Assembly (NCBI GenBank): GCA_015709315.1
Contig: JACCQI010000024.1
Location: 1-49,893 of the forward strand
Source of the DNA: Desulfovibrionaceae bacterium
GTDB lineage: Bacteria > Desulfobacterota > Desulfovibrionia > Desulfovibrionales > Desulfovibrionaceae
Direction of reading: 5' to 3'
DNA: 49,893 nucleotides
Position numbers and translations under genes: made by a program. Position 1 is the stretch's first letter; each line of letters begins with the position of its first letter. A model generated the notes under the pieces. That model was not told the DNA's origin and did no database searches. It worked only from the letters and a program-made list of their open reading frames with translations. Positions 1 to 49,893 of this stretch are shown here, piece by piece.

Positions 1-801
1 CACGGCCTTGAGCCGCTCCTCGAACTCGCCGCGGTACTTGGCCCCGGCGATGAGTGCGGACATGTCCAGCGAGAACACGGTCTTTTCCTTCAGCCCCTCG
101 GGCACGTCGCCCTTGACGATGCGCTGGGCCAACCCTTCGGCGATGGCCGTCTTGCCCACGCCCGCCTCGCCGATGAGCACCGGGTTGTTCTTGGTGCGCC
201 GCGACAGGATGCGGATGACGCGCCGGATCTCGGAGTCGCGGCCGATGACCGGGTCGAGCTTGCCCGAGCGGGCCTCCTCCACCAGGTCGCGGCCGTACTT
301 CTTCAGCGAATCATAGGTGGCCTCGGGGTTGTCCGAGGTGACGCGCTGCTTGCCGCGCACCTCCTCCAAGACCTTCAGGACCTTGTCCTTGTCCAGAGAG
401 AACTGCTTGTTCACGCGGCCCACGCCCGTGGACGCGGGTTCGTTCATCAGCGCCGTGAACACGTGCTCCACGGACACGAACTCGTCCTTCATGCGCTTGC
501 GCATATCGTCGGCCGCGACCAGCGCCTGCTGCATGCGCGGCGTGATCATGATCTGGTCCGGGCGCGCGCCGGGGCCGGACACACTCGGCATCCTGGCGAT
601 CTCGGCGTCGATGGCTCCCAGGTAGGCGTCGGGCGCGATGTTCAGCTTGCGCAATATCTGGCCCGCCAGCCCCTGTTCCTGCGCCACCAGGGCGTGCATC
701 AGGTGTTCGCAATCTATTTGCTGGTGCCCATGCCGGATGGCCAGGTTCTGGGCCTCGGACACGGCTTCCTGCGTTTTTTTCGTAAAGGTATTCGGATCCA
801 T
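1..801 (-). CDS. clpB: ATP-dependent disaggregase ClpB, N-terminal part (runs off the left edge)
   Basis: The reading frame opens with ATG at 801 behind a strong Shine-Dalgarno (AAGGGGG at 810-816) and continues without a stop to base 1, giving the first 267 residues. They cover the Clp N-domain (about residues 1-145) and the start of the first AAA+ module, with Walker A GEAGVGKT near residue 209 and the following conserved IVEGLAQRI and [10 protein letters not shown] stretches, at the positions expected for ClpB. ClpB is a cytoplasmic hexameric unfoldase that rescues aggregated proteins together with DnaK. It is the last visible gene of the cbpA-cbpM-clpB operon (23 bases after cbpM), which suggests co-expression with J-domain co-chaperones. 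The second AAA+ module lies outside the window. Confidence 0.95.
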
Positions 802-823
802 AATCGATACCCCCTTGTATATT

Positions 824-1159
824 TTAGATGAGCCTTTTGAGCTCTTCGACTTCCTTTTCCAGCTCCTCCACCCTGTCGAGCAGATCGACGATGATGGACC
901 CGGAATTGAAATTCACGTCCAGGTCATGGACCAGGCGCATGAGCTTGTGGATGCGGTAGACGTCGCGCAGCCGGAACAGGTACTCGTCCGCGCCGGTCCG
1001 CTTGGGGCTGATCCAGCCCAGGTCCACCAGTTCGGCGACCTCGGCGGGCTGGATGGACGTCAACTGGACGAGCTGCGCCCAGGCCACGTATTCGCTGCGC
1101 TCCGGCAGGTTGAGGCCGGGAAGCTGCAAGAACATCTGCTGTAGTTTCTTCGTGGTCAT
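824..1159 (-). CDS. cbpM: Chaperone modulator CbpM (MerR-like helical protein)
   Basis: This 111-residue protein has the size and layout of CbpM: an N-terminal MerR-like helix-turn-helix region (about 15-75, with [12 protein letters not shown] and [15 protein letters not shown]) and a C-terminal coiled coil (about 85-111, heptad-like [16 protein letters not shown]). CbpM binds the J domain of CbpA and modulates its activity; related MerR-type proteins such as HspR are DNA-binding heat-shock repressors, so a regulatory role cannot be excluded. The gene lies 9 bases after cbpA and just before clpB on the same strand, the context typical of CbpM. The coiled coil suggests a dimer. Confidence 0.85.
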
Positions 1160-1168
1160 GTCGCCCCC

Positions 1169-2155
1169 TTAGAACGTCCTGGGCTTGAAGCCGGACGCGT
1201 CGCGCAGCTTTTCCATGAGTTCGCGTTCCTTTTCGGACAGCCGCTCCGGCACGTGGATCATGATGCGCACGTACTGGTCGCCCTTCCTGGCCCCGGACCC
1301 GAGGCCGCGCCCCTTGATCCGAAGCTTCTTGCCCGAGCTGATGCCCGGCGGGATCTTCATCTCCACCGCGCCGTCCAGGGTCGGCACGCGCAGAGTCGCG
1401 CCCAGCGCCGCCTCCCACGGGGCGAGGGGCAGATCGAGGATGACGTCCGCGTCCGCCACCTTGAACATATGGTGGGGCGTGAGCCTGATCTTCAGGTACA
1501 GGTCGCCCTTGGGGCCGCCGTTCACGCCGGGATTGCCCTGGCCCGCCAGACGGATCTTCTGGCCGTCGCGGATGCCCGCGGGCACCGTGACCTCCAAGGT
1601 CTTGGTGGCCATGCGGGGAATGCCCTCGGGACCGGAAACCTGCTCCTGCAGGGTGATGGATTTCCGGCCGCCCCGGTACGCCTCTTCCAGGGTCAGCTCA
1701 TAGGACGCCTCGGCGTCCGAGCCGCGTCGCGGACGGGGCTGATAGCCGCCCTGCTGATAGCCGCCCTGCTGGAAGCCTCCCTGCTGGAAGCCGCCGCGAA
1801 AACCGCCGCCACCGCCGCCGAATATGGTCTCGAAGAAGTCGGAGAACCCGCTGGCGCCGCCGCCTCCGAACCCGGAAAAGCCGCCGAAATCGGCGTTTTC
1901 ATAGCCCGGCGGCGGCTGGAAATTCTGCCCGTGCTCCCAGTTGGAGCCGAACTGGTCGTAGAGTTTGCGTTTCTTCTCGTCCTTGAGGACTTCGTACGCT
2001 TCGTTGATCTCCTTGAACTTCGCCTCGGCTTCCGGGTTGTTGGGATTGAGGTCGGGATGGTATTTTCTGGCCAGCTTCTTGAAGGCCTTGCCGATCTCAT
2101 CCTTGGAAGCGGAGCGCGAAACCCCGAGGAGTTTGTAGTAGTCTTTATATTCCAT
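1169..2155 (-). CDS. cbpA: DnaJ-family co-chaperone CbpA
   Basis: The product has a J domain (about 4-70, with the DnaK-activating HPD triad at 33-35), a Gly/Phe/Gln-rich linker, and two C-terminal beta-sandwich substrate-binding domains ending in a dimerisation segment. There is no CxxCxGxG zinc-finger domain, which makes it CbpA-type rather than DnaJ. The linker contains four near-perfect copies of a QGG(F/Y)Q unit after a poly-Gly run. The ATG at 2155 is preferred over a longer frame because GAAGGAC sits 10 bases upstream and the J domain begins at once. It probably heads a cbpA-cbpM-clpB heat-shock operon from the promoter at 2206-2233. About 328 residues, usual for the family. Confidence 0.92.
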
Positions 2156-2205
2156 TCCAGTCGCTGTCCTTCGCAATTGCAGCAAGGTTATCTCATCGCC
2201 ATCTT

Positions 2206-2233
2206 AAGGTAATCCCCCGCAACCATGTGTCAA
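2206..2233 (-). promoter_or_regulatory. Candidate sigma-70 promoter of the cbpA operon
   Basis: On the minus strand there is a perfect -35 hexamer TTGACA (2233-2228), a 16-base spacer and TACCTT (2211-2206), leaving a leader of about 45 bases before the cbpA start. The -35 is preceded by C (CTTGACA), somewhat like a heat-shock -35 element, but no clear CCCCAT-type -10 follows. No CIRCE element was seen. Confidence 0.45.
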
Positions 2234-2338
2234 GCCCGGCGGGCAAACTCCCGCAAAAGTTTTCCACAGGCTTTTACACAACATTGTCAATGGCGGCATG
2301 AAACAATCGGCGACGCGGATCGCGACCGGAAACAAGAA

Positions 2339-2357
2339 GCCCGGCAACAGGCCGGGC
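2339..2357 (-). terminator. Hairpin terminator after the PHP gene
   Basis: A 7-bp perfect stem (GCCCGGC/GCCGGGC) with a 5-base loop lies 16 bases past the PHP gene stop. On the minus strand it is followed by a T-rich run (TTCTTGTTT), consistent with a modest intrinsic terminator. Confidence 0.55.
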
Positions 2358-2373
2358 ACGGGAGGGAAAGGAA

Positions 2374-2976
2374 TCAGATGGCGGCTTGCCAGGACCGGGC
2401 GGGATGGCACAAGCCGTTGTTCAGGGCGTGTACCAGATCGGCCCGGCAGCGCACGGGAACCGTGAATTCCGTGGGGCGGCGGCCCAGTTCGTCCAGCCGG
2501 TGGGCGTCGGAACCGGCCACCTGGATCATGCGGCGGCGCAGGGCCAGGGACAGGCCCCGCTCGTTTTCCTCGGCGGAATTCCGGCCGTTATCCACCTCCA
2601 CCAGGCGGCACAGGCCGCTGTCGAACACGGCCGGATCGACCGGGCGGGCGTGCCGAAACGGATGGGCGGCCACGGCCGCGCCGCCCAGGTCGCGGACCCG
2701 GCACAGCAACGACTCGCCGTCCAGCCCGCACTGCAGGGACTCCACGTTCCCGAAAACCAGAAAATCGCCCTGCGGCGTGGCATACTCCATGCCCACGGCG
2801 ACAAACAGTCCGTCGGACTGGAAACCTTCCCTGATTTGTGCCAAGACATCCATAGTGTCGTGGTCCGTGAAGCACACGCCGTCCAGCCCCCTGGCACGGG
2901 CATGGGCCAGAATTTCCGAAGCCGTCATGCGGCTGCACGGGGAACAGGTGGAATGAACATGAAGATCCATACGCAT
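2374..2976 (-). CDS. PHP-domain metal-dependent phosphoesterase
   Basis: The protein is essentially one PHP domain (about 200 residues). The metal-binding motifs appear in order: HVHST near the N terminus, FTDHD, GMEY, AAHPFR and GSDAH. PHP proteins of this short type include nucleoside 3',5'-bisphosphate phosphatase and RNase AM (TrpH/YciV-like) and histidinol-phosphatase-like enzymes; substrate is not predictable here. The start is uncertain: an ATG at 2976 and another at 2970 both lie immediately before the first motif, and neither has a Shine-Dalgarno. A longer frame begins at 3030 but adds residues unlike the family. The start region contains an AT-rich palindrome resembling a Fur box. 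It is divergent from the apgM-like gene. Confidence 0.8.
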   Translation of the reverse strand: MRMDLHVHSTCSPCSRMTASEILAHARARGLDGVCFTDHDTMDVLAQIREGFQSDGLFVAVGMEYATPQGDFLVFGNVESLQCGLDGESLLCRVRDLGGAAVAAHPFRHARPVDPAVFDSGLCRLVEVDNGRNSAEENERGLSLALRRRMIQVAGSDAHRLDELGRRPTEFTVPVRCRADLVHALNNGLCHPARSWQAAI

Positions 2977-3021
2977 ATGATAATTATGAACCGCGCCAAA
3001 CAGAAAGGCAACATCATATAG

Positions 3022-3051
3022 TAGATGCATTCAATGCTCGGCATTTATAAT
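3022..3051 (+). promoter_or_regulatory. Candidate promoter of the apgM-like/nadM-like pair
   Basis: A perfect TATAAT -10 (3046-3051) is preceded after 18 bases by a poor -35 (TAGATG, 3022-3027). It would give a leader of about 28 bases before the GTG start at 3086. The region is AT-rich compared with the genes on both sides and is also the divergent upstream region of the PHP gene. Confidence 0.45.
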
Positions 3052-3085
3052 ATCTATACGATAACGGGTTTCCCCGGAGTCCGGC

Positions 3086-4414
3086 GTGCCTGATGCCTGC
3101 CTGCTCATTCTCCTCGACGGCCTGGGGGACCGCGCCCATGCGCGGCTCGGCCATCGCACGCCCCTGCAGGCGGCCGACACGCCGTTTCTCGACCGGCTGG
3201 CCTCCCTGGGGGCCACCGGCCTGTACCACGCCACGCGGTTCGGACAGCCCCTGCCCAGCGAGAACGCGCACTTCGCCATCTTCGGCGGCGCGCCCGGCGA
3301 ATTTCCCGGACGCGGCCCTCTGGAGGCCCTGGGCGCGGGCGTGGACCTCGGCCCGGACGACGTGGCCGTGCTCTCCCATTTCGCCCACGTGAAGGCCGAT
3401 GCGGACGGCCGCCTGTTCCTGGCGCGCGACAAGGTCCGAATGGAACCGGACGAATGCCGCGCCCTGTTCGACGCCATCCCGCCCTTTGAGCGGGACGGCA
3501 TACGGATCACCCTCCACCCGGTGGGCGGTCTGTTCGGTGTGCTGCGCCTGACAGGCCCGGTCAGCCCGCATGTCACGGACACCAATCCCATGGTGGACGG
3601 CAGGCCCATTCCCGCCCTGCTGCCCCTGCGTGAGCATGAGCACGACCCGGCGGCCCAGGGCACGGCCGGGGCGCTGCGGGCGTTCCTGATCGACGCCTAT
3701 CACCGGCTTCGGGAGGCCCCGGTCAACCGTGCGCGGCTGGCCGAAAAACTGGCCCCGGCCACCGGCCTGGTCACCCAGCGGGCCGGACGGCTCACGGATT
3801 GCCCGCCCTTCCGCGAACGGTACGGCCTGCGCGGGTTGTCCATCGCCGGCGGGGCCATGTACGCGGGCCTGGCCCGGTTCACGGGCATGGACTTTCACCG
3901 GGCAACGGACACCGGAGACCCCGGCGGCGACATGGCCGAACGCGTCCGGCTCGCCCTGAAAAAAACGTCCGAATACGATTTCATCCACGTCCACACCAAG
4001 ACCCCGGACCAGGCCGCGCACACCAAGGACCCGGCCGCCAAGGTCCAGGTCATCGAATCCCTGGACCGGGGACTGGCCTCGGCCCTGGAACCGCTCGACC
4101 CCGATGCGTCCCCGCTTCTGGTCGTGACCGCGGACCACTCCACCCCGAGCTGCGGCCCGCTCATCCACTCGGGCGAGCCCGTGCCGCTGATGATCGTGGG
4201 CGACGGCGTGCGCCGCGACCGCGTGGACGCCTTCGACGAGATCAGCGCGGCCGGCGGCTGCCTCGGCTGCATGCGCGGCCGGGAACTGCTGCTGACCATC
4301 CTCAACCATTTGGACAAGGCCCGCCTGGAAGGCATCCGCGACTGCCCGGCCCCCGTGGAATACTGGCCCGGCGACCATCTTCCGTTCACCCTCGACCCGG
4401 ACCCGAAGCCATGA
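3086..4414 (+). CDS. ApgM-like cofactor-independent phosphoglycerate mutase family protein
   Basis: This 442-residue protein belongs to the alkaline phosphatase superfamily branch that includes archaeal-type phosphoglycerate mutase (ApgM). Metal and catalytic motifs are present: LLILLDGLGD at the N terminus, a Ser at about residue 58 in LPSENAHFAIFG (expected phospho-Ser), DFIHVHTKTPDQAAH, and TADHSTP near the C terminus. ApgM interconverts 3- and 2-phosphoglycerate; close relatives act in phosphonate metabolism or have unknown substrates, so glycolysis is not assured. It is somewhat longer than usual (about 400). The start is GTG with GGAG at 3076-3079. Its stop overlaps the start of the next gene (ATGA), so the two are translationally coupled and probably serve one pathway. 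Confidence 0.82.
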   Translation: MPDACLLILLDGLGDRAHARLGHRTPLQAADTPFLDRLASLGATGLYHATRFGQPLPSENAHFAIFGGAPGEFPGRGPLEALGAGVDLGPDDVAVLSHFAHVKADADGRLFLARDKVRMEPDECRALFDAIPPFERDGIRITLHPVGGLFGVLRLTGPVSPHVTDTNPMVDGRPIPALLPLREHEHDPAAQGTAGALRAFLIDAYHRLREAPVNRARLAEKLAPATGLVTQRAGRLTDCPPFRERYGLRGLSIAGGAMYAGLARFTGMDFHRATDTGDPGGDMAERVRLALKKTSEYDFIHVHTKTPDQAAHTKDPAAKVQVIESLDRGLASALEPLDPDASPLLVVTADHSTPSCGPLIHSGEPVPLMIVGDGVRRDRVDAFDEISAAGGCLGCMRGRELLLTILNHLDKARLEGIRDCPAPVEYWPGDHLPFTLDPDPKP

Positions 4415-4968
4415 CAGACATCCATCCCCTCGGTTTCATCCACGGCCGATTCCAGATACTGCACAATGACCACCTGACCTACCTGCTGGCGGGCAAGCGG
4501 TTGTGCAAGCACCTGATCATCGGCGTGACCAACCCGGACGCGGCGTCCACCCGCGACGAGGCGGCCGACCCGGCCCGCTCAAGCCGCGCCAACAACCCGC
4601 TGAGCTACGAAGAACGCGCAACCATGATCCGGGCCGCCCTGGTCGAGGCCGGGGTGGACCCCGAAACCTTCGACATCGTGCCCTTTCCCATCTGCCGCCC
4701 GGAGCTGTACGACCGCCACTGCCCTGCCGAGGCGGTCTATTTCCTGACCATCTACGACGATTGGGGCCGGGAAAAGAAGCGCCGCTTCGAGGCCCACGGC
4801 CTCCGCACCCAGGTCCTGTGGGAACGGCCCTCGTCCGAAAAGGACATCGAAGGCAAAAATGTGCGGGCGGCCATCCGCGACGGCCGGGAATGGCGTCACC
4901 TTGTCCCCCCCTCGGTGGCGAAGCTGGTCGATGAATGGGATCTGGCCGGACGGCTGCGCGAAAAATAG
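4411..4968 (+). CDS. Nicotinamide-nucleotide adenylyltransferase-like nucleotidyltransferase
   Basis: The 185-residue product is a cytidylyltransferase-fold enzyme related to NMN adenylyltransferase (NadM type). It begins with GFIHGRFQILHNDHLTYLL, matching the nucleotide-binding signature GRFQPxHxGH except that the usual Gly of HxGH is Asp (HNDH). The C-terminal ISxTxxR motif is replaced by SEKDIEGKNVRAAI, which keeps the Arg. A typical nadD gene is present elsewhere in the window (31216-31899), so this copy is likely a salvage or specialised nucleotidyltransferase. The ATG overlaps the stop of the apgM-like gene by 4 bases. The gene converges on the rhomboid gene, with only 6 bases between stops. 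Exact substrate is unknown. Confidence 0.75.
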   Translation: MTDIHPLGFIHGRFQILHNDHLTYLLAGKRLCKHLIIGVTNPDAASTRDEAADPARSSRANNPLSYEERATMIRAALVEAGVDPETFDIVPFPICRPELYDRHCPAEAVYFLTIYDDWGREKKRRFEAHGLRTQVLWERPSSEKDIEGKNVRAAIRDGREWRHLVPPSVAKLVDEWDLAGRLREK

Positions 4969-4974
4969 CCGGAA

Positions 4975-5730
4975 TCAGCGACGGTCCGGGCGGTCGTCGG
5001 CCGGGGGTTCCCGGTCGGGATCGTAGTCGCGCGTGTCCGGGTTGTAGCAATACACGCACGCGCCGGGCCTGCGGAAATAGTTGATCAGCACGATGCCCGC
5101 GATGAATCCGCCCACGTGCGCCCACCAGGCCACCCCGTGGGCTGGCTGCATCTGCGAGGAGAGGCCGGACACCAGCTGGATGACGAACCAGACGCCCAGG
5201 AACAGCGAGGACGGGACGCGCACGATCAGCGGATAGATGATGATCGGTATCATGACCAGCACCCGGCCGTGGGGATAGAGCACGATATACGCGCCCATGA
5301 CCCCGGCGATGGCCCCGGACGCGCCCACGATGGGAATGGGCGAGTTCTGCTCGAAGGCCATGTGCAGGGTCACGGCGAGCAGCCCGCAGAGCACATAGAA
5401 GACCACGAACCGGACGTGCCCGGTGACGTCCTCGATGTTGTCGCCGAATATCCACAGCATCCACATGTTCATGATGACGTGCAGCCAGCCGCCGTGCAGG
5501 AACATGTAGGTCAGGAACGGCCAGCCCATGGTCTTGGGATACCCGGCCCAGGCCGCCCAGTCCGGCTGGAAGAAGCGGGCCGGAACCACGCCCAGCAGAT
5601 GATACAGGTAGGCCTGGCTGCGCGGGTCCAACCCCACGGTGTACAGGAACGCCACCGCATTGATGGCGATGATGGCGCTCACCGCATAGGGCTTGTTCAC
5701 GCGGGGCACGTTGTCGCGCAGGGGAATCAC
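4975..5730 (-). CDS. Rhomboid-family intramembrane serine protease
   Basis: A six-helix membrane protein of 251 residues with the rhomboid catalytic dyad: Ser138 in GASGAIAG and His205 in WWAHVGGF. The loop-1 stretch HGGWLHVIMNMWMLWIFG matches the conserved rhomboid L1/TM2 region (HxxxxHxxxN). Rhomboids cleave membrane proteins within the bilayer. A short hydrophilic C-terminal tail carries a CVYC pair of unknown meaning. The start is taken as GTG at 5730 because it overlaps the stop of the upstream RluD-CoaE gene as GTGA, a typical coupling arrangement; a longer frame from 5775 would overlap that gene by 49 bases. Substrate is unknown. Confidence 0.88.
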   Translation of the reverse strand: MIPLRDNVPRVNKPYAVSAIIAINAVAFLYTVGLDPRSQAYLYHLLGVVPARFFQPDWAAWAGYPKTMGWPFLTYMFLHGGWLHVIMNMWMLWIFGDNIEDVTGHVRFVVFYVLCGLLAVTLHMAFEQNSPIPIVGASGAIAGVMGAYIVLYPHGRVLVMIPIIIYPLIVRVPSSLFLGVWFVIQLVSGLSSQMQPAHGVAWWAHVGGFIAGIVLINYFRRPGACVYCYNPDTRDYDPDREPPADDRPDRR

Positions 5731-7403
5731 GGTTCGGTCCCCTCCTTGTCGATGTCGGCGGCCAATTCGGGCCACAGCCCGTCCAGCCGCTCGTCAAACG
5801 CCCGGTTGCGCCCCGCGTGCCGCTGTTCGGCCTCGTCCTTAAGGCGTGCCGCCTCGGCGCGCAACTCGTCCAGGCCCCGGTCGTTGTCGAGGACCAGGTC
5901 GCAGGCTTCGAGCTTACGGTCCTCGGGCCACTGCCAGGAATCGAACACGGCCAGGGTCTCCCTGTCCAGCCCCCGCCTCTCGCGCAGCTCGCCGGTCCGC
6001 TTGCCGTCGGGGCAGGCCACGCCCGCCACCATGTCCACCTGCCCCGTCTCCCGCCAGCCTCCTTCGAGAAGCAGCGGAATCTCGGCATAGGCGGCCGGTT
6101 CGTCGCGGTGGGCCTTGAAGAACTCCTCGCACTCGTGGCGGACCATGGGATGGACCATGTCCATGACGTCACGGCGCACGGACTCGGATTCGCGCATGGC
6201 CGCGAACAGGCCGGGTTTGTCCACCGCGCCGTCGTCCAGGGTGTACCGCCCGCCGAAGCGCCGACGGATCATGGCCGCGCCGTCGCCGTCCGGGCCATAA
6301 AGCCGGGCCACGGACGCGTCGGCGGAAAAACAGGGAAGGCCCATGTCCTTGAGCTGGCCCAGCAGGGCGGACTTGCCGCAGCCGGGCATGCCCACGATGC
6401 CCACGCGCAGGCACTCGCGGGTCAGCCCGGCCAGCAGCCGCCTGAAGTCCTCGGGAGGCGTGAGCCACCGGGACACCCGCTCGCCGCTCACCGGGTGGGT
6501 TACGGAGAGATAAAAGGCGTGGAGCATCTGGCGCGGGGCCAGGGAGGCCAGGGAGTCGGCGCGGCGCGACCACTCGGCGTTCTCGCGCGGCCCGTAGACC
6601 GCGTCGCCCAGAAGCGGGTGGCCGATGTGGGCCATGTGGACGCGGATCTGATGAGTGCGGCCGGTGAAGATGCGGACCATGACCAGGCTGGCCAGCCCGC
6701 GAGGGCCGGTCCAGATCACCTTGTACGCGCTCCGGGCCTCGCGCCCGCCCTTTTCCGGCACGGCCATGCGGGTCTTCTGGGTCGGATGCCGCCCGATGGG
6801 CGCGTCGATGACGCCCTCGCGCGGCTCGGGGCAGCCGTGGACGATGGCCAGGTAGACCTTGCGCGTGCGCCGCTTTGCAAAGTCCGCGGCCAGCTTCAGC
6901 CGGGCCTGCTCGGTGCGGGCCACAACCATGACCCCGGAGGTGTCCTTGTCCAGCCGGTGGACGATGCCCGGCCGCTGCCCGTCCATGCCGGAACGGTCGG
7001 CCGCCATGTCCGGGTACTGGTGCAAAAGGAAATTGACCAAAGTGGGGCCGGGTTCGCCGGGCGCGGGATGGACGGTCACCCCGGCGGGCTTGTCGATGAC
7101 AAGGAGATGGTCGTCCTCGTACAGGGCGGGCAGGTCCCCCGCCACGGGCTGCGGGGCGTCCTCGGCCGCCCCGGTCCCGGCGGCCCCGATGACCAGGGCG
7201 TCGCCCTCGCAAATCCGATGCTTGCCCTTGTCCGCCACCGCGCCGTTCACCGTGGCCAGACCGTCCTCGATCCAGCCCTTCACCCGGCCGCGCGACACGC
7301 CCTCCCCGGCCAGTTCGCCCGCCCAGAATTTGTCCAGGCGCTCGCCGCTGTCCGCCGGTCCGGCGGTCCGTTCCCAAAAAAGATTTTTTTCGTTTTCGCC
7401 CAT
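5727..7403 (-). CDS. Fusion of RluD-type pseudouridine synthase and dephospho-CoA kinase
   Basis: One 558-residue frame encodes two enzymes. Residues about 18-80 are an S4 RNA-binding domain and about 95-320 an RluA/RluD pseudouridine synthase with the catalytic motif HRLDKDTSG (Asp152), IFTGRTHQIRVHMA and GDAVYG. From about residue 332 a dephospho-CoA kinase (CoaE) begins, with P-loop GMPGCGKSA (338-346), followed by FSADASVARLYG, HPMVRHECEEF and IPLLLEGGW, all CoaE landmarks. CoaE performs the last step of CoA synthesis; RluD modifies 23S rRNA. There is no stop or frameshift between the halves. The C-terminal 30 residues are charged. The downstream rhomboid gene is translationally coupled. 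No clear Shine-Dalgarno was seen before the ATG at 7403. Confidence 0.9.
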   Translation of the reverse strand: MGENEKNLFWERTAGPADSGERLDKFWAGELAGEGVSRGRVKGWIEDGLATVNGAVADKGKHRICEGDALVIGAAGTGAAEDAPQPVAGDLPALYEDDHLLVIDKPAGVTVHPAPGEPGPTLVNFLLHQYPDMAADRSGMDGQRPGIVHRLDKDTSGVMVVARTEQARLKLAADFAKRRTRKVYLAIVHGCPEPREGVIDAPIGRHPTQKTRMAVPEKGGREARSAYKVIWTGPRGLASLVMVRIFTGRTHQIRVHMAHIGHPLLGDAVYGPRENAEWSRRADSLASLAPRQMLHAFYLSVTHPVSGERVSRWLTPPEDFRRLLAGLTRECLRVGIVGMPGCGKSALLGQLKDMGLPCFSADASVARLYGPDGDGAAMIRRRFGGRYTLDDGAVDKPGLFAAMRESESVRRDVMDMVHPMVRHECEEFFKAHRDEPAAYAEIPLLLEGGWRETGQVDMVAGVACPDGKRTGELRERRGLDRETLAVFDSWQWPEDRKLEACDLVLDNDRGLDELRAEAARLKDEAEQRHAGRNRAFDERLDGLWPELAADIDKEGTEP

Positions 7404-7446
7404 GTTCCGAGGATATACCGGGAATCATTGGAAAGTAAAATTCAAA

Positions 7447-7511
7447 TTGATTTTATGCATTCCATGATTATGATTTCGGACCTTGACCATGTCTGTTGTT
7501 CGGCATAGAAA
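7447..7511 (+). promoter_or_regulatory. Candidate upp promoter region
   Basis: Two sigma-70-like pairs lie in this AT-rich 170-base gap: TTGATT (7447-7452), 16 bases, TATGAT (7469-7474), and TTGACC (7483-7488), 17 bases, TAGAAA (7506-7511). Either could drive upp. The stretch also serves as upstream region of the divergent RluD-CoaE gene. Confidence 0.45.
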
Positions 7512-7576
7512 AAGAAAATTTTTGCGCAATTGAAACTTTCCCTAGAGAATATCACAAACACCACCAAGGAGGCACA

Positions 7577-8203
7577 ATGGCCTTACACCTGGTCGACCAT
7601 CCGCTCATCCGGCACAAGGTCGGACTGCTCCGCGAGCACGACATTTCCACCAGCCATTTCCGTTTGCTGGCCAACGAAATCACCCGGCTTCTGACGTACG
7701 AGGCCACCAAGGATTTCGAGACCGAGAAAGTAACCATCCAGGGCTGGGCGGGCAAGGTCGAGGTCGAACGAATCAAGGGCAAGAAGGTCACTGTGGTGCC
7801 CATCCTGCGCGCGGGCCTGGGCATGATGGACGGCGTGTTCGACATGATTCCCGGGGCCAAGGCGTCCGTCGTCGGCTTCTACCGCGACGAGGAAACCCTC
7901 AAGCCCGTCCAGTATTACGTCAAGCTGGCCAACAAGATCGACGAGCGCATCGCGCTGATCCTCGATCCCATGCTGGCCACCGGCGGCACCCTGGACGCCA
8001 CCATCCGGCTGCTCAAGGACGCGGGCTGCAACTCCATCCGCGGCCTGTTTCTGTGCGCCGCCCCCGAGGGTATCGACCGAATTCTGGGGGACCATCCCGA
8101 CGTGGACATCTACACTGCGGCGGTGGACGAGAAACTCAACGACATTGGATACATCATTCCGGGTCTCGGCGACGCGGGAGACAAGATATTCGGCACCAAG
8201 TAG
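7577..8203 (+). CDS. upp: Uracil phosphoribosyltransferase
   Basis: The 208-residue product converts uracil and PRPP to UMP in the cytoplasm (pyrimidine salvage). It has the full Upp profile: [13 protein letters not shown] at the N terminus, [10 protein letters not shown] in the middle, the PRPP-binding loop [10 protein letters not shown], and the C-terminal uracil-site segment [16 protein letters not shown]. The ATG at 7577 is chosen because a strong AAGGAGG (7566-7572) lies just upstream; a longer frame from 7496 adds unrelated residues. It is followed after 7 bases by an intrinsic terminator and then by the uracil permease gene, so uptake and salvage are encoded together. Confidence 0.97.
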
Positions 8204-8210
8204 GTGAAAG

Positions 8211-8237
8211 GACACGCTTCACGGCGTGTCTTTTTTT
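8211..8237 (+). terminator. Intrinsic terminator/attenuator between upp and uraA
   Basis: A 7-bp perfect stem (GACACGC/GCGTGTC) with a 6-base loop is followed by seven T residues, 7 bases after the upp stop. It is a textbook intrinsic terminator. About 95 bases of leader follow before the uraA start, so it could be a partial terminator or attenuator controlling uraA, or uraA may have its own promoter. Confidence 0.85.
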
Positions 8238-8332
8238 GCGGTTTTCGCAATTGGGGGGCAACCATCAACCGAGCCGCGAAGGGAAGCGACCGCTTCGCCG
8301 CGCGTCTCCAACCCGGGAGGAGTTGGTTAATT

Positions 8333-9685
8333 ATGAGTGACGTTCATTCCACAGAATACGATTTCAACCCGAAACAAGCGCTGCTCGGCGCACAGATGCT
8401 GTTCGTGGCCTTCGGGGCGCTGGTGCTGGTCCCCATCCTGACCGGCATCGACTCCAACGTGGCTTTGTTCACGGCCGGTGTCGGCACGCTGATCTTCCAG
8501 TTGATAACCAAGGGCAAGGTGCCGGTCTTCCTGGCCTCCAGCTTCGCCTTCCTGCCGCCGCTGTTCGCGGCCCAGCAGGGCGAGTTCACCTACCCTGAGA
8601 TCATGTGCGGCCTGGTGGCGGCGGGCGGCCTGTACATCGTCATCAGCGTGCTCATCCGCTTTTTCGGCTCCGACTTCCTGCACCGCCTGCTGCCCCCCGT
8701 GGTCACCGGCCCGGTCATCATGCTCATCGGCCTGATCCTGGCCCCGGTGGCCGTCAACATGGCGCTGGGGCACAACGGCGCGGTCTGGATCGAACCCAAG
8801 GCGCCCTCCATGATCGTGGCGGGCGTGGCCCTTTTGACCACCATCCTCTTCTCCCTGCTCGGCAGGGGCTGGTTCAAGCTCATCCCCATCCTGTGCGGCA
8901 TCGCCGCCGGGTACATATGCTCCCTGCTCATGGACGCCACCGGCATCTCCGCCTCCATGTACGAGTCCTTCGTGGCCTCGGCCGTGGACGGCAAGGTCGG
9001 AGGCATGGCCATCGCCCCCTGGATGGACGGCACGCTGATCAGCTTCGCCTCCCTCAAGGACGCCCCGATCTTCGCCATCCCCAACTTCACCTTCCCCACC
9101 TGGAGCTGGGAAGCCATCCTGTACGTGGTGCCCATCGCCATCGCCCCGGCCATCGAGCACTTCGGCGACATCCTGGCCATCGGCTCCATCTCCGGCAAAG
9201 ACTACGTCAAAGACCCCGGCATTCAGAACACCATGCTCGGCGACGGCGTGGCCACCTCCTTCGCCTCCATGCTCGGCGGTCCCCCGAACACCACCTACTC
9301 CGAGGTGTCCGGGGCCGTGGCACTGACCCGCGCCTTCAACCCGGCCATCATGACCTGGGCGGCCTTCACCGCCATCCTGCTGGCCTTCGTGGGCAAGCTC
9401 GGCGGGCTGCTCAACACCATTCCCATGCCGGTCATGGGCGGCATCATGCTGCTCCTCTTCGGAGCGATCACGGTCATCGGCCTGTCCACCCTGGTGCGGT
9501 CCCAGCTCGACCTGATGCAGCCGCGCAACATGGTCATCATCGCCATCATCATGGTCTTCGGCCTGGGCGGCATGGTCCTGAACATCGGCGTCACCGACCT
9601 CAAGGGCATCGGCCTGGGCGCCATCGCGGGCGTGGTCCTCAACCTCGTCCTGCCCGGCAGGGAAGCAGCCGACAAGAAGATCTGA
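8333..9685 (+). CDS. uraA: Uracil permease (NCS2 family)
   Basis: A 450-residue integral membrane protein of the nucleobase:cation symporter-2 family, with the predicted 14-segment fold. Family landmarks include [14 protein letters not shown] near TM3, the half-helix region [18 protein letters not shown] with its conserved acidic residue, and [16 protein letters not shown]. It imports uracil with protons. The ATG at 8333 follows GGGAGGAG (8315-8322); a longer frame from 8204 runs through the upstream terminator hairpin and is rejected. Its placement right after upp supports uracil rather than xanthine as substrate. A terminator hairpin follows. Confidence 0.93.
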
Positions 9686-9706
9686 CCGCCTTGACGCAAG
9701 CTACGC

Positions 9707-9740
9707 AAGGCCCCGATCCGCATGCGGACCGGGGCCTTTC
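9707..9740 (+). terminator. Intrinsic terminator after uraA
   Basis: A long GC-rich hairpin (AAGGCCCC paired with GGGGCCTT, with an inner TCCGCATGCGGA palindrome extending the stem) ends in TTT. It lies 22 bases past the uraA stop and symmetric A/T flanks allow it to work in both directions. Confidence 0.75.
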
Positions 9741-9817
9741 TCGCGCGCGGGCGGTTTCCATTGGACCGAAAAGAGAGAAAGACGTAAAGTGCCTCACCTA
9801 TTCCGAGGAGCAAGGTT

Positions 9818-10579
9818 ATGCATCGAGAATCCGTGACCGGACTGGTCCTGACGTACAACGGCGAGCGGCTGCTCGAAAAATGTCTCAAGTCCCTTGAATT
9901 CTGCGACGAGTTGCTGGTTGTGGACTCCGACTCCTCGGACCGGACGCGGGAGATCGCCGAAGCCTGCGGCGCGCGCGTCATCGTCAACCCCTGGCCCGGC
10001 CCGGTGGACCAGTTCAAGCTGGCGCTTTCCAAGGTGGCCACCACCTGGGTCGTGTCCCTGGACCAGGACGAATACCTGACCGATGAACTGCGGGAGAACA
10101 TCCTCGGCAAGCTCCGCAGCCCGGACCGGGTGGCGGGCTACTTCGTTCCACGCAGCTCCTTCTATTTCAACAGGTTCATGAAGCATTCCGGCTGGTATCC
10201 CGATTATCTCTTCCGGGTGTTCCGCACGGGCAAAATGGAGGTGACCGCCTCGGGCGCGCACTACCACTTCACCCCCCTGGGCGAATCGTTGAAGCTTTCC
10301 GGCGACATCCTGCACTACCCCTACGAGTCCTTCCACCAGCACATGGAGAAGATCAACTACTACGCCGAGGAGGGCGCGGCCGCCCTGCGCGAAAAGGGCG
10401 CGGCAGGCGGCTGGCTCAACGCCCTGCTCCACGCCAAGATGCGGTTCATCAAGCTCTACATCCTCAAGCTCGGCTTCCTGGACGGCACGGCCGGGCTGTG
10501 CAACGCGCTGGCCGGATTCTACTACACCTTCCAGAAGTACATCCGCATCGAGGAAACAGGAAAGTGGGGCAACGAATAA
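9818..10579 (+). CDS. Family 2 glycosyltransferase (LPS core type)
   Basis: The 253-residue protein is a GT-A fold family 2 glycosyltransferase. It starts with SVTGLVLTYNGERLLEKCL, has LLVVDSDSSDRT (the nucleotide-binding DxxSxD region), and DQDEYLTDEL, a DxD-like metal/donor motif. The C-terminal half, with YFVPRSSFYFNRF, HSGWYPDYLFRVFR and HYPYESFHQHMEKINYY, matches the WaaE/LgtF-like group that adds a sugar to lipopolysaccharide inner core. It acts on the inner face of the inner membrane; substrate sugars are unknown. GAGGAG sits about 9 bases before the ATG. It stands alone between the uraA terminator and mscS. Confidence 0.88.
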   Translation: MHRESVTGLVLTYNGERLLEKCLKSLEFCDELLVVDSDSSDRTREIAEACGARVIVNPWPGPVDQFKLALSKVATTWVVSLDQDEYLTDELRENILGKLRSPDRVAGYFVPRSSFYFNRFMKHSGWYPDYLFRVFRTGKMEVTASGAHYHFTPLGESLKLSGDILHYPYESFHQHMEKINYYAEEGAAALREKGAAGGWLNALLHAKMRFIKLYILKLGFLDGTAGLCNALAGFYYTFQKYIRIEETGKWGNE

Positions 10580-10673
10580 CTTCACCGCCAAATGATGCAA
10601 TATCCTATTCCGCGCGCCTGTTCTTTGTGATAGGGATTCCCACTAGACAATGTCACCCTATTGAGGAGGAACC

Positions 10674-11498
10674 ATGAACGGGATAGACTTTCAGGGACTC
10701 TGCAACTCACTCTACTTCTACGCCACGGAATACGGGCTGCGCATCATCGTCGCGCTGCTCATCTTCCTGGTCGGCCGCTGGGTAGCCAAATACCTGGCGA
10801 ACCTCTGCAAGAAACTGATGACCAGGGCCAATGTGGACGAAACGCTCAGACCCTTCCTGCGAAACATCATCTATTACGTCATGCTGGCCGCCGTGGTCGT
10901 CGCGGCGCTGGGCCAGGCGGGCATCAACGTCACCTCGTTCCTGGCCGTGCTCGGCGCCGCAGGCCTGGCCGTGGGCCTCGCCCTGAAGGACTCCCTGTCC
11001 AACTTCGCGGCGGGCGTCATGCTCATCATGCTCGGCCTGTTCAAACGCGGCGACTTCGTGACCGTGGCCGGTGAATCCGGCACCGTGGCCGAGGTCAACA
11101 TCTTCAACACCGTGCTGACCACCCCGGACAACCGGGTCATCACCGTGCCCAACTCCGCCGTGCTCGGCGGGACCATCACCAACGTCACCGCCAGGGACAC
11201 CCGGCGCGTGGACCTGGTCTTCGGCATCGGCTACGGCGACGACCTGCTCAAGGCCAAGCAGTTCCTGGAAAAGATCGTGTCCGAGGAGCCGCGCGTGCTG
11301 TCCGACCCGGCCCCGCAGATCGAGGTCCTGGAGCTGGCCGATTCCTCGGTCAACTTCGTGGTCCGGCCCTGGTGCAAGACCTCGGACTACTGGGGCGTGT
11401 ACTTCGCCCTGACCGAAAAGGTGAAGCTGGTCTTCGACATGGAAGGCATCTCCATCCCCTACCCCCAGCAGGATGTGCATATGTACACCGAGAAGTAA
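10674..11498 (+). CDS. mscS: Small-conductance mechanosensitive channel (MscS family)
   Basis: A 274-residue protein of the size of E. coli MscS (286). It has three N-terminal transmembrane helices; the pore helix region is AVLGAAGLAVGLALKDSL followed by NFAAGVMLIMLGLFKRGDFV, the most conserved part of the family. The C-terminal cytoplasmic cage contains VNIFNTVLTTPDNRVITVPN and a final beta/alpha domain. MscS opens under membrane tension to protect against hypo-osmotic shock. GAGGAGGA lies just before the ATG. A bidirectional terminator separates it from the convergent hisA. Confidence 0.94.
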   Translation: MNGIDFQGLCNSLYFYATEYGLRIIVALLIFLVGRWVAKYLANLCKKLMTRANVDETLRPFLRNIIYYVMLAAVVVAALGQAGINVTSFLAVLGAAGLAVGLALKDSLSNFAAGVMLIMLGLFKRGDFVTVAGESGTVAEVNIFNTVLTTPDNRVITVPNSAVLGGTITNVTARDTRRVDLVFGIGYGDDLLKAKQFLEKIVSEEPRVLSDPAPQIEVLELADSSVNFVVRPWCKTSDYWGVYFALTEKVKLVFDMEGISIPYPQQDVHMYTEK

Positions 11499-11523
11499 GG
11501 AAACATCCGGGAGGGACAAGATA

Positions 11524-11560
11524 AAAAAATCCCCGGGACCAAAGGGTTCCGGGGATTTTT
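11524..11560. terminator. Bidirectional terminator between mscS and hisA
   Basis: A hairpin with stem AAAATCCCCGG/CCGGGGATTTT has an A-run on one side and a T-run on the other, so it can terminate mscS on the plus strand and the hisB-lipoprotein-hisA operon on the minus strand. Confidence 0.85.
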
Positions 11561-11596
11561 CATGCGCTTTGCCGCCAAGGGCGACTCCGACCCGGC

Positions 11597-12325
11597 CTAC
11601 TGGGCGTCGATCCAGGCGTTGGCCTCTTTCACGTCCAGGGTGCCCACGTAGATGGCCCGGCCGGAGATGGCCCCTTCCAATCCATTGCGGGACAAAGGGT
11701 AGAGATTCCTGATGTCGTCCAGGGTGTGTACGCCGCCCGCCGCAATGACCGGGATGCTTGTCTTGCCGCACAGGCTGGCCAGACCGTCCACGTTGACGCC
11801 GGTCTGCATGCCGTCCCGGGAAATGTCCGTGTACACGATGAAGCGGACGCCGTCGTTTTCCAGGCGCGGCAGCACGTCGTCCACGGTCAGCCCGGCATCC
11901 GCCACCCAGCCCTTGGTCTTGAGCCTGCCGTCCACGGCGTCCAGGGACACGCCGATCCGTCCGGGCAGGGCCGCGCACAGATCGGTGAACAGGTCCGGGT
12001 TTTCCAGGGCCATGGTGCCGATGATCAGCCGGTGAACCCCGGCTTCGATATACTTTCTGGCCGTTTCGATATCGCGGATGCCGCCGCCCAACTGCACCGG
12101 AATGTCGATGGCGGCGCAGATGTCGCGGATCAGCTCGAAATTCCTGGGCACGCCGGAAAAGGCGCCGTCCAAATCCACCACGTGGAGGAAACGCGCGCCG
12201 AGTTCCGCCCAGTACCGGGCCTGGGCCACGGGGTCGGAGGCAAAGACGGTGACCTGGTCCTCCTTGCCCTGTGCCAGGCGGACGCACTCGCCGTTCTTGA
12301 TGTCAACAGCCGGAAAAAGAATCAT
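11597..12325 (-). CDS. hisA: Phosphoribosylformimino-5-aminoimidazole carboxamide ribotide isomerase
   Basis: A 242-residue TIM-barrel enzyme of histidine synthesis that isomerises ProFAR to PRFAR. It begins [17 protein letters not shown] (catalytic Asp in AVDIK), contains [13 protein letters not shown], the phosphate-binding GGGIRD and a second internal-repeat acid in [12 protein letters not shown], and [11 protein letters not shown] near the end. The ATG at 12325 overlaps the stop of the upstream lipoprotein gene as ATGA; an extended frame to 12388 is rejected. The gene closes the hisB-lipoprotein-hisA operon. Confidence 0.96.
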
Positions 12326-12972
12326 AATCCGAGTTCCATGAGTTTTTCGGCTATGCCGTCCTGGGCAAGACGGGTGGCGGTCACCCACTTGCCGCCGCGG
12401 GCGGCGAATTTCCTGGCTTCATAAAGATTTTCGAGCAGCGCCTCCTGGGTCTCCTCGTACCGGGACCGGATCATGCGCTCCTGTCTGACGTCGATGAGAT
12501 AAAAGTCCATGGCCACCGAGGCCGGGCTTTGCACGCCGCCCGAGCTGCCGTCGCGCTCGCGCCAGGACGTCAACTGCGGCACCAGCAGGTAGTCGCACTG
12601 GATGCATTTGGCCACGCCGAGCCAGTACTTCCAGGCGGACATGCGGGGCAGGCCGGAGTCTTCGAACACCACCACGTCCTCGCACTGACGAACCGCATCG
12701 GGCACGATGTAGTCGAAGACCTGATGGGCCTGGAGGGTGTCCGCCAGGATCAGGTCCAGGGTCTGGATGGTACCCTCGGGAGCGGGCTTGCCCTCCTCTT
12801 CCAGATATCCGGCGAGCAGTTCCCAGTTATGCACGGGATTGGTGAAGCCGGCAACGGCCAGCTTGCCTTCGGGCCGGGGCACGGCCGCAGTGCGCGTCTT
12901 GCCGCAACCGGCGAGGGACAGCAGGGAAAGGCTGAAAACGACCAGTGAGAAAAAAAGTGCGATGCGTTTCAT
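12322..12972 (-). CDS. Putative lipoprotein of unknown function in the his operon
   Basis: This 216-residue protein starts with a lipoprotein signal peptide (positive MKR, hydrophobic core, lipobox LAGC with the lipidated Cys near residue 23). The mature part has no motif I can name with certainty; the layout ([15 protein letters not shown], then [14 protein letters not shown] and [24 protein letters not shown]) is reminiscent of the CsgG/LpoB/GNA1162-like fold of periplasmic lipoproteins, but that is a guess. It overlaps hisB (TGATG) and hisA (ATGA), so all three are translationally coupled, although an envelope lipoprotein has no known role in histidine synthesis. It may be a passenger or a conserved lineage-specific insertion. 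Confidence 0.75.
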
Positions 12973-13559
12973 CAGTCGAGACTCCCTTTGGTGCTGGAAA
13001 CGCCCTTCCGGCCGACGGCCACGGCCCGGGCCAGGGCAAGGCCCAGCCCCTTGAAAGCGGCTTCCAGGAGATGATGGCCGTTTTGGCCGTACTCGTATTT
13101 CACGTGCAGATTCATCCCCGCCTTGAAGGCCAGGGACTTGAGAAATTCACGCCAGACGTCCTTCTCGTCGCCCGCGATGACGGCGGGCAGGAGCGTGTCG
13201 TCATAGACGATGTAGGGGCGGCCGGACAGATCCACGACCACCTCGGCCAGGGCCTCGTCCATGGGCACCTTGACGTCGGCCACCCGGTTGATGCCTTCCT
13301 TGTCGCCCAGGGCCTCGGCGAGCGCCTGGCCCAGGCTCAGGCCGATGTCCTCCAGGGAATGGTGGGAATCGATCACCAGATCCCCCTTGCAGGTCAGGTC
13401 GAGGTCGAACCCGGCCCAGAAGGCGAACAGGGTGAGCATGTGATCGGCGAAACCGATGCCGGTATCAACCTTCACCTTGCCCTCGCCGTCGAGGTTCAGC
13501 GTCAACTTGATGTCAGTTTCCTTGGTGGTCCGCGTCACCAACGCCCTGCGTTTGCCCAT
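12972..13559 (-). CDS. hisB: Imidazoleglycerol-phosphate dehydratase
   Basis: The 195-residue product is a monofunctional IGP dehydratase (no HisB-N phosphatase domain), the manganese enzyme that forms imidazole-acetol phosphate in histidine synthesis. Metal-binding motifs are [21 protein letters not shown] and [13 protein letters not shown], arranged as the usual internal duplication. The common DDHHTVED sequence is here DSHHSLED, with both His and Glu kept. The ATG at 13559 is preferred because AAGGAGC (13571-13565) lies 6 bases upstream; the frame could extend to 13586. It overlaps the following lipoprotein gene by one base. Confidence 0.95.
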
Positions 13560-13633
13560 GGCCAGCTCCTTCATTGGGTGGTACAATAATCGGCCTCACC
13601 CTCCCGTATATAGGAAAAGTCTAGAAAAATAAA

Positions 13634-13670
13634 CCGGGCGGACGGGTCATTTTTCGACCCGTCCGCCCGG
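13634..13670 (-). terminator. Strong hairpin terminator after tatC
   Basis: A 15-bp perfect stem (CCGGGCGGACGGGTC with its complement) lies 20 bases past the tatC stop. On the minus strand it is followed by TTTATTTTTC, giving an intrinsic terminator that separates the tat genes from hisB. Confidence 0.85.
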
Positions 13671-13689
13671 CGTGATGCGCTTCGTGCGG

Positions 13690-15117
13690 CTAACCCTCTT
13701 CGGCCCCGGCGGCGTCGTCCATTTCAGCCTGGGCGCGGGCCTCGGCCTCGGCCTGCTTTTTGAGGTGCCGCTTCTCCTTCTTGCCGAAGAAATAGGCCAC
13801 CCAAACACCCACCTCGTAGAGCACGATCAGCGGACCGGCCATAAGACACTGAGTGAACGGATCCGGCGGCGTCAGGACTGCGGCCAGAATAAATCCCGTT
13901 AAAATAGCATACTTGCGTTTCTTGCGAAGTCCCGCGGAAGACACCATTCCCATGCGGGCAAGAAAAAAGATGAATAAGGGCAACTCGAAGACGAAGCCGA
14001 AGGCGAACAGGAGCTTGAGACAGAAACTCAGATACTCGTTCAGCTTGGGCGTGAACTGGATGCCGTCGGTGGAGAACCCGGCAAAGAAATCAAAGGCGTA
14101 GGGGAAGACCTGGAAATACCCGAACAGCGCTCCGCCGGTGAAAAAAATCGCGGACAAAAGCGCCATGGGGACCATCCACTTGCGCTCGTGGGCGTACAGG
14201 CCCGGCGCGATGAACCCCCAAAGCTGGGCGAACACATAGGGGCTGACCAGAAAGATGCCGGCCACGATGGCGATCTTGATGTGCGAAAAGAACGCCTCGG
14301 CCGGATAGGTGTACTGGAAATGCCCCTCCTGGGCGAGTTGCATCAGGGAGTGCTGCAAGGCATCGACGAACACCTGCATCTGCTCCGAATGCTGAAACCC
14401 CTTTTCCACGAGCACCTGCTTGAGGGCCTCGCCAAAATCCGCGTAAAAGCCCGGAGCCAGCAGCGGATTCTGTTCCGCCTGCTTCTGGAAGACGTCGATC
14501 ATGGGCTGCATGAGGATGTCGAACATCCTGTCCGCGAAACCGTAACAGGCGATCATGCCCACCGCGATGGCGATGAAGGCCTTGGTCAGCCGGGTGCGCA
14601 GTTCACCGAGGTGGTCGAGCAGAGACATCTGCGCCCCTTCTCCGTCCTCGTTCTCGTCATCGCCTTCGCCGTCCTCGTCTTCCTCATCATCCGCGTCACC
14701 GCCGTCGCCGCCGCCCGAACCGTCGTCGGCACCGTCGATCGCGGCCAGCGCGGTCTCCGCCTCGGCCAGTTCCTCGTCGGTGACAACGGGTCCGCCTTCG
14801 GCCGCAGGGGCGTCGCCGGGTTCGGAATCGTCAGCGGCTACAGGCTCGTCGGCATCCGCCAGGGAAGGATCGTCTTCTCCGGTTTCGGCCGCAGGCCCGG
14901 CCCCTGGCTCGGACACGTCGGCAGCCACGGTCTCGTCAACGGCCGCAGGTTCGTCAGCCTCCTCCCGGGAGGGATCGTCTTCCCCGGTTTCGGTCGCAGG
15001 CTCGGACACGTCGGCGGCCGCGGTCTCATCAACGGCCGCGGGTTCACCGGTGTCCGCCGCAGGCTCGACCACGGACTCCTCTTCGGGGGCCTTGACGTCG
15101 TCTTTTTCGGGACTCAT
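13690..15117 (-). CDS. tatC: Sec-independent protein translocase TatC with a long acidic N-terminal extension
   Basis: The C-terminal 312 residues (from Met164) are TatC: SLLDHLGELRTRL at the start, six membrane helices, FIAPGLYAHERKW and ELPLFIFFLARMGM in conserved positions. TatC is the signal-peptide receptor of the twin-arginine pathway, which exports folded proteins such as periplasmic redox enzymes. Two features are unusual. Residues 1-163 are an extremely acidic, Ala/Pro/Glu-rich extension with repeats around ETGEDDPS and DEPAAVDET. The first periplasmic loop also has roughly 50 extra residues (about 210-258). An in-frame ATG at 14628, preceded by AAGGGG, would yield a TatC without the extension, so two starts are possible. 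Follows tatB by 6 bases. Confidence 0.92.
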   Translation of the reverse strand: MSPEKDDVKAPEEESVVEPAADTGEPAAVDETAAADVSEPATETGEDDPSREEADEPAAVDETVAADVSEPGAGPAAETGEDDPSLADADEPVAADDSEPGDAPAAEGGPVVTDEELAEAETALAAIDGADDGSGGGDGGDADDEEDEDGEGDDENEDGEGAQMSLLDHLGELRTRLTKAFIAIAVGMIACYGFADRMFDILMQPMIDVFQKQAEQNPLLAPGFYADFGEALKQVLVEKGFQHSEQMQVFVDALQHSLMQLAQEGHFQYTYPAEAFFSHIKIAIVAGIFLVSPYVFAQLWGFIAPGLYAHERKWMVPMALLSAIFFTGGALFGYFQVFPYAFDFFAGFSTDGIQFTPKLNEYLSFCLKLLFAFGFVFELPLFIFFLARMGMVSSAGLRKKRKYAILTGFILAAVLTPPDPFTQCLMAGPLIVLYEVGVWVAYFFGKKEKRHLKKQAEAEARAQAEMDDAAGAEEG

Positions 15118-15123
15118 GGAGAT

Positions 15124-15465
15124 CTAAGCCTTTGTCTCTTCGGTGGGAGCTGCGGCGGCCTCGGCCTGCGACTTTTCCAATTCGGCCTTGGCGGTCTCGG
15201 CATCCGCCTTGGCGACCTCGGCCTCATGCTTGGCCTTGTCGGCCTTGCGGCGGGCAAGTTCCTCATCCACCTCGCGCTTGCGAGCCTCGGTCTCGGCCTT
15301 CTTGACCTCGTCGTCCAAGGTGGTTTTCACCTCGTTGCCCACGCGCTTGAACTCCGCCACGCCCTTGCCGAGCGAACGAAGCATTTCCGGCAATTTCTTG
15401 GGTCCGATGACGATGAGCGCCACCACGCATATAATCAGTAACTCGGGTCCGCCTATACCAAACAT
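15124..15465 (-). CDS. tatB: Twin-arginine translocase subunit TatB (TatA/B family)
   Basis: A 113-residue protein with one N-terminal transmembrane helix, a hinge ([16 protein letters not shown]) and an amphipathic helix, then a long Ala/Glu/Lys-rich tail that is probably helical. The acidic residue at position 8 (MFGIGGPE) and the length favour TatB over TatA, but the two are hard to separate by sequence alone. It sits directly upstream of tatC, the usual tatBC order, and delivers substrates within the TatBC receptor complex. A separate tatA would be expected elsewhere in the genome. The ATG lies 30 bases after the guaA stop. Confidence 0.85.
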
Positions 15466-15494
15466 ATGACACCTGAATCCGGTTAACGCTTACA

Positions 15495-17039
15495 CTATTC
15501 CCACTCGATGGTGGACGGCGGCTTGGAGGAGATGTCCAAGACCACGCGATTGACGCCCTTCACTTCATTGATGATGCGATTTGACATACGCGCCAGAAGC
15601 TCGGAAGGCAAGCGCGACCAGTCGGCGGTCATGGCGTCCAGGGAGTCCACGATCCGCAGGGCGATGACGTTCTCGTACGTCCGGTCGTCGCCCATGACGC
15701 CCACGGTCTTGAGCGGCAGGAGCACGGCGAATCCCTGCCAGACCTTGCGGTACCAGTCCGCGGCCATCATCTCGTTCTGCACGATCTTGTCGGCCAGGCG
15801 CAGGATGGACAGGCGCTCCTCGTTGACCTCGCCGATGATCCTGATGGACAGGCCCGGACCGGGGAACGGCTGCCGCCAGATGATGTGCTCGGGCAGGCCC
15901 AGCTCGTAGGCGGCGCGGCGCACCTCGTCCTTGAATAGCTCCCTGAGCGGCTCCACCAGCTTGAGATTCATGGTTTCGGGCAGGCCGCCCACGTTGTGGT
16001 GGGACTTGATGACCGCCGAGGGCCCCTTGAAGGATTCGGACTCGATGACGTCCGGGTACAGGGTGCCCTGGCCCAGAAACCGCACGCCCTCGATGGCCTT
16101 GGCCTCGCGGTCGAAGACCTCGATGAACTTGTAGCCGATGAGCTTGCGCTTCTTTTCCGGGTCCTCGACGCCCTTCAGGTCGGCCAGGAACTCGGCGGCG
16201 GCGTCCACGCACTTGACGTTGAGGTCGAAGTGCTCCTCCAAAAAGCCGATGACCTCCTCGCGCTCGCCCATGCGGAGCAGCCCGTTGTCCACGAAGATGC
16301 AGTGCAGGTTCTTGCCGATGGCCTTGTGCAGCATGACCGCGGCCACGGTGGAATCGATGCCGCCGGACAGGCCGAGCACCACCTTGGCGTCGCCCACCTG
16401 CTTCTTGAGGTCCTCGATGGTGGTGTCCACGAAGGACGCCATGGACCATGTGGCGGTCAGGCCGGCCACCTTGAACAGGAAGTTCTGGATGATGGCCGAA
16501 CCGTTGTCGGTATGGGCCACCTCCGGGTGGAACTGGAGCGCGTAGATCTTCTTGTCCGGGTTGCCCATGGCCCCGAACTCGATGGAATCGGTTTTCCCCA
16601 TGGGCAGGAAGCCCTCGGGCAGCGCCTCGACCCGGTCGCCGTGGGACATCCAGACGGTCAGGTCGTCCTTTTCCTTGATGCCGTCGAACAGAACACAGTC
16701 GTTTTGGGCCGTGAACTTGGCCCGGCCGTATTCACGGTCCGTGGAGGCCGCCACCTTGCCGCCCAGGTTGTGGGCGAGCAGCTGCATGCCGTAGCAGATA
16801 CCGAGCACCGGAATGCCCATCTCCAGGTAGTCCCTGTTCAGCTCGGGCGCGCCTGCCTCCAGGACCGAGGACGGCCCGCCGGACAGGATGAGCGCGGACG
16901 GCTTGAACGCCTTTACCCGCTCGGGATCGACGTTGCAGGGGTGGATTTCCGAATACACCCCGGCCTCGCGCACGCGACGCGCTATCAACTGGGTGAACTG
17001 GCTGCCGAAATCAAGGATAAGTACTCTATTGTCGTGCAT
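15495..17039 (-). CDS. guaA: GMP synthase (glutamine-hydrolysing)
   Basis: The 514-residue enzyme converts XMP to GMP using ATP and glutamine. It has an N-terminal class I glutamine amidotransferase ([20 protein letters not shown], catalytic Cys in [13 protein letters not shown] with the His-Glu pair), an ATP pyrophosphatase domain with [10 protein letters not shown], and the C-terminal dimerisation domain ending PPSTIEWE, the standard GuaA terminus. Length is normal. It follows guaB by about 60 bases on the same strand, the classic guaBA arrangement of guanine nucleotide synthesis. Confidence 0.98.
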
Positions 17040-17098
17040 GTATCTCTCTCTAATTCACTCTGCTTCAAATGGAAAGCCAAATCCCGCAGGCGGCGGAG

Positions 17099-18577
<1,479 letters not shown>

Positions 18578-18611
18578 TTATGGTGCTTGTCGTTTTCGTT
18601 TATCTAAGCAG

Positions 18612-18637
18612 AGAGCCGGACGTTCCCGTCCGGCTCT
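18612..18637 (-). terminator. Hairpin at the end of the liv operon
   Basis: An 11-bp perfect stem (AGAGCCGGACG/CGTCCGGCTCT) with a TTCC loop lies 12 bases after the livF stop. On the minus strand the following bases are not a clean T-run, so it may be a weak intrinsic terminator or a 3'-end stabiliser. Confidence 0.55.
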
Positions 18638-18648
18638 TGGCAGCTTCG

Positions 18649-19365
18649 TTAGAGGCCCAAGTAGGCTCGCTTGACCGACTCGTCCGCGAGCAGCTTCTCG
18701 CAGGAGTCGGTCAGGACCACCCGTCCGTTTTCCATGACATACCCTCGGTGGCCGATCTTAAGCGCCAGGTTGGCGTTCTGCTCCACCAGGAATATGGTCG
18801 TGTTGTGTTCCTCGTTGACCTTCTTGACGATCTCGAAGATCTGGCGCACCACCAGCGGGGCCAAGCCCATGGACGGCTCGTCCAGGAGCAGCAGGCGCGG
18901 CTTGGCCATGATCGCCCGGGCGATGGCCAGCATCTGCTGCTCGCCGCCGGACAGGGTGCCGCCCTCCTGCCTGCGCCTCTCGGCCAGGATGGGGAACAGG
19001 TCGTAGCAGTACTCGATGTCCCGCTTGATGGCTCCCTTGTCGGAGCGCATGAACGCGCCCATGTCCAGGTTCTCCTGCACGGTCAGCTCGGGGAAGATAA
19101 GCCTTCCCTCGGGCACCTGGCAAATGCCCTGGGCCACGATCCGGTTGGGCGATTCCCTGGTGATGTCGTCGCCGTTGTAGACGACCCGGCCGCTGGTGGC
19201 CTGTACCACGCCGCACACGGTCATCAGCGTGGTGGACTTGCCCGCGCCGTTGGCCCCGATCAGGGTGATGATCTCGCCCTGGTCGATGTGCAGGTTGACG
19301 TCGTACAGGGCCTGGATGTTGCCGTAAAAGGAATTGACGCCCTTGAGTTCGAGCAGCCTAGTCAT
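18649..19365 (-). CDS. livF: Branched-chain amino acid ABC transporter ATP-binding protein LivF
   Basis: A 238-residue ABC ATPase with Walker A GANGAGKST, signature LSGGEQQM, Walker B LLLLDEPSMGLAP and a switch His region VEQNA. The LAP sequence after Walker B and the SFYGNIQALYDVNL start are typical of LivF. It pairs with LivG to power the LivHM permease for Leu/Ile/Val. It overlaps livG by 8 bases and is the last gene of the livKHMGF operon. Confidence 0.95.
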   Translation of the reverse strand: MTRLLELKGVNSFYGNIQALYDVNLHIDQGEIITLIGANGAGKSTTLMTVCGVVQATSGRVVYNGDDITRESPNRIVAQGICQVPEGRLIFPELTVQENLDMGAFMRSDKGAIKRDIEYCYDLFPILAERRRQEGGTLSGGEQQMLAIARAIMAKPRLLLLDEPSMGLAPLVVRQIFEIVKKVNEEHNTTIFLVEQNANLALKIGHRGYVMENGRVVLTDSCEKLLADESVKRAYLGL

Positions 19366-20152
19366 CGTGGTCCTCCCCGAGGTACGCCTTGATGACGTCC
19401 GGGTTGGCCGCGATCTCCTCGGGCGTGCCGTCGGCGATCATGCGCCCGTAGTCCAGGACGTAGATCCTGTCCGACATGGACATGACCATTTTCATGTCGT
19501 GTTCGATGAGCATGATGGAAATGTTGAATTTTTCGCGGATCTTCAAAATGAGCCGTTCCAGTTCCTTGGTCTCGTGGGGGTTCATGCCCGCCGCCGGCTC
19601 GTCCAGGAGCAGCAGGAACGGGTCCGTGGCCAGGGCACGGGCGATTTCAAGCCTGCGCTGTTTGCCGTAGGGGATGTTCGAGGCCAGCTCGTTGACGTAG
19701 TTTTCCAGCCCCACCAGCTCCAGCAGGTCATAGGAACGCTGGATGACCGCCTGCTCTTCCCTGCGGGTGGCCGGATTGCGGGAGATGGCCCCCCAGATGG
19801 ACGCCTTGGTCCGGCAGTGGGTGCCGATCATCACGTTCTCCAGCGCGGTCATGGACGGGAACAGCCGGATGTTCTGGAAGGTCCGGGCCATGCCCAGCTC
19901 GGTGACGTGATTGGGCTTCCTGCCGTTGATGCGGACGGTCCTGCCCTCGGCCGACGGGTCGATGAGCACGTCGCCCGAAGTGGGCGTGTAGATGCCGGTG
20001 ATGCAGTTGAAGAAAGTGGTCTTCCCCGCGCCGTTGGGGCCGATCAGGGCCACGATTTCCCGGTCCGCGACTTTCAGGTCGACCTCGTCCAAGGCGCGGA
20101 TGCCCCCGAAGTCCTTGCTCATGGCGTTGACGTTCAAGACTGGGTTATTCAT
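19358..20152 (-). CDS. livG: Branched-chain amino acid ABC transporter ATP-binding protein LivG
   Basis: This ABC ATPase (about 264 residues) has Walker A GPNGAGKTT, the LivG-specific long middle section (NHVTELGMARTFQNIRLFP, then MIGTHC), a signature replaced by IPYGKQRRLEIARAL as usual in LivG, Walker B LLLLDEPAAGMNP and LIEHDMKMVM. It partners LivF in the cytoplasmic part of the transporter. Two starts are possible: ATG at 20152, used here, or GTG at 20161, which would add three residues. It begins 7 bases upstream of the coordinate limit of livM (short overlap). Confidence 0.94.
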   Translation of the reverse strand: MNNPVLNVNAMSKDFGGIRALDEVDLKVADREIVALIGPNGAGKTTFFNCITGIYTPTSGDVLIDPSAEGRTVRINGRKPNHVTELGMARTFQNIRLFPSMTALENVMIGTHCRTKASIWGAISRNPATRREEQAVIQRSYDLLELVGLENYVNELASNIPYGKQRRLEIARALATDPFLLLLDEPAAGMNPHETKELERLILKIREKFNISIMLIEHDMKMVMSMSDRIYVLDYGRMIADGTPEEIAANPDVIKAYLGEDHDD

Positions 20153-21431
20153 TGGCCGCACCCGCCGTGTTCACTTTGTATTCGTAAACCTTGCGCTTGG
20201 CGCTGATGAGTCCCTGGGGCCTGAAAACCATGACCAGCACCATGATGGCCCCGAAGAGCAGCATGCGGAACTGGGCGAAGTCGCGCAGATATTCGGGCAC
20301 CAGGATCAGGATCACGGCCCCGGCGATGACGCCCCGGATGGACCCCATGCCGCCGATGACCACGATGGACAGGATGATGGCCGATTCCCAGAAGGTGAAC
20401 GACGCCGGGTTGATGAAGGTCGTCTTGGCCGCGAAGACCACGCCGGCCATGCCCGCCCAGGTCGCGCCCAGGGAGAACGCCATGAGCTTGGTCTTCATCT
20501 TGTCGATGCCCATGGCCTGACAGGCTATCTCGTCCTCGCGCAGGGCCAGCCAGGCGCGGCCGATGCGGGAATTCTGCAATCGGTTGACCGAAAAGATGGT
20601 CAGGATCACCAGCCCGATCATGATGTAATACATGTAGTGGGTGGAACCGATCACGCCGAGCTTGACGCCGAACAGCGCGGGCCGGTCGATGGAGGAGATG
20701 CCGGACGGCCCCATGGTCACCTCGCCCCAGTTTTCCAGCACCAGCCGGATGATCTCGCCGAAGCCCAGGGTGACGATGGCCAGGTAGTCGCCCCGAAGCC
20801 GAAGCACCGGAAAGCCGAGCAGGATGCCGAGTAGGGCCCCGAGCACCGCGCCCACGGGCAGCATGAACCAGAAATTGAGGCCCCAGTGCATGTTGCACAG
20901 GGCGTAGGCGTAGGCGCCCACCGCGTAGAAGGCCACGAATCCGAGATCGAGCAGCCCGGCCAGGCCGACCACGATGTTCAGTCCCAGCCCGAGCACTATG
21001 TACAGCAGGCAGGAGATCATGATGTTGGTCTGGTAGAGGTTGAAGACCTGGGGGAAGACGGCCGCGGCCGCGGCCAACACGCCCAGGGCCAGGTATTTCA
21101 GCACGGGATGGGACTGGACGCGGGTCAGCAGGGATTCGATCCGCGTTTCCTCCCGGTTCTCGTCCTTCTTGAGTTCCTTGCGGGCCAGCAGCCAGCGCCA
21201 GATGAACGAGCCGAAGAACACGGCCACGGCCAAGTAGCCGATCTTGTGCCAGTGCCAGACAACGGTGTTCTCGATGGTGTTCACCTTGATGACCATGATC
21301 GGAAAGGTCAGGAAGGCGAACCAGACGGCGACCAGAAACGACTTCCTGAGTGCGTGCGGGAAGCTGTCGCACCCGGCGGTCAGGAAGAGATTCAAAAAGC
21401 CCTGCTGGTTCATGCTCTTGGTTTCACTCAC
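20145..21431 (-). CDS. livM: Branched-chain amino acid ABC transporter permease LivM
   Basis: The 428-residue permease has the long N-terminal part with extra helices typical of LivM (E. coli 425 residues), a charged linker (about 75-95) and the core helices with LGLGLNIVVGLAGLLDLGFVAFYAVGAY broken over the conserved LivHM region, then LRGDYLAIVTLGFGEIIR and the EAA-like GLRE stretch ALREDEIACQAMGI. The start is GTG at 21431 with AAGGA 8 bases before it. It forms the membrane channel with LivH. About 47 bases separate it from livH. Confidence 0.94.
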   Translation of the reverse strand: MSETKSMNQQGFLNLFLTAGCDSFPHALRKSFLVAVWFAFLTFPIMVIKVNTIENTVVWHWHKIGYLAVAVFFGSFIWRWLLARKELKKDENREETRIESLLTRVQSHPVLKYLALGVLAAAAAVFPQVFNLYQTNIMISCLLYIVLGLGLNIVVGLAGLLDLGFVAFYAVGAYAYALCNMHWGLNFWFMLPVGAVLGALLGILLGFPVLRLRGDYLAIVTLGFGEIIRLVLENWGEVTMGPSGISSIDRPALFGVKLGVIGSTHYMYYIMIGLVILTIFSVNRLQNSRIGRAWLALREDEIACQAMGIDKMKTKLMAFSLGATWAGMAGVVFAAKTTFINPASFTFWESAIILSIVVIGGMGSIRGVIAGAVILILVPEYLRDFAQFRMLLFGAIMVLVMVFRPQGLISAKRKVYEYKVNTAGAANE

Positions 21432-21477
21432 GTCGATATTCCTTCAATAGGCCCGAAGGCCGCGCGATGTCTTGATG

Positions 21478-22380
21478 CTATACCTTCTGGGCCTTTTCCT
21501 TGCCCATGATGCCCGACGGCCTGAAGATCAGGATGAGCACCAGGAGCATGAAGGCGAACACGTCCTCGTAGTCGGAGGAAACGTAGCCGGTGGCGAACGC
21601 TTCGGTCAGGCCGAGCACCAGGGCGCCGAGCATGGCCCCTGGGATGGAGCCGATGCCGCCGAGCACCGCGGCGGTGAACGCCTTGATGCCCGCGATGAAG
21701 CCTATGTAGTAATTGATCTGGCCGATGTGCGAGGCGATGAGCACGCCGCCCACGGCGGCCAGGCTGGACCCGATGACGAAGGTGGCGGAAATGACCATAT
21801 CGACGTTGATGCCGACCAGCATGGCCATCTTGCGGTTCTGGGCCGTGGCGCGCATGGCCTTGCCCAATTTGGTGAACTTGATGAACAGCGTCAGGGCCAC
21901 GCAGACCGAAATGGTGGCCAGGACGATGACCAGTTCGGACGAACTCATGATCGATCCCATGCTCTCCATGAAGCCGAAATGGGGGATCAGCTCGGGAAAG
22001 GGCAGGAAGTCCGAGGTCTGGGCCAGCATGACGTAGTTCTGCAGGAAAATCGACATGCCGATGGCGGAAATCAGGGGCGACAGCCGCTGCGCGCCGCGCA
22101 GAGGCTTGTAGGCGACCTTCTCGATGGTGTAGCCGTAGGCCGCCGCCCAGATGACCGCGCAGACCACGGCGATGGCGAGGATGGATACGCCGGGGAAGCC
22201 GTACATGGTCAGCAGGCCCGCCACGATCAGCCCGGTGAACGCGCCGATCATGTAGATCTCGCCGTGAGCGAAGTTGATGAGCTCGATGATGCCGTAGACC
22301 ATGGTGTAGCCCAGGGCAATGAGAGCGTAGATGCTGCCCCGGGTCAGGCCGCCGAGAAACAGCTCAAGGAAATAATCCAT
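21478..22380 (-). CDS. livH: Branched-chain amino acid ABC transporter permease LivH
   Basis: A 300-residue inner-membrane permease. Family marks are LFLGGLTRGSIYALIALGYT at the start, YGIIELINFAHGEIYMIGAF, the cytoplasmic EAA-like loop KLGKAMRATAQNRKMAMLVGI and AVLGGIGSIPGAMLGALVLG near the end. The ATG at 22380 is preferred over an upstream frame start at 22446 because the longer version would run through the strong hairpin between livK and livH. It pairs with LivM. Confidence 0.94.
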   Translation of the reverse strand: MDYFLELFLGGLTRGSIYALIALGYTMVYGIIELINFAHGEIYMIGAFTGLIVAGLLTMYGFPGVSILAIAVVCAVIWAAAYGYTIEKVAYKPLRGAQRLSPLISAIGMSIFLQNYVMLAQTSDFLPFPELIPHFGFMESMGSIMSSSELVIVLATISVCVALTLFIKFTKLGKAMRATAQNRKMAMLVGINVDMVISATFVIGSSLAAVGGVLIASHIGQINYYIGFIAGIKAFTAAVLGGIGSIPGAMLGALVLGLTEAFATGYVSSDYEDVFAFMLLVLILIFRPSGIMGKEKAQKV

Positions 22381-22409
22381 TCTGGTGAAATCCTGTTCAT
22401 TAAATAAAT

Positions 22410-22439
22410 CCAGGGGACGGACAATCGTCCGTCCCCTGG
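22410..22439 (-). terminator. Intercistronic hairpin between livK and livH
   Basis: A 13-bp perfect stem (CCAGGGGACGGAC with its complement) and an AATC loop lie 22 bases after the livK stop, followed on the minus strand by ATTTATTTAA. It probably acts as a partial terminator or 3'-stabilising structure, so that the binding protein is made in excess over the permease subunits, as is common in binding-protein operons. Confidence 0.7.
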
Positions 22440-22461
22440 TTGGCATATTCCGGGATCAAAC

Positions 22462-23631
22462 CTACTTCACTTCCGCGTACTTGCCGTCCTGCACCTGGTA
22501 GACGGAGAAGCCGACGCCCTCGGCGTCGCCCTTGGCGTCGAACTTGATCTTGCCGACGGCGGTGTCCACGTAGCTGTTATGCAGAGCGTTCATCACCGCG
22601 TCGTAGTCGGTGGAACCGGCGACCTTGACCGCGTTCAGCAGGGCCAGGGCGGCGGAGTACGCCTCGGGGAAGAACGGGCCGGGATCGGAGCCGAACTCGG
22701 CCTTGTGGGCGGCCACGGCTTCCTGGTAGATCGGATTGGAGGAGAAGTCCTTGGGACCGGTGGCGTAGACGCCCTCGGCGTACTTGCCGGCGACCTTGAT
22801 GAAGGTGTCGTCCTTCACGCCGTCATCGGACAGGAAGGGAATCTCCAGGCCCTTCTTGCGCATGCCGGTGACGATCTTGGAGGCTTCGGGATGGTAGCCG
22901 CCGAAGATGACGCCGTCCGCGCCGGAACCCTTGATCTTCTGGACAACGGCGGAATAGTCCACCGCGCCGGGGGTCACGCCCTCGAACAGGACGGCCTCGA
23001 TGTCGGCGTCGGCGTCCACGAACTGCTTGCAGAAGGTGGCGAAGCCCTTGCCGTAGTCGCCCTTGTCGTGAATGATGGCGACCTTTTTCAGGCCGATGGA
23101 CTTGGCGAAGTCGACTTCCAGGGCGGCCTGGGCGTCATCCGGGGCGATGGTGCGGAAGAAATTCGGATAGTCGCCGGACTGGGTCAGCGGCGGGTTGGTG
23201 GCGGAGGGGGACATGACCACGATCTTGCCTTCCAGATAGATGGGCAGAGCGGCCTTGGTGGCGCCGGAACAGATATGGCCGAGCACGATCTTCACGCCGT
23301 CGGACAACATCTTGGTGGCCGCGTTGGTGGCCTGCTCGGGCTTGCACTGGTCGTCCTGGGCCACGACTTCGACCATGGCGCCGTTCACGCCGCCGGCGGC
23401 GTTGATCTTGGCGGCGGCCAATTTGGCGGCGTTGACGCTGGGCAGGCCGTAGGAGGCCAGGTCGCCGGAATGGGCGCCGGCCACGCCGAGCACCAGCTTG
23501 GCGGCAGGCTGTTCCGCAGCTGCCTTTTCCGCGGGAGCAGCTTCCTCGGCTTTCTTTTCTTCTCCACCGCAGGCGGCCAGCATGGCTACCATGGCGAGGC
23601 ACAAAGCGATCAGACTCAGTTTGAATTTCAT
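22462..23631 (-). CDS. livK: Branched-chain amino acid binding lipoprotein LivK/LivJ-like
   Basis: A 389-residue periplasmic binding protein (type I fold). The N terminus is a lipoprotein signal peptide with lipobox LAAC (Cys21) and an Ala/Glu/Lys linker up to about residue 45. Then KLVLGVAGAHSGDLASYGLP and the repeated Leu/Ile/Val-binding protein landmarks (AAAKINAAGGVNG, VVAQDDQCKPEQATNAATKM, LGHICSGATKAALPIY, MSPSATNPPLT) follow. It captures branched-chain or related amino acids and delivers them to LivHM. GAGAGGAAGC precedes the ATG. It heads the operon from the promoter at 23734-23761, with a leader of about 100 bases. Confidence 0.95.
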   Translation of the reverse strand: MKFKLSLIALCLAMVAMLAACGGEEKKAEEAAPAEKAAAEQPAAKLVLGVAGAHSGDLASYGLPSVNAAKLAAAKINAAGGVNGAMVEVVAQDDQCKPEQATNAATKMLSDGVKIVLGHICSGATKAALPIYLEGKIVVMSPSATNPPLTQSGDYPNFFRTIAPDDAQAALEVDFAKSIGLKKVAIIHDKGDYGKGFATFCKQFVDADADIEAVLFEGVTPGAVDYSAVVQKIKGSGADGVIFGGYHPEASKIVTGMRKKGLEIPFLSDDGVKDDTFIKVAGKYAEGVYATGPKDFSSNPIYQEAVAAHKAEFGSDPGPFFPEAYSAALALLNAVKVAGSTDYDAVMNALHNSYVDTAVGKIKFDAKGDAEGVGFSVYQVQDGKYAEVK

Positions 23632-23733
23632 GCTTCCTCTCCTCGAAAAAGTATAAGGTTCATGGTCCTATCTTGGTGCATGCAGCACAGCCGCCCCGGA
23701 ACGGCATATCCCGGTGGGGAGGCGGAATGTGTC

Positions 23734-23761
23734 ATTGTAGTTATTTTACGATTATTGTCAA
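23734..23761 (-). promoter_or_regulatory. Strong sigma-70 promoter of the liv operon
   Basis: On the minus strand a perfect TTGACA (23761-23756) is followed after 16 bases by TACAAT (23739-23734), 5 of 6 to consensus, in an AT-rich block. This is the best promoter match seen in the window and points at livK. Confidence 0.75.
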
Positions 23762-23812
23762 TAAGTTCCGATCTCTAGGGAGACCGATCAACCAACTGTA
23801 ATGACACGATAT

Positions 23813-24385
23813 TTATTTCCCAAGTTCCTGCCTGGCCAGCTTGATCATTTCGGCGTCGTCCTTTTCCAGAGCCAGGACCTTCTCGAAGTATGTTCCGGCG
23901 ACGTCCTCTTTCTTGAAATAATGTTTGTAAATGACGCCCAGATTGAAAAGAGCCAGGGTGTCCTCGGGATCGATCTTCAGGATGGCCTCGTAGGCCGCGG
24001 CCGCCTTGTCGAACGCCTCCTTGTTGAAGTAGGCGATGCCGATGCCCTTGAGCACGGCGGTATTCCCCGGTTCCAGCCGGTTGGCCTCGGCCAGGGGTTC
24101 GAGGGCGCGGTCCCAGGCACGCATCATGAGGAACGAGTTGCCCAGGCCGACGAGCGCCTCCACGTCCTTGGGATCGGCCTCCACGCGGGCCATGAACTCC
24201 CGCACCTGGGACATGGGGCCGGAACCCATGGCCGACTCCCCGCCGGACTGCCCGCCCGCGCGCCCCTTGACGAACAGGTTCGGGTTCTCCATACGGTAAA
24301 TGAAGCTGGCGGCGAACATGACGGCCACGCACGCCAGGACGAACAGGATGACGGCCTTGCGGCCCATGAGTGCGCTAGCGGGCAT
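23813..24385 (-). CDS. TPR protein of the cytochrome c maturation cluster (CcmI-like)
   Basis: A 190-residue protein with an N-terminal membrane anchor (about 8-28), a Gly/Ser-rich linker, and three tetratricopeptide repeats (about 68-170; AVLKGIGIAYFNKEAFDKAA and TLALFNLGVIYKHYFKKE are typical). It ends the ccm operon where CcmI or the TPR part of CcmH usually sits, so it may hold apocytochrome in the periplasm, but it is shorter than standard CcmI. The ATG at 24385 has GGAGG five bases upstream; a GTG two codons earlier overlaps that site and is rejected. It overlaps the end of ccmD by 11 bases. Confidence 0.85.
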   Translation of the reverse strand: MPASALMGRKAVILFVLACVAVMFAASFIYRMENPNLFVKGRAGGQSGGESAMGSGPMSQVREFMARVEADPKDVEALVGLGNSFLMMRAWDRALEPLAEANRLEPGNTAVLKGIGIAYFNKEAFDKAAAAYEAILKIDPEDTLALFNLGVIYKHYFKKEDVAGTYFEKVLALEKDDAEMIKLARQELGK

Positions 24386-24521
24386 CGTCACCTCCGAGCA
24401 GTTGGACCTGACGCTCGCGCTTGCGAAGCTCCGAAGACCGCGACGCCAGGAAGGCCAGATATCCGCCGACGCCGAGCACGACGGCCGCGTATGCCAAGAC
24501 GATATAAGTAGTTGCCGACAT
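24375..24521 (-). CDS. ccmD: Haem exporter accessory protein CcmD (48 residues)
   Basis: A very small gene between ccmC and the TPR gene encodes one transmembrane helix (YIVLAYAAVVLGVGGYLAFL) followed by a charged stretch (RSSELRKRERQ), the exact layout of CcmD. CcmD is needed to release holo-CcmE from the CcmABC haem-handling complex. The ATG at 24521 has AAGGA (24534-24530) 8 bases upstream; an earlier ATG at 24530 overlaps that site. Its 3' end overlaps the TPR gene. Primary sequence is poorly conserved in this family, so the call rests on size, topology and position. Confidence 0.8.
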   Translation of the reverse strand: MSATTYIVLAYAAVVLGVGGYLAFLASRSSELRKRERQVQLLGGDDAR

Positions 24522-24551
24522 TAGTTGCATCCTTGAATTCAGGGTATGGAC

Positions 24552-25214
24552 CTATTCCTCGTCCCAGATGAGCCGCGCCTCCAGCTCCGCACTGCGGGCG
24601 AGTTGCCGGATGCGGGCCAGCAGCATGGCGCCCCAGACGAACCCGAAGGCGACGAGCCCGGCGAACACGGTGTGCCACATGCGGGCCTCCATGCCGGAGC
24701 TCTGCCGCGCCAGCCCGTCGGGATGGGCGCTGCCCCACAGCTTGGCCGCGAAGAAGACCAGCGGCACGTCCAGGAAGGCGACGATGCCGAGCACGGCGCA
24801 GACCAATGCCTTGCGGTCGCGTCCCATGGGCGTGGCCCGCAGGACCAGGTAGCCCGCATACACGTACCACATGATCAGGGCGGTGGTCAGCTTCGGGTCC
24901 CACAGCCACCAGTGGCCCCACTCGGCCCTGGCCCAGGTGGACCCGGTCAACAGGGCCATGGAGGCGAAGAGCACGCCCAGTTCGGCGGCCGCCCCGGCCA
25001 CCCGGTCGAAGACGTCCCTGCGCCCGAACAGGTAGAGGATGGAGAACGCGAAAACCACGAAAAACGATACCAGCGCCCACCAGGAGCACGGCAGGTGCAT
25101 GTAGAATATCTTCTGCACCGTGCCGGACTGGGCAATGGGCGCGTAAAGCCAGATCATGGACTGGTGGACGACCAGGGCGAGCACGGCCAATGCCGCGAGC
25201 AGCTTCACTTTCAT
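24552..25214 (-). CDS. ccmC: Haem exporter protein CcmC
   Basis: A 220-residue, six-helix inner-membrane protein with the tryptophan-rich haem-binding motif WGHWWLWDPKLTT between TM3 and TM4 and the flanking conserved His residues (MHLPCSWWALVSF near residue 40, RMWHTVFAG near 180). CcmC loads haem on CcmE at the outer face of the inner membrane. It lies 2 bases after ccmB and about 30 bases before ccmD, in the operon order EFABCD. Confidence 0.95.
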   Translation of the reverse strand: MKVKLLAALAVLALVVHQSMIWLYAPIAQSGTVQKIFYMHLPCSWWALVSFFVVFAFSILYLFGRRDVFDRVAGAAAELGVLFASMALLTGSTWARAEWGHWWLWDPKLTTALIMWYVYAGYLVLRATPMGRDRKALVCAVLGIVAFLDVPLVFFAAKLWGSAHPDGLARQSSGMEARMWHTVFAGLVAFGFVWGAMLLARIRQLARSAELEARLIWDEE

Positions 25215-25216
25215 AT

Positions 25217-25894
25217 CTATTCTTCTCCACTGTAGACGAACGGGAACAGGAACAGCCCGGCCCCGGCGAACAGGCAGTCAAAGGCGAAAATCAGGCCGAG
25301 CCACTTGTCGTACCCCATGGTGTGCTCCGGCGAGAAGCACAGGCCGAACAAGGTGATGGACGCCAGCAGCACGGGCAAAAGCAGCGGAAACACGATCACG
25401 GACAGCAGGGACTCGCGGGCCGCCTGCCCCTGGGAAAGCGCGCCGAGCAGCGCGCCGATGACCACCAGCCCGACGTCCGCGCCCAAAAGGGTCACGATCA
25501 GCAGCCACCAGGGGCCGTGTACGGACTGGCCGAGAAAGGCCGCCGTGGCCGGGAGAAAGACGAGCTGGGACGCCAGCAGGAGCACGAACCCGGCCGCGCC
25601 CTTGCCGATCCAGACCGCATGCACCGGCGCGGGCGACGACAGGATGCCGATACGCGAGCCGTTCATCTCCTCGATGGCGAACAGGTCGTTGAAGACCAGG
25701 ACCAGGCCGAAGGCCGACGCCAGCCAGAAGATGGCCCCGGCCGCCTGGGGCGAGATGGCCCCGGACAGGGGCTTGGACAGCGAGAACAAAAAGATCAGCA
25801 GCAGGCCGAGCAGCACCGCCTGGACCAGCCCCTGGCCGCCGGAAACCGACAGCTTGAGGTCCTTGCGGGCCATGACGAACGAACGCTTCAGCAT
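25217..25894 (-). CDS. ccmB: Haem exporter permease CcmB
   Basis: A 225-residue, six-helix ABC permease. FNDLFAIEEMNGSRIGILSSP and the GALLGALSQGQAARESLLSVIVFPLLLPVLL region (split here for the conserved CcmB core ESLLSVIVFPLLLPVLLA) identify the family. With CcmA it forms the ATPase that releases holo-CcmE from CcmC. It overlaps the end of ccmA by 7 bases. Confidence 0.94.
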   Translation of the reverse strand: MLKRSFVMARKDLKLSVSGGQGLVQAVLLGLLLIFLFSLSKPLSGAISPQAAGAIFWLASAFGLVLVFNDLFAIEEMNGSRIGILSSPAPVHAVWIGKGAAGFVLLLASQLVFLPATAAFLGQSVHGPWWLLIVTLLGADVGLVVIGALLGALSQGQAARESLLSVIVFPLLLPVLLASITLFGLCFSPEHTMGYDKWLGLIFAFDCLFAGAGLFLFPFVYSGEE

Positions 25895-26550
25895 GCTCCC
25901 TCCGGCGTGAACCCGGACGCTGGCCCGAAATAGCGCACTTCCCTGTTGCCGAGCGCCAGCACGGTGTCGGCCAGGGCGGCGTCCTCGGCCACGTGATGGC
26001 TGATCCAGACCACGGCCGCCCCCCGGTCCCGAAGCCCCACGACCTCCGCGCGCAACCGGGCGAGCGACGCGGGATCAAGCCCGGTGCCCGGCTCGTCCAG
26101 AAAGATGAGCTTCGGCTCCACCAGATAGATGCGGGCCAGGTTCAGCCGCTGGGCCATGCCGCGCGAGAACGAACCCGCCTTTTCCTCGGCGGCCCGCGCA
26201 AGCCCCACCCGCTGAAGGAGCGCGTCCAGTTCGTCGCGGGACGGGGACAGGCCGTACATGGCCGCCCAGAAAGCGAGGTTCTCCAGGGCCGTCAACCCCG
26301 GATAGATGAAGGTGGCGTGGCCCAGGTAGGCGACCTCCTCCGGCTCCAGATGCAGCGCCACCTCGCCAGCCGAGGGCTTGGACAGCCCGGCCATGATCCG
26401 CATCAGCGTGGACTTGCCCGCGCCGTTGGGACCGGCCACCAGCATGATCTCGCCCGAGGCCGTCCGGCAGGTCACTTCCTTGAACACGAGCTTGTTGCCG
26501 AAAAACTTGGCCGCCCGCTTCACATGCAGAACCGCTGCGCCGTCCGCCAT
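25888..26550 (-). CDS. ccmA: Haem exporter ATP-binding protein CcmA
   Basis: A 220-residue ABC ATPase with Walker A GPNGAGKST (about 40-48), signature FSRGMAQRL (the variant form usual in CcmA), Walker B LIFLDEPGTGLDP and a switch His in WISHHVAED. It drives the CcmABCD complex. One base separates it from the ccmF stop, so translation is probably coupled. Confidence 0.94.
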   Translation of the reverse strand: MADGAAVLHVKRAAKFFGNKLVFKEVTCRTASGEIMLVAGPNGAGKSTLMRIMAGLSKPSAGEVALHLEPEEVAYLGHATFIYPGLTALENLAFWAAMYGLSPSRDELDALLQRVGLARAAEEKAGSFSRGMAQRLNLARIYLVEPKLIFLDEPGTGLDPASLARLRAEVVGLRDRGAAVVWISHHVAEDAALADTVLALGNREVRYFGPASGFTPEGAC

Positions 26551-26551
26551 G

Positions 26552-28450
<1,899 letters not shown>

Positions 28451-28570
28451 TCAACGCTCCTTGAAGAGGGGCCGGGCGTCGGCGAAGGCCGGACGTCGGC
28501 GGGAAATATCGTGGGCGGTACCGGGAGAAAACCGGCCGGGCAACCATGTGAAAAAGATTTCACTTTGTTC

Positions 28571-29002
28571 CTAGCCTTTGTCCTGTTCCATCCGCTTGCT
28601 CTGCTCCTCGTACTTGGACGGGCACTTGGTCACCAGGGTCCGGGCCGCAAAGGCCGCGTCGGAGGACGGGAAGCGCCCCTCCACGATGACCTCGACCCCG
28701 GCCTTGAAGGTATCGGGCAACGCGCCACGGTAGTTGACGCGCAGGGACTTGCCCGCCTCGATCTTGTCCACGAGGTCGAAATCCGCGCCGAGCTTGCCGT
28801 CCACGATTTCGAGGTTCTCGGCCGACACCTTGCCGAACAGGCGGGCGTTGCCCAGCTCGGCCCGGTCCCCGGCCAGGGCCTCGGACACGTTGAGGAAGTA
28901 CACGGAGTCCTGGGTCAGGCCCGAGAAAATGAGATAGCCGAGGCCGCCCAAAAACAGGACAAGCGCCACGGCGTAAACGATCTTGTTGGAATTCTTCGCC
29001 AT
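28571..29002 (-). CDS. ccmE: Haem chaperone CcmE, Cys variant
   Basis: A 143-residue membrane-anchored OB-fold protein (TM about 8-26, beta-barrel about 33-125). The standard HxxxY haem-binding motif is replaced by CPSKY, with Cys127 in place of the His that binds haem covalently, and Tyr131 retained. Such CxxxY CcmE proteins are known from Desulfovibrio and some archaea, in Ccm systems lacking CcmG and CcmH, which is also what this cluster shows. The protein carries haem from CcmABCD to CcmF. It follows the CNNM/CBS gene by 25 bases and probably shares its transcript. Confidence 0.93.
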   Translation of the reverse strand: MAKNSNKIVYAVALVLFLGGLGYLIFSGLTQDSVYFLNVSEALAGDRAELGNARLFGKVSAENLEIVDGKLGADFDLVDKIEAGKSLRVNYRGALPDTFKAGVEVIVEGRFPSSDAAFAARTLVTKCPSKYEEQSKRMEQDKG

Positions 29003-29027
29003 TATGGTTCCTCGCGCCGAAGCGCCG

Positions 29028-30083
29028 TTATTTCGTCTCGTCCTTGTCCGGCTTGCGGCGGCTGGTCAATTCGTCCCGCTGGGTGCGGGCCAGCTCGCGC
29101 ATGTCCACGACCTGGTCGGTCTCGTCCACGATCTCGCTGCCCAGAATGTCCTCCAGGACGTCCTCCAGAGTGACCACGCCCGCCACCCCGCCGTACTCGT
29201 CCAGGACCACGCACAGGTGCATGCGGCTGCCCAGAAACTGCACCAGAAGCCTGTCCAGGGTGACGGTCTCCAGCACGAACCGGACCGGACGCATGATGTC
29301 CGAGAGCTTGAGGTTGTCGCGGTCGTCGGCCAAAGCCTCGAGCACCTGCCGCCGGTAGATCACGCCCACCACATCCTCGGGATCATGCTCCCAGACCGGG
29401 ATGCGGCTGTGCGGCCAGTCCGTATGCTTGTCGCGCGCCTCGGCCACGGTCATTTCCGCGGGCAGCGAGAACACCACGGTGCGCGGCGTCATGATCTCCT
29501 CCACGGTCTTGGAGTCCAGGGCCAGGATGTTGCGGATGGACTTTTCCTCGTAAGGCTTGATCACGCCGGACCGCCTGGTCAGGCTGACGATGGCCCTGAT
29601 GTCGTCCTCCGTGTGGTCCGGCCGCGAATCCTTCTTGTGTACGATCCGGGACAGGATCGCCATGACCGCGATGACCGGACGAAAGATCCAGACCAGCCCC
29701 CCCAGCGGACGGGCCAGGGGCGGCGCGATGGACTCGGAATACACCACGCCGATGGTCTTGGGCATGATTTCCGTGAAGATGAGAATAATTACTGTAAAGA
29801 CCAATGTAAAGAGCCAAAGCGTCTCTTTGCCGTACAGATTGGCCCAGGCCCAGCCCGCCACGGCGGCCCCGGCCGTATGGGCGCAGGTATTCAGCGTCAG
29901 GATGGCCGTAATGGGCTCATCCACGTTGGACCGCAACTTATGCAAAAGCTTCGCAGACTTGCTGCCGCTGGTCTTGAGCTTCTCGATGTCCGCCCAGCTC
30001 ATGGAATAGAGGGCCGCCTCGGCCACGGAACAAAACATGGACACAAAGACGGCCACGCCAACGGAGAGTATGAGTTCAAGCAT
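29028..30083 (-). CDS. CNNM/CBS-domain membrane protein (CorC/HlyC-like, short form)
   Basis: A 351-residue protein with an N-terminal CNNM (DUF21) membrane domain (about 1-150, with EIMPKTIGVVYSESIA) and a CBS pair (about 190-320, with ALDSKTVEEIMTPRTVVFSLP and YGGVAGVVTLEDVLEDILGSE, split motifs typical of the group). The C-terminal CorC_HlyC domain of longer relatives is missing; the protein ends in a charged tail. Members export magnesium or modulate ion transport; old haemolysin names are misleading. It is the first gene in line with ccmE on the minus strand, although a role in cytochrome maturation is not implied. Confidence 0.88.
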   Translation of the reverse strand: MLELILSVGVAVFVSMFCSVAEAALYSMSWADIEKLKTSGSKSAKLLHKLRSNVDEPITAILTLNTCAHTAGAAVAGWAWANLYGKETLWLFTLVFTVIILIFTEIMPKTIGVVYSESIAPPLARPLGGLVWIFRPVIAVMAILSRIVHKKDSRPDHTEDDIRAIVSLTRRSGVIKPYEEKSIRNILALDSKTVEEIMTPRTVVFSLPAEMTVAEARDKHTDWPHSRIPVWEHDPEDVVGVIYRRQVLEALADDRDNLKLSDIMRPVRFVLETVTLDRLLVQFLGSRMHLCVVLDEYGGVAGVVTLEDVLEDILGSEIVDETDQVVDMRELARTQRDELTSRRKPDKDETK

Positions 30084-30211
30084 AGATGTGTTTCACTTCC
30101 TGAAAACGATCCGTTTTAGCGGGTATGAAGTGACGAACATAGCAGAGGAGACTGAGCGGCGCAACACGCAACACACTTGACTTCCAAGGCGATTGGGGCG
30201 AGTGGACGGGC

Positions 30212-31219
30212 ATGACCAGCACCCCCGGCAAGCCCCCCACCGTCGTCTTCCGTCTCGGCCACATGGGCGACGTGGCGCTGACCACCGGCGTCCTCGCCCG
30301 CAGGCATGAGGCCGAGGCCGACTCCTTTATCTTCGTCACCCGCGAGGCCAACGGGCCGCTGCTCGAAAACCACCCGGCCGTGGCCGAAGTCGTGGCCCTC
30401 TCCTCGCAACAGGTAAAGGAGTGGTCCCGCACGGCCGCCGCCCTGGCGGACGAATACCGGGGCCGGGACCTCGTCGACCTGCACGGCACCCTGCGTTCCC
30501 GCCTCCTGTCCCTGCGCTGGAAGGGCGCGGTCAAACGCTATCCCAAATTCGGCCTGGCCCGGCGACTCTACGACCGCACCCGGCTCGACCTGTTCCGCAA
30601 GAGGCTGGAGGCCACCACCGTGCCCCAGCGCTATGCCCTGGCCTTCGAGGACGCGCCGCCGCCCGCGCGGGACGTGCTGCCGCGCATTTTTCTCACCGAC
30701 GCGGAACGGAAGGCGGCCGCCGAACGGCTCGCCCGGTTTTCGGCCGACGCCCCGCTGGTGGCGCTGCACCCCTACGCCACCCACCCGGCCAAGGAATGGC
30801 CCCGCGACCATTGGAAGGCATTGGCCGGACTGCTGGACGCGGCGGGCATCGGCTGGTTCGTGGTGGGCCGGAGCAACGCCCCCCTCATGCCCGGCGACCC
30901 CCGCGACCAGACCAACGCCACCGACCTGCGCGAGACCTGCGGGCTGCTGGACCGGGCCGACCGGCTCGTGACCGGCGACTCCGGCCCCATGCACCTGGCC
31001 TGCGGCGTGTCCACGCCCGTGACCGCCCTGTTCGGGCCGACCGCCAGGGCCTGGGGCTTCTACCCCGCCGGTCCCCGCGACGAGGTGCTGGAAATGGATC
31101 TCGACTGCCGCCCCTGCTCCCTGCACGGCAAAAAGCCCTGCCGCAAGGGGTTCGAGTGTATGGCGTCGCTCACGCCCGAGAATGTGATGCAGGCCGTGGC
31201 CGACCGGCTCAACGTCTAG
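30212..31219 (+). CDS. Heptosyltransferase-like glycosyltransferase (family 9)
   Basis: A 335-residue GT-B enzyme of family 9. The N-terminal half has VVFRLGHMGDVALTTGVL (usual FRxGxxGDxxLxTP region) and RGRDLVDLHGTLRSRLLSL; the C-terminal half has VALHPYATHPAKEWPRDHW, the donor site VTGDSGPMHLACGVSTPVTALFGPT and a Cys-rich end (CRPCSLHGKKPCRKGFECM). Such enzymes add ADP-heptose to lipopolysaccharide core at the inner membrane. It is monocistronic and converges on nadD: both stop codons share the sequence CTAG. Confidence 0.9.
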   Translation: MTSTPGKPPTVVFRLGHMGDVALTTGVLARRHEAEADSFIFVTREANGPLLENHPAVAEVVALSSQQVKEWSRTAAALADEYRGRDLVDLHGTLRSRLLSLRWKGAVKRYPKFGLARRLYDRTRLDLFRKRLEATTVPQRYALAFEDAPPPARDVLPRIFLTDAERKAAAERLARFSADAPLVALHPYATHPAKEWPRDHWKALAGLLDAAGIGWFVVGRSNAPLMPGDPRDQTNATDLRETCGLLDRADRLVTGDSGPMHLACGVSTPVTALFGPTARAWGFYPAGPRDEVLEMDLDCRPCSLHGKKPCRKGFECMASLTPENVMQAVADRLNV

Positions 31220-31899
31220 ACGCCTGAAGCCCCGGACGCATTCGGCACCCTCTTTCCCCAATACCGCCCGATCTCGTCGGCGCGTTCCTCGAGCAACACC
31301 CGCACGCCCTCGGGCACGAGCAGGCTCAGGTCGCGGCGCTCCCGCCAGCGGCGGCGAATCTGCGCGCCTTTGATGTCCAGCCTGGGGATGTCGATGAGCC
31401 GGACGGTCGTTCCGTCCGGGAACCGCCACAGGCCGGTCTCTTTGCGCTCGGCCTCGGGCCAGTTGTCCTCGAGGAAACCGGCCACGTCCCCGGCGGCCTC
31501 CCATCGGTTGACCACAATGAAGGAGGCCAGCCCCGGCAGCTCCGGGCCGCGCTTCCACTTGGGCAGTTCCAGAAAGGTGGACGCGCCGAGGATGAAGTGG
31601 AACTCGTCCCTGGGACGCTCGGTGCGGAAACAGGTCAGGGTGTCGCAGGTGAAGGAGGGGCCGGGCCGGGTGCCCTCGATGGGTTCGGCGTCCAGGCCGC
31701 CCACGCCCGCCACGGCCAGCCGGACCATGTCCAGGCGCAGGCCGAACGGCAGCATGTCCTCGCTCCGCTTGTGGGGCGGATTCTTGGCGGGCATCAGGCC
31801 CACGCGGTCCAGCCCCACCTGTTCCAGGGCCTCCACGGCCATGCGGACGTGGCCGGTATGCACCGGGTTGAAACTGCCGCCGAGAATGCCGATCTTCAC
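31216..31899 (-). CDS. nadD: Nicotinate-nucleotide adenylyltransferase
   Basis: A 227-residue enzyme that adenylates nicotinate mononucleotide in NAD synthesis. It opens with KIGILGGSFNPVHTGH, containing the intact HxGH motif, followed by MPAKNPPHKR and LRLDMVRLA, both diagnostic of NadD, and FILGASTFLELPKWKR. The C-terminal ISxTxxR motif is degenerate (DIKGAQIRRR). GTG at 31899 is taken as the start, with AAGGAG 7 bases upstream; a longer frame to 31953 is rejected. The final four bases overlap the convergent glycosyltransferase gene. It lies downstream of proA on the same strand, beyond that gene's terminator. Confidence 0.92.
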   Translation of the reverse strand: MKIGILGGSFNPVHTGHVRMAVEALEQVGLDRVGLMPAKNPPHKRSEDMLPFGLRLDMVRLAVAGVGGLDAEPIEGTRPGPSFTCDTLTCFRTERPRDEFHFILGASTFLELPKWKRGPELPGLASFIVVNRWEAAGDVAGFLEDNWPEAERKETGLWRFPDGTTVRLIDIPRLDIKGAQIRRRWRERRDLSLLVPEGVRVLLEERADEIGRYWGKRVPNASGASGV

Positions 31900-31959
31900 G
31901 CTGACGCTCCTTGGATATGCCCGAATATAAACAAGTTGCACGGCCGCACGCAAGCAAAA

Positions 31960-31979
31960 GGCCGCCCCGGAGGGCGGCC
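31960..31979 (-). terminator. Intrinsic terminator after proA
   Basis: An 8-bp stem (GGCCGCCC/GGGCGGCC) with a CGGA loop, followed on the minus strand by TTTTGCTTG, lies 24 bases after the proA stop. It separates proA from nadD. Confidence 0.75.
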
Positions 31980-32002
31980 CCTTGAAAACGTATGGCGGTC
32001 GG

Positions 32003-33262
32003 CTATTCCCGGATCTGCCCGTCGCCGAGCAACACGAACTTGGCGCTGGTCAGTTCCTTGATGCCCATGGGGCCGTAGGCGTGCAGCTTGGAGGTGGAGA
32101 TGCCGATCTCCGCGCCCAGGCCGAGTTGGCCGCCGTCGTTGAACCGCGTGGTGGCGTTGGCCACCACCAGGGAGGCGTCCACCTCGCGGATGAAGCGCAT
32201 GCAGTTTTGATAATCCTCGCTCAGGATGGATTCGGTGTGGTTGGACCCGTACTCGGCGATGTAATCCATGGCCTCGTCGATGCCGTCCACCACCCGGACC
32301 GCCATGACCAGGTCCAGGAACTCGTAGCCCCAATCCCGGTCCTGTGCCGGTTCGGCGTACCGGCCGAGCAGGGGCAGGGATTTTTCGCACGCCTTGAACT
32401 TCACGCCCTTGGGACCGATGGCCTCGGCCACCCTGGGCAGCAGGGCCTCGGCCGCGTCCTTGTGGACAAGCAGGCATTCCAGGGCGTTGCAGCCGCTGGG
32501 GTATTGCATCTTGGCGTTCTCGATGATGGGCACGCCCTTTTCGACGTCGCAGGAGGCATCGGCAAAAATGTGGCACACGCCCTTGTAGTGCTTGAGCACG
32601 GGCATGGTGGCCTGGCTGGTCACGGCCCGGATCAGCCCCTCGCCGCCGCGCGGGATGACCACGTCGATGTACTCCTCCAGCTTGAGCATCTCGGCCACGG
32701 CCTCGCGGTCCGTGGTGGGCGGCACCTGGACCGCGTCCTCGGGCAGCCCGGCCCGCTTGAGCGCCCGGTGCATGAGTTCGGCCAGGAACCTGTTGGAATG
32801 AAACGCCTCGCTCCCGCCGCGCAGGATGACCGCGTTGCCCGCCTTGAGGCAGAGGATGCCCGCGTCCACCGTGGCGTTGGGCCGCGACTCGTAGATCATG
32901 GCCACCACGCCGAGCGGCACCCGCATGCGGCCGACCAACATGCCGTTGGGCCGCTTGGTCATGGACTCGATCTCGCCCACGGGGTCGGCCATGGCCGCCA
33001 CCTCGCGGCAGCCCTGGATCATGGCCTTCAGCACCTTGTCGCTAATGGTCAGCCGCTGCACGCGCGCCTTGTCCAGGCCGCGCTCGGCCGCCGCGTCCAG
33101 ATCCTGGCGGTTGGCCTCGGCGATGGCCCCGGCCTCGGACTCCAGCAAATCCGCCAGGATGAGCAGGGCGTCCTGCTTGGCCTTGCCCGAAGCGCTCGAC
33201 AGCCCGCGGGCCGCGTTCCTGGCCCGCTTGCCCATCTCCACCATTTGCTCGCGAATATCCAT
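32003..33262 (-). CDS. proA: Gamma-glutamyl phosphate reductase
   Basis: The 419-residue enzyme reduces gamma-glutamyl phosphate to glutamate semialdehyde in proline synthesis. Family landmarks are PLGVVAMIYESRPNATVDA, GNAVILRGGSEAFHSN, VIPRGGEGLIRAV, GVCHIFADASCDVEKG with PSGCNALECLLVH (catalytic Cys in the CNALE segment) and GLGAEIGISTSKLHAYGPMG near the end. Length is normal. No proB is adjacent. No clear Shine-Dalgarno in good position was seen before the ATG at 33262, though GAGGAC lies close. Confidence 0.97.
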   Translation of the reverse strand: MDIREQMVEMGKRARNAARGLSSASGKAKQDALLILADLLESEAGAIAEANRQDLDAAAERGLDKARVQRLTISDKVLKAMIQGCREVAAMADPVGEIESMTKRPNGMLVGRMRVPLGVVAMIYESRPNATVDAGILCLKAGNAVILRGGSEAFHSNRFLAELMHRALKRAGLPEDAVQVPPTTDREAVAEMLKLEEYIDVVIPRGGEGLIRAVTSQATMPVLKHYKGVCHIFADASCDVEKGVPIIENAKMQYPSGCNALECLLVHKDAAEALLPRVAEAIGPKGVKFKACEKSLPLLGRYAEPAQDRDWGYEFLDLVMAVRVVDGIDEAMDYIAEYGSNHTESILSEDYQNCMRFIREVDASLVVANATTRFNDGGQLGLGAEIGISTSKLHAYGPMGIKELTSAKFVLLGDGQIRE

Positions 33263-33591
33263 GTCCTCTCCTCGACCGCGGCGTCGACCGCCGCTTGGTG
33301 TATGCGTGTTACCGGGAACATTCTGCTAACCTCCACCGGGCAGGAAAGTCAAACACAGGCCGCGCCGCGCCGACACTTTGGACGGCGAAAGCATATTCAT
33401 TTTACACTTTTTGTAATTTGCCGATGGGAATCACCGCCTCAGCCAGAGGATTTCATCCCATTTCCGCACTTTTTGACAAAATAGGCTTTGACCTTTTTTA
33501 CAATTTTGCTTATCAAGCCCACTGCGTTGCCGGGCCTAGCTTCCCGGCCCTTCACATACGAAATTCACGTTCATGGAGGCATGAAAAACCG
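33263..33591. other. Intergenic region between proA and the YfgM-like gene
   Basis: About 330 bases, clearly more AT-rich than the flanks, separate the divergent proA and YfgM-like genes. The plus-strand frame is open through most of it but lacks a coding look and is not called. It holds the candidate promoter at 33488-33516 and GGAGG at 33575-33579; no RNA gene or repeat was recognised. Confidence 0.7.
33488..33516 (+). promoter_or_regulatory. Candidate promoter of the YfgM-like/iorAB operon
   Basis: TTGACC (33488-33493), a 17-base T-rich spacer and TATCAA (33511-33516) form a plausible sigma-70 promoter about 70 bases before the first start codon. It is the only good candidate before iorA. 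Confidence 0.5.
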
Positions 33592-34245
33592 ATGGCTGAA
33601 ACCAATCCCTCGCAGCGGGACGTGCTGAACCAGATGGAGTCCCACACGCCCGAGTCCCTGCATCCCGTCCTCGAAGCCGCTTTCAAATACCGCAAGCAGC
33701 TTATCGCCGTGGTCGGCGTCATAGTGGCCGCCGCCGCCATCTACGCCGGCGTGACCATGTACACGTCCAAGGCCGTGACCAGCGCCCAGGCCGAACTCGG
33801 CGCCATCCTGGTGGAGGCCCGGGGCGCCGACAGGCTCGCCCGGCTCGAAGCCCTGGCCGGCAACGTACCCGGCTCGGTCGAACCCGCCGTGAACCTAGCC
33901 ATCGCCGAGACCGCCATGACCACCGGCGACTACGCAAAGTCGGTCGAGTACTGGAGCAAGGTCGCGGACGAGGCGTCCGGCGACACCCGCTTGGTCGCCG
34001 AGATGGGCAAGGCCAAGGCCCTGCTGCTCTCCGGCAAGGCCGCCGAAGCCCTGTCCGCCCTGAAGACGCTGGCCGACGGCGCGGCCGAAGCCTATGAAGT
34101 GCCGCTCAACCGGCAGATCGCGGTGGCCGCCGAGGCCGCCGGAGACAAGGCCGCCGCCCTGGCCGCCTACAAGAAGCTGTCCGAAAAGAACGTCAACGAC
34201 AAGCCGTTCGTTGACCACAAGATCGCCCAACTGGAAGCCGAGTAA
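33592..34245 (+). CDS. Membrane-anchored TPR protein (YfgM-like)
   Basis: A 217-residue protein with a cytoplasmic N-terminal segment, one transmembrane helix (about 38-58, LIAVVGVIVAAAAIYAGV) and a periplasmic Ala-rich helical region with TPR-like repeats. This is the topology of YfgM, an ancillary subunit of the SecYEG/BamB-associated chaperone network. The start at 33592 leaves GGAGG 12 bases upstream, rather far; another ATG at 33581 in a different frame would encode only 15 codons. The gene is 24 bases before iorA and may share its transcript, but a functional link is not obvious. Confidence 0.8.
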   Translation: MAETNPSQRDVLNQMESHTPESLHPVLEAAFKYRKQLIAVVGVIVAAAAIYAGVTMYTSKAVTSAQAELGAILVEARGADRLARLEALAGNVPGSVEPAVNLAIAETAMTTGDYAKSVEYWSKVADEASGDTRLVAEMGKAKALLLSGKAAEALSALKTLADGAAEAYEVPLNRQIAVAAEAAGDKAAALAAYKKLSEKNVNDKPFVDHKIAQLEAE

Positions 34246-34269
34246 CCAGCCACCTCATGGAGATGTAAT

Positions 34270-36105
34270 ATGGCGAACCCGTTATTGAATGAAAAGGGTG
34301 GCGAGACCCACCTGCTGCTGGGCAACGAGGCCATCGTGCGCGGCGTCCTCGAAGGCGGCCTGCAGGTGGCCACCTGCTATCCGGGCACCCCGTCCTCGGA
34401 GGTGCCGGACACCCTGTACCGCCTTTCCCCCGGCGGCAACTATTATTTTGAATACTCGGTCAACGAGAAGGTGGCCCTGGAAGTGGCCTCCGGCGCAACC
34501 CTGGCCGGAGCCGCGTCCCTGTGTACCATGAAGCACGTGGGCGTAAACGTGGCCGCCGACCCGCTGTTCACCCTGTGCTACGTGGGCGCGCCCGGCGGGC
34601 TGATCCTGCTTTCCGCCGACGATCCCGGCTGCCATTCCAGCCAGAACGAGCAGGACAACCGGCTCTACGCCCGCGCGGCGGGTATGCCGGTGTTCGAGCC
34701 GTCCACGGCCCAGGAGGCCAAGGACATGGCCCGCGACGGCCTGAAGCTTTCCAGAAAGCTCGGCCAGCCCCTGCTTCTGCGGACCACCACCCGCGTCAAC
34801 CACCTGCGCGGCCCGGTGGAGTTCGGCCCGGCCCCGAATCCGGGCAAGGCCGAGGGCTTTGTGCGCAACCCGCCCAAATACGTTCCCATCCCGGCATTCG
34901 CCCGGCCCATGCACCTCGCTCTCATGGAGCGCATGGCCGCCCTGCGCGAAGAGGCCGAGAAGTCCGAATACAACACGGTCACCGGCTCCGGCAGCCTGGG
35001 CATCGCCTGCTCCGGCATCTCCCGCGCCTACGTGGCCGATGCCCTGGAAAACGCCGGGCTGGCCGACAAGGTGACGCTGCTCGAACTCGGCTTCTCCTAC
35101 CCCCTGCCCGAAACCAGGTGTCTCGACTTCCTCAAGTCCGTGGACAAGGTCCTGGTGGTCGAGGAACTGGAGCCGGTGCTGGAAAACGATCTCCGCGTGC
35201 TGGCCCAGAAGAACAAGATCGACGTCGAGATTTTCGGCAAGGACGCGCTCCCGCGCCACGGCGAGTTCACGGTCACCATGGTCGAGAACGCCATCCGCGA
35301 GCAGCTCGGCGAGTCCCCGGTTCCGGCCTGCGACTGTCCGCTGCCCGAACTGCCCGGCCGTCCGCCGAACCTGTGCGCGGGCTGCCCGCACCGGGGCACC
35401 TACTTCGCGGCCCGGAAGGTCTTCGGCGACGACGCCGTCTACTCCTCCGACATCGGCTGCTACACCCTCGGCATCCTGCCCCCGCTCCAGACCGCCGACT
35501 TCCTCATCTGCATGGGGTCGTCCATCTCGGCGGGCGGCGGCGTGGCCAAGGCGTCCGGCCAGACCGTGGTCGCCTTCATCGGCGATTCCACCTTCTTCCA
35601 CTCCGGCCTGACCGGCGTGGCCAACGCGGTCTTCAACTCCCACGACGTGCTCCTGGTCATCCTGGACAACCGGACCACGGCCATGACCGGCCACCAGCCC
35701 AATCCGGGCGTGGAAAAAACGGTCATCGGCGAGAACGACCACCCGCTGGACATCGAGACCGCCGTGCGCGGCCTGGGCGTCACCGAGGTGCGCACGGTCA
35801 ATCCGTTCAACCAGAAAAAGACCGTGGCCGCCTTCGAGGAGCTCAAGGAGCTTTCGGGCGTGCGCGTGCTCATCGCCAAGGAACCCTGCCCGCTTTATAC
35901 CCGCCGGGTCTACAAGAAGGTCGCCCCGCAGGTGGCCTATGTCGCCGACTCCTGCGCGGGCCGGTTCGACTGCCTGGACAAGCTGGCCTGCCCGGCCATG
36001 TACAAGGAAGGCGGCAAGGCGGCCGTCAACCCGATCCTGTGCAACGGCTGCATGCTCTGCCTACAGATCTGCGGACACATCAAAGCCAAGAAGAGGGGGA
36101 GCTAA
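34270..36105 (+). CDS. iorA: Indolepyruvate:ferredoxin oxidoreductase alpha subunit
   Basis: The 611-residue subunit has the pyruvate:ferredoxin-type domain I (ATCYPGTPSSEVPDTL, EVASGATLAGAASLCTMKHVG), a thiamine pyrophosphate domain (GDSTFFHSGLTGVANAVF, LDNRTTAMTGHQPNPG), and a C-terminal ferredoxin domain. IorAB oxidises aryl pyruvates from aromatic amino acids to acyl-CoA and reduces ferredoxin, in strict anaerobes. In the ferredoxin part one cluster motif is standard (Cys591, 594, 597, 601), whereas the other has only three cysteines with wide spacing (Cys562, 568, 574), so seven rather than eight. The iorB gene follows after 3 bases. Confidence 0.95.
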   Translation: MANPLLNEKGGETHLLLGNEAIVRGVLEGGLQVATCYPGTPSSEVPDTLYRLSPGGNYYFEYSVNEKVALEVASGATLAGAASLCTMKHVGVNVAADPLFTLCYVGAPGGLILLSADDPGCHSSQNEQDNRLYARAAGMPVFEPSTAQEAKDMARDGLKLSRKLGQPLLLRTTTRVNHLRGPVEFGPAPNPGKAEGFVRNPPKYVPIPAFARPMHLALMERMAALREEAEKSEYNTVTGSGSLGIACSGISRAYVADALENAGLADKVTLLELGFSYPLPETRCLDFLKSVDKVLVVEELEPVLENDLRVLAQKNKIDVEIFGKDALPRHGEFTVTMVENAIREQLGESPVPACDCPLPELPGRPPNLCAGCPHRGTYFAARKVFGDDAVYSSDIGCYTLGILPPLQTADFLICMGSSISAGGGVAKASGQTVVAFIGDSTFFHSGLTGVANAVFNSHDVLLVILDNRTTAMTGHQPNPGVEKTVIGENDHPLDIETAVRGLGVTEVRTVNPFNQKKTVAAFEELKELSGVRVLIAKEPCPLYTRRVYKKVAPQVAYVADSCAGRFDCLDKLACPAMYKEGGKAAVNPILCNGCMLCLQICGHIKAKKRGS

Positions 36106-36108
36106 CCC

Positions 36109-36705
36109 ATGAGCAACGACAAGAAAGTCCGCATATTCATGACCGGCGTGGGCGGCCAGGGCACCCTGACCGCCACCACCCTGCTCGCCAAGACCGTGCT
36201 CTCCCAGGGACTGCCCGTGACCTCCGGCGAGATTCACGGCATGGCCCAGCGCGGCGGCGTGGTCGAATCCACGGTGCTCATCGGCTGCAAGTCCCCCAAG
36301 ATCGGGCTGGGCGAGGCCGACATCCTGATCGGGTTCGAGCCCATGGAGACCATGCGCGCCCTGCCCTACCTGAGGCAGGGCGGCCTGGTGGTCTCGTCCA
36401 CCGAATTCATGCCGCCCTTGTCCGTGGCCATGGGCAAACAGGACTGCCCGACCATCGACGACATCAAGAAAGCGGTCTCGGCCTGCACGGACAAGGCCTA
36501 CTACATGGCCAACCAGACCCTCGGGCTTGAGGCCGGGGCCGTCCAGGCGGGCAACGTGGCCATGCTCGGCGCGGTCTGCGCCGCGGGCGACCTGCCGTTC
36601 GGCCCCGAGGCCCTGGAGGCCGCCATCCGCGCCAACCTGCCCGAGAAAATCCAGGCCGTGAACCTCAAGGCCCTGGAACTGGGCGTGGCCGCCTTGAACA
36701 ATTAA
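36109..36705 (+). CDS. iorB: Indolepyruvate:ferredoxin oxidoreductase beta subunit
   Basis: A 198-residue gamma-type 2-oxoacid:acceptor oxidoreductase domain: IFMTGVGGQGTLTATTLLAK (GxGGQG motif), SGEIHGMAQRGGVVESTVLIG and EADILIGFEPMETMRALPYL are all diagnostic of IorB. It completes the heterodimeric enzyme with IorA. AGGGGGAG before the ATG is a strong ribosome site. The sigma-54 activator gene follows after 11 bases. Confidence 0.95.
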   Translation: MSNDKKVRIFMTGVGGQGTLTATTLLAKTVLSQGLPVTSGEIHGMAQRGGVVESTVLIGCKSPKIGLGEADILIGFEPMETMRALPYLRQGGLVVSSTEFMPPLSVAMGKQDCPTIDDIKKAVSACTDKAYYMANQTLGLEAGAVQAGNVAMLGAVCAAGDLPFGPEALEAAIRANLPEKIQAVNLKALELGVAALNN

Positions 36706-36716
36706 GAGAAAGATAC

Positions 36717-38294
36717 ATGGCACCAACCACCCGGGACACCTCGGATCTCAGCTATCTGACCACGCTGAAGACCATCCAGAAGACGCTGAAAAGGGACATT
36801 CCCCTGGAGGAATCCCTGAACCGTCTCCTGAAGACCCTGGCCCGCGACATGGAATACGTCCGGGCGTTCATGGTCATCATGGACCCCAAGACCGAGAACC
36901 TGAAACTGTCCCTGACCTATTCCCCGGCCCAGGCCGAGGACGTGACCTACTCCCCCGGCCGGGGCATCATCGGCCGGGTGTTCGACTCCGGCGAGTCCAT
37001 CACCATTCCCCGGCTGTCCGACGACCCCGAATTCCTGAACAAGGCGTTCGGCCGCAGCCCGGAGGAGCTCAAGAAGCTCGGCTTCATCTGCGTGCCGGTC
37101 AAGAACCTGCGCTCGGACCACACCGAGGTCATCGGCGCGCTGTCCGTGGACGTGCCGCTCATCCCGGCGGACGACATGGACGCCCACCGAAAGTTCCTTG
37201 AGGTGGTCGCGGGCATCATCGCCGGGCATGTGGCCCAGCTCCAGGAGGAGATGGCCACCCAGAACCACCTGCTCACCCAGGGGCTCATGGCGAGCGGTTC
37301 GGACGCCCCCGCGCCCAAGGACTTCGTGGCCGCGAGCAAGGCCATGCGCCTGGTTCTCCGCCAGGCCAACCAGGTCGCCCCCAGCCGGGCCACGGCGCTG
37401 CTGCGCGGCGAGTCCGGCACCGGCAAGGAGTTGCTGGCCGAGGCCATCCACTCCGCCAGCCCGCGCGCGGACAAGCCGCTGATCAAGCTCAACTGCGCGG
37501 CCCTGCCCTCGGAACTCATCGAGTCCGAGCTGTTCGGGCACCAGAAGGGCGCGTTCACCGGCGCGTTCCAGACCAAGCGCGGCCTGTTCGAGGTGGCGGA
37601 CCAGGGCACCCTGTTCCTGGACGAGATCGGCGAGCTTTCCATGGACGCCCAGGCCAAGGTGCTGCGGGCCATCCAGGAAAAGGAAATCCAGCGCGTGGGC
37701 AGCGAGCAGACCATCACCGTGGACGTGCGCCTCATCTGCGCCACGCACCAGCCCCTGGAAGAGCTGCTGGAAAAGGGCCGCTTCCGCGAGGACCTGTACT
37801 ACCGCATCAACGTCTTCCCGGTGTTCATCCCGCCGCTCAAGGAACGGCGCGAGGACATCCTGCCCCTGGCCGAGCATTTCCTGGCCGACTTCACCGACGA
37901 ATACGGCAAGGAGGTCAAACGCATCTCCACGCCCGCCATCGAGCTGTTGACCATGTACCATTGGCCCGGCAACGTGCGCGAGTTGAAGAACTGCATGGAG
38001 CGCGCGGTCCTGCTCTGCGAGGAGCAGGTCATCCGCACCTACCATCTGCCGCCCACCCTGCAGTCCGCCGAAAGCTCGGCCACGGGCACCAGCCTTTCCT
38101 TTGGCGAGGCCGTGGCCAAGTTCGAGCAGGAGCTGCTGGTCGACTCGCTCAAGAAGACCGGCGGCAACATGCTCCAGGCCGCGCGCGACCTCCGGGTTTC
38201 CTACCGGATCGTCAACTACAAGGTGAAGAAATACAACATCGACGTGAAGAAATACTCGCAATCCAAATCAAGAAAAAAGAAGCACGGCGAATAA
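36717..38294 (+). CDS. Sigma-54-dependent transcriptional activator (GAF-AAA-Fis)
   Basis: A 525-residue bacterial enhancer-binding protein. An N-terminal GAF-type sensor (about 25-180) is followed by the AAA+ domain with Walker A GESGTGKE (232-239), the sigma-54 contact loop GAFTGA (279-284), Walker B region LFLDEIGE (about 300-307) and the arginine-finger segment, and a C-terminal Fis-type helix-turn-helix (about 480-508). The organisation is NifA-like. There is no receiver domain, so the GAF domain probably binds a small ligand directly. Being co-oriented and close to iorAB, it may respond to an aromatic amino acid metabolite, but no -24/-12 promoter was found before the ior genes. Confidence 0.93.
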   Translation: MAPTTRDTSDLSYLTTLKTIQKTLKRDIPLEESLNRLLKTLARDMEYVRAFMVIMDPKTENLKLSLTYSPAQAEDVTYSPGRGIIGRVFDSGESITIPRLSDDPEFLNKAFGRSPEELKKLGFICVPVKNLRSDHTEVIGALSVDVPLIPADDMDAHRKFLEVVAGIIAGHVAQLQEEMATQNHLLTQGLMASGSDAPAPKDFVAASKAMRLVLRQANQVAPSRATALLRGESGTGKELLAEAIHSASPRADKPLIKLNCAALPSELIESELFGHQKGAFTGAFQTKRGLFEVADQGTLFLDEIGELSMDAQAKVLRAIQEKEIQRVGSEQTITVDVRLICATHQPLEELLEKGRFREDLYYRINVFPVFIPPLKERREDILPLAEHFLADFTDEYGKEVKRISTPAIELLTMYHWPGNVRELKNCMERAVLLCEEQVIRTYHLPPTLQSAESSATGTSLSFGEAVAKFEQELLVDSLKKTGGNMLQAARDLRVSYRIVNYKVKKYNIDVKKYSQSKSRKKKHGE

Positions 38295-38297
38295 AAC

Positions 38298-38330
38298 AAA
38301 AGGGCGGTTGGATGATCCAACCGCCCTTTT
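38298..38330. terminator. Bidirectional terminator after the sigma-54 activator gene
   Basis: A near-perfect palindrome (AAAAGGGCGGTTGGAT paired with its complement) with A-run and T-run ends lies between the convergent activator gene and SLOG-like gene and can serve both strands. Confidence 0.88.
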
Positions 38331-38351
38331 CATTTGTCTCGGAAATCCGCT

Positions 38352-38900
38352 CTACTTGAAGGACCGTGCGAACAGCTCCTCAAGCGCCTTCTTGCCGTTG
38401 TCCTCGAGGAAACGGGTGCCGGTGCCGGTGAAGTGGCTGTCGGTGACGACCGGGGCCTCTTCGGCAACCCATTCGCCCTTGGCCCAGGTGAACCAGCCGT
38501 CCTTGGACTGGTCGAAGACGTACAGATTCTTGTTGCAGATCTTGGCGAACTCGGCGCCCCAGCCGGTGCCGCCCTTGACCGTGCCGTCCTCAAGGATGGT
38601 GCCGACCACGAAGACCTGATGGCTGGACTCCACCTGCCACATGATGGTCTGCAGGACCTTGCGCATCTTTTCCGCGTTGGTGAACTTGCGGTTGAGCAGC
38701 TTGGACACGTAGGTCAGGCTGACGTCCTTCTGCTTCAACTCCTCGGTGGTCAGGACGCGCACGCCGCGCGTACGCTCGATCCTGTGCCCCTCGAAGGTAT
38801 AGTTCACCTCGGCCAAGCCATGATACTCGGCCAGCTTGCCGAACTGGTTTTCCGCGCCCTGGGCGCCGCCGCTGAACAGGGTGTAGCTTTCAGTCTGCAT
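38352..38900 (-). CDS. Predicted SLOG-superfamily (YpsA/LOG-like) protein
   Basis: The 182-residue product has no motif for a characterised enzyme, but two stretches suggest a SLOG Rossmann-like domain: an N-terminal strand-loop LFSGGAQGAEN (about 8-18), as in the (S/G)GGAxGAD loop of YpsA/YspA-like proteins, and a C-terminal GGTGWGAEFA followed by NKNLYVFDQ (about 110-131), as in the GGTG phosphate loop and final strand of that family. SLOG proteins bind nucleotides or related ligands, and some act in stress or conflict systems. The ATG at 38900 has AAGGAG just upstream; a frame to 38999 is rejected. It is monocistronic. Fold assignment is by eye. Confidence 0.65.
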   Translation of the reverse strand: MQTESYTLFSGGAQGAENQFGKLAEYHGLAEVNYTFEGHRIERTRGVRVLTTEELKQKDVSLTYVSKLLNRKFTNAEKMRKVLQTIMWQVESSHQVFVVGTILEDGTVKGGTGWGAEFAKICNKNLYVFDQSKDGWFTWAKGEWVAEEAPVVTDSHFTGTGTRFLEDNGKKALEELFARSFK

Positions 38901-39073
38901 ATGCTCTCCTTGTAGGGTGTATGATCGAAATTCGTCTCGGTCCGTGCAACGTAGCAGGTTTCCCTCCGGGCCGCACCGCCGGAATGGAGGCTCATGCATG
39001 ATTATTTATTAAAAATCTACCCTTTTTTTGCAAAATATGCCGTTCACGACCACTGGCCGCCCCTCCCGGCCCA

Positions 39074-39120
39074 TTGACACCTCCCACACCGATGCCTATT
39101 TCCTAAAATGATAATTATTA
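39074..39120 (+). promoter_or_regulatory. msrAB promoter with a Fur-like operator
   Basis: Perfect -35 TTGACA (39074-39079), 17-base spacer, weak -10 TATTTC (39097-39102). Over the expected transcription start lies AATGATAATTATTA (39107-39120), 13 of 14 bases matching the central part of the classic Fur box. Binding by Fur or a PerR-like relative would link this gene to iron or peroxide. Confidence 0.5.
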
Positions 39121-39148
39121 CCACAAAGCATAAACGGAGGCGGCTGAC

Positions 39149-40264
39149 GTGTCCCGAAAAATCGCTCTGCCCCTGTTCGCGGGGGCGTTCATAACGCTGC
39201 TGGCATTGCTGTTTACCCTGTTTTCCGCACCCAAGGGGGTTGCCATGACCGACGACAAGAAACCTGATGTGTCCAACGCGGAAATCGCCACCCTGGCGGG
39301 CGGCTGCTTCTGGTGCGTGGAATCCGACATGGAAAAACTGCCCGGCGTCATCGACGTGGTGTCCGGCTATGCGGGCGGCGAGGTGGAAAACCCCACGTAC
39401 GAACAGGTCAATGCCGGGGATACCGGCCACCGTGAGGCCGTGCAGGTCTATTTCGACCCGGACGCGGTGAGCTACGCCCAGGTGCTGGATTATTTCTGGC
39501 GCTACTTCGACCCCACCGACGCAGGCGGTTCATTCGGCGACCGGGGCTTCCAGTACTCCTCCGCCATCTTCTACCATTCCGAAGCCCAACGCGAGGTCGC
39601 CGAGGCGTCCAAAAAGACGCTGGACGAATCGGGCCGGTTCAATGCGCCCGTGGTCACGCCCGTCCTGGCGTTCACGAACTTCTATCCGGCCGAGGGCTAC
39701 CACCAGAACTTCTGCCGGCTCAATCCCACGCGCTACAAAACCTACCGCACATTCTCGGGCCGCGACCGGTTCGTGAAGGAGCATTGGGGCGACAAGGCCG
39801 GAGCAACCTCCGCCGGGAACAAGGCCGACTTCGTCAAGCCCGACGACCGGACGCTCAGGGAGACCCTCACCCCGCTTCAGTACGAGGTCACCCAGCAGTC
39901 GGGCACCGAGGCCCCGTTCCAAAACAAATACTGGGACAACAAGCGCGAAGGCATCTACGTGGACGTGGTCAGCGGCGAGCCGCTCTTCTCGAGCCGGGAC
40001 AAATTCGACTCCGGCACGGGCTGGCCGAGCTTCACCCGCCCGCTCGACCCCGTCAACGTGATCGACATGGAGGACGATAGCCTCTTCATGCGGCGCACCG
40101 AAGTCCGCAGCAAGTCCGGTGACTCCCACCTGGGCCATGTGTTCGACGACGGCCCCGACCCCACCGGGCAGCGATACTGCATCAATTCCGCCGCGTTGCG
40201 ATTCATCCCCAAGGAAGACCTTAAAAAAGAAGGCTACGAGAAATATATTGAATTTTTTCAATAG
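39149..40264 (+). CDS. msrAB: Exported bifunctional methionine sulfoxide reductase MsrAB
   Basis: The 371-residue protein begins with a signal peptide or membrane anchor (about 5-26), then an MsrA domain (about 46-205) with catalytic GCFWC (Cys53, Cys56) and GYAGG, and an MsrB domain (about 230-365) with [22 protein letters not shown] and the catalytic [11 protein letters not shown]. Together they reduce both methionine sulfoxide epimers in the periplasm. The two CxxC zinc sites of many MsrB proteins are absent. Start is GTG at 39149 with CGGAGG about 8 bases upstream. In an anaerobe this is an oxygen or hypochlorite defence enzyme, fitting the Fur-like operator upstream. Confidence 0.95.
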
Positions 40265-40417
40265 ATTGAGATAACGTCCGAATACGCCGGGGAAGACTTG
40301 CGCGGTGCCGCAAGCTCCCCGTGCCGCAACGCAACCCTTTATAATTTCTCACAAGCGTCCCGCAGAGGCTTGGCTCGGACCGCACGGAGTGGTAATACCC
40401 CGAGGGGAGACAAATGC

Positions 40418-41185
40418 ATGTTTGCGGTCCGAAAATCCCTGCTGACATTATTGGCCGTCGCACTGGCCTTGTTTGCCCTGTCCGGGGCCGAGGCCCGGGC
40501 GGGCAATCGCGTCCGGCTGGTGTGCGACATCTGGCCCCCGTACCAATTCCGTACCGGCACCGGCGTCGGCGGCATGTCCGTGGAGATCGTCAAGGCCGTG
40601 TACGGCCGATTGGGCTACACCGAGTTCGACATCCAGGCCTTTCCCTGGAAGCGCGCCATGGACGCCATCCGGTTCGGCGAGGCCGACGCGCTCTTTTCGG
40701 CCAACCTGACCACGGCACGCGCCGTGTACCTGTGTTATCCCGATGAACCTCTGTTCGAGTCCAGCTGGGTCGTCTGGACCAGGGCGGGCAGTTGCATCCT
40801 GACCCTGGACGACCTCAGGGGCAAGCGGCTGGGCGTGGTGCTCGGGTACAGCTACACGGACGAATTCCGGGAATTCATCCAGGCCAACTGCCTGGTGGAA
40901 GAGGCGCACAACGACCGGATCAATTTCAAGAAGCTCAGCCTGGGCCGCCTGGACGCACTGGTGGCCGAGTCCGGCAACGGCGCGTACCTGACCCGCGCCC
41001 TGAACGACGAGTCCATCATCCCGATCCCGCGCATCGAGATCAAAAAGGACGGCTTGTACGTGGTGTTCAACCGCAAGCAGTGCCGCGAGGATTTCGTGAA
41101 GCGGTTCTCCGAGGAACTCAAGGCGTTCAAGCAAACCGAGGAGCACCGGCTGATACGAGCGAAGTATTTGGGAGTCGAGGACTGA
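40418..41185 (+). CDS. Periplasmic solute-binding protein (family 3-like)
   Basis: A 255-residue exported protein: cleavable signal peptide (about 1-28, ending ALSGAEARAG) and a type II periplasmic-binding fold with VRLVCDIWPPYQF, MSVEIVKAVYGRLGY, PWKRAMDAIRFGEADALFSAN, LDDLRGKRLGVVLGYSY and a C-terminal helix. This resembles the amino-acid binding family 3, in the lone-gene subgroup common in Desulfovibrio and Pseudomonas, where transporter genes are not adjacent. The ligand is unknown. ATG at 40418 with GAGGGGAG about 8 bases upstream; a frame starting at 40298 is rejected. A terminator at 41228 follows. Confidence 0.88.
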   Translation: MFAVRKSLLTLLAVALALFALSGAEARAGNRVRLVCDIWPPYQFRTGTGVGGMSVEIVKAVYGRLGYTEFDIQAFPWKRAMDAIRFGEADALFSANLTTARAVYLCYPDEPLFESSWVVWTRAGSCILTLDDLRGKRLGVVLGYSYTDEFREFIQANCLVEEAHNDRINFKKLSLGRLDALVAESGNGAYLTRALNDESIIPIPRIEIKKDGLYVVFNRKQCREDFVKRFSEELKAFKQTEEHRLIRAKYLGVED

Positions 41186-41227
41186 CGGGGGTGGCGGCTG
41201 CGCCGCCCGGCTTACGGGAAATGACGG

Positions 41228-41258
41228 CGGGAAGCTTCTTGGAGGCTTCCCGTTTTTT
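41228..41258 (+). terminator. Intrinsic terminator after the solute-binding protein gene
   Basis: An 8-bp stem (CGGGAAGC/GCTTCCCG) is followed directly by six T residues, 43 bases past the stop. Confidence 0.8.
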
Positions 41259-41412
41259 GTTGGGGGAAAAGAGCCGTCGCTGGCGCTCCTCCCAGTTTTT
41301 TTGATGCCCTCCCGGCGGGGTTCATTTCTTTTGTTGGCCCAAAAGAAACGAACCAAAGAAAAGGGCCTGGAGGGAGCGCGGCCGCCCCGCGCTCCCGAGG
41401 CAAGAATCTGAT

Positions 41413-41488
41413 CGAATCGCCTACGCTCCCGAAACAGTCGGTCGCTCCGCTCCCTCCGAGTTTCGGGCGGAGCCGCTCCGGCGATTCG
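41413..41488. repeat. Nested palindrome, possible interspersed repeat
   Basis: Outer arms CGAATCGCC/GGCGATTCG and inner arms CCCGAAAC/GTTTCGGG can form a 76-base cruciform or hairpin. It lies at the border between GC-rich native DNA and the AT-rich BRCT gene. Copies elsewhere in the genome cannot be checked from this window. Confidence 0.55.
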
Positions 41489-41540
41489 TCAGCTTCTAAG
41501 CCGCGTGGAGACGGATGGGGCTAATTCTTTTCACTGCCTA

Positions 41541-41569
41541 TTGATCGGGTGGCATTCGAGTGGTACATA
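41541..41569 (+). promoter_or_regulatory. Candidate promoter of the BRCT gene
   Basis: TTGATC (41541-41546), a 17-base spacer and TACATA (41564-41569). The predicted transcription start is only about 6 bases before the ATG at 41582, so the mRNA would be nearly leaderless. Confidence 0.5.
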
Positions 41570-41581
41570 GTAAAACAAATA

Positions 41582-42250
41582 ATGAATAATTTAACTGCAC
41601 AGGAAAAACAAATGCTGCTTGATGACCATGGACAACCACCAAGAATTATTAACGCTCAACGAGTTGCCGACCGAGGAACTGATGAGTTGATTGGCCTATG
41701 CAAAGGAATTCTGGTTGATGAAATAGTTACCCAAGATGAAGCAGAATTTTTGCAACAATGGCTACGGCAAAATGAAGGCGCGAAAACTCAATGGCCAGGA
41801 AACATCCTTCATACTAGAATTTATGAATATCTCAAAGATGGCATATTGGATATCGAAGAAAAAGAAGAATTGTTTGAACTATTAAAATGTTTTGTTGGGG
41901 CAACAGATTCAAACATTGATCACAATGTTAGTACTGCCCTACCATTCGATTCTCCAATGCCACCACTCAATATTGTTGGAGAACTATACTGTTTTACAGG
42001 AAGAATGAATTACGGAACAAGAAACTATTGTCAATCGGTAATCAAATCTTTGGGCGGGCATATTTGCACCACTCCTCGCCAACAAAAATGCGTTGTAGTG
42101 GTAGGTTATCTTGGTAGCCGTGATTGGATTCACTCCACTCACGGAAGAAAAATCGAAAAGGCGGTTGGCTATCGAGAACGAGGTTTACCGGTTGCAATCA
42201 TCTCTGAAGAACACTGGGCCAACGAGTTAGACAAAGCCATGTCCAGTTAA
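41582..42250 (+). CDS. BRCT-domain protein, AT-rich, probably acquired
   Basis: The 222-residue product has a helical N-terminal half with two similar stretches (RGTDELIGLCKGILVDEIVTQDEA broken around ELIGLCKGI, and YEYLKDGILDIEEKEELFEL), TerB-like in feel, and a C-terminal BRCT domain (about 132-215) with YCFTGRMNYGTR, IKSLGG and the final Trp helix SEEHWANEL, closest to the BRCT domain of NAD-dependent DNA ligase. BRCT domains bind DNA ends or partner proteins; the role here is unknown. Base composition is about 40% GC by eye against about 65% around it, which indicates transfer. GTG at 41549 is an alternative start but overlaps the predicted promoter. No Shine-Dalgarno precedes either start. 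Confidence 0.8.
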   Translation: MNNLTAQEKQMLLDDHGQPPRIINAQRVADRGTDELIGLCKGILVDEIVTQDEAEFLQQWLRQNEGAKTQWPGNILHTRIYEYLKDGILDIEEKEELFELLKCFVGATDSNIDHNVSTALPFDSPMPPLNIVGELYCFTGRMNYGTRNYCQSVIKSLGGHICTTPRQQKCVVVVGYLGSRDWIHSTHGRKIEKAVGYRERGLPVAIISEEHWANELDKAMSS

Positions 42251-42265
42251 TCGTTATCCAAGAGA

Positions 42266-42289
42266 AAGGCCGCCCATCCGGGCGGCCTT
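42266..42289. terminator. Bidirectional terminator between the BRCT gene and the cysK fusion
   Basis: A 10-bp perfect stem (AAGGCCGCCC/GGGCGGCCTT) with an ATCC loop lies between the convergent genes; T-rich sequence follows on the plus side and TTTC on the minus side. Confidence 0.8.
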
Positions 42290-42314
42290 CTTCGTTCCAT
42301 ATCGCAAATAAAAT

Positions 42315-44594
42315 CTAACCGTTGAACACCCTCGGCACGCCGCCGGTGTCCTCTACCCGGAATCCGGCCTCCGCAATCTTGTCGCGCAACTCGTCGGACA
42401 GGGCGAAGTCCTTGGCGTCGCGGGCCTTCTGGCGGTCGGCGACCAGGCCCTGGACCTCGGCCGGGAGATCGGCGAGCGGGACCGGCATCTGGGCCGGGTC
42501 GAGAATGCCCAGGATGGCGTCGATGGCCGTGAGCTCGTCCAGGCAGGCGCGGGCCGCCGGGCCGGTCAGCGCGTTGTTGCTTGCCCAGCCGTTGACCTGC
42601 TTCACGAACTTGAACAGAACCGGCCAGAAATGGTGCAGGGCCAAGGTGTCGTCCATGGCCTTGCGGAAGCCCACCTTGAGGTCGAACACCGCCTGTTCCA
42701 CATCCTGCGGCACGCTGTCGCCGCGCGCGTCCAGGCAGAGCGTCAGGACCACGGCGCATTCCTGAATCTTGCGCCAGTTGCGCGCCCACATGCCCAGGGT
42801 CTCGCCCGAGGCGCACAGGGGCTTGCGGCTGGCGACGGAAAGCAGCCACAACCGGGCCGCGCGGTATCCGCCGAGCTTGTCGGCCACGGTCGAAAGCGTT
42901 TCGCCCTCGCCGTCCACGGCCTGCTGGGCCGCCATCCACGCCTGAAGCTCGCGGCCCGCCGTGCTCCAGATGGCGCGCAGGTTTTCCAGATGCGGGAAGC
43001 GATGCTTGTCCGAGCCGATCATCACGTCGATGCGCGGCAGCACGTCGAGCGCCATGGCCGCGTGCTGCAAGAACCAGCTCGGCCGCACGTTGCCCCATTC
43101 GGTCTCCAGCACCTCGCCCCGCTTCAAGTCGATCAGCGTGGCCCGCTTCAGGAGCGTGAAATCGAGGGGGTTGTCCTTGACGTAGGCGCCCAGGTCCACG
43201 GTGCGGCCGCCGGACACCTTGTCCATGTCCACGGTGCCGATCTCGCCGTACCGCTTGTCGCGAAACACGTCGAAATACACGCTGCGGAGCTTCTCGTAGG
43301 CCAGCCCCTTGCCCATGAGCCGGGTACACAGGGCCACCGAGGTGTCGTTGCTGACCGAGGACAGGGGAAAATTCACGGAACCGTCCACGCCCAGCAGCCG
43401 GGCGCGGTCCAGGATGGCCTCCCGCCACTTCTCGGCAAATTCTTCGCGCGGCGTGCCGGTCTCGCGGGCCGCGCTCAGGGTGCGGTCGTCCATGTCGGTC
43501 AGGCCCACGGCCGCGTCCACGGCCGTGCCGCGCGCGGCCATGTACCGGGCGAACACGTCCAGCAGCGCCACGCGCCGCCAGGCGTCCAGGCCATCCGGGT
43601 TGTCCAGGCTCGGCCCCATGGTGTACGCGCCCAGCCCGGCCCCGGCGTCGAGATGCTTCTCCGTGTTCGAGGCCATGTCGAAGATGGTCGCGCCGCCGCC
43701 GGACTGCTGCCGGTAGAGATGGGTGGAAAGATAGCGCTCGCCCGAGTCCGGGAAGATGCAGACGATCAGCCCCTTGTCCAGCCGCTCGGCCAGTTGCAGG
43801 GCACCGCCCAGGGCCGCGCCCGAACTCATGCCCGCGAAGATGCCCTCCTCACGCGCCAGCTTGCGGCAGTTCTCGAAGGCGGTTTCGTCCTCCACGTGCA
43901 GGATCTCGTCGAGCTGCGTTTTGTCGTAGATGCCCGGCGGGTAGGATTCGAGCATGTTCTTGAGGCCCTGAATCTTGTGGCCCGCATAGGGTTCCACGGC
44001 GGCCACGTAGACGTTGCCCTCCTGGTGCAGCCGCTTGGCGATGCCCATGGCCGTGCCCGAGGTGCCGAGCGTCATCACGCAATGGGTGACCGCGCCGCCC
44101 GTCTGCTCCCAGATTTCCCGGCCCGTGCCGTTGTAGTGGGCGTCGATGGAGGCCGGGTTGTTGTACTGGTCCATAAGCACGTACTTGTCCGGCTCCTCGC
44201 GGGCGTAGCGATACGCCTGCTCGATGGCCCCGTCCGTGGCCAGCCTGCCCGGCGTCAGCTCCAGCTCCGCGCCGTAGGCGGCCATGATCATCTTGCGCTC
44301 CTCGGAGGCCGTTTCCGGCATGATCAGCTTGATGCGGTAGCCCTTGATGGCGGCCACCATGGCCAGGCCCACGCCGGTATTGCCCGAGGTGGCCTCGATG
44401 ATGATCTTGTCCCTGGTCAGTTCGCCGGACTTTTCGGCGGCCTGGATCATGGCGGCGGCCACGCGGTCCTTGATGGAGCCGCCGGGATTCCGGCACTCGA
44501 TCTTGGCCAGAATCGTGACGCCCGGATTGGGATTGAGGTGGCGGATCTCCACCAACGGCGTATCGCCTATAAGCGCGAGCAAATCCTTGTTCAT
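42315..44594 (-). CDS. Cysteine synthase fused to a degenerate cysteinyl-tRNA synthetase-like domain
   Basis: Residues about 1-295 are a PLP-dependent O-acetylserine sulfhydrylase/CBS-type enzyme: PLP lysine Lys42 in NPGGSIKDR, TSGNTGVGLA, the phosphate loop GTSGTAMG and the C-terminal FPDSGERYLST. Residues about 320-759 align with class Ia cysteinyl-tRNA synthetase through its catalytic, anticodon-binding and C-terminal regions, ending in DRQKARDAKDFALSDELRD, typical of CysRS. The active-site signatures are gone: CGPTVYD is MGPSLDN, HIGH is missing, KMSKS is replaced by GEGETLS, and FPHHENE is FPHLENL. It therefore probably synthesises cysteine but cannot charge tRNA. There is no internal stop or frameshift. 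A genuine cysS must exist elsewhere. The region upstream has an inverted repeat. Confidence 0.9.
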   Translation of the reverse strand: MNKDLLALIGDTPLVEIRHLNPNPGVTILAKIECRNPGGSIKDRVAAAMIQAAEKSGELTRDKIIIEATSGNTGVGLAMVAAIKGYRIKLIMPETASEERKMIMAAYGAELELTPGRLATDGAIEQAYRYAREEPDKYVLMDQYNNPASIDAHYNGTGREIWEQTGGAVTHCVMTLGTSGTAMGIAKRLHQEGNVYVAAVEPYAGHKIQGLKNMLESYPPGIYDKTQLDEILHVEDETAFENCRKLAREEGIFAGMSSGAALGGALQLAERLDKGLIVCIFPDSGERYLSTHLYRQQSGGGATIFDMASNTEKHLDAGAGLGAYTMGPSLDNPDGLDAWRRVALLDVFARYMAARGTAVDAAVGLTDMDDRTLSAARETGTPREEFAEKWREAILDRARLLGVDGSVNFPLSSVSNDTSVALCTRLMGKGLAYEKLRSVYFDVFRDKRYGEIGTVDMDKVSGGRTVDLGAYVKDNPLDFTLLKRATLIDLKRGEVLETEWGNVRPSWFLQHAAMALDVLPRIDVMIGSDKHRFPHLENLRAIWSTAGRELQAWMAAQQAVDGEGETLSTVADKLGGYRAARLWLLSVASRKPLCASGETLGMWARNWRKIQECAVVLTLCLDARGDSVPQDVEQAVFDLKVGFRKAMDDTLALHHFWPVLFKFVKQVNGWASNNALTGPAARACLDELTAIDAILGILDPAQMPVPLADLPAEVQGLVADRQKARDAKDFALSDELRDKIAEAGFRVEDTGGVPRVFNG

Positions 44595-44624
44595 CCTACT
44601 GCCCTGAAATCATGTGGTTTGGTA

Positions 44625-44678
44625 ATGCCAGTCGATGGACGCACCGTAAGGGAATATCGAGGCGGGCGCAACTGGCAT
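44625..44678. promoter_or_regulatory. Inverted repeat in the divergent cysK-fusion/DUF115 upstream region
   Basis: ATGCCAGT (44625-44632) and ACTGGCAT (44671-44678) are exact 8-base inverted copies 38 bases apart, within the 139 bases between two divergent genes. They may form a leader stem or a pair of operator half-sites. No convincing -35/-10 pair was assigned. Confidence 0.35.
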
Positions 44679-44733
44679 CAAACGTGCAAATCACGCCCAG
44701 GACCGTCCATTTTTTGAGCCAGGCGAGGAAAGC

Positions 44734-46503
44734 ATGAACCCATACCCCTTTCTGAAAGACAACATCGAGTACCTTCAGCGCACCGGAAACCCCATCTTCG
44801 GGTGGCTTTCCGGCCAGGATTTCCACATCGACAGGCTGACCAACAACCTTTTCGTCAACGAGCACGGGCTGCTCGACTGGCGCATGAACTCCGGCAAGGG
44901 GATGCTGGAATCCCTCCGGCCCGAGGGGCTGTACGCGGGCTGGCTGCCCAAGGAAAAGGCCGACACCTCGGCCACCTTCGTGGTCGGCGCGAACCTGGGC
45001 TACGGGCTCAACCACCTGCTCAAGAACACGCCCGACACCCACAAGATCATGCTCGTGGAGCCGCGCACCGAGATGCTGCTCGCCTGCCTGGGGCAGACCG
45101 ACTACCGCCCGTTCTTCGAGAACAGGAAATTTCACCTCATGGTGCCGGACGAACGGTTTGTGGCCGAGGTCATCAAAAACCTCGACCTCCAGTTCATCTA
45201 CGGCCAGATCCACCTCAAGGGCGACCTGCCCAGCCGCCAGCTCGGGCCGGAATACGCCCGCTGGACCACGCTGATAAAGAATCGGCTGGAAAACTTCTCG
45301 CTGGAGCTGTCCACCCTGCGCTTCCGCCAGGACGTCATGGTCCGCAACGAGATCGACAACTTCAAGCGGGCCATGCGCGACGGCAGCCTGAAATCCATCG
45401 CGGGCAAGGCGGCCGGCGTGGGCGCGGTCATCCTCGGCGCGGGCCCCAGCCTGGAGGAGATGGCCCCCCGGATCAAGGAACGGCCCGGCCACGCGCTCTA
45501 CACCTGCGCGTTGCAGACCATGCCCGTGCTCCAGCGGCTCGGCATCAAGCCCCACCTGTGCGCGGCCATCGACTACGACGGCTCCATGCTCAAGATTTTC
45601 GAACGCCTGGACCCGGACTTCGCGGCCGACGTCCCGCTCATCTACTCCACCAAGGTGGACCCCATGCTGCTCAAGCGGTACCCCGGCCCCACCCTGCCGC
45701 TGTGGACCGTGGGCGGCATGGGCACCTACGTGCTGAACGAACGCGACCTGGTGCTCGACGCGGGCGGCAACGTGTCCGTGACCCTGTCGCGGTTGTTGCG
45801 GACCTGCGGCGTGAGCCACATCCTCATGGTCGGCCAGGACTACGCCTGGATCAGGGGCAAATCCCACGCGGCGGGCCACCACGGGACCCAGACCAAGATC
45901 GTCCGCCGCTCCTTCCACCAGGACACCAAGAACATGGACGGCGAAACCATTCTGACCACGGTTCAGTACATGACCGCCAAGCGCGAGCTGGAATACGACC
46001 TCAAGCAGGCGAATTTCCCCATCTACAACGTGTACGGCGGCGGCGCGCCCATCGAGGGCACCGAGGCCATCACACTGGACGACGCCTACTCGCGGGGCAT
46101 CCTGGCTTCCGCACCCGGCAGCGTGGACCGATTCATGACCGCGCTCATGGCCTGCCGGAAGGCCGCGCCGCCCATCCGCCTGGAACCCCGCTCGCCCATG
46201 TGGACCACGTCCATGCGGAACGCGGAAAAACACCTGGGCAAGCTGTTCAAGCACATTAAGGACAACCAGGACGACATCCACAAGGCCCTGGAGCGTATCG
46301 AAATGTTCATCAAGCAGGACCCGCTCTACATGCCCTACCTGTTCAACGAAACCCTGGATCTGGCCGGGCTGACGCGGGCCAAGGCGCGGCACGAGCCGTC
46401 CGACCTCCGGGAATTCAAGGCCATCGCCAAACGCATCCTGAAAAAGGTCCGGGAAATGGACCGCAAGATCACCTTCATCGACGAAAAGACGGCCGCCGCC
46501 TAG
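44734..46503 (+). CDS. MptE-like DUF115 protein (Maf/flagellin glycosylation-like)
   Basis: A 589-residue soluble protein. The core (about 195-400) is the DUF115 / 6-hydroxymethylpterin pyrophosphokinase MptE-like domain, recognisable by AVILGAGPSLEEMAPRIKE, LCAAIDYDGSMLKIFERL, GGNVSVTLSRLL and SHILMVGQDYAW. In many bacteria such proteins (motility accessory factors) add nonulosonic acids to flagellin; others have unknown targets. The N-terminal part contains a second Rossmann-like stretch (ATFVVGANLGYGLNHLL, MLVEPRTEML), also seen in Maf proteins. The C terminus is helical. GAGGAAAG precedes the ATG. No flagellin or sugar biosynthesis genes are in the window, so the acceptor is unknown. Confidence 0.82.
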   Translation: MNPYPFLKDNIEYLQRTGNPIFGWLSGQDFHIDRLTNNLFVNEHGLLDWRMNSGKGMLESLRPEGLYAGWLPKEKADTSATFVVGANLGYGLNHLLKNTPDTHKIMLVEPRTEMLLACLGQTDYRPFFENRKFHLMVPDERFVAEVIKNLDLQFIYGQIHLKGDLPSRQLGPEYARWTTLIKNRLENFSLELSTLRFRQDVMVRNEIDNFKRAMRDGSLKSIAGKAAGVGAVILGAGPSLEEMAPRIKERPGHALYTCALQTMPVLQRLGIKPHLCAAIDYDGSMLKIFERLDPDFAADVPLIYSTKVDPMLLKRYPGPTLPLWTVGGMGTYVLNERDLVLDAGGNVSVTLSRLLRTCGVSHILMVGQDYAWIRGKSHAAGHHGTQTKIVRRSFHQDTKNMDGETILTTVQYMTAKRELEYDLKQANFPIYNVYGGGAPIEGTEAITLDDAYSRGILASAPGSVDRFMTALMACRKAAPPIRLEPRSPMWTTSMRNAEKHLGKLFKHIKDNQDDIHKALERIEMFIKQDPLYMPYLFNETLDLAGLTRAKARHEPSDLREFKAIAKRILKKVREMDRKITFIDEKTAAA

Positions 46504-46527
46504 GGCTTGCCGGACAAGCAACGGAAC

Positions 46528-46552
46528 ACCCCCCTTTACCGGGGATTTTTCT
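46528..46552 (+). terminator. Weak hairpin after the DUF115 gene
   Basis: A short C-run/G-run stem (CCCC/GGGG) with a TTTACC-type loop is followed by ATTTTTC. The stem is short, so terminator function is uncertain. Confidence 0.45.
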
Positions 46553-46567
46553 TTGCGTCCGGCCCCC

Positions 46568-46596
46568 TTGAAGTTCGCCCGGTTCCGTGGGATAGT
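46568..46596 (+). promoter_or_regulatory. Candidate promoter of the 65-residue gene
   Basis: TTGAAG (46568-46573), 17 bases, GATAGT (46591-46596). The ATG lies only 8 bases past the -10, implying a leaderless transcript. Confidence 0.35.
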
Positions 46597-46604
46597 CCCC
46601 CGCC

Positions 46605-46802
46605 ATGGAAGAAAAGAATCCCTACCTGGACGAGGACGGAACCCTGGTCATACCCTTTGAATGCTCGGACAACGGCTACAAGTACTGGAAGCAGGACGGC
46701 AAGCCCCTGACAGACATCCTCAAGGAACTGAAGGCCGATCCCGACATCTGGGCCAGGTACACTCACGAAAAATTCCCCGAAAACGGCGACGGCGGCGAAT
46801 AG
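46605..46802 (+). CDS. Small acidic hypothetical protein (65 residues)
   Basis: A small acidic protein with no signal peptide or membrane segment. The sequence starts MEEKNPYLDEDGTLVIPFEC and includes YKYWKQDGKPLTDILKEL and an amphipathic C-terminal part. I do not recognise the family. Its codon choice follows the GC-rich pattern of the flanking genes, and its frame opens right at a plausible promoter, which supports it being real. No Shine-Dalgarno precedes the ATG. It sits between the DUF115 gene and the PAP2 gene, with a separate predicted promoter. Confidence 0.6.
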   Translation: MEEKNPYLDEDGTLVIPFECSDNGYKYWKQDGKPLTDILKELKADPDIWARYTHEKFPENGDGGE

Positions 46803-46816
46803 CCGCGCTCCGAGCC

Positions 46817-46845
46817 TTGCCCGGACCGCCCGTCTAATCTATATC
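46817..46845 (+). promoter_or_regulatory. Candidate promoter of the PAP2-glycosyltransferase pair
   Basis: TTGCCC (46817-46822), 17 bases, TATATC (46840-46845). The ATG of the PAP2 gene starts 7 bases past the -10, so transcription would start at or next to the A of ATG. Confidence 0.4.
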
Positions 46846-46851
46846 ATCGAA

Positions 46852-47472
46852 ATGCGTACTTCCCTGAAGCACTGGGCGCTTTATTCCGCGCCGCTTCTGC
46901 TCATGCTCGCCGCGGTCTGGCTGGCCTGCGGGTCCGAGGCGGCCGTGGCCGAGTTCTTCAAGGACCACCGGGCCGCGCACCCGGTCCTGAAAACGTGCAT
47001 GAAGGCGCTCACCGACTGGTCCAACCCGGTCTTCTACGCGGGCTACGGCGCGGCCCTGATCCTGGCCTGGAAGTCCGGCAACCGGCAGCGGGTGCGCTTC
47101 ATCCTGATCGTGCTCGCGGTCCAGGCCGTGGTGGCCGGGCTTGCCGTGCATTTCCTCAAGCAGACCATCGGCCGCCCCCGGCCCGGCCAGGGCGAATGGT
47201 TCGACCCCCTGACCACGCGGGGCGCGCAGCACTCCCTGCCCTCGGGCCACACCACCGAGATCGTCGGCTGGTCCCTGCCCCTGGCTCTCCGGCTCAGGCG
47301 CTATCTCCCGACCGCCGCGCTCTCCCTGTTCATCGGGCTGCTCGGCTTCTCGCGCGTCTACCTGGGCTGGCACCACCCGTCCGACGTCTTTTTCGGCTGG
47401 CTGCTCGGCAGCTTCGGCGGCCTTTCAGCCATGGTCATCGCGGACTCAACGCTCTTCACCCCGAGGCGATAA
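46852..47472 (+). CDS. PAP2-family membrane phosphatase
   Basis: A 206-residue, multi-helix membrane protein with all three PAP2 catalytic motifs in order: KQTIGRPRP, PSGH in LPSGHTTEI, and SRVYLGWHHPSDV. The active site faces the periplasm. Typical substrates are undecaprenyl diphosphate, lipid A phosphates or phosphatidylglycerol phosphate. The next gene, an ArnT-like lipid-linked sugar transferase, starts immediately at the stop codon, so the pair may act on the same lipid-linked or lipid A substrates. The start has no Shine-Dalgarno. Confidence 0.9.
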   Translation: MRTSLKHWALYSAPLLLMLAAVWLACGSEAAVAEFFKDHRAAHPVLKTCMKALTDWSNPVFYAGYGAALILAWKSGNRQRVRFILIVLAVQAVVAGLAVHFLKQTIGRPRPGQGEWFDPLTTRGAQHSLPSGHTTEIVGWSLPLALRLRRYLPTAALSLFIGLLGFSRVYLGWHHPSDVFFGWLLGSFGGLSAMVIADSTLFTPRR

Positions 47473-49095
47473 ATGGCCCCCACCCCCTCCCGCGTCTTTT
47501 CCCGGCTCGCCAACCATCCCTGGCTGACCATGACCCTGGCCGTGCTGGCCCAGACCTGGTTCGCCCTGGGCAACCGGGCGCTCTGGTTCTCGGACGAGGT
47601 GCGCTACGCCGACGCCTACAAGAATCTCGTCCTCCACGGGAAATGGATGGTTTTGTCCCTCAACGGCCAGCCCTACCCGGACAAGCCGCCGGTCTATTTC
47701 TGGTTTTTGTGGCTCATCGACACGCTGACCCCGGCGGACATGCCCCAGGTCTTTTTCATCGGCGCGGCCCTTTCCGGCCTGTTCTTCCTGTTCGCCGCCT
47801 ACTGGCTGGCCCGGACGCTCGGCCACGACCGCAACGTGAGCCTGGCCTCCACCCTGGTCCTGCTGTCCACGTTCTTCCTGGCCGCTCTCTTCCACTACTC
47901 GCGCATGGACCTCCTGTTCACGGCCCTCATCGTGCTCGCCCACGGCTGCCTGTACCGGGCGTTCACCGGCGAACGACAGGGAAAATGGCCGCTTCTGGCC
48001 TTCCTGTGCGGGGGCGTGGCCACGCTCATCAAGGGGCCGCTCGGCTTCCTCTTCCCCCTGCTGACGGCCGCGGTCTGGCTCGTCTGGCGCGGCGAGCCGA
48101 AAAAGCTCTTTTCCCGGCAGATGGGCCTCGGCCTGCTCGCCATGCTGGCCCTGCTCGGGGCCTGGGTGGCGGGCGTGATCCTGGCCGAGGGACCGGACTT
48201 CCTGCTGGACACGGTGCTGGGCAAGCACGTCATCCAGCGGGCCACCCACACCTTCCACCACCGCGAAGGGCTGTGGTACTATTTCGCGGCCCTGCCCCTG
48301 GCCTGGCTGCCCTGGACCCTGGCCGCGTTCGCCGTGCCCGTCCGGCGGTATCTCTCGCCGGCCGCATGGCGCGAAATATGGGCCGGTCGGCGCAGTTCCG
48401 GGAAGCACGCCTTCCCCTGGATCATGTTCGCGGCCACCTTCGTCTTCCTGTCCTCCCTGAGCGGCAAGGTCCTGATCTACATCCTGCCCATGTTCCCGCC
48501 CCTCGCCATCCTGACCGCCGACTTCCTGCTCAACGGCGAAGCACGCCGCGTGGCCCGGCTGTGGACGCTCGCGGCCGCCGCCTGGATCACGGCCGGGGTC
48601 GCGCTGCTCGTGGCCGGTGACATGCTTCCCTTCCCGGTGCCCCTGCGCGGGCTGGGCATCTCCGCCTGCGTGCTCCTGCTCGGCGGCGGCGCGCTGCTGC
48701 TCGTCCGCTCCAAGGGCGGCGACCGGGGGTTGCTCACCGCCGCCCTGGCCCTGACCGTCTGGCTCTACCCGGTGGGCCTGCTGGTGGCCCCGTCCCTGGA
48801 CGACGCCATGTCGCCCAAGCGCCAGGCCCTGATCATCAAGTCCTACGCGGACCAGGGGTACGAACCCCATGCCATGAAGGTTTATTCCGGCATCTTCGCC
48901 TATTATTCCGGGTACAACCTGATCGAGACCAACCACCTGGACGAGTTGGTCAGGAGCGTCGAAAACAAGGACAGGGTGGTCCTGTCGGTCCGGGAAAGCC
49001 AGTGGAAGCACTATCAGCCCAGCCTTCCCGGCTTCCGCATCGTGGACCGCCAGTACATCGCGGGCATGGTCTACTTGGTGGCGGTCAAGGGATAG
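47473..49095 (+). CDS. ArnT/PMT-like membrane glycosyltransferase (GT39/GT83)
   Basis: A 540-residue protein with about 11-12 transmembrane helices in the first 470 residues and a soluble C-terminal domain. The first periplasmic loop has the family's acidic motif in ALWFSDEVRYADAYKNLV and PYPDKPPVYFWFLWL; ATLIKGPLGFLFPL and GLWYYFAALPLAWLPW are further ArnT/PMT marks. Such enzymes transfer a sugar from an undecaprenyl-phosphate carrier to lipid A or protein at the periplasmic face. The ATG directly abuts the PAP2 stop codon. The sugar and acceptor are unknown; there are no arn genes nearby. Confidence 0.88.
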   Translation: MAPTPSRVFSRLANHPWLTMTLAVLAQTWFALGNRALWFSDEVRYADAYKNLVLHGKWMVLSLNGQPYPDKPPVYFWFLWLIDTLTPADMPQVFFIGAALSGLFFLFAAYWLARTLGHDRNVSLASTLVLLSTFFLAALFHYSRMDLLFTALIVLAHGCLYRAFTGERQGKWPLLAFLCGGVATLIKGPLGFLFPLLTAAVWLVWRGEPKKLFSRQMGLGLLAMLALLGAWVAGVILAEGPDFLLDTVLGKHVIQRATHTFHHREGLWYYFAALPLAWLPWTLAAFAVPVRRYLSPAAWREIWAGRRSSGKHAFPWIMFAATFVFLSSLSGKVLIYILPMFPPLAILTADFLLNGEARRVARLWTLAAAAWITAGVALLVAGDMLPFPVPLRGLGISACVLLLGGGALLLVRSKGGDRGLLTAALALTVWLYPVGLLVAPSLDDAMSPKRQALIIKSYADQGYEPHAMKVYSGIFAYYSGYNLIETNHLDELVRSVENKDRVVLSVRESQWKHYQPSLPGFRIVDRQYIAGMVYLVAVKG

Positions 49096-49106
49096 CCTTC
49101 GTTCAA

Positions 49107-49136
49107 TTAGACAAACTCTAGACTTTCCGATATAGT
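49107..49136 (+). promoter_or_regulatory. Candidate promoter of the BON lipoprotein gene
   Basis: TTAGAC (49107-49112), 18 bases, TATAGT (49131-49136). The ATG at 49149 is 13 bases past the -10, giving a nearly leaderless mRNA; no Shine-Dalgarno is seen. Confidence 0.45.
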
Positions 49137-49148
49137 CTTTGATCAGTT

Positions 49149-49787
49149 ATGGTCAAAATTCCGCTTTGCACCCTCTTCGTCCTGGCGGCGGCCGCGATCC
49201 TGGCCGGATGCGCCGTCTATCCCGCCGTGCAGGTGGCCGGGCACGCCATGACCGGCTACGACGCCGCCATTCTGGTGGACGAATACTTGCCGCGCACGAA
49301 CGTGACGGGCGGCAAACTGACCGCCGCGGACACGGACCGCATCCTCCAGCGGCGTCTCAGGGAGCGGCTCAGGTTCCGCAACCACACCGGCCTGACCGCC
49401 CACGTCATCGACGCCAACGCCTACCTCGTCGGCCAGGTCCAAGGCCGGAACCAGGCGGACCAAGCCATCAGGACGGCGGCCACGGTCCAGGGACTCAAGA
49501 CCATAACCTGCAAATTCTACAACGCGCCCACCGACCACCAGACCCGGGAAGGGGCGACCCTGCACGCCCGGCTCATCACGCTTCTCAAGAGAACCGACTG
49601 GCTGCCCGAAGTGGACCTGCGCGTGGTCACCGTGGGCACCAATGTCGTGCTCATCGGCAAGACCGAGGACTTTCGCCAGAAATCCGAAGCCCTGGCCATC
49701 GCCTCCGAAGTGGGCGGCCTGACCGAGGTCGTGGACTACATCTCGGTCCGCGACCCCCTGCCCGGCGACAAGCTGGCCGGGAGGTAG
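49149..49787 (+). CDS. BON-domain outer-membrane lipoprotein (OsmY/DolP-like)
   Basis: A 212-residue protein with a lipoprotein signal peptide (lipobox LAGC, Cys21) and two BON domains (about 60-125 and 135-205; DANAYLVGQVQGRNQADQAI and GTNVVLIGKTEDFRQKSEAL contain the typical strand-turn with conserved Gly). BON proteins bind phospholipid and help keep the outer membrane intact, as with YraP/DolP. The predicted promoter lies right upstream. A weak CCCTTT/AAAGGG stem at 49824-49837 may end the transcript. Confidence 0.85.
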   Translation: MVKIPLCTLFVLAAAAILAGCAVYPAVQVAGHAMTGYDAAILVDEYLPRTNVTGGKLTAADTDRILQRRLRERLRFRNHTGLTAHVIDANAYLVGQVQGRNQADQAIRTAATVQGLKTITCKFYNAPTDHQTREGATLHARLITLLKRTDWLPEVDLRVVTVGTNVVLIGKTEDFRQKSEALAIASEVGGLTEVVDYISVRDPLPGDKLAGR

Positions 49788-49823
49788 GATGCCTCCGGCG
49801 GCCGGGGGAAGGGGAGAGGAAAA

Positions 49824-49837
49824 CCCTTTGTAAAGGG
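49824..49837. terminator. Small stem after the BON gene
   Basis: CCCTTT/AAAGGG stem with a 2-base loop flanked by A and T runs, 37 bases after the stop codon; weak but in the right place. Confidence 0.35.
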
Positions 49838-49852
49838 CTTTGTGCAACCGAC

Positions 49853-49893
49853 AACATGGGTAACACTTCTGTCCGGGAACATAGGTAACACTT
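49853..49893. repeat. Tandem 16-base repeat at the right edge, possible IS end
   Basis: AACATGGGTAACACTT (49853-49868) and AACATAGGTAACACTT (49878-49893) differ at one base and are spaced 25 bases apart, separated by CTGTCCGGG. Similar GTCCGGGAACAT/GGTAACAC sequences occur at the ends of IS481-type insertion sequences; the element itself would lie beyond the window. Confidence 0.4.

Follow-up and report, generated by a model that had tools for sequence, protein, structure and literature searches.

The closest described system to the locus analyzed here is the control of histidine synthesis by HisZ, a HisRS paralog without adenylation activity through which feedback reaches the pathway's first enzyme, HisG (excerpts of PMC9437257), and which is described as the HisRS-like regulatory subunit of this ATP phosphoribosyltransferase (excerpts of PMC9437257 and PMC9734150). 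Two paralogs of CysRS, MshC and CysRS*, are both enzymes, of which CysRS* is without the anticodon domain (excerpts of PMC9437257). On the side of cysteine synthesis, CysM of Mycobacterium tuberculosis is an O-phosphoserine sulfhydrylase that needs no O-acetylserine (excerpts of PMC11361707). We analyzed a stretch of 49,893 nt from a Desulfovibrionaceae bacterium (assembly GCA_015709315.1, contig JACCQI010000024.1), hereafter the window, in which a single minus-strand frame of 759 residues joins a CysK/CysM-type cysteine synthase to a full CysRS fold. HisZ belongs to class II, stands as a subunit of its own, and has no anticodon-binding domain; the fusion resembles it in being a synthetase paralog without catalytic motifs that is joined to the enzyme making its amino acid, whereas it differs in carrying a class I fold on the enzyme chain and in keeping the anticodon domain. 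By analogy, the likeness may extend to biosynthetic control, in which case the fusion would act as HisZ does while not being a HisZ. MshC, a protein of about 410 residues, also has no anticodon domain; the fusion shares with MshC and CysRS* the origin from CysRS and a job other than that of CysRS, but its anticodon domain is kept and its catalytic motifs are gone. The conversion of a synthetase paralog to a regulator is thus known, while no account of this member, of how it is built or how widely it occurs, was found in print: the literature searched, in which subscription journals are thinly covered, holds no description of the fusion, the available parts of PMC2922099 and PMC5424206 do not mention it, and it is absent among the CysRS paralogs given in the excerpts of PMC9437257.

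The fusion gene occupies positions 42315..44594 of the window as one open frame of 759 codons plus stop, and all features given below lie on the same minus strand. The N-terminal half (residues 1-296, 43707..44594) scores 349.2 bits against TIGR01136, above the curated cut-off of 344.15, and contains Lys42 (44469..44471), which we take from family knowledge to be the PLP lysine, the TSGNTG substrate loop (residues 69-74, 44373..44390), and the GTSGTAMG PLP-phosphate loop (residues 177-184, 44043..44066). Lys42 and the substrate loop are invariant in 40 aligned Desulfovibrionales fusions, as are Gly177, Thr178, Gly180, Met183, and Gly184 of the phosphate loop. By these standard motifs the half is a complete PLP enzyme, similar to CysK/CysM (TIGR01136; E. 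coli CysM 2bhs), although it differs from them in the short loop GLKNM (residues 210-214, 43953..43967) that replaces the longer CysK loop and reads LKNM in 77 and LKNL in 4 of the 81 aligned fusions. In the full-length structural model, residues 210-217, a loop near the synthase active site, have pLDDT below 50; the top PDB matches of this model were all cysteine synthases, and because these filled the comparison the CysRS-like half was modeled separately. The preliminary description of this DNA had proposed a cysteine synthase fused to a CysRS-like region that retains its fold, and both parts of that proposal were borne out: the model of the CysRS-like half (residues ~303-757, 42324..43688) matches 1u0b and includes the anticodon domain, and CysS_C is found in the protein at 29.8 bits, over its cut-off.

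Comparison with bacterial CysRS (TIGR00435; PDB 1u0b, 1li5, and 8qhp) reveals the same fold, connective peptide, anticodon domain, and G34-contact residues, whereas HIGH, KMSKS, and three of the four zinc ligands are missing and the whole half is placed behind a cysteine synthase. Its TIGR00435 score is 125.2 bits, below the curated cut-off of 340. The HIGH position reads GLDA (residues 335-338, 43581..43592), and a deletion after residue 565 (42900..42902) removes the KMSKS loop. Among the zinc ligands, Cys28, Cys209, and Glu238 are replaced by Met326 (43617..43619), His511 (43062..43064), and Leu539 (42978..42980), respectively, while His234 is retained as His535 (42990..42992) and is kept in 80 of 81 fusions. 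The preliminary description was right about the loss of both amino acid activation motifs. Judged by family score, HIGH/KMSKS, and the four zinc ligands, the fusion is not a CysRS; nor does it belong to MshC, since it scores 41.5 bits against TIGR03447, which has a curated cut-off of 485.1. A further candidate function, the persulfide-forming activity of CysRS, is said to require lysine motifs and was set aside because these are lost in the fusions.

To place these losses in the family we used 81 sequences, namely the window protein with 40 loci from Desulfovibrionales and 40 from the wider phylum, picked non-randomly from ranked matches (two of them, L055 and L056, share genome G033, and L075 is a near twin of the window). 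HxGH and KMSKS are each found in 0 of 81 fusions, and no member has both HxGH histidines, whereas both motifs are present in all 31 standalone CysRS from fusion genomes. The fate of the zinc site is different: outside the order, 27 of the 40 sampled members have the complete set CCHE (Cys28, Cys209, His234, and Glu238), with Trp205 and His206 kept there in 95 and 100%, whereas within the order none of the 41 members has it and 40 retain His234. Some zinc-keeping members reach up to 456.8 bits against TIGR00435, over the cut-off, and carry CCHE, HLGL, and KMSRS. The degeneration described in the preliminary description is seen in the clade of the window, but across the family the decay seems to have been stepwise: the motifs for ATP-dependent activation were apparently lost first and family-wide, and the zinc/cysteine site seems to have been lost later, in Desulfovibrionales and a few other lines, an order that we infer from the tree. 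Since 27 of the 40 wider-phylum members keep the site, it was probably present when the family arose. The CysRS halves, which grade from nearly intact to wholly degenerate, thus preserve a natural record of the passage of a synthetase to another role.

The fusion is real and not a local oddity. The survey of Desulfovibrionales that the preliminary description had called for found it in 98 of 150 genomes (best E <1e-90, counted manually), in 93 of them as frames of at least 600 residues with both halves and in five as partial frames below this length (G025, G040, G051, G079, and G081, with only the synthase half in G051 and G081). The remaining 52 genomes, which include several genera of the order in the sample, have no match, so the fusion is dispensable. 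Across the phylum it was found in 152 of 395 genomes (best E <1e-80, profile A1), a threshold that undercounts slightly, as G163 (3.5e-69; synthase half in a 704-residue frame) falls outside the 152; all 64 phylum loci that were opened, repeats of the same genes included, encode both halves in one frame. A contig scan returned at least 584 matched stretches, the best 80 of which are titled Desulfobulbaceae, Desulfocapsa, Desulforhopalus, and the like, or are unplaced MAGs. On a phylogenetic tree built by a quick method with SH-aLRT as the only support, the 81 fused CysRS halves are split by one branch (SH-aLRT 100) from 26 standalone CysRS, five of the 31 having been dropped by an exact-motif filter although they too possess HxGH and KMSKS; the 41 order members form a single clade (SH-aLRT 100) nested in the other fusions. 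The fusion has one origin, and the correlated distances of its two halves (r 0.72; 0 of 999 permutations as high) fit one fusion inherited as a unit.

The second half is maintained by selection, as the preliminary description had expected. Simple Nei-Gojobori estimates of dN/dS range from 0.03 to 0.18 in the enzyme half (9 of 10 close pairs) and from 0.02 to 0.28 in the CysRS half (8 of 10), with synonymous sites saturated in one and two pairs, respectively, and high divergence at these sites in several others. The CysRS half is under purifying selection, weaker than that on the enzyme half, and it evolves faster than true CysRS, with 41 versus 62% identity in the same nine genomes. A normal cysS is present elsewhere in the window's own genome, and 68 of 69 fusion genomes searched contain a standalone gene of CysRS type that exceeds the family cut-off (weaker or partial in G048, G252, G281, and G306; the exception, G018, is an 84% complete assembly), in agreement with the separate cysS that the preliminary description had predicted.

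Against this background of fast evolution, two parts of the CysRS half stand out. We scored in the fusions 90 columns that hardly vary among 32 true CysRS. Averaged over the 41 members of the order, retention is 96% for the six columns of the anticodon domain, versus 12% for the KMSKS region, 31% for the N-terminal part with HIGH, 41% for positions 201-240, 57% for the helical part (three columns), and 60% for the connective peptide; the other 84 columns together are kept at 41% (column permutation p 0.002). In the window protein the six are Arg721, Arg725, Phe730, Asp734, Arg737, and Asp749 (42348..42434), equivalent to E. coli positions 423, 427, 432, 436, 439, and 451. These six columns, the basis of the anticodon argument, may also be retained for folding. 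The residues by which E. coli CysRS contacts G34 are Arg423, Arg427, Trp432, and Asp436 (excerpts of PMC12684709). Among the 81 fusions, position 423 is Arg and position 436 Asp throughout, position 432 is always aromatic, and position 427 is Arg in 70, Lys in 8, and Gln in 3. The C-terminal stretch around these contacts is only 43% identical within the order, thus retention of the anticodon residues is not merely that of a slowly evolving region.

The other conserved part is a segment of the connective peptide (residues 433-512, limits set by us; 43059..43298), with 69% mean pairwise identity within the order versus 36-43% in the rest of the half, which makes it about as conserved as the enzyme half (70%). 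Seven of the eight residues specific to the fusion family lie in it, including Ser438, Asp442, Thr465, Tyr471, and Arg484. Parts of the connective segment together with loop 210-217 may form a surface that couples the two halves; in the full-length model both candidate elements have low confidence (residues 210-217, 440-446, and 457-477), too low for the model to show an interface.

The genomic context of cysteine synthesis adds a feature that the preliminary description did not foresee, namely the lack of a cysE match in genomes with no cysteine synthase found besides the fusion. With hand-compiled genome lists and cut-offs of E 1e-90 for CysK/CysM and 1e-30 for cysE, the fusion is the sole CysK/CysM match in 71 of 152 fusion genomes, all without a cysE match, which also sets it apart from ordinary CysK/CysM; 74 genomes have both a second synthase and cysE, and seven are mixed (four with the fusion only and cysE, three with a second synthase and no cysE). 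Conversely, the fusion occurs in 74 of 131 genomes without a cysE match versus 78 of 264 with one. Neither fusion nor cysE match is present in 57 genomes of the phylum sample, so other answers to a missing CysE exist. In 10 fusion-only genomes, nine of them single-contig, the best matches to the cysE model are partial and score 24-48 bits, as expected of other hexapeptide transferases. An acetyltransferase unlike CysE could escape the cysE search. The window's genome also encodes CysK and a cysE-like gene, as do 11 of 11 Desulfovibrionales genomes checked, and the fusion is therefore not its only synthase. The co-occurrence with missing cysE suggests that the synthase half forms cysteine, and cysteine supply by the fusion seems not to depend on CysE-made O-acetylserine unless an unrelated acetyltransferase serves; it is the likely main cysteine synthase of the 71 sampled genomes.

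O-phosphoserine would be the natural alternative acceptor. M. tuberculosis CysM has a basic residue in the same loop, and the fusion likewise carries one in the corresponding loop. In eight other genomes without a cysE match, a standalone synthase also has the short loop, as LKHM or LKNM, rather than the CysK loop, although the pattern has exceptions, such as the synthase of another loop type in G303, where cysE has no match either. A Tyr residue is said to mark O-phosphoserine use (excerpts of PMC12800425). The marker position is Tyr144 in the window protein and Tyr in the eight standalone short-loop genes, but among the 81 fusions it is Tyr in 19 and Phe in 62, including all 15 sampled CysE-less fusions, so that the marker gives a mixed picture.

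The usual brake on cysteine synthesis is the inhibition of CysE by cysteine; where CysE is absent, this feedback is missing as well. The fusions combine lost activation motifs with fixed tRNA-reading residues, a fixed connective segment, and an intact enzyme, a combination that fits a regulator reading tRNA-Cys. Thus, we propose, with a probability of roughly 0.45, that a pseudo-CysRS built into this PLP-dependent cysteine synthase acts as its regulator and places the enzyme under tRNA-Cys-dependent control. The N-terminal half would convert activated serine and sulfide to cysteine, seemingly without CysE, and the C-terminal half, in which amino acid activation is presumably gone, would still read the GCA anticodon of tRNA-Cys; most sampled relatives outside the order also keep the zinc site, which would hold cysteine. 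Binding of tRNA-Cys, probably uncharged, would signal cysteine shortage and be relayed through the connective-peptide segment to change the rate of the synthase, much as HisZ acts on HisG. Predicted here are the activity of the enzyme, its binding of tRNA, the sense in which the rate changes, the route of coupling, and the acceptor substrate. Such a built-in sensor would replace CysE feedback in about half of the fusion genomes, those in which CysE was not found. Of the functions suggested in the preliminary description, tRNA-Cys sensing is best supported, because the G34-contact residues are kept, while the breakage of HxGH and KMSKS in all 81 fusions makes sensing of cysteinyl adenylate unlikely.

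Cysteine sensing, also put forward there, fares differently by lineage: through zinc it is unlikely in Desulfovibrionales, where the site is lost, and may operate in zinc-keeping relatives. Taken as the whole explanation, with the CysRS half acting as a zinc-thiolate receptor for feedback inhibition that has no tRNA role and decayed in Desulfovibrionales because CysE supplies the feedback, it would account for the frequent CCHE set and the nearly fixed Trp205 and His206 outside the order and for CysK and a cysE-like gene in every order genome checked. We nevertheless consider it rather unlikely, as it leaves unexplained why the G34-contact residues stayed fixed after the zinc site was gone. 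Moreover, CCHE is complete in 8 of 15 CysE-less and 19 of 25 CysE-bearing members, so that zinc retention does not track CysE absence and the full site is missing from 7 and 6 of them, respectively. Under tRNA-Cys-dependent control, by comparison, the lost zinc/cysteine pocket in the window's clade only implies that cysteine feedback cannot work there as it perhaps does in relatives. A purely structural role, in which the CysRS half stabilizes or oligomerizes the synthase and binds no ligand, suits the lost catalytic motifs and the rapid divergence of most of this half (identity within the order of 36-43%), but the conservation of the connective segment at the level of the enzyme, the fixed anticodon contacts, and the low dN/dS in 8 of 10 pairs make it unlikely.

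The conserved anticodon contacts also suit channeling, another suggestion of the preliminary description. The fusion might dock on tRNA-Cys and hand new cysteine to the true CysRS with no control of rate, and a standalone CysRS-type gene is indeed available in 68 of 69 fusion genomes; one tRNA would then have to serve two CysRS-type proteins contacting the same anticodon base, and we find this channeling improbable. In a stronger form of the control proposed above, which treats tRNA-Cys only as an allosteric signal, tRNA-Cys would be a required partner of a CysE-independent synthase, cysteine being made on demand beside its tRNA. We hold this to be very improbable; if true, it would give bacteria an analog, unrelated in build, of the archaeal SepRS-SepCysS route. 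There is also a slim prospect that the least decayed members are active cysteinyl-transfer ligases similar to MshC or CysRS and that the window's clade is a derived dead version. The members scoring up to 456.8 bits with CCHE, HLGL, and KMSRS favor it, but neither the HxGH histidine pair nor KMSKS occurs in any of the 81 fusions, in contrast to 31 of 31 standalone CysRS, and the MshC model gives the window protein less than its cut-off by a wide margin (41.5 versus 485.1 bits). Should tRNA-Cys-dependent control hold, the fusion would be an amino acid biosynthetic enzyme with its dead cognate synthetase on the same chain and the tRNA-reading part kept, spread across a phylum rich in sulfate reducers. 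It would make the direct reading of tRNA charging by a metabolic enzyme testable and bear on the control of cysteine synthesis in sulfide-filled cells that often have no recognizable CysE.

At the level of the locus, the window has zero Rfam matches at the gathering threshold, hence no known riboswitch or T-box family over it, and clustering of neighbors at 80 loci, with shadow frames unfiltered, revealed no partner gene that is clearly conserved: with 77 loci, the largest cluster consists of opposite-strand frames overlying the fusion gene, and the remaining clusters cover at most 19 of the 80 loci. A gene named cysK of Desulfovibrio vulgaris, DVU0663, is up in biofilms (excerpts of PMC3431258), and we draw no identity between it and the fusion. 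In a comparison uncorrected for kinship, the fusion is strongly linked to dissimilatory sulfate reduction: dsrA (E <1e-100; 190 positive genomes, compared with 188 counted over the model cut-off) occurs in 132 of the 152 fusion genomes versus 58 of 243 others.

The CysM-like synthases L261-L268, which are unfused, share on average 48-51% identity with the N-terminal synthase half of the fusion protein (residues 1-296). They carry the same type of short loop (LKHM/LKNM), which in the fusion protein (LKNM, within residues 210-214) replaces a longer CysK loop, and a Tyr at the O-phosphoserine marker position (Tyr144 in the window), and their host genomes have no match to cysE. Judged from sequence, L261-L268 are candidate unfused relatives of the fused synthase half, and a role as O-phosphoserine sulfhydrylases is possible.

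A third CysRS-type gene, matching the CysRS model, was found in three fusion-bearing genomes (G506:C1:2100534-2101781, G037:C66:7349-8584, and G047:C54:11953-13188). These frames of 425-437 aa match the 466-position model only up to about position 404 and are devoid of the anticodon domain; they possibly encode CysRS*, the charger of SelC*, which an excerpt of PMC9437257 reports from Desulfobacterales. Lower-scoring CysRS matches (432-448 bits) are located at G252:C11:32856-34253, G306:C1:2514675-2516063, and G169:C1:594025-595398; the first two are the top standalone CysRS found in their respective genomes, and the third is an additional match inside a 742-aa frame.

In the window, the fusion gene is convergent with the gene at 41549-42247 (+), whose 233-aa product matches phage family phrog_3989 (E 1.2e-60) and, weakly in its C-terminal part, a DNA polymerase III epsilon-like model. 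The divergent gene at 44734-46500 (+), approximately 140 bases away, encodes a Maf/MptE-like protein that may act in flagellin modification. The 695-aa open frame at 42630-44717 (+), which overlaps the fusion gene in antisense, is probably a by-product of base composition. Other window genes encode a 215-aa protein (38355-38999, -) with a weak DprA-like match (phrog_768, E 3.3e-8) and no match in the Pfam search, and an MsrA-MsrB methionine sulfoxide reductase fusion (39149-40261, +) with an N-terminal hydrophobic stretch.
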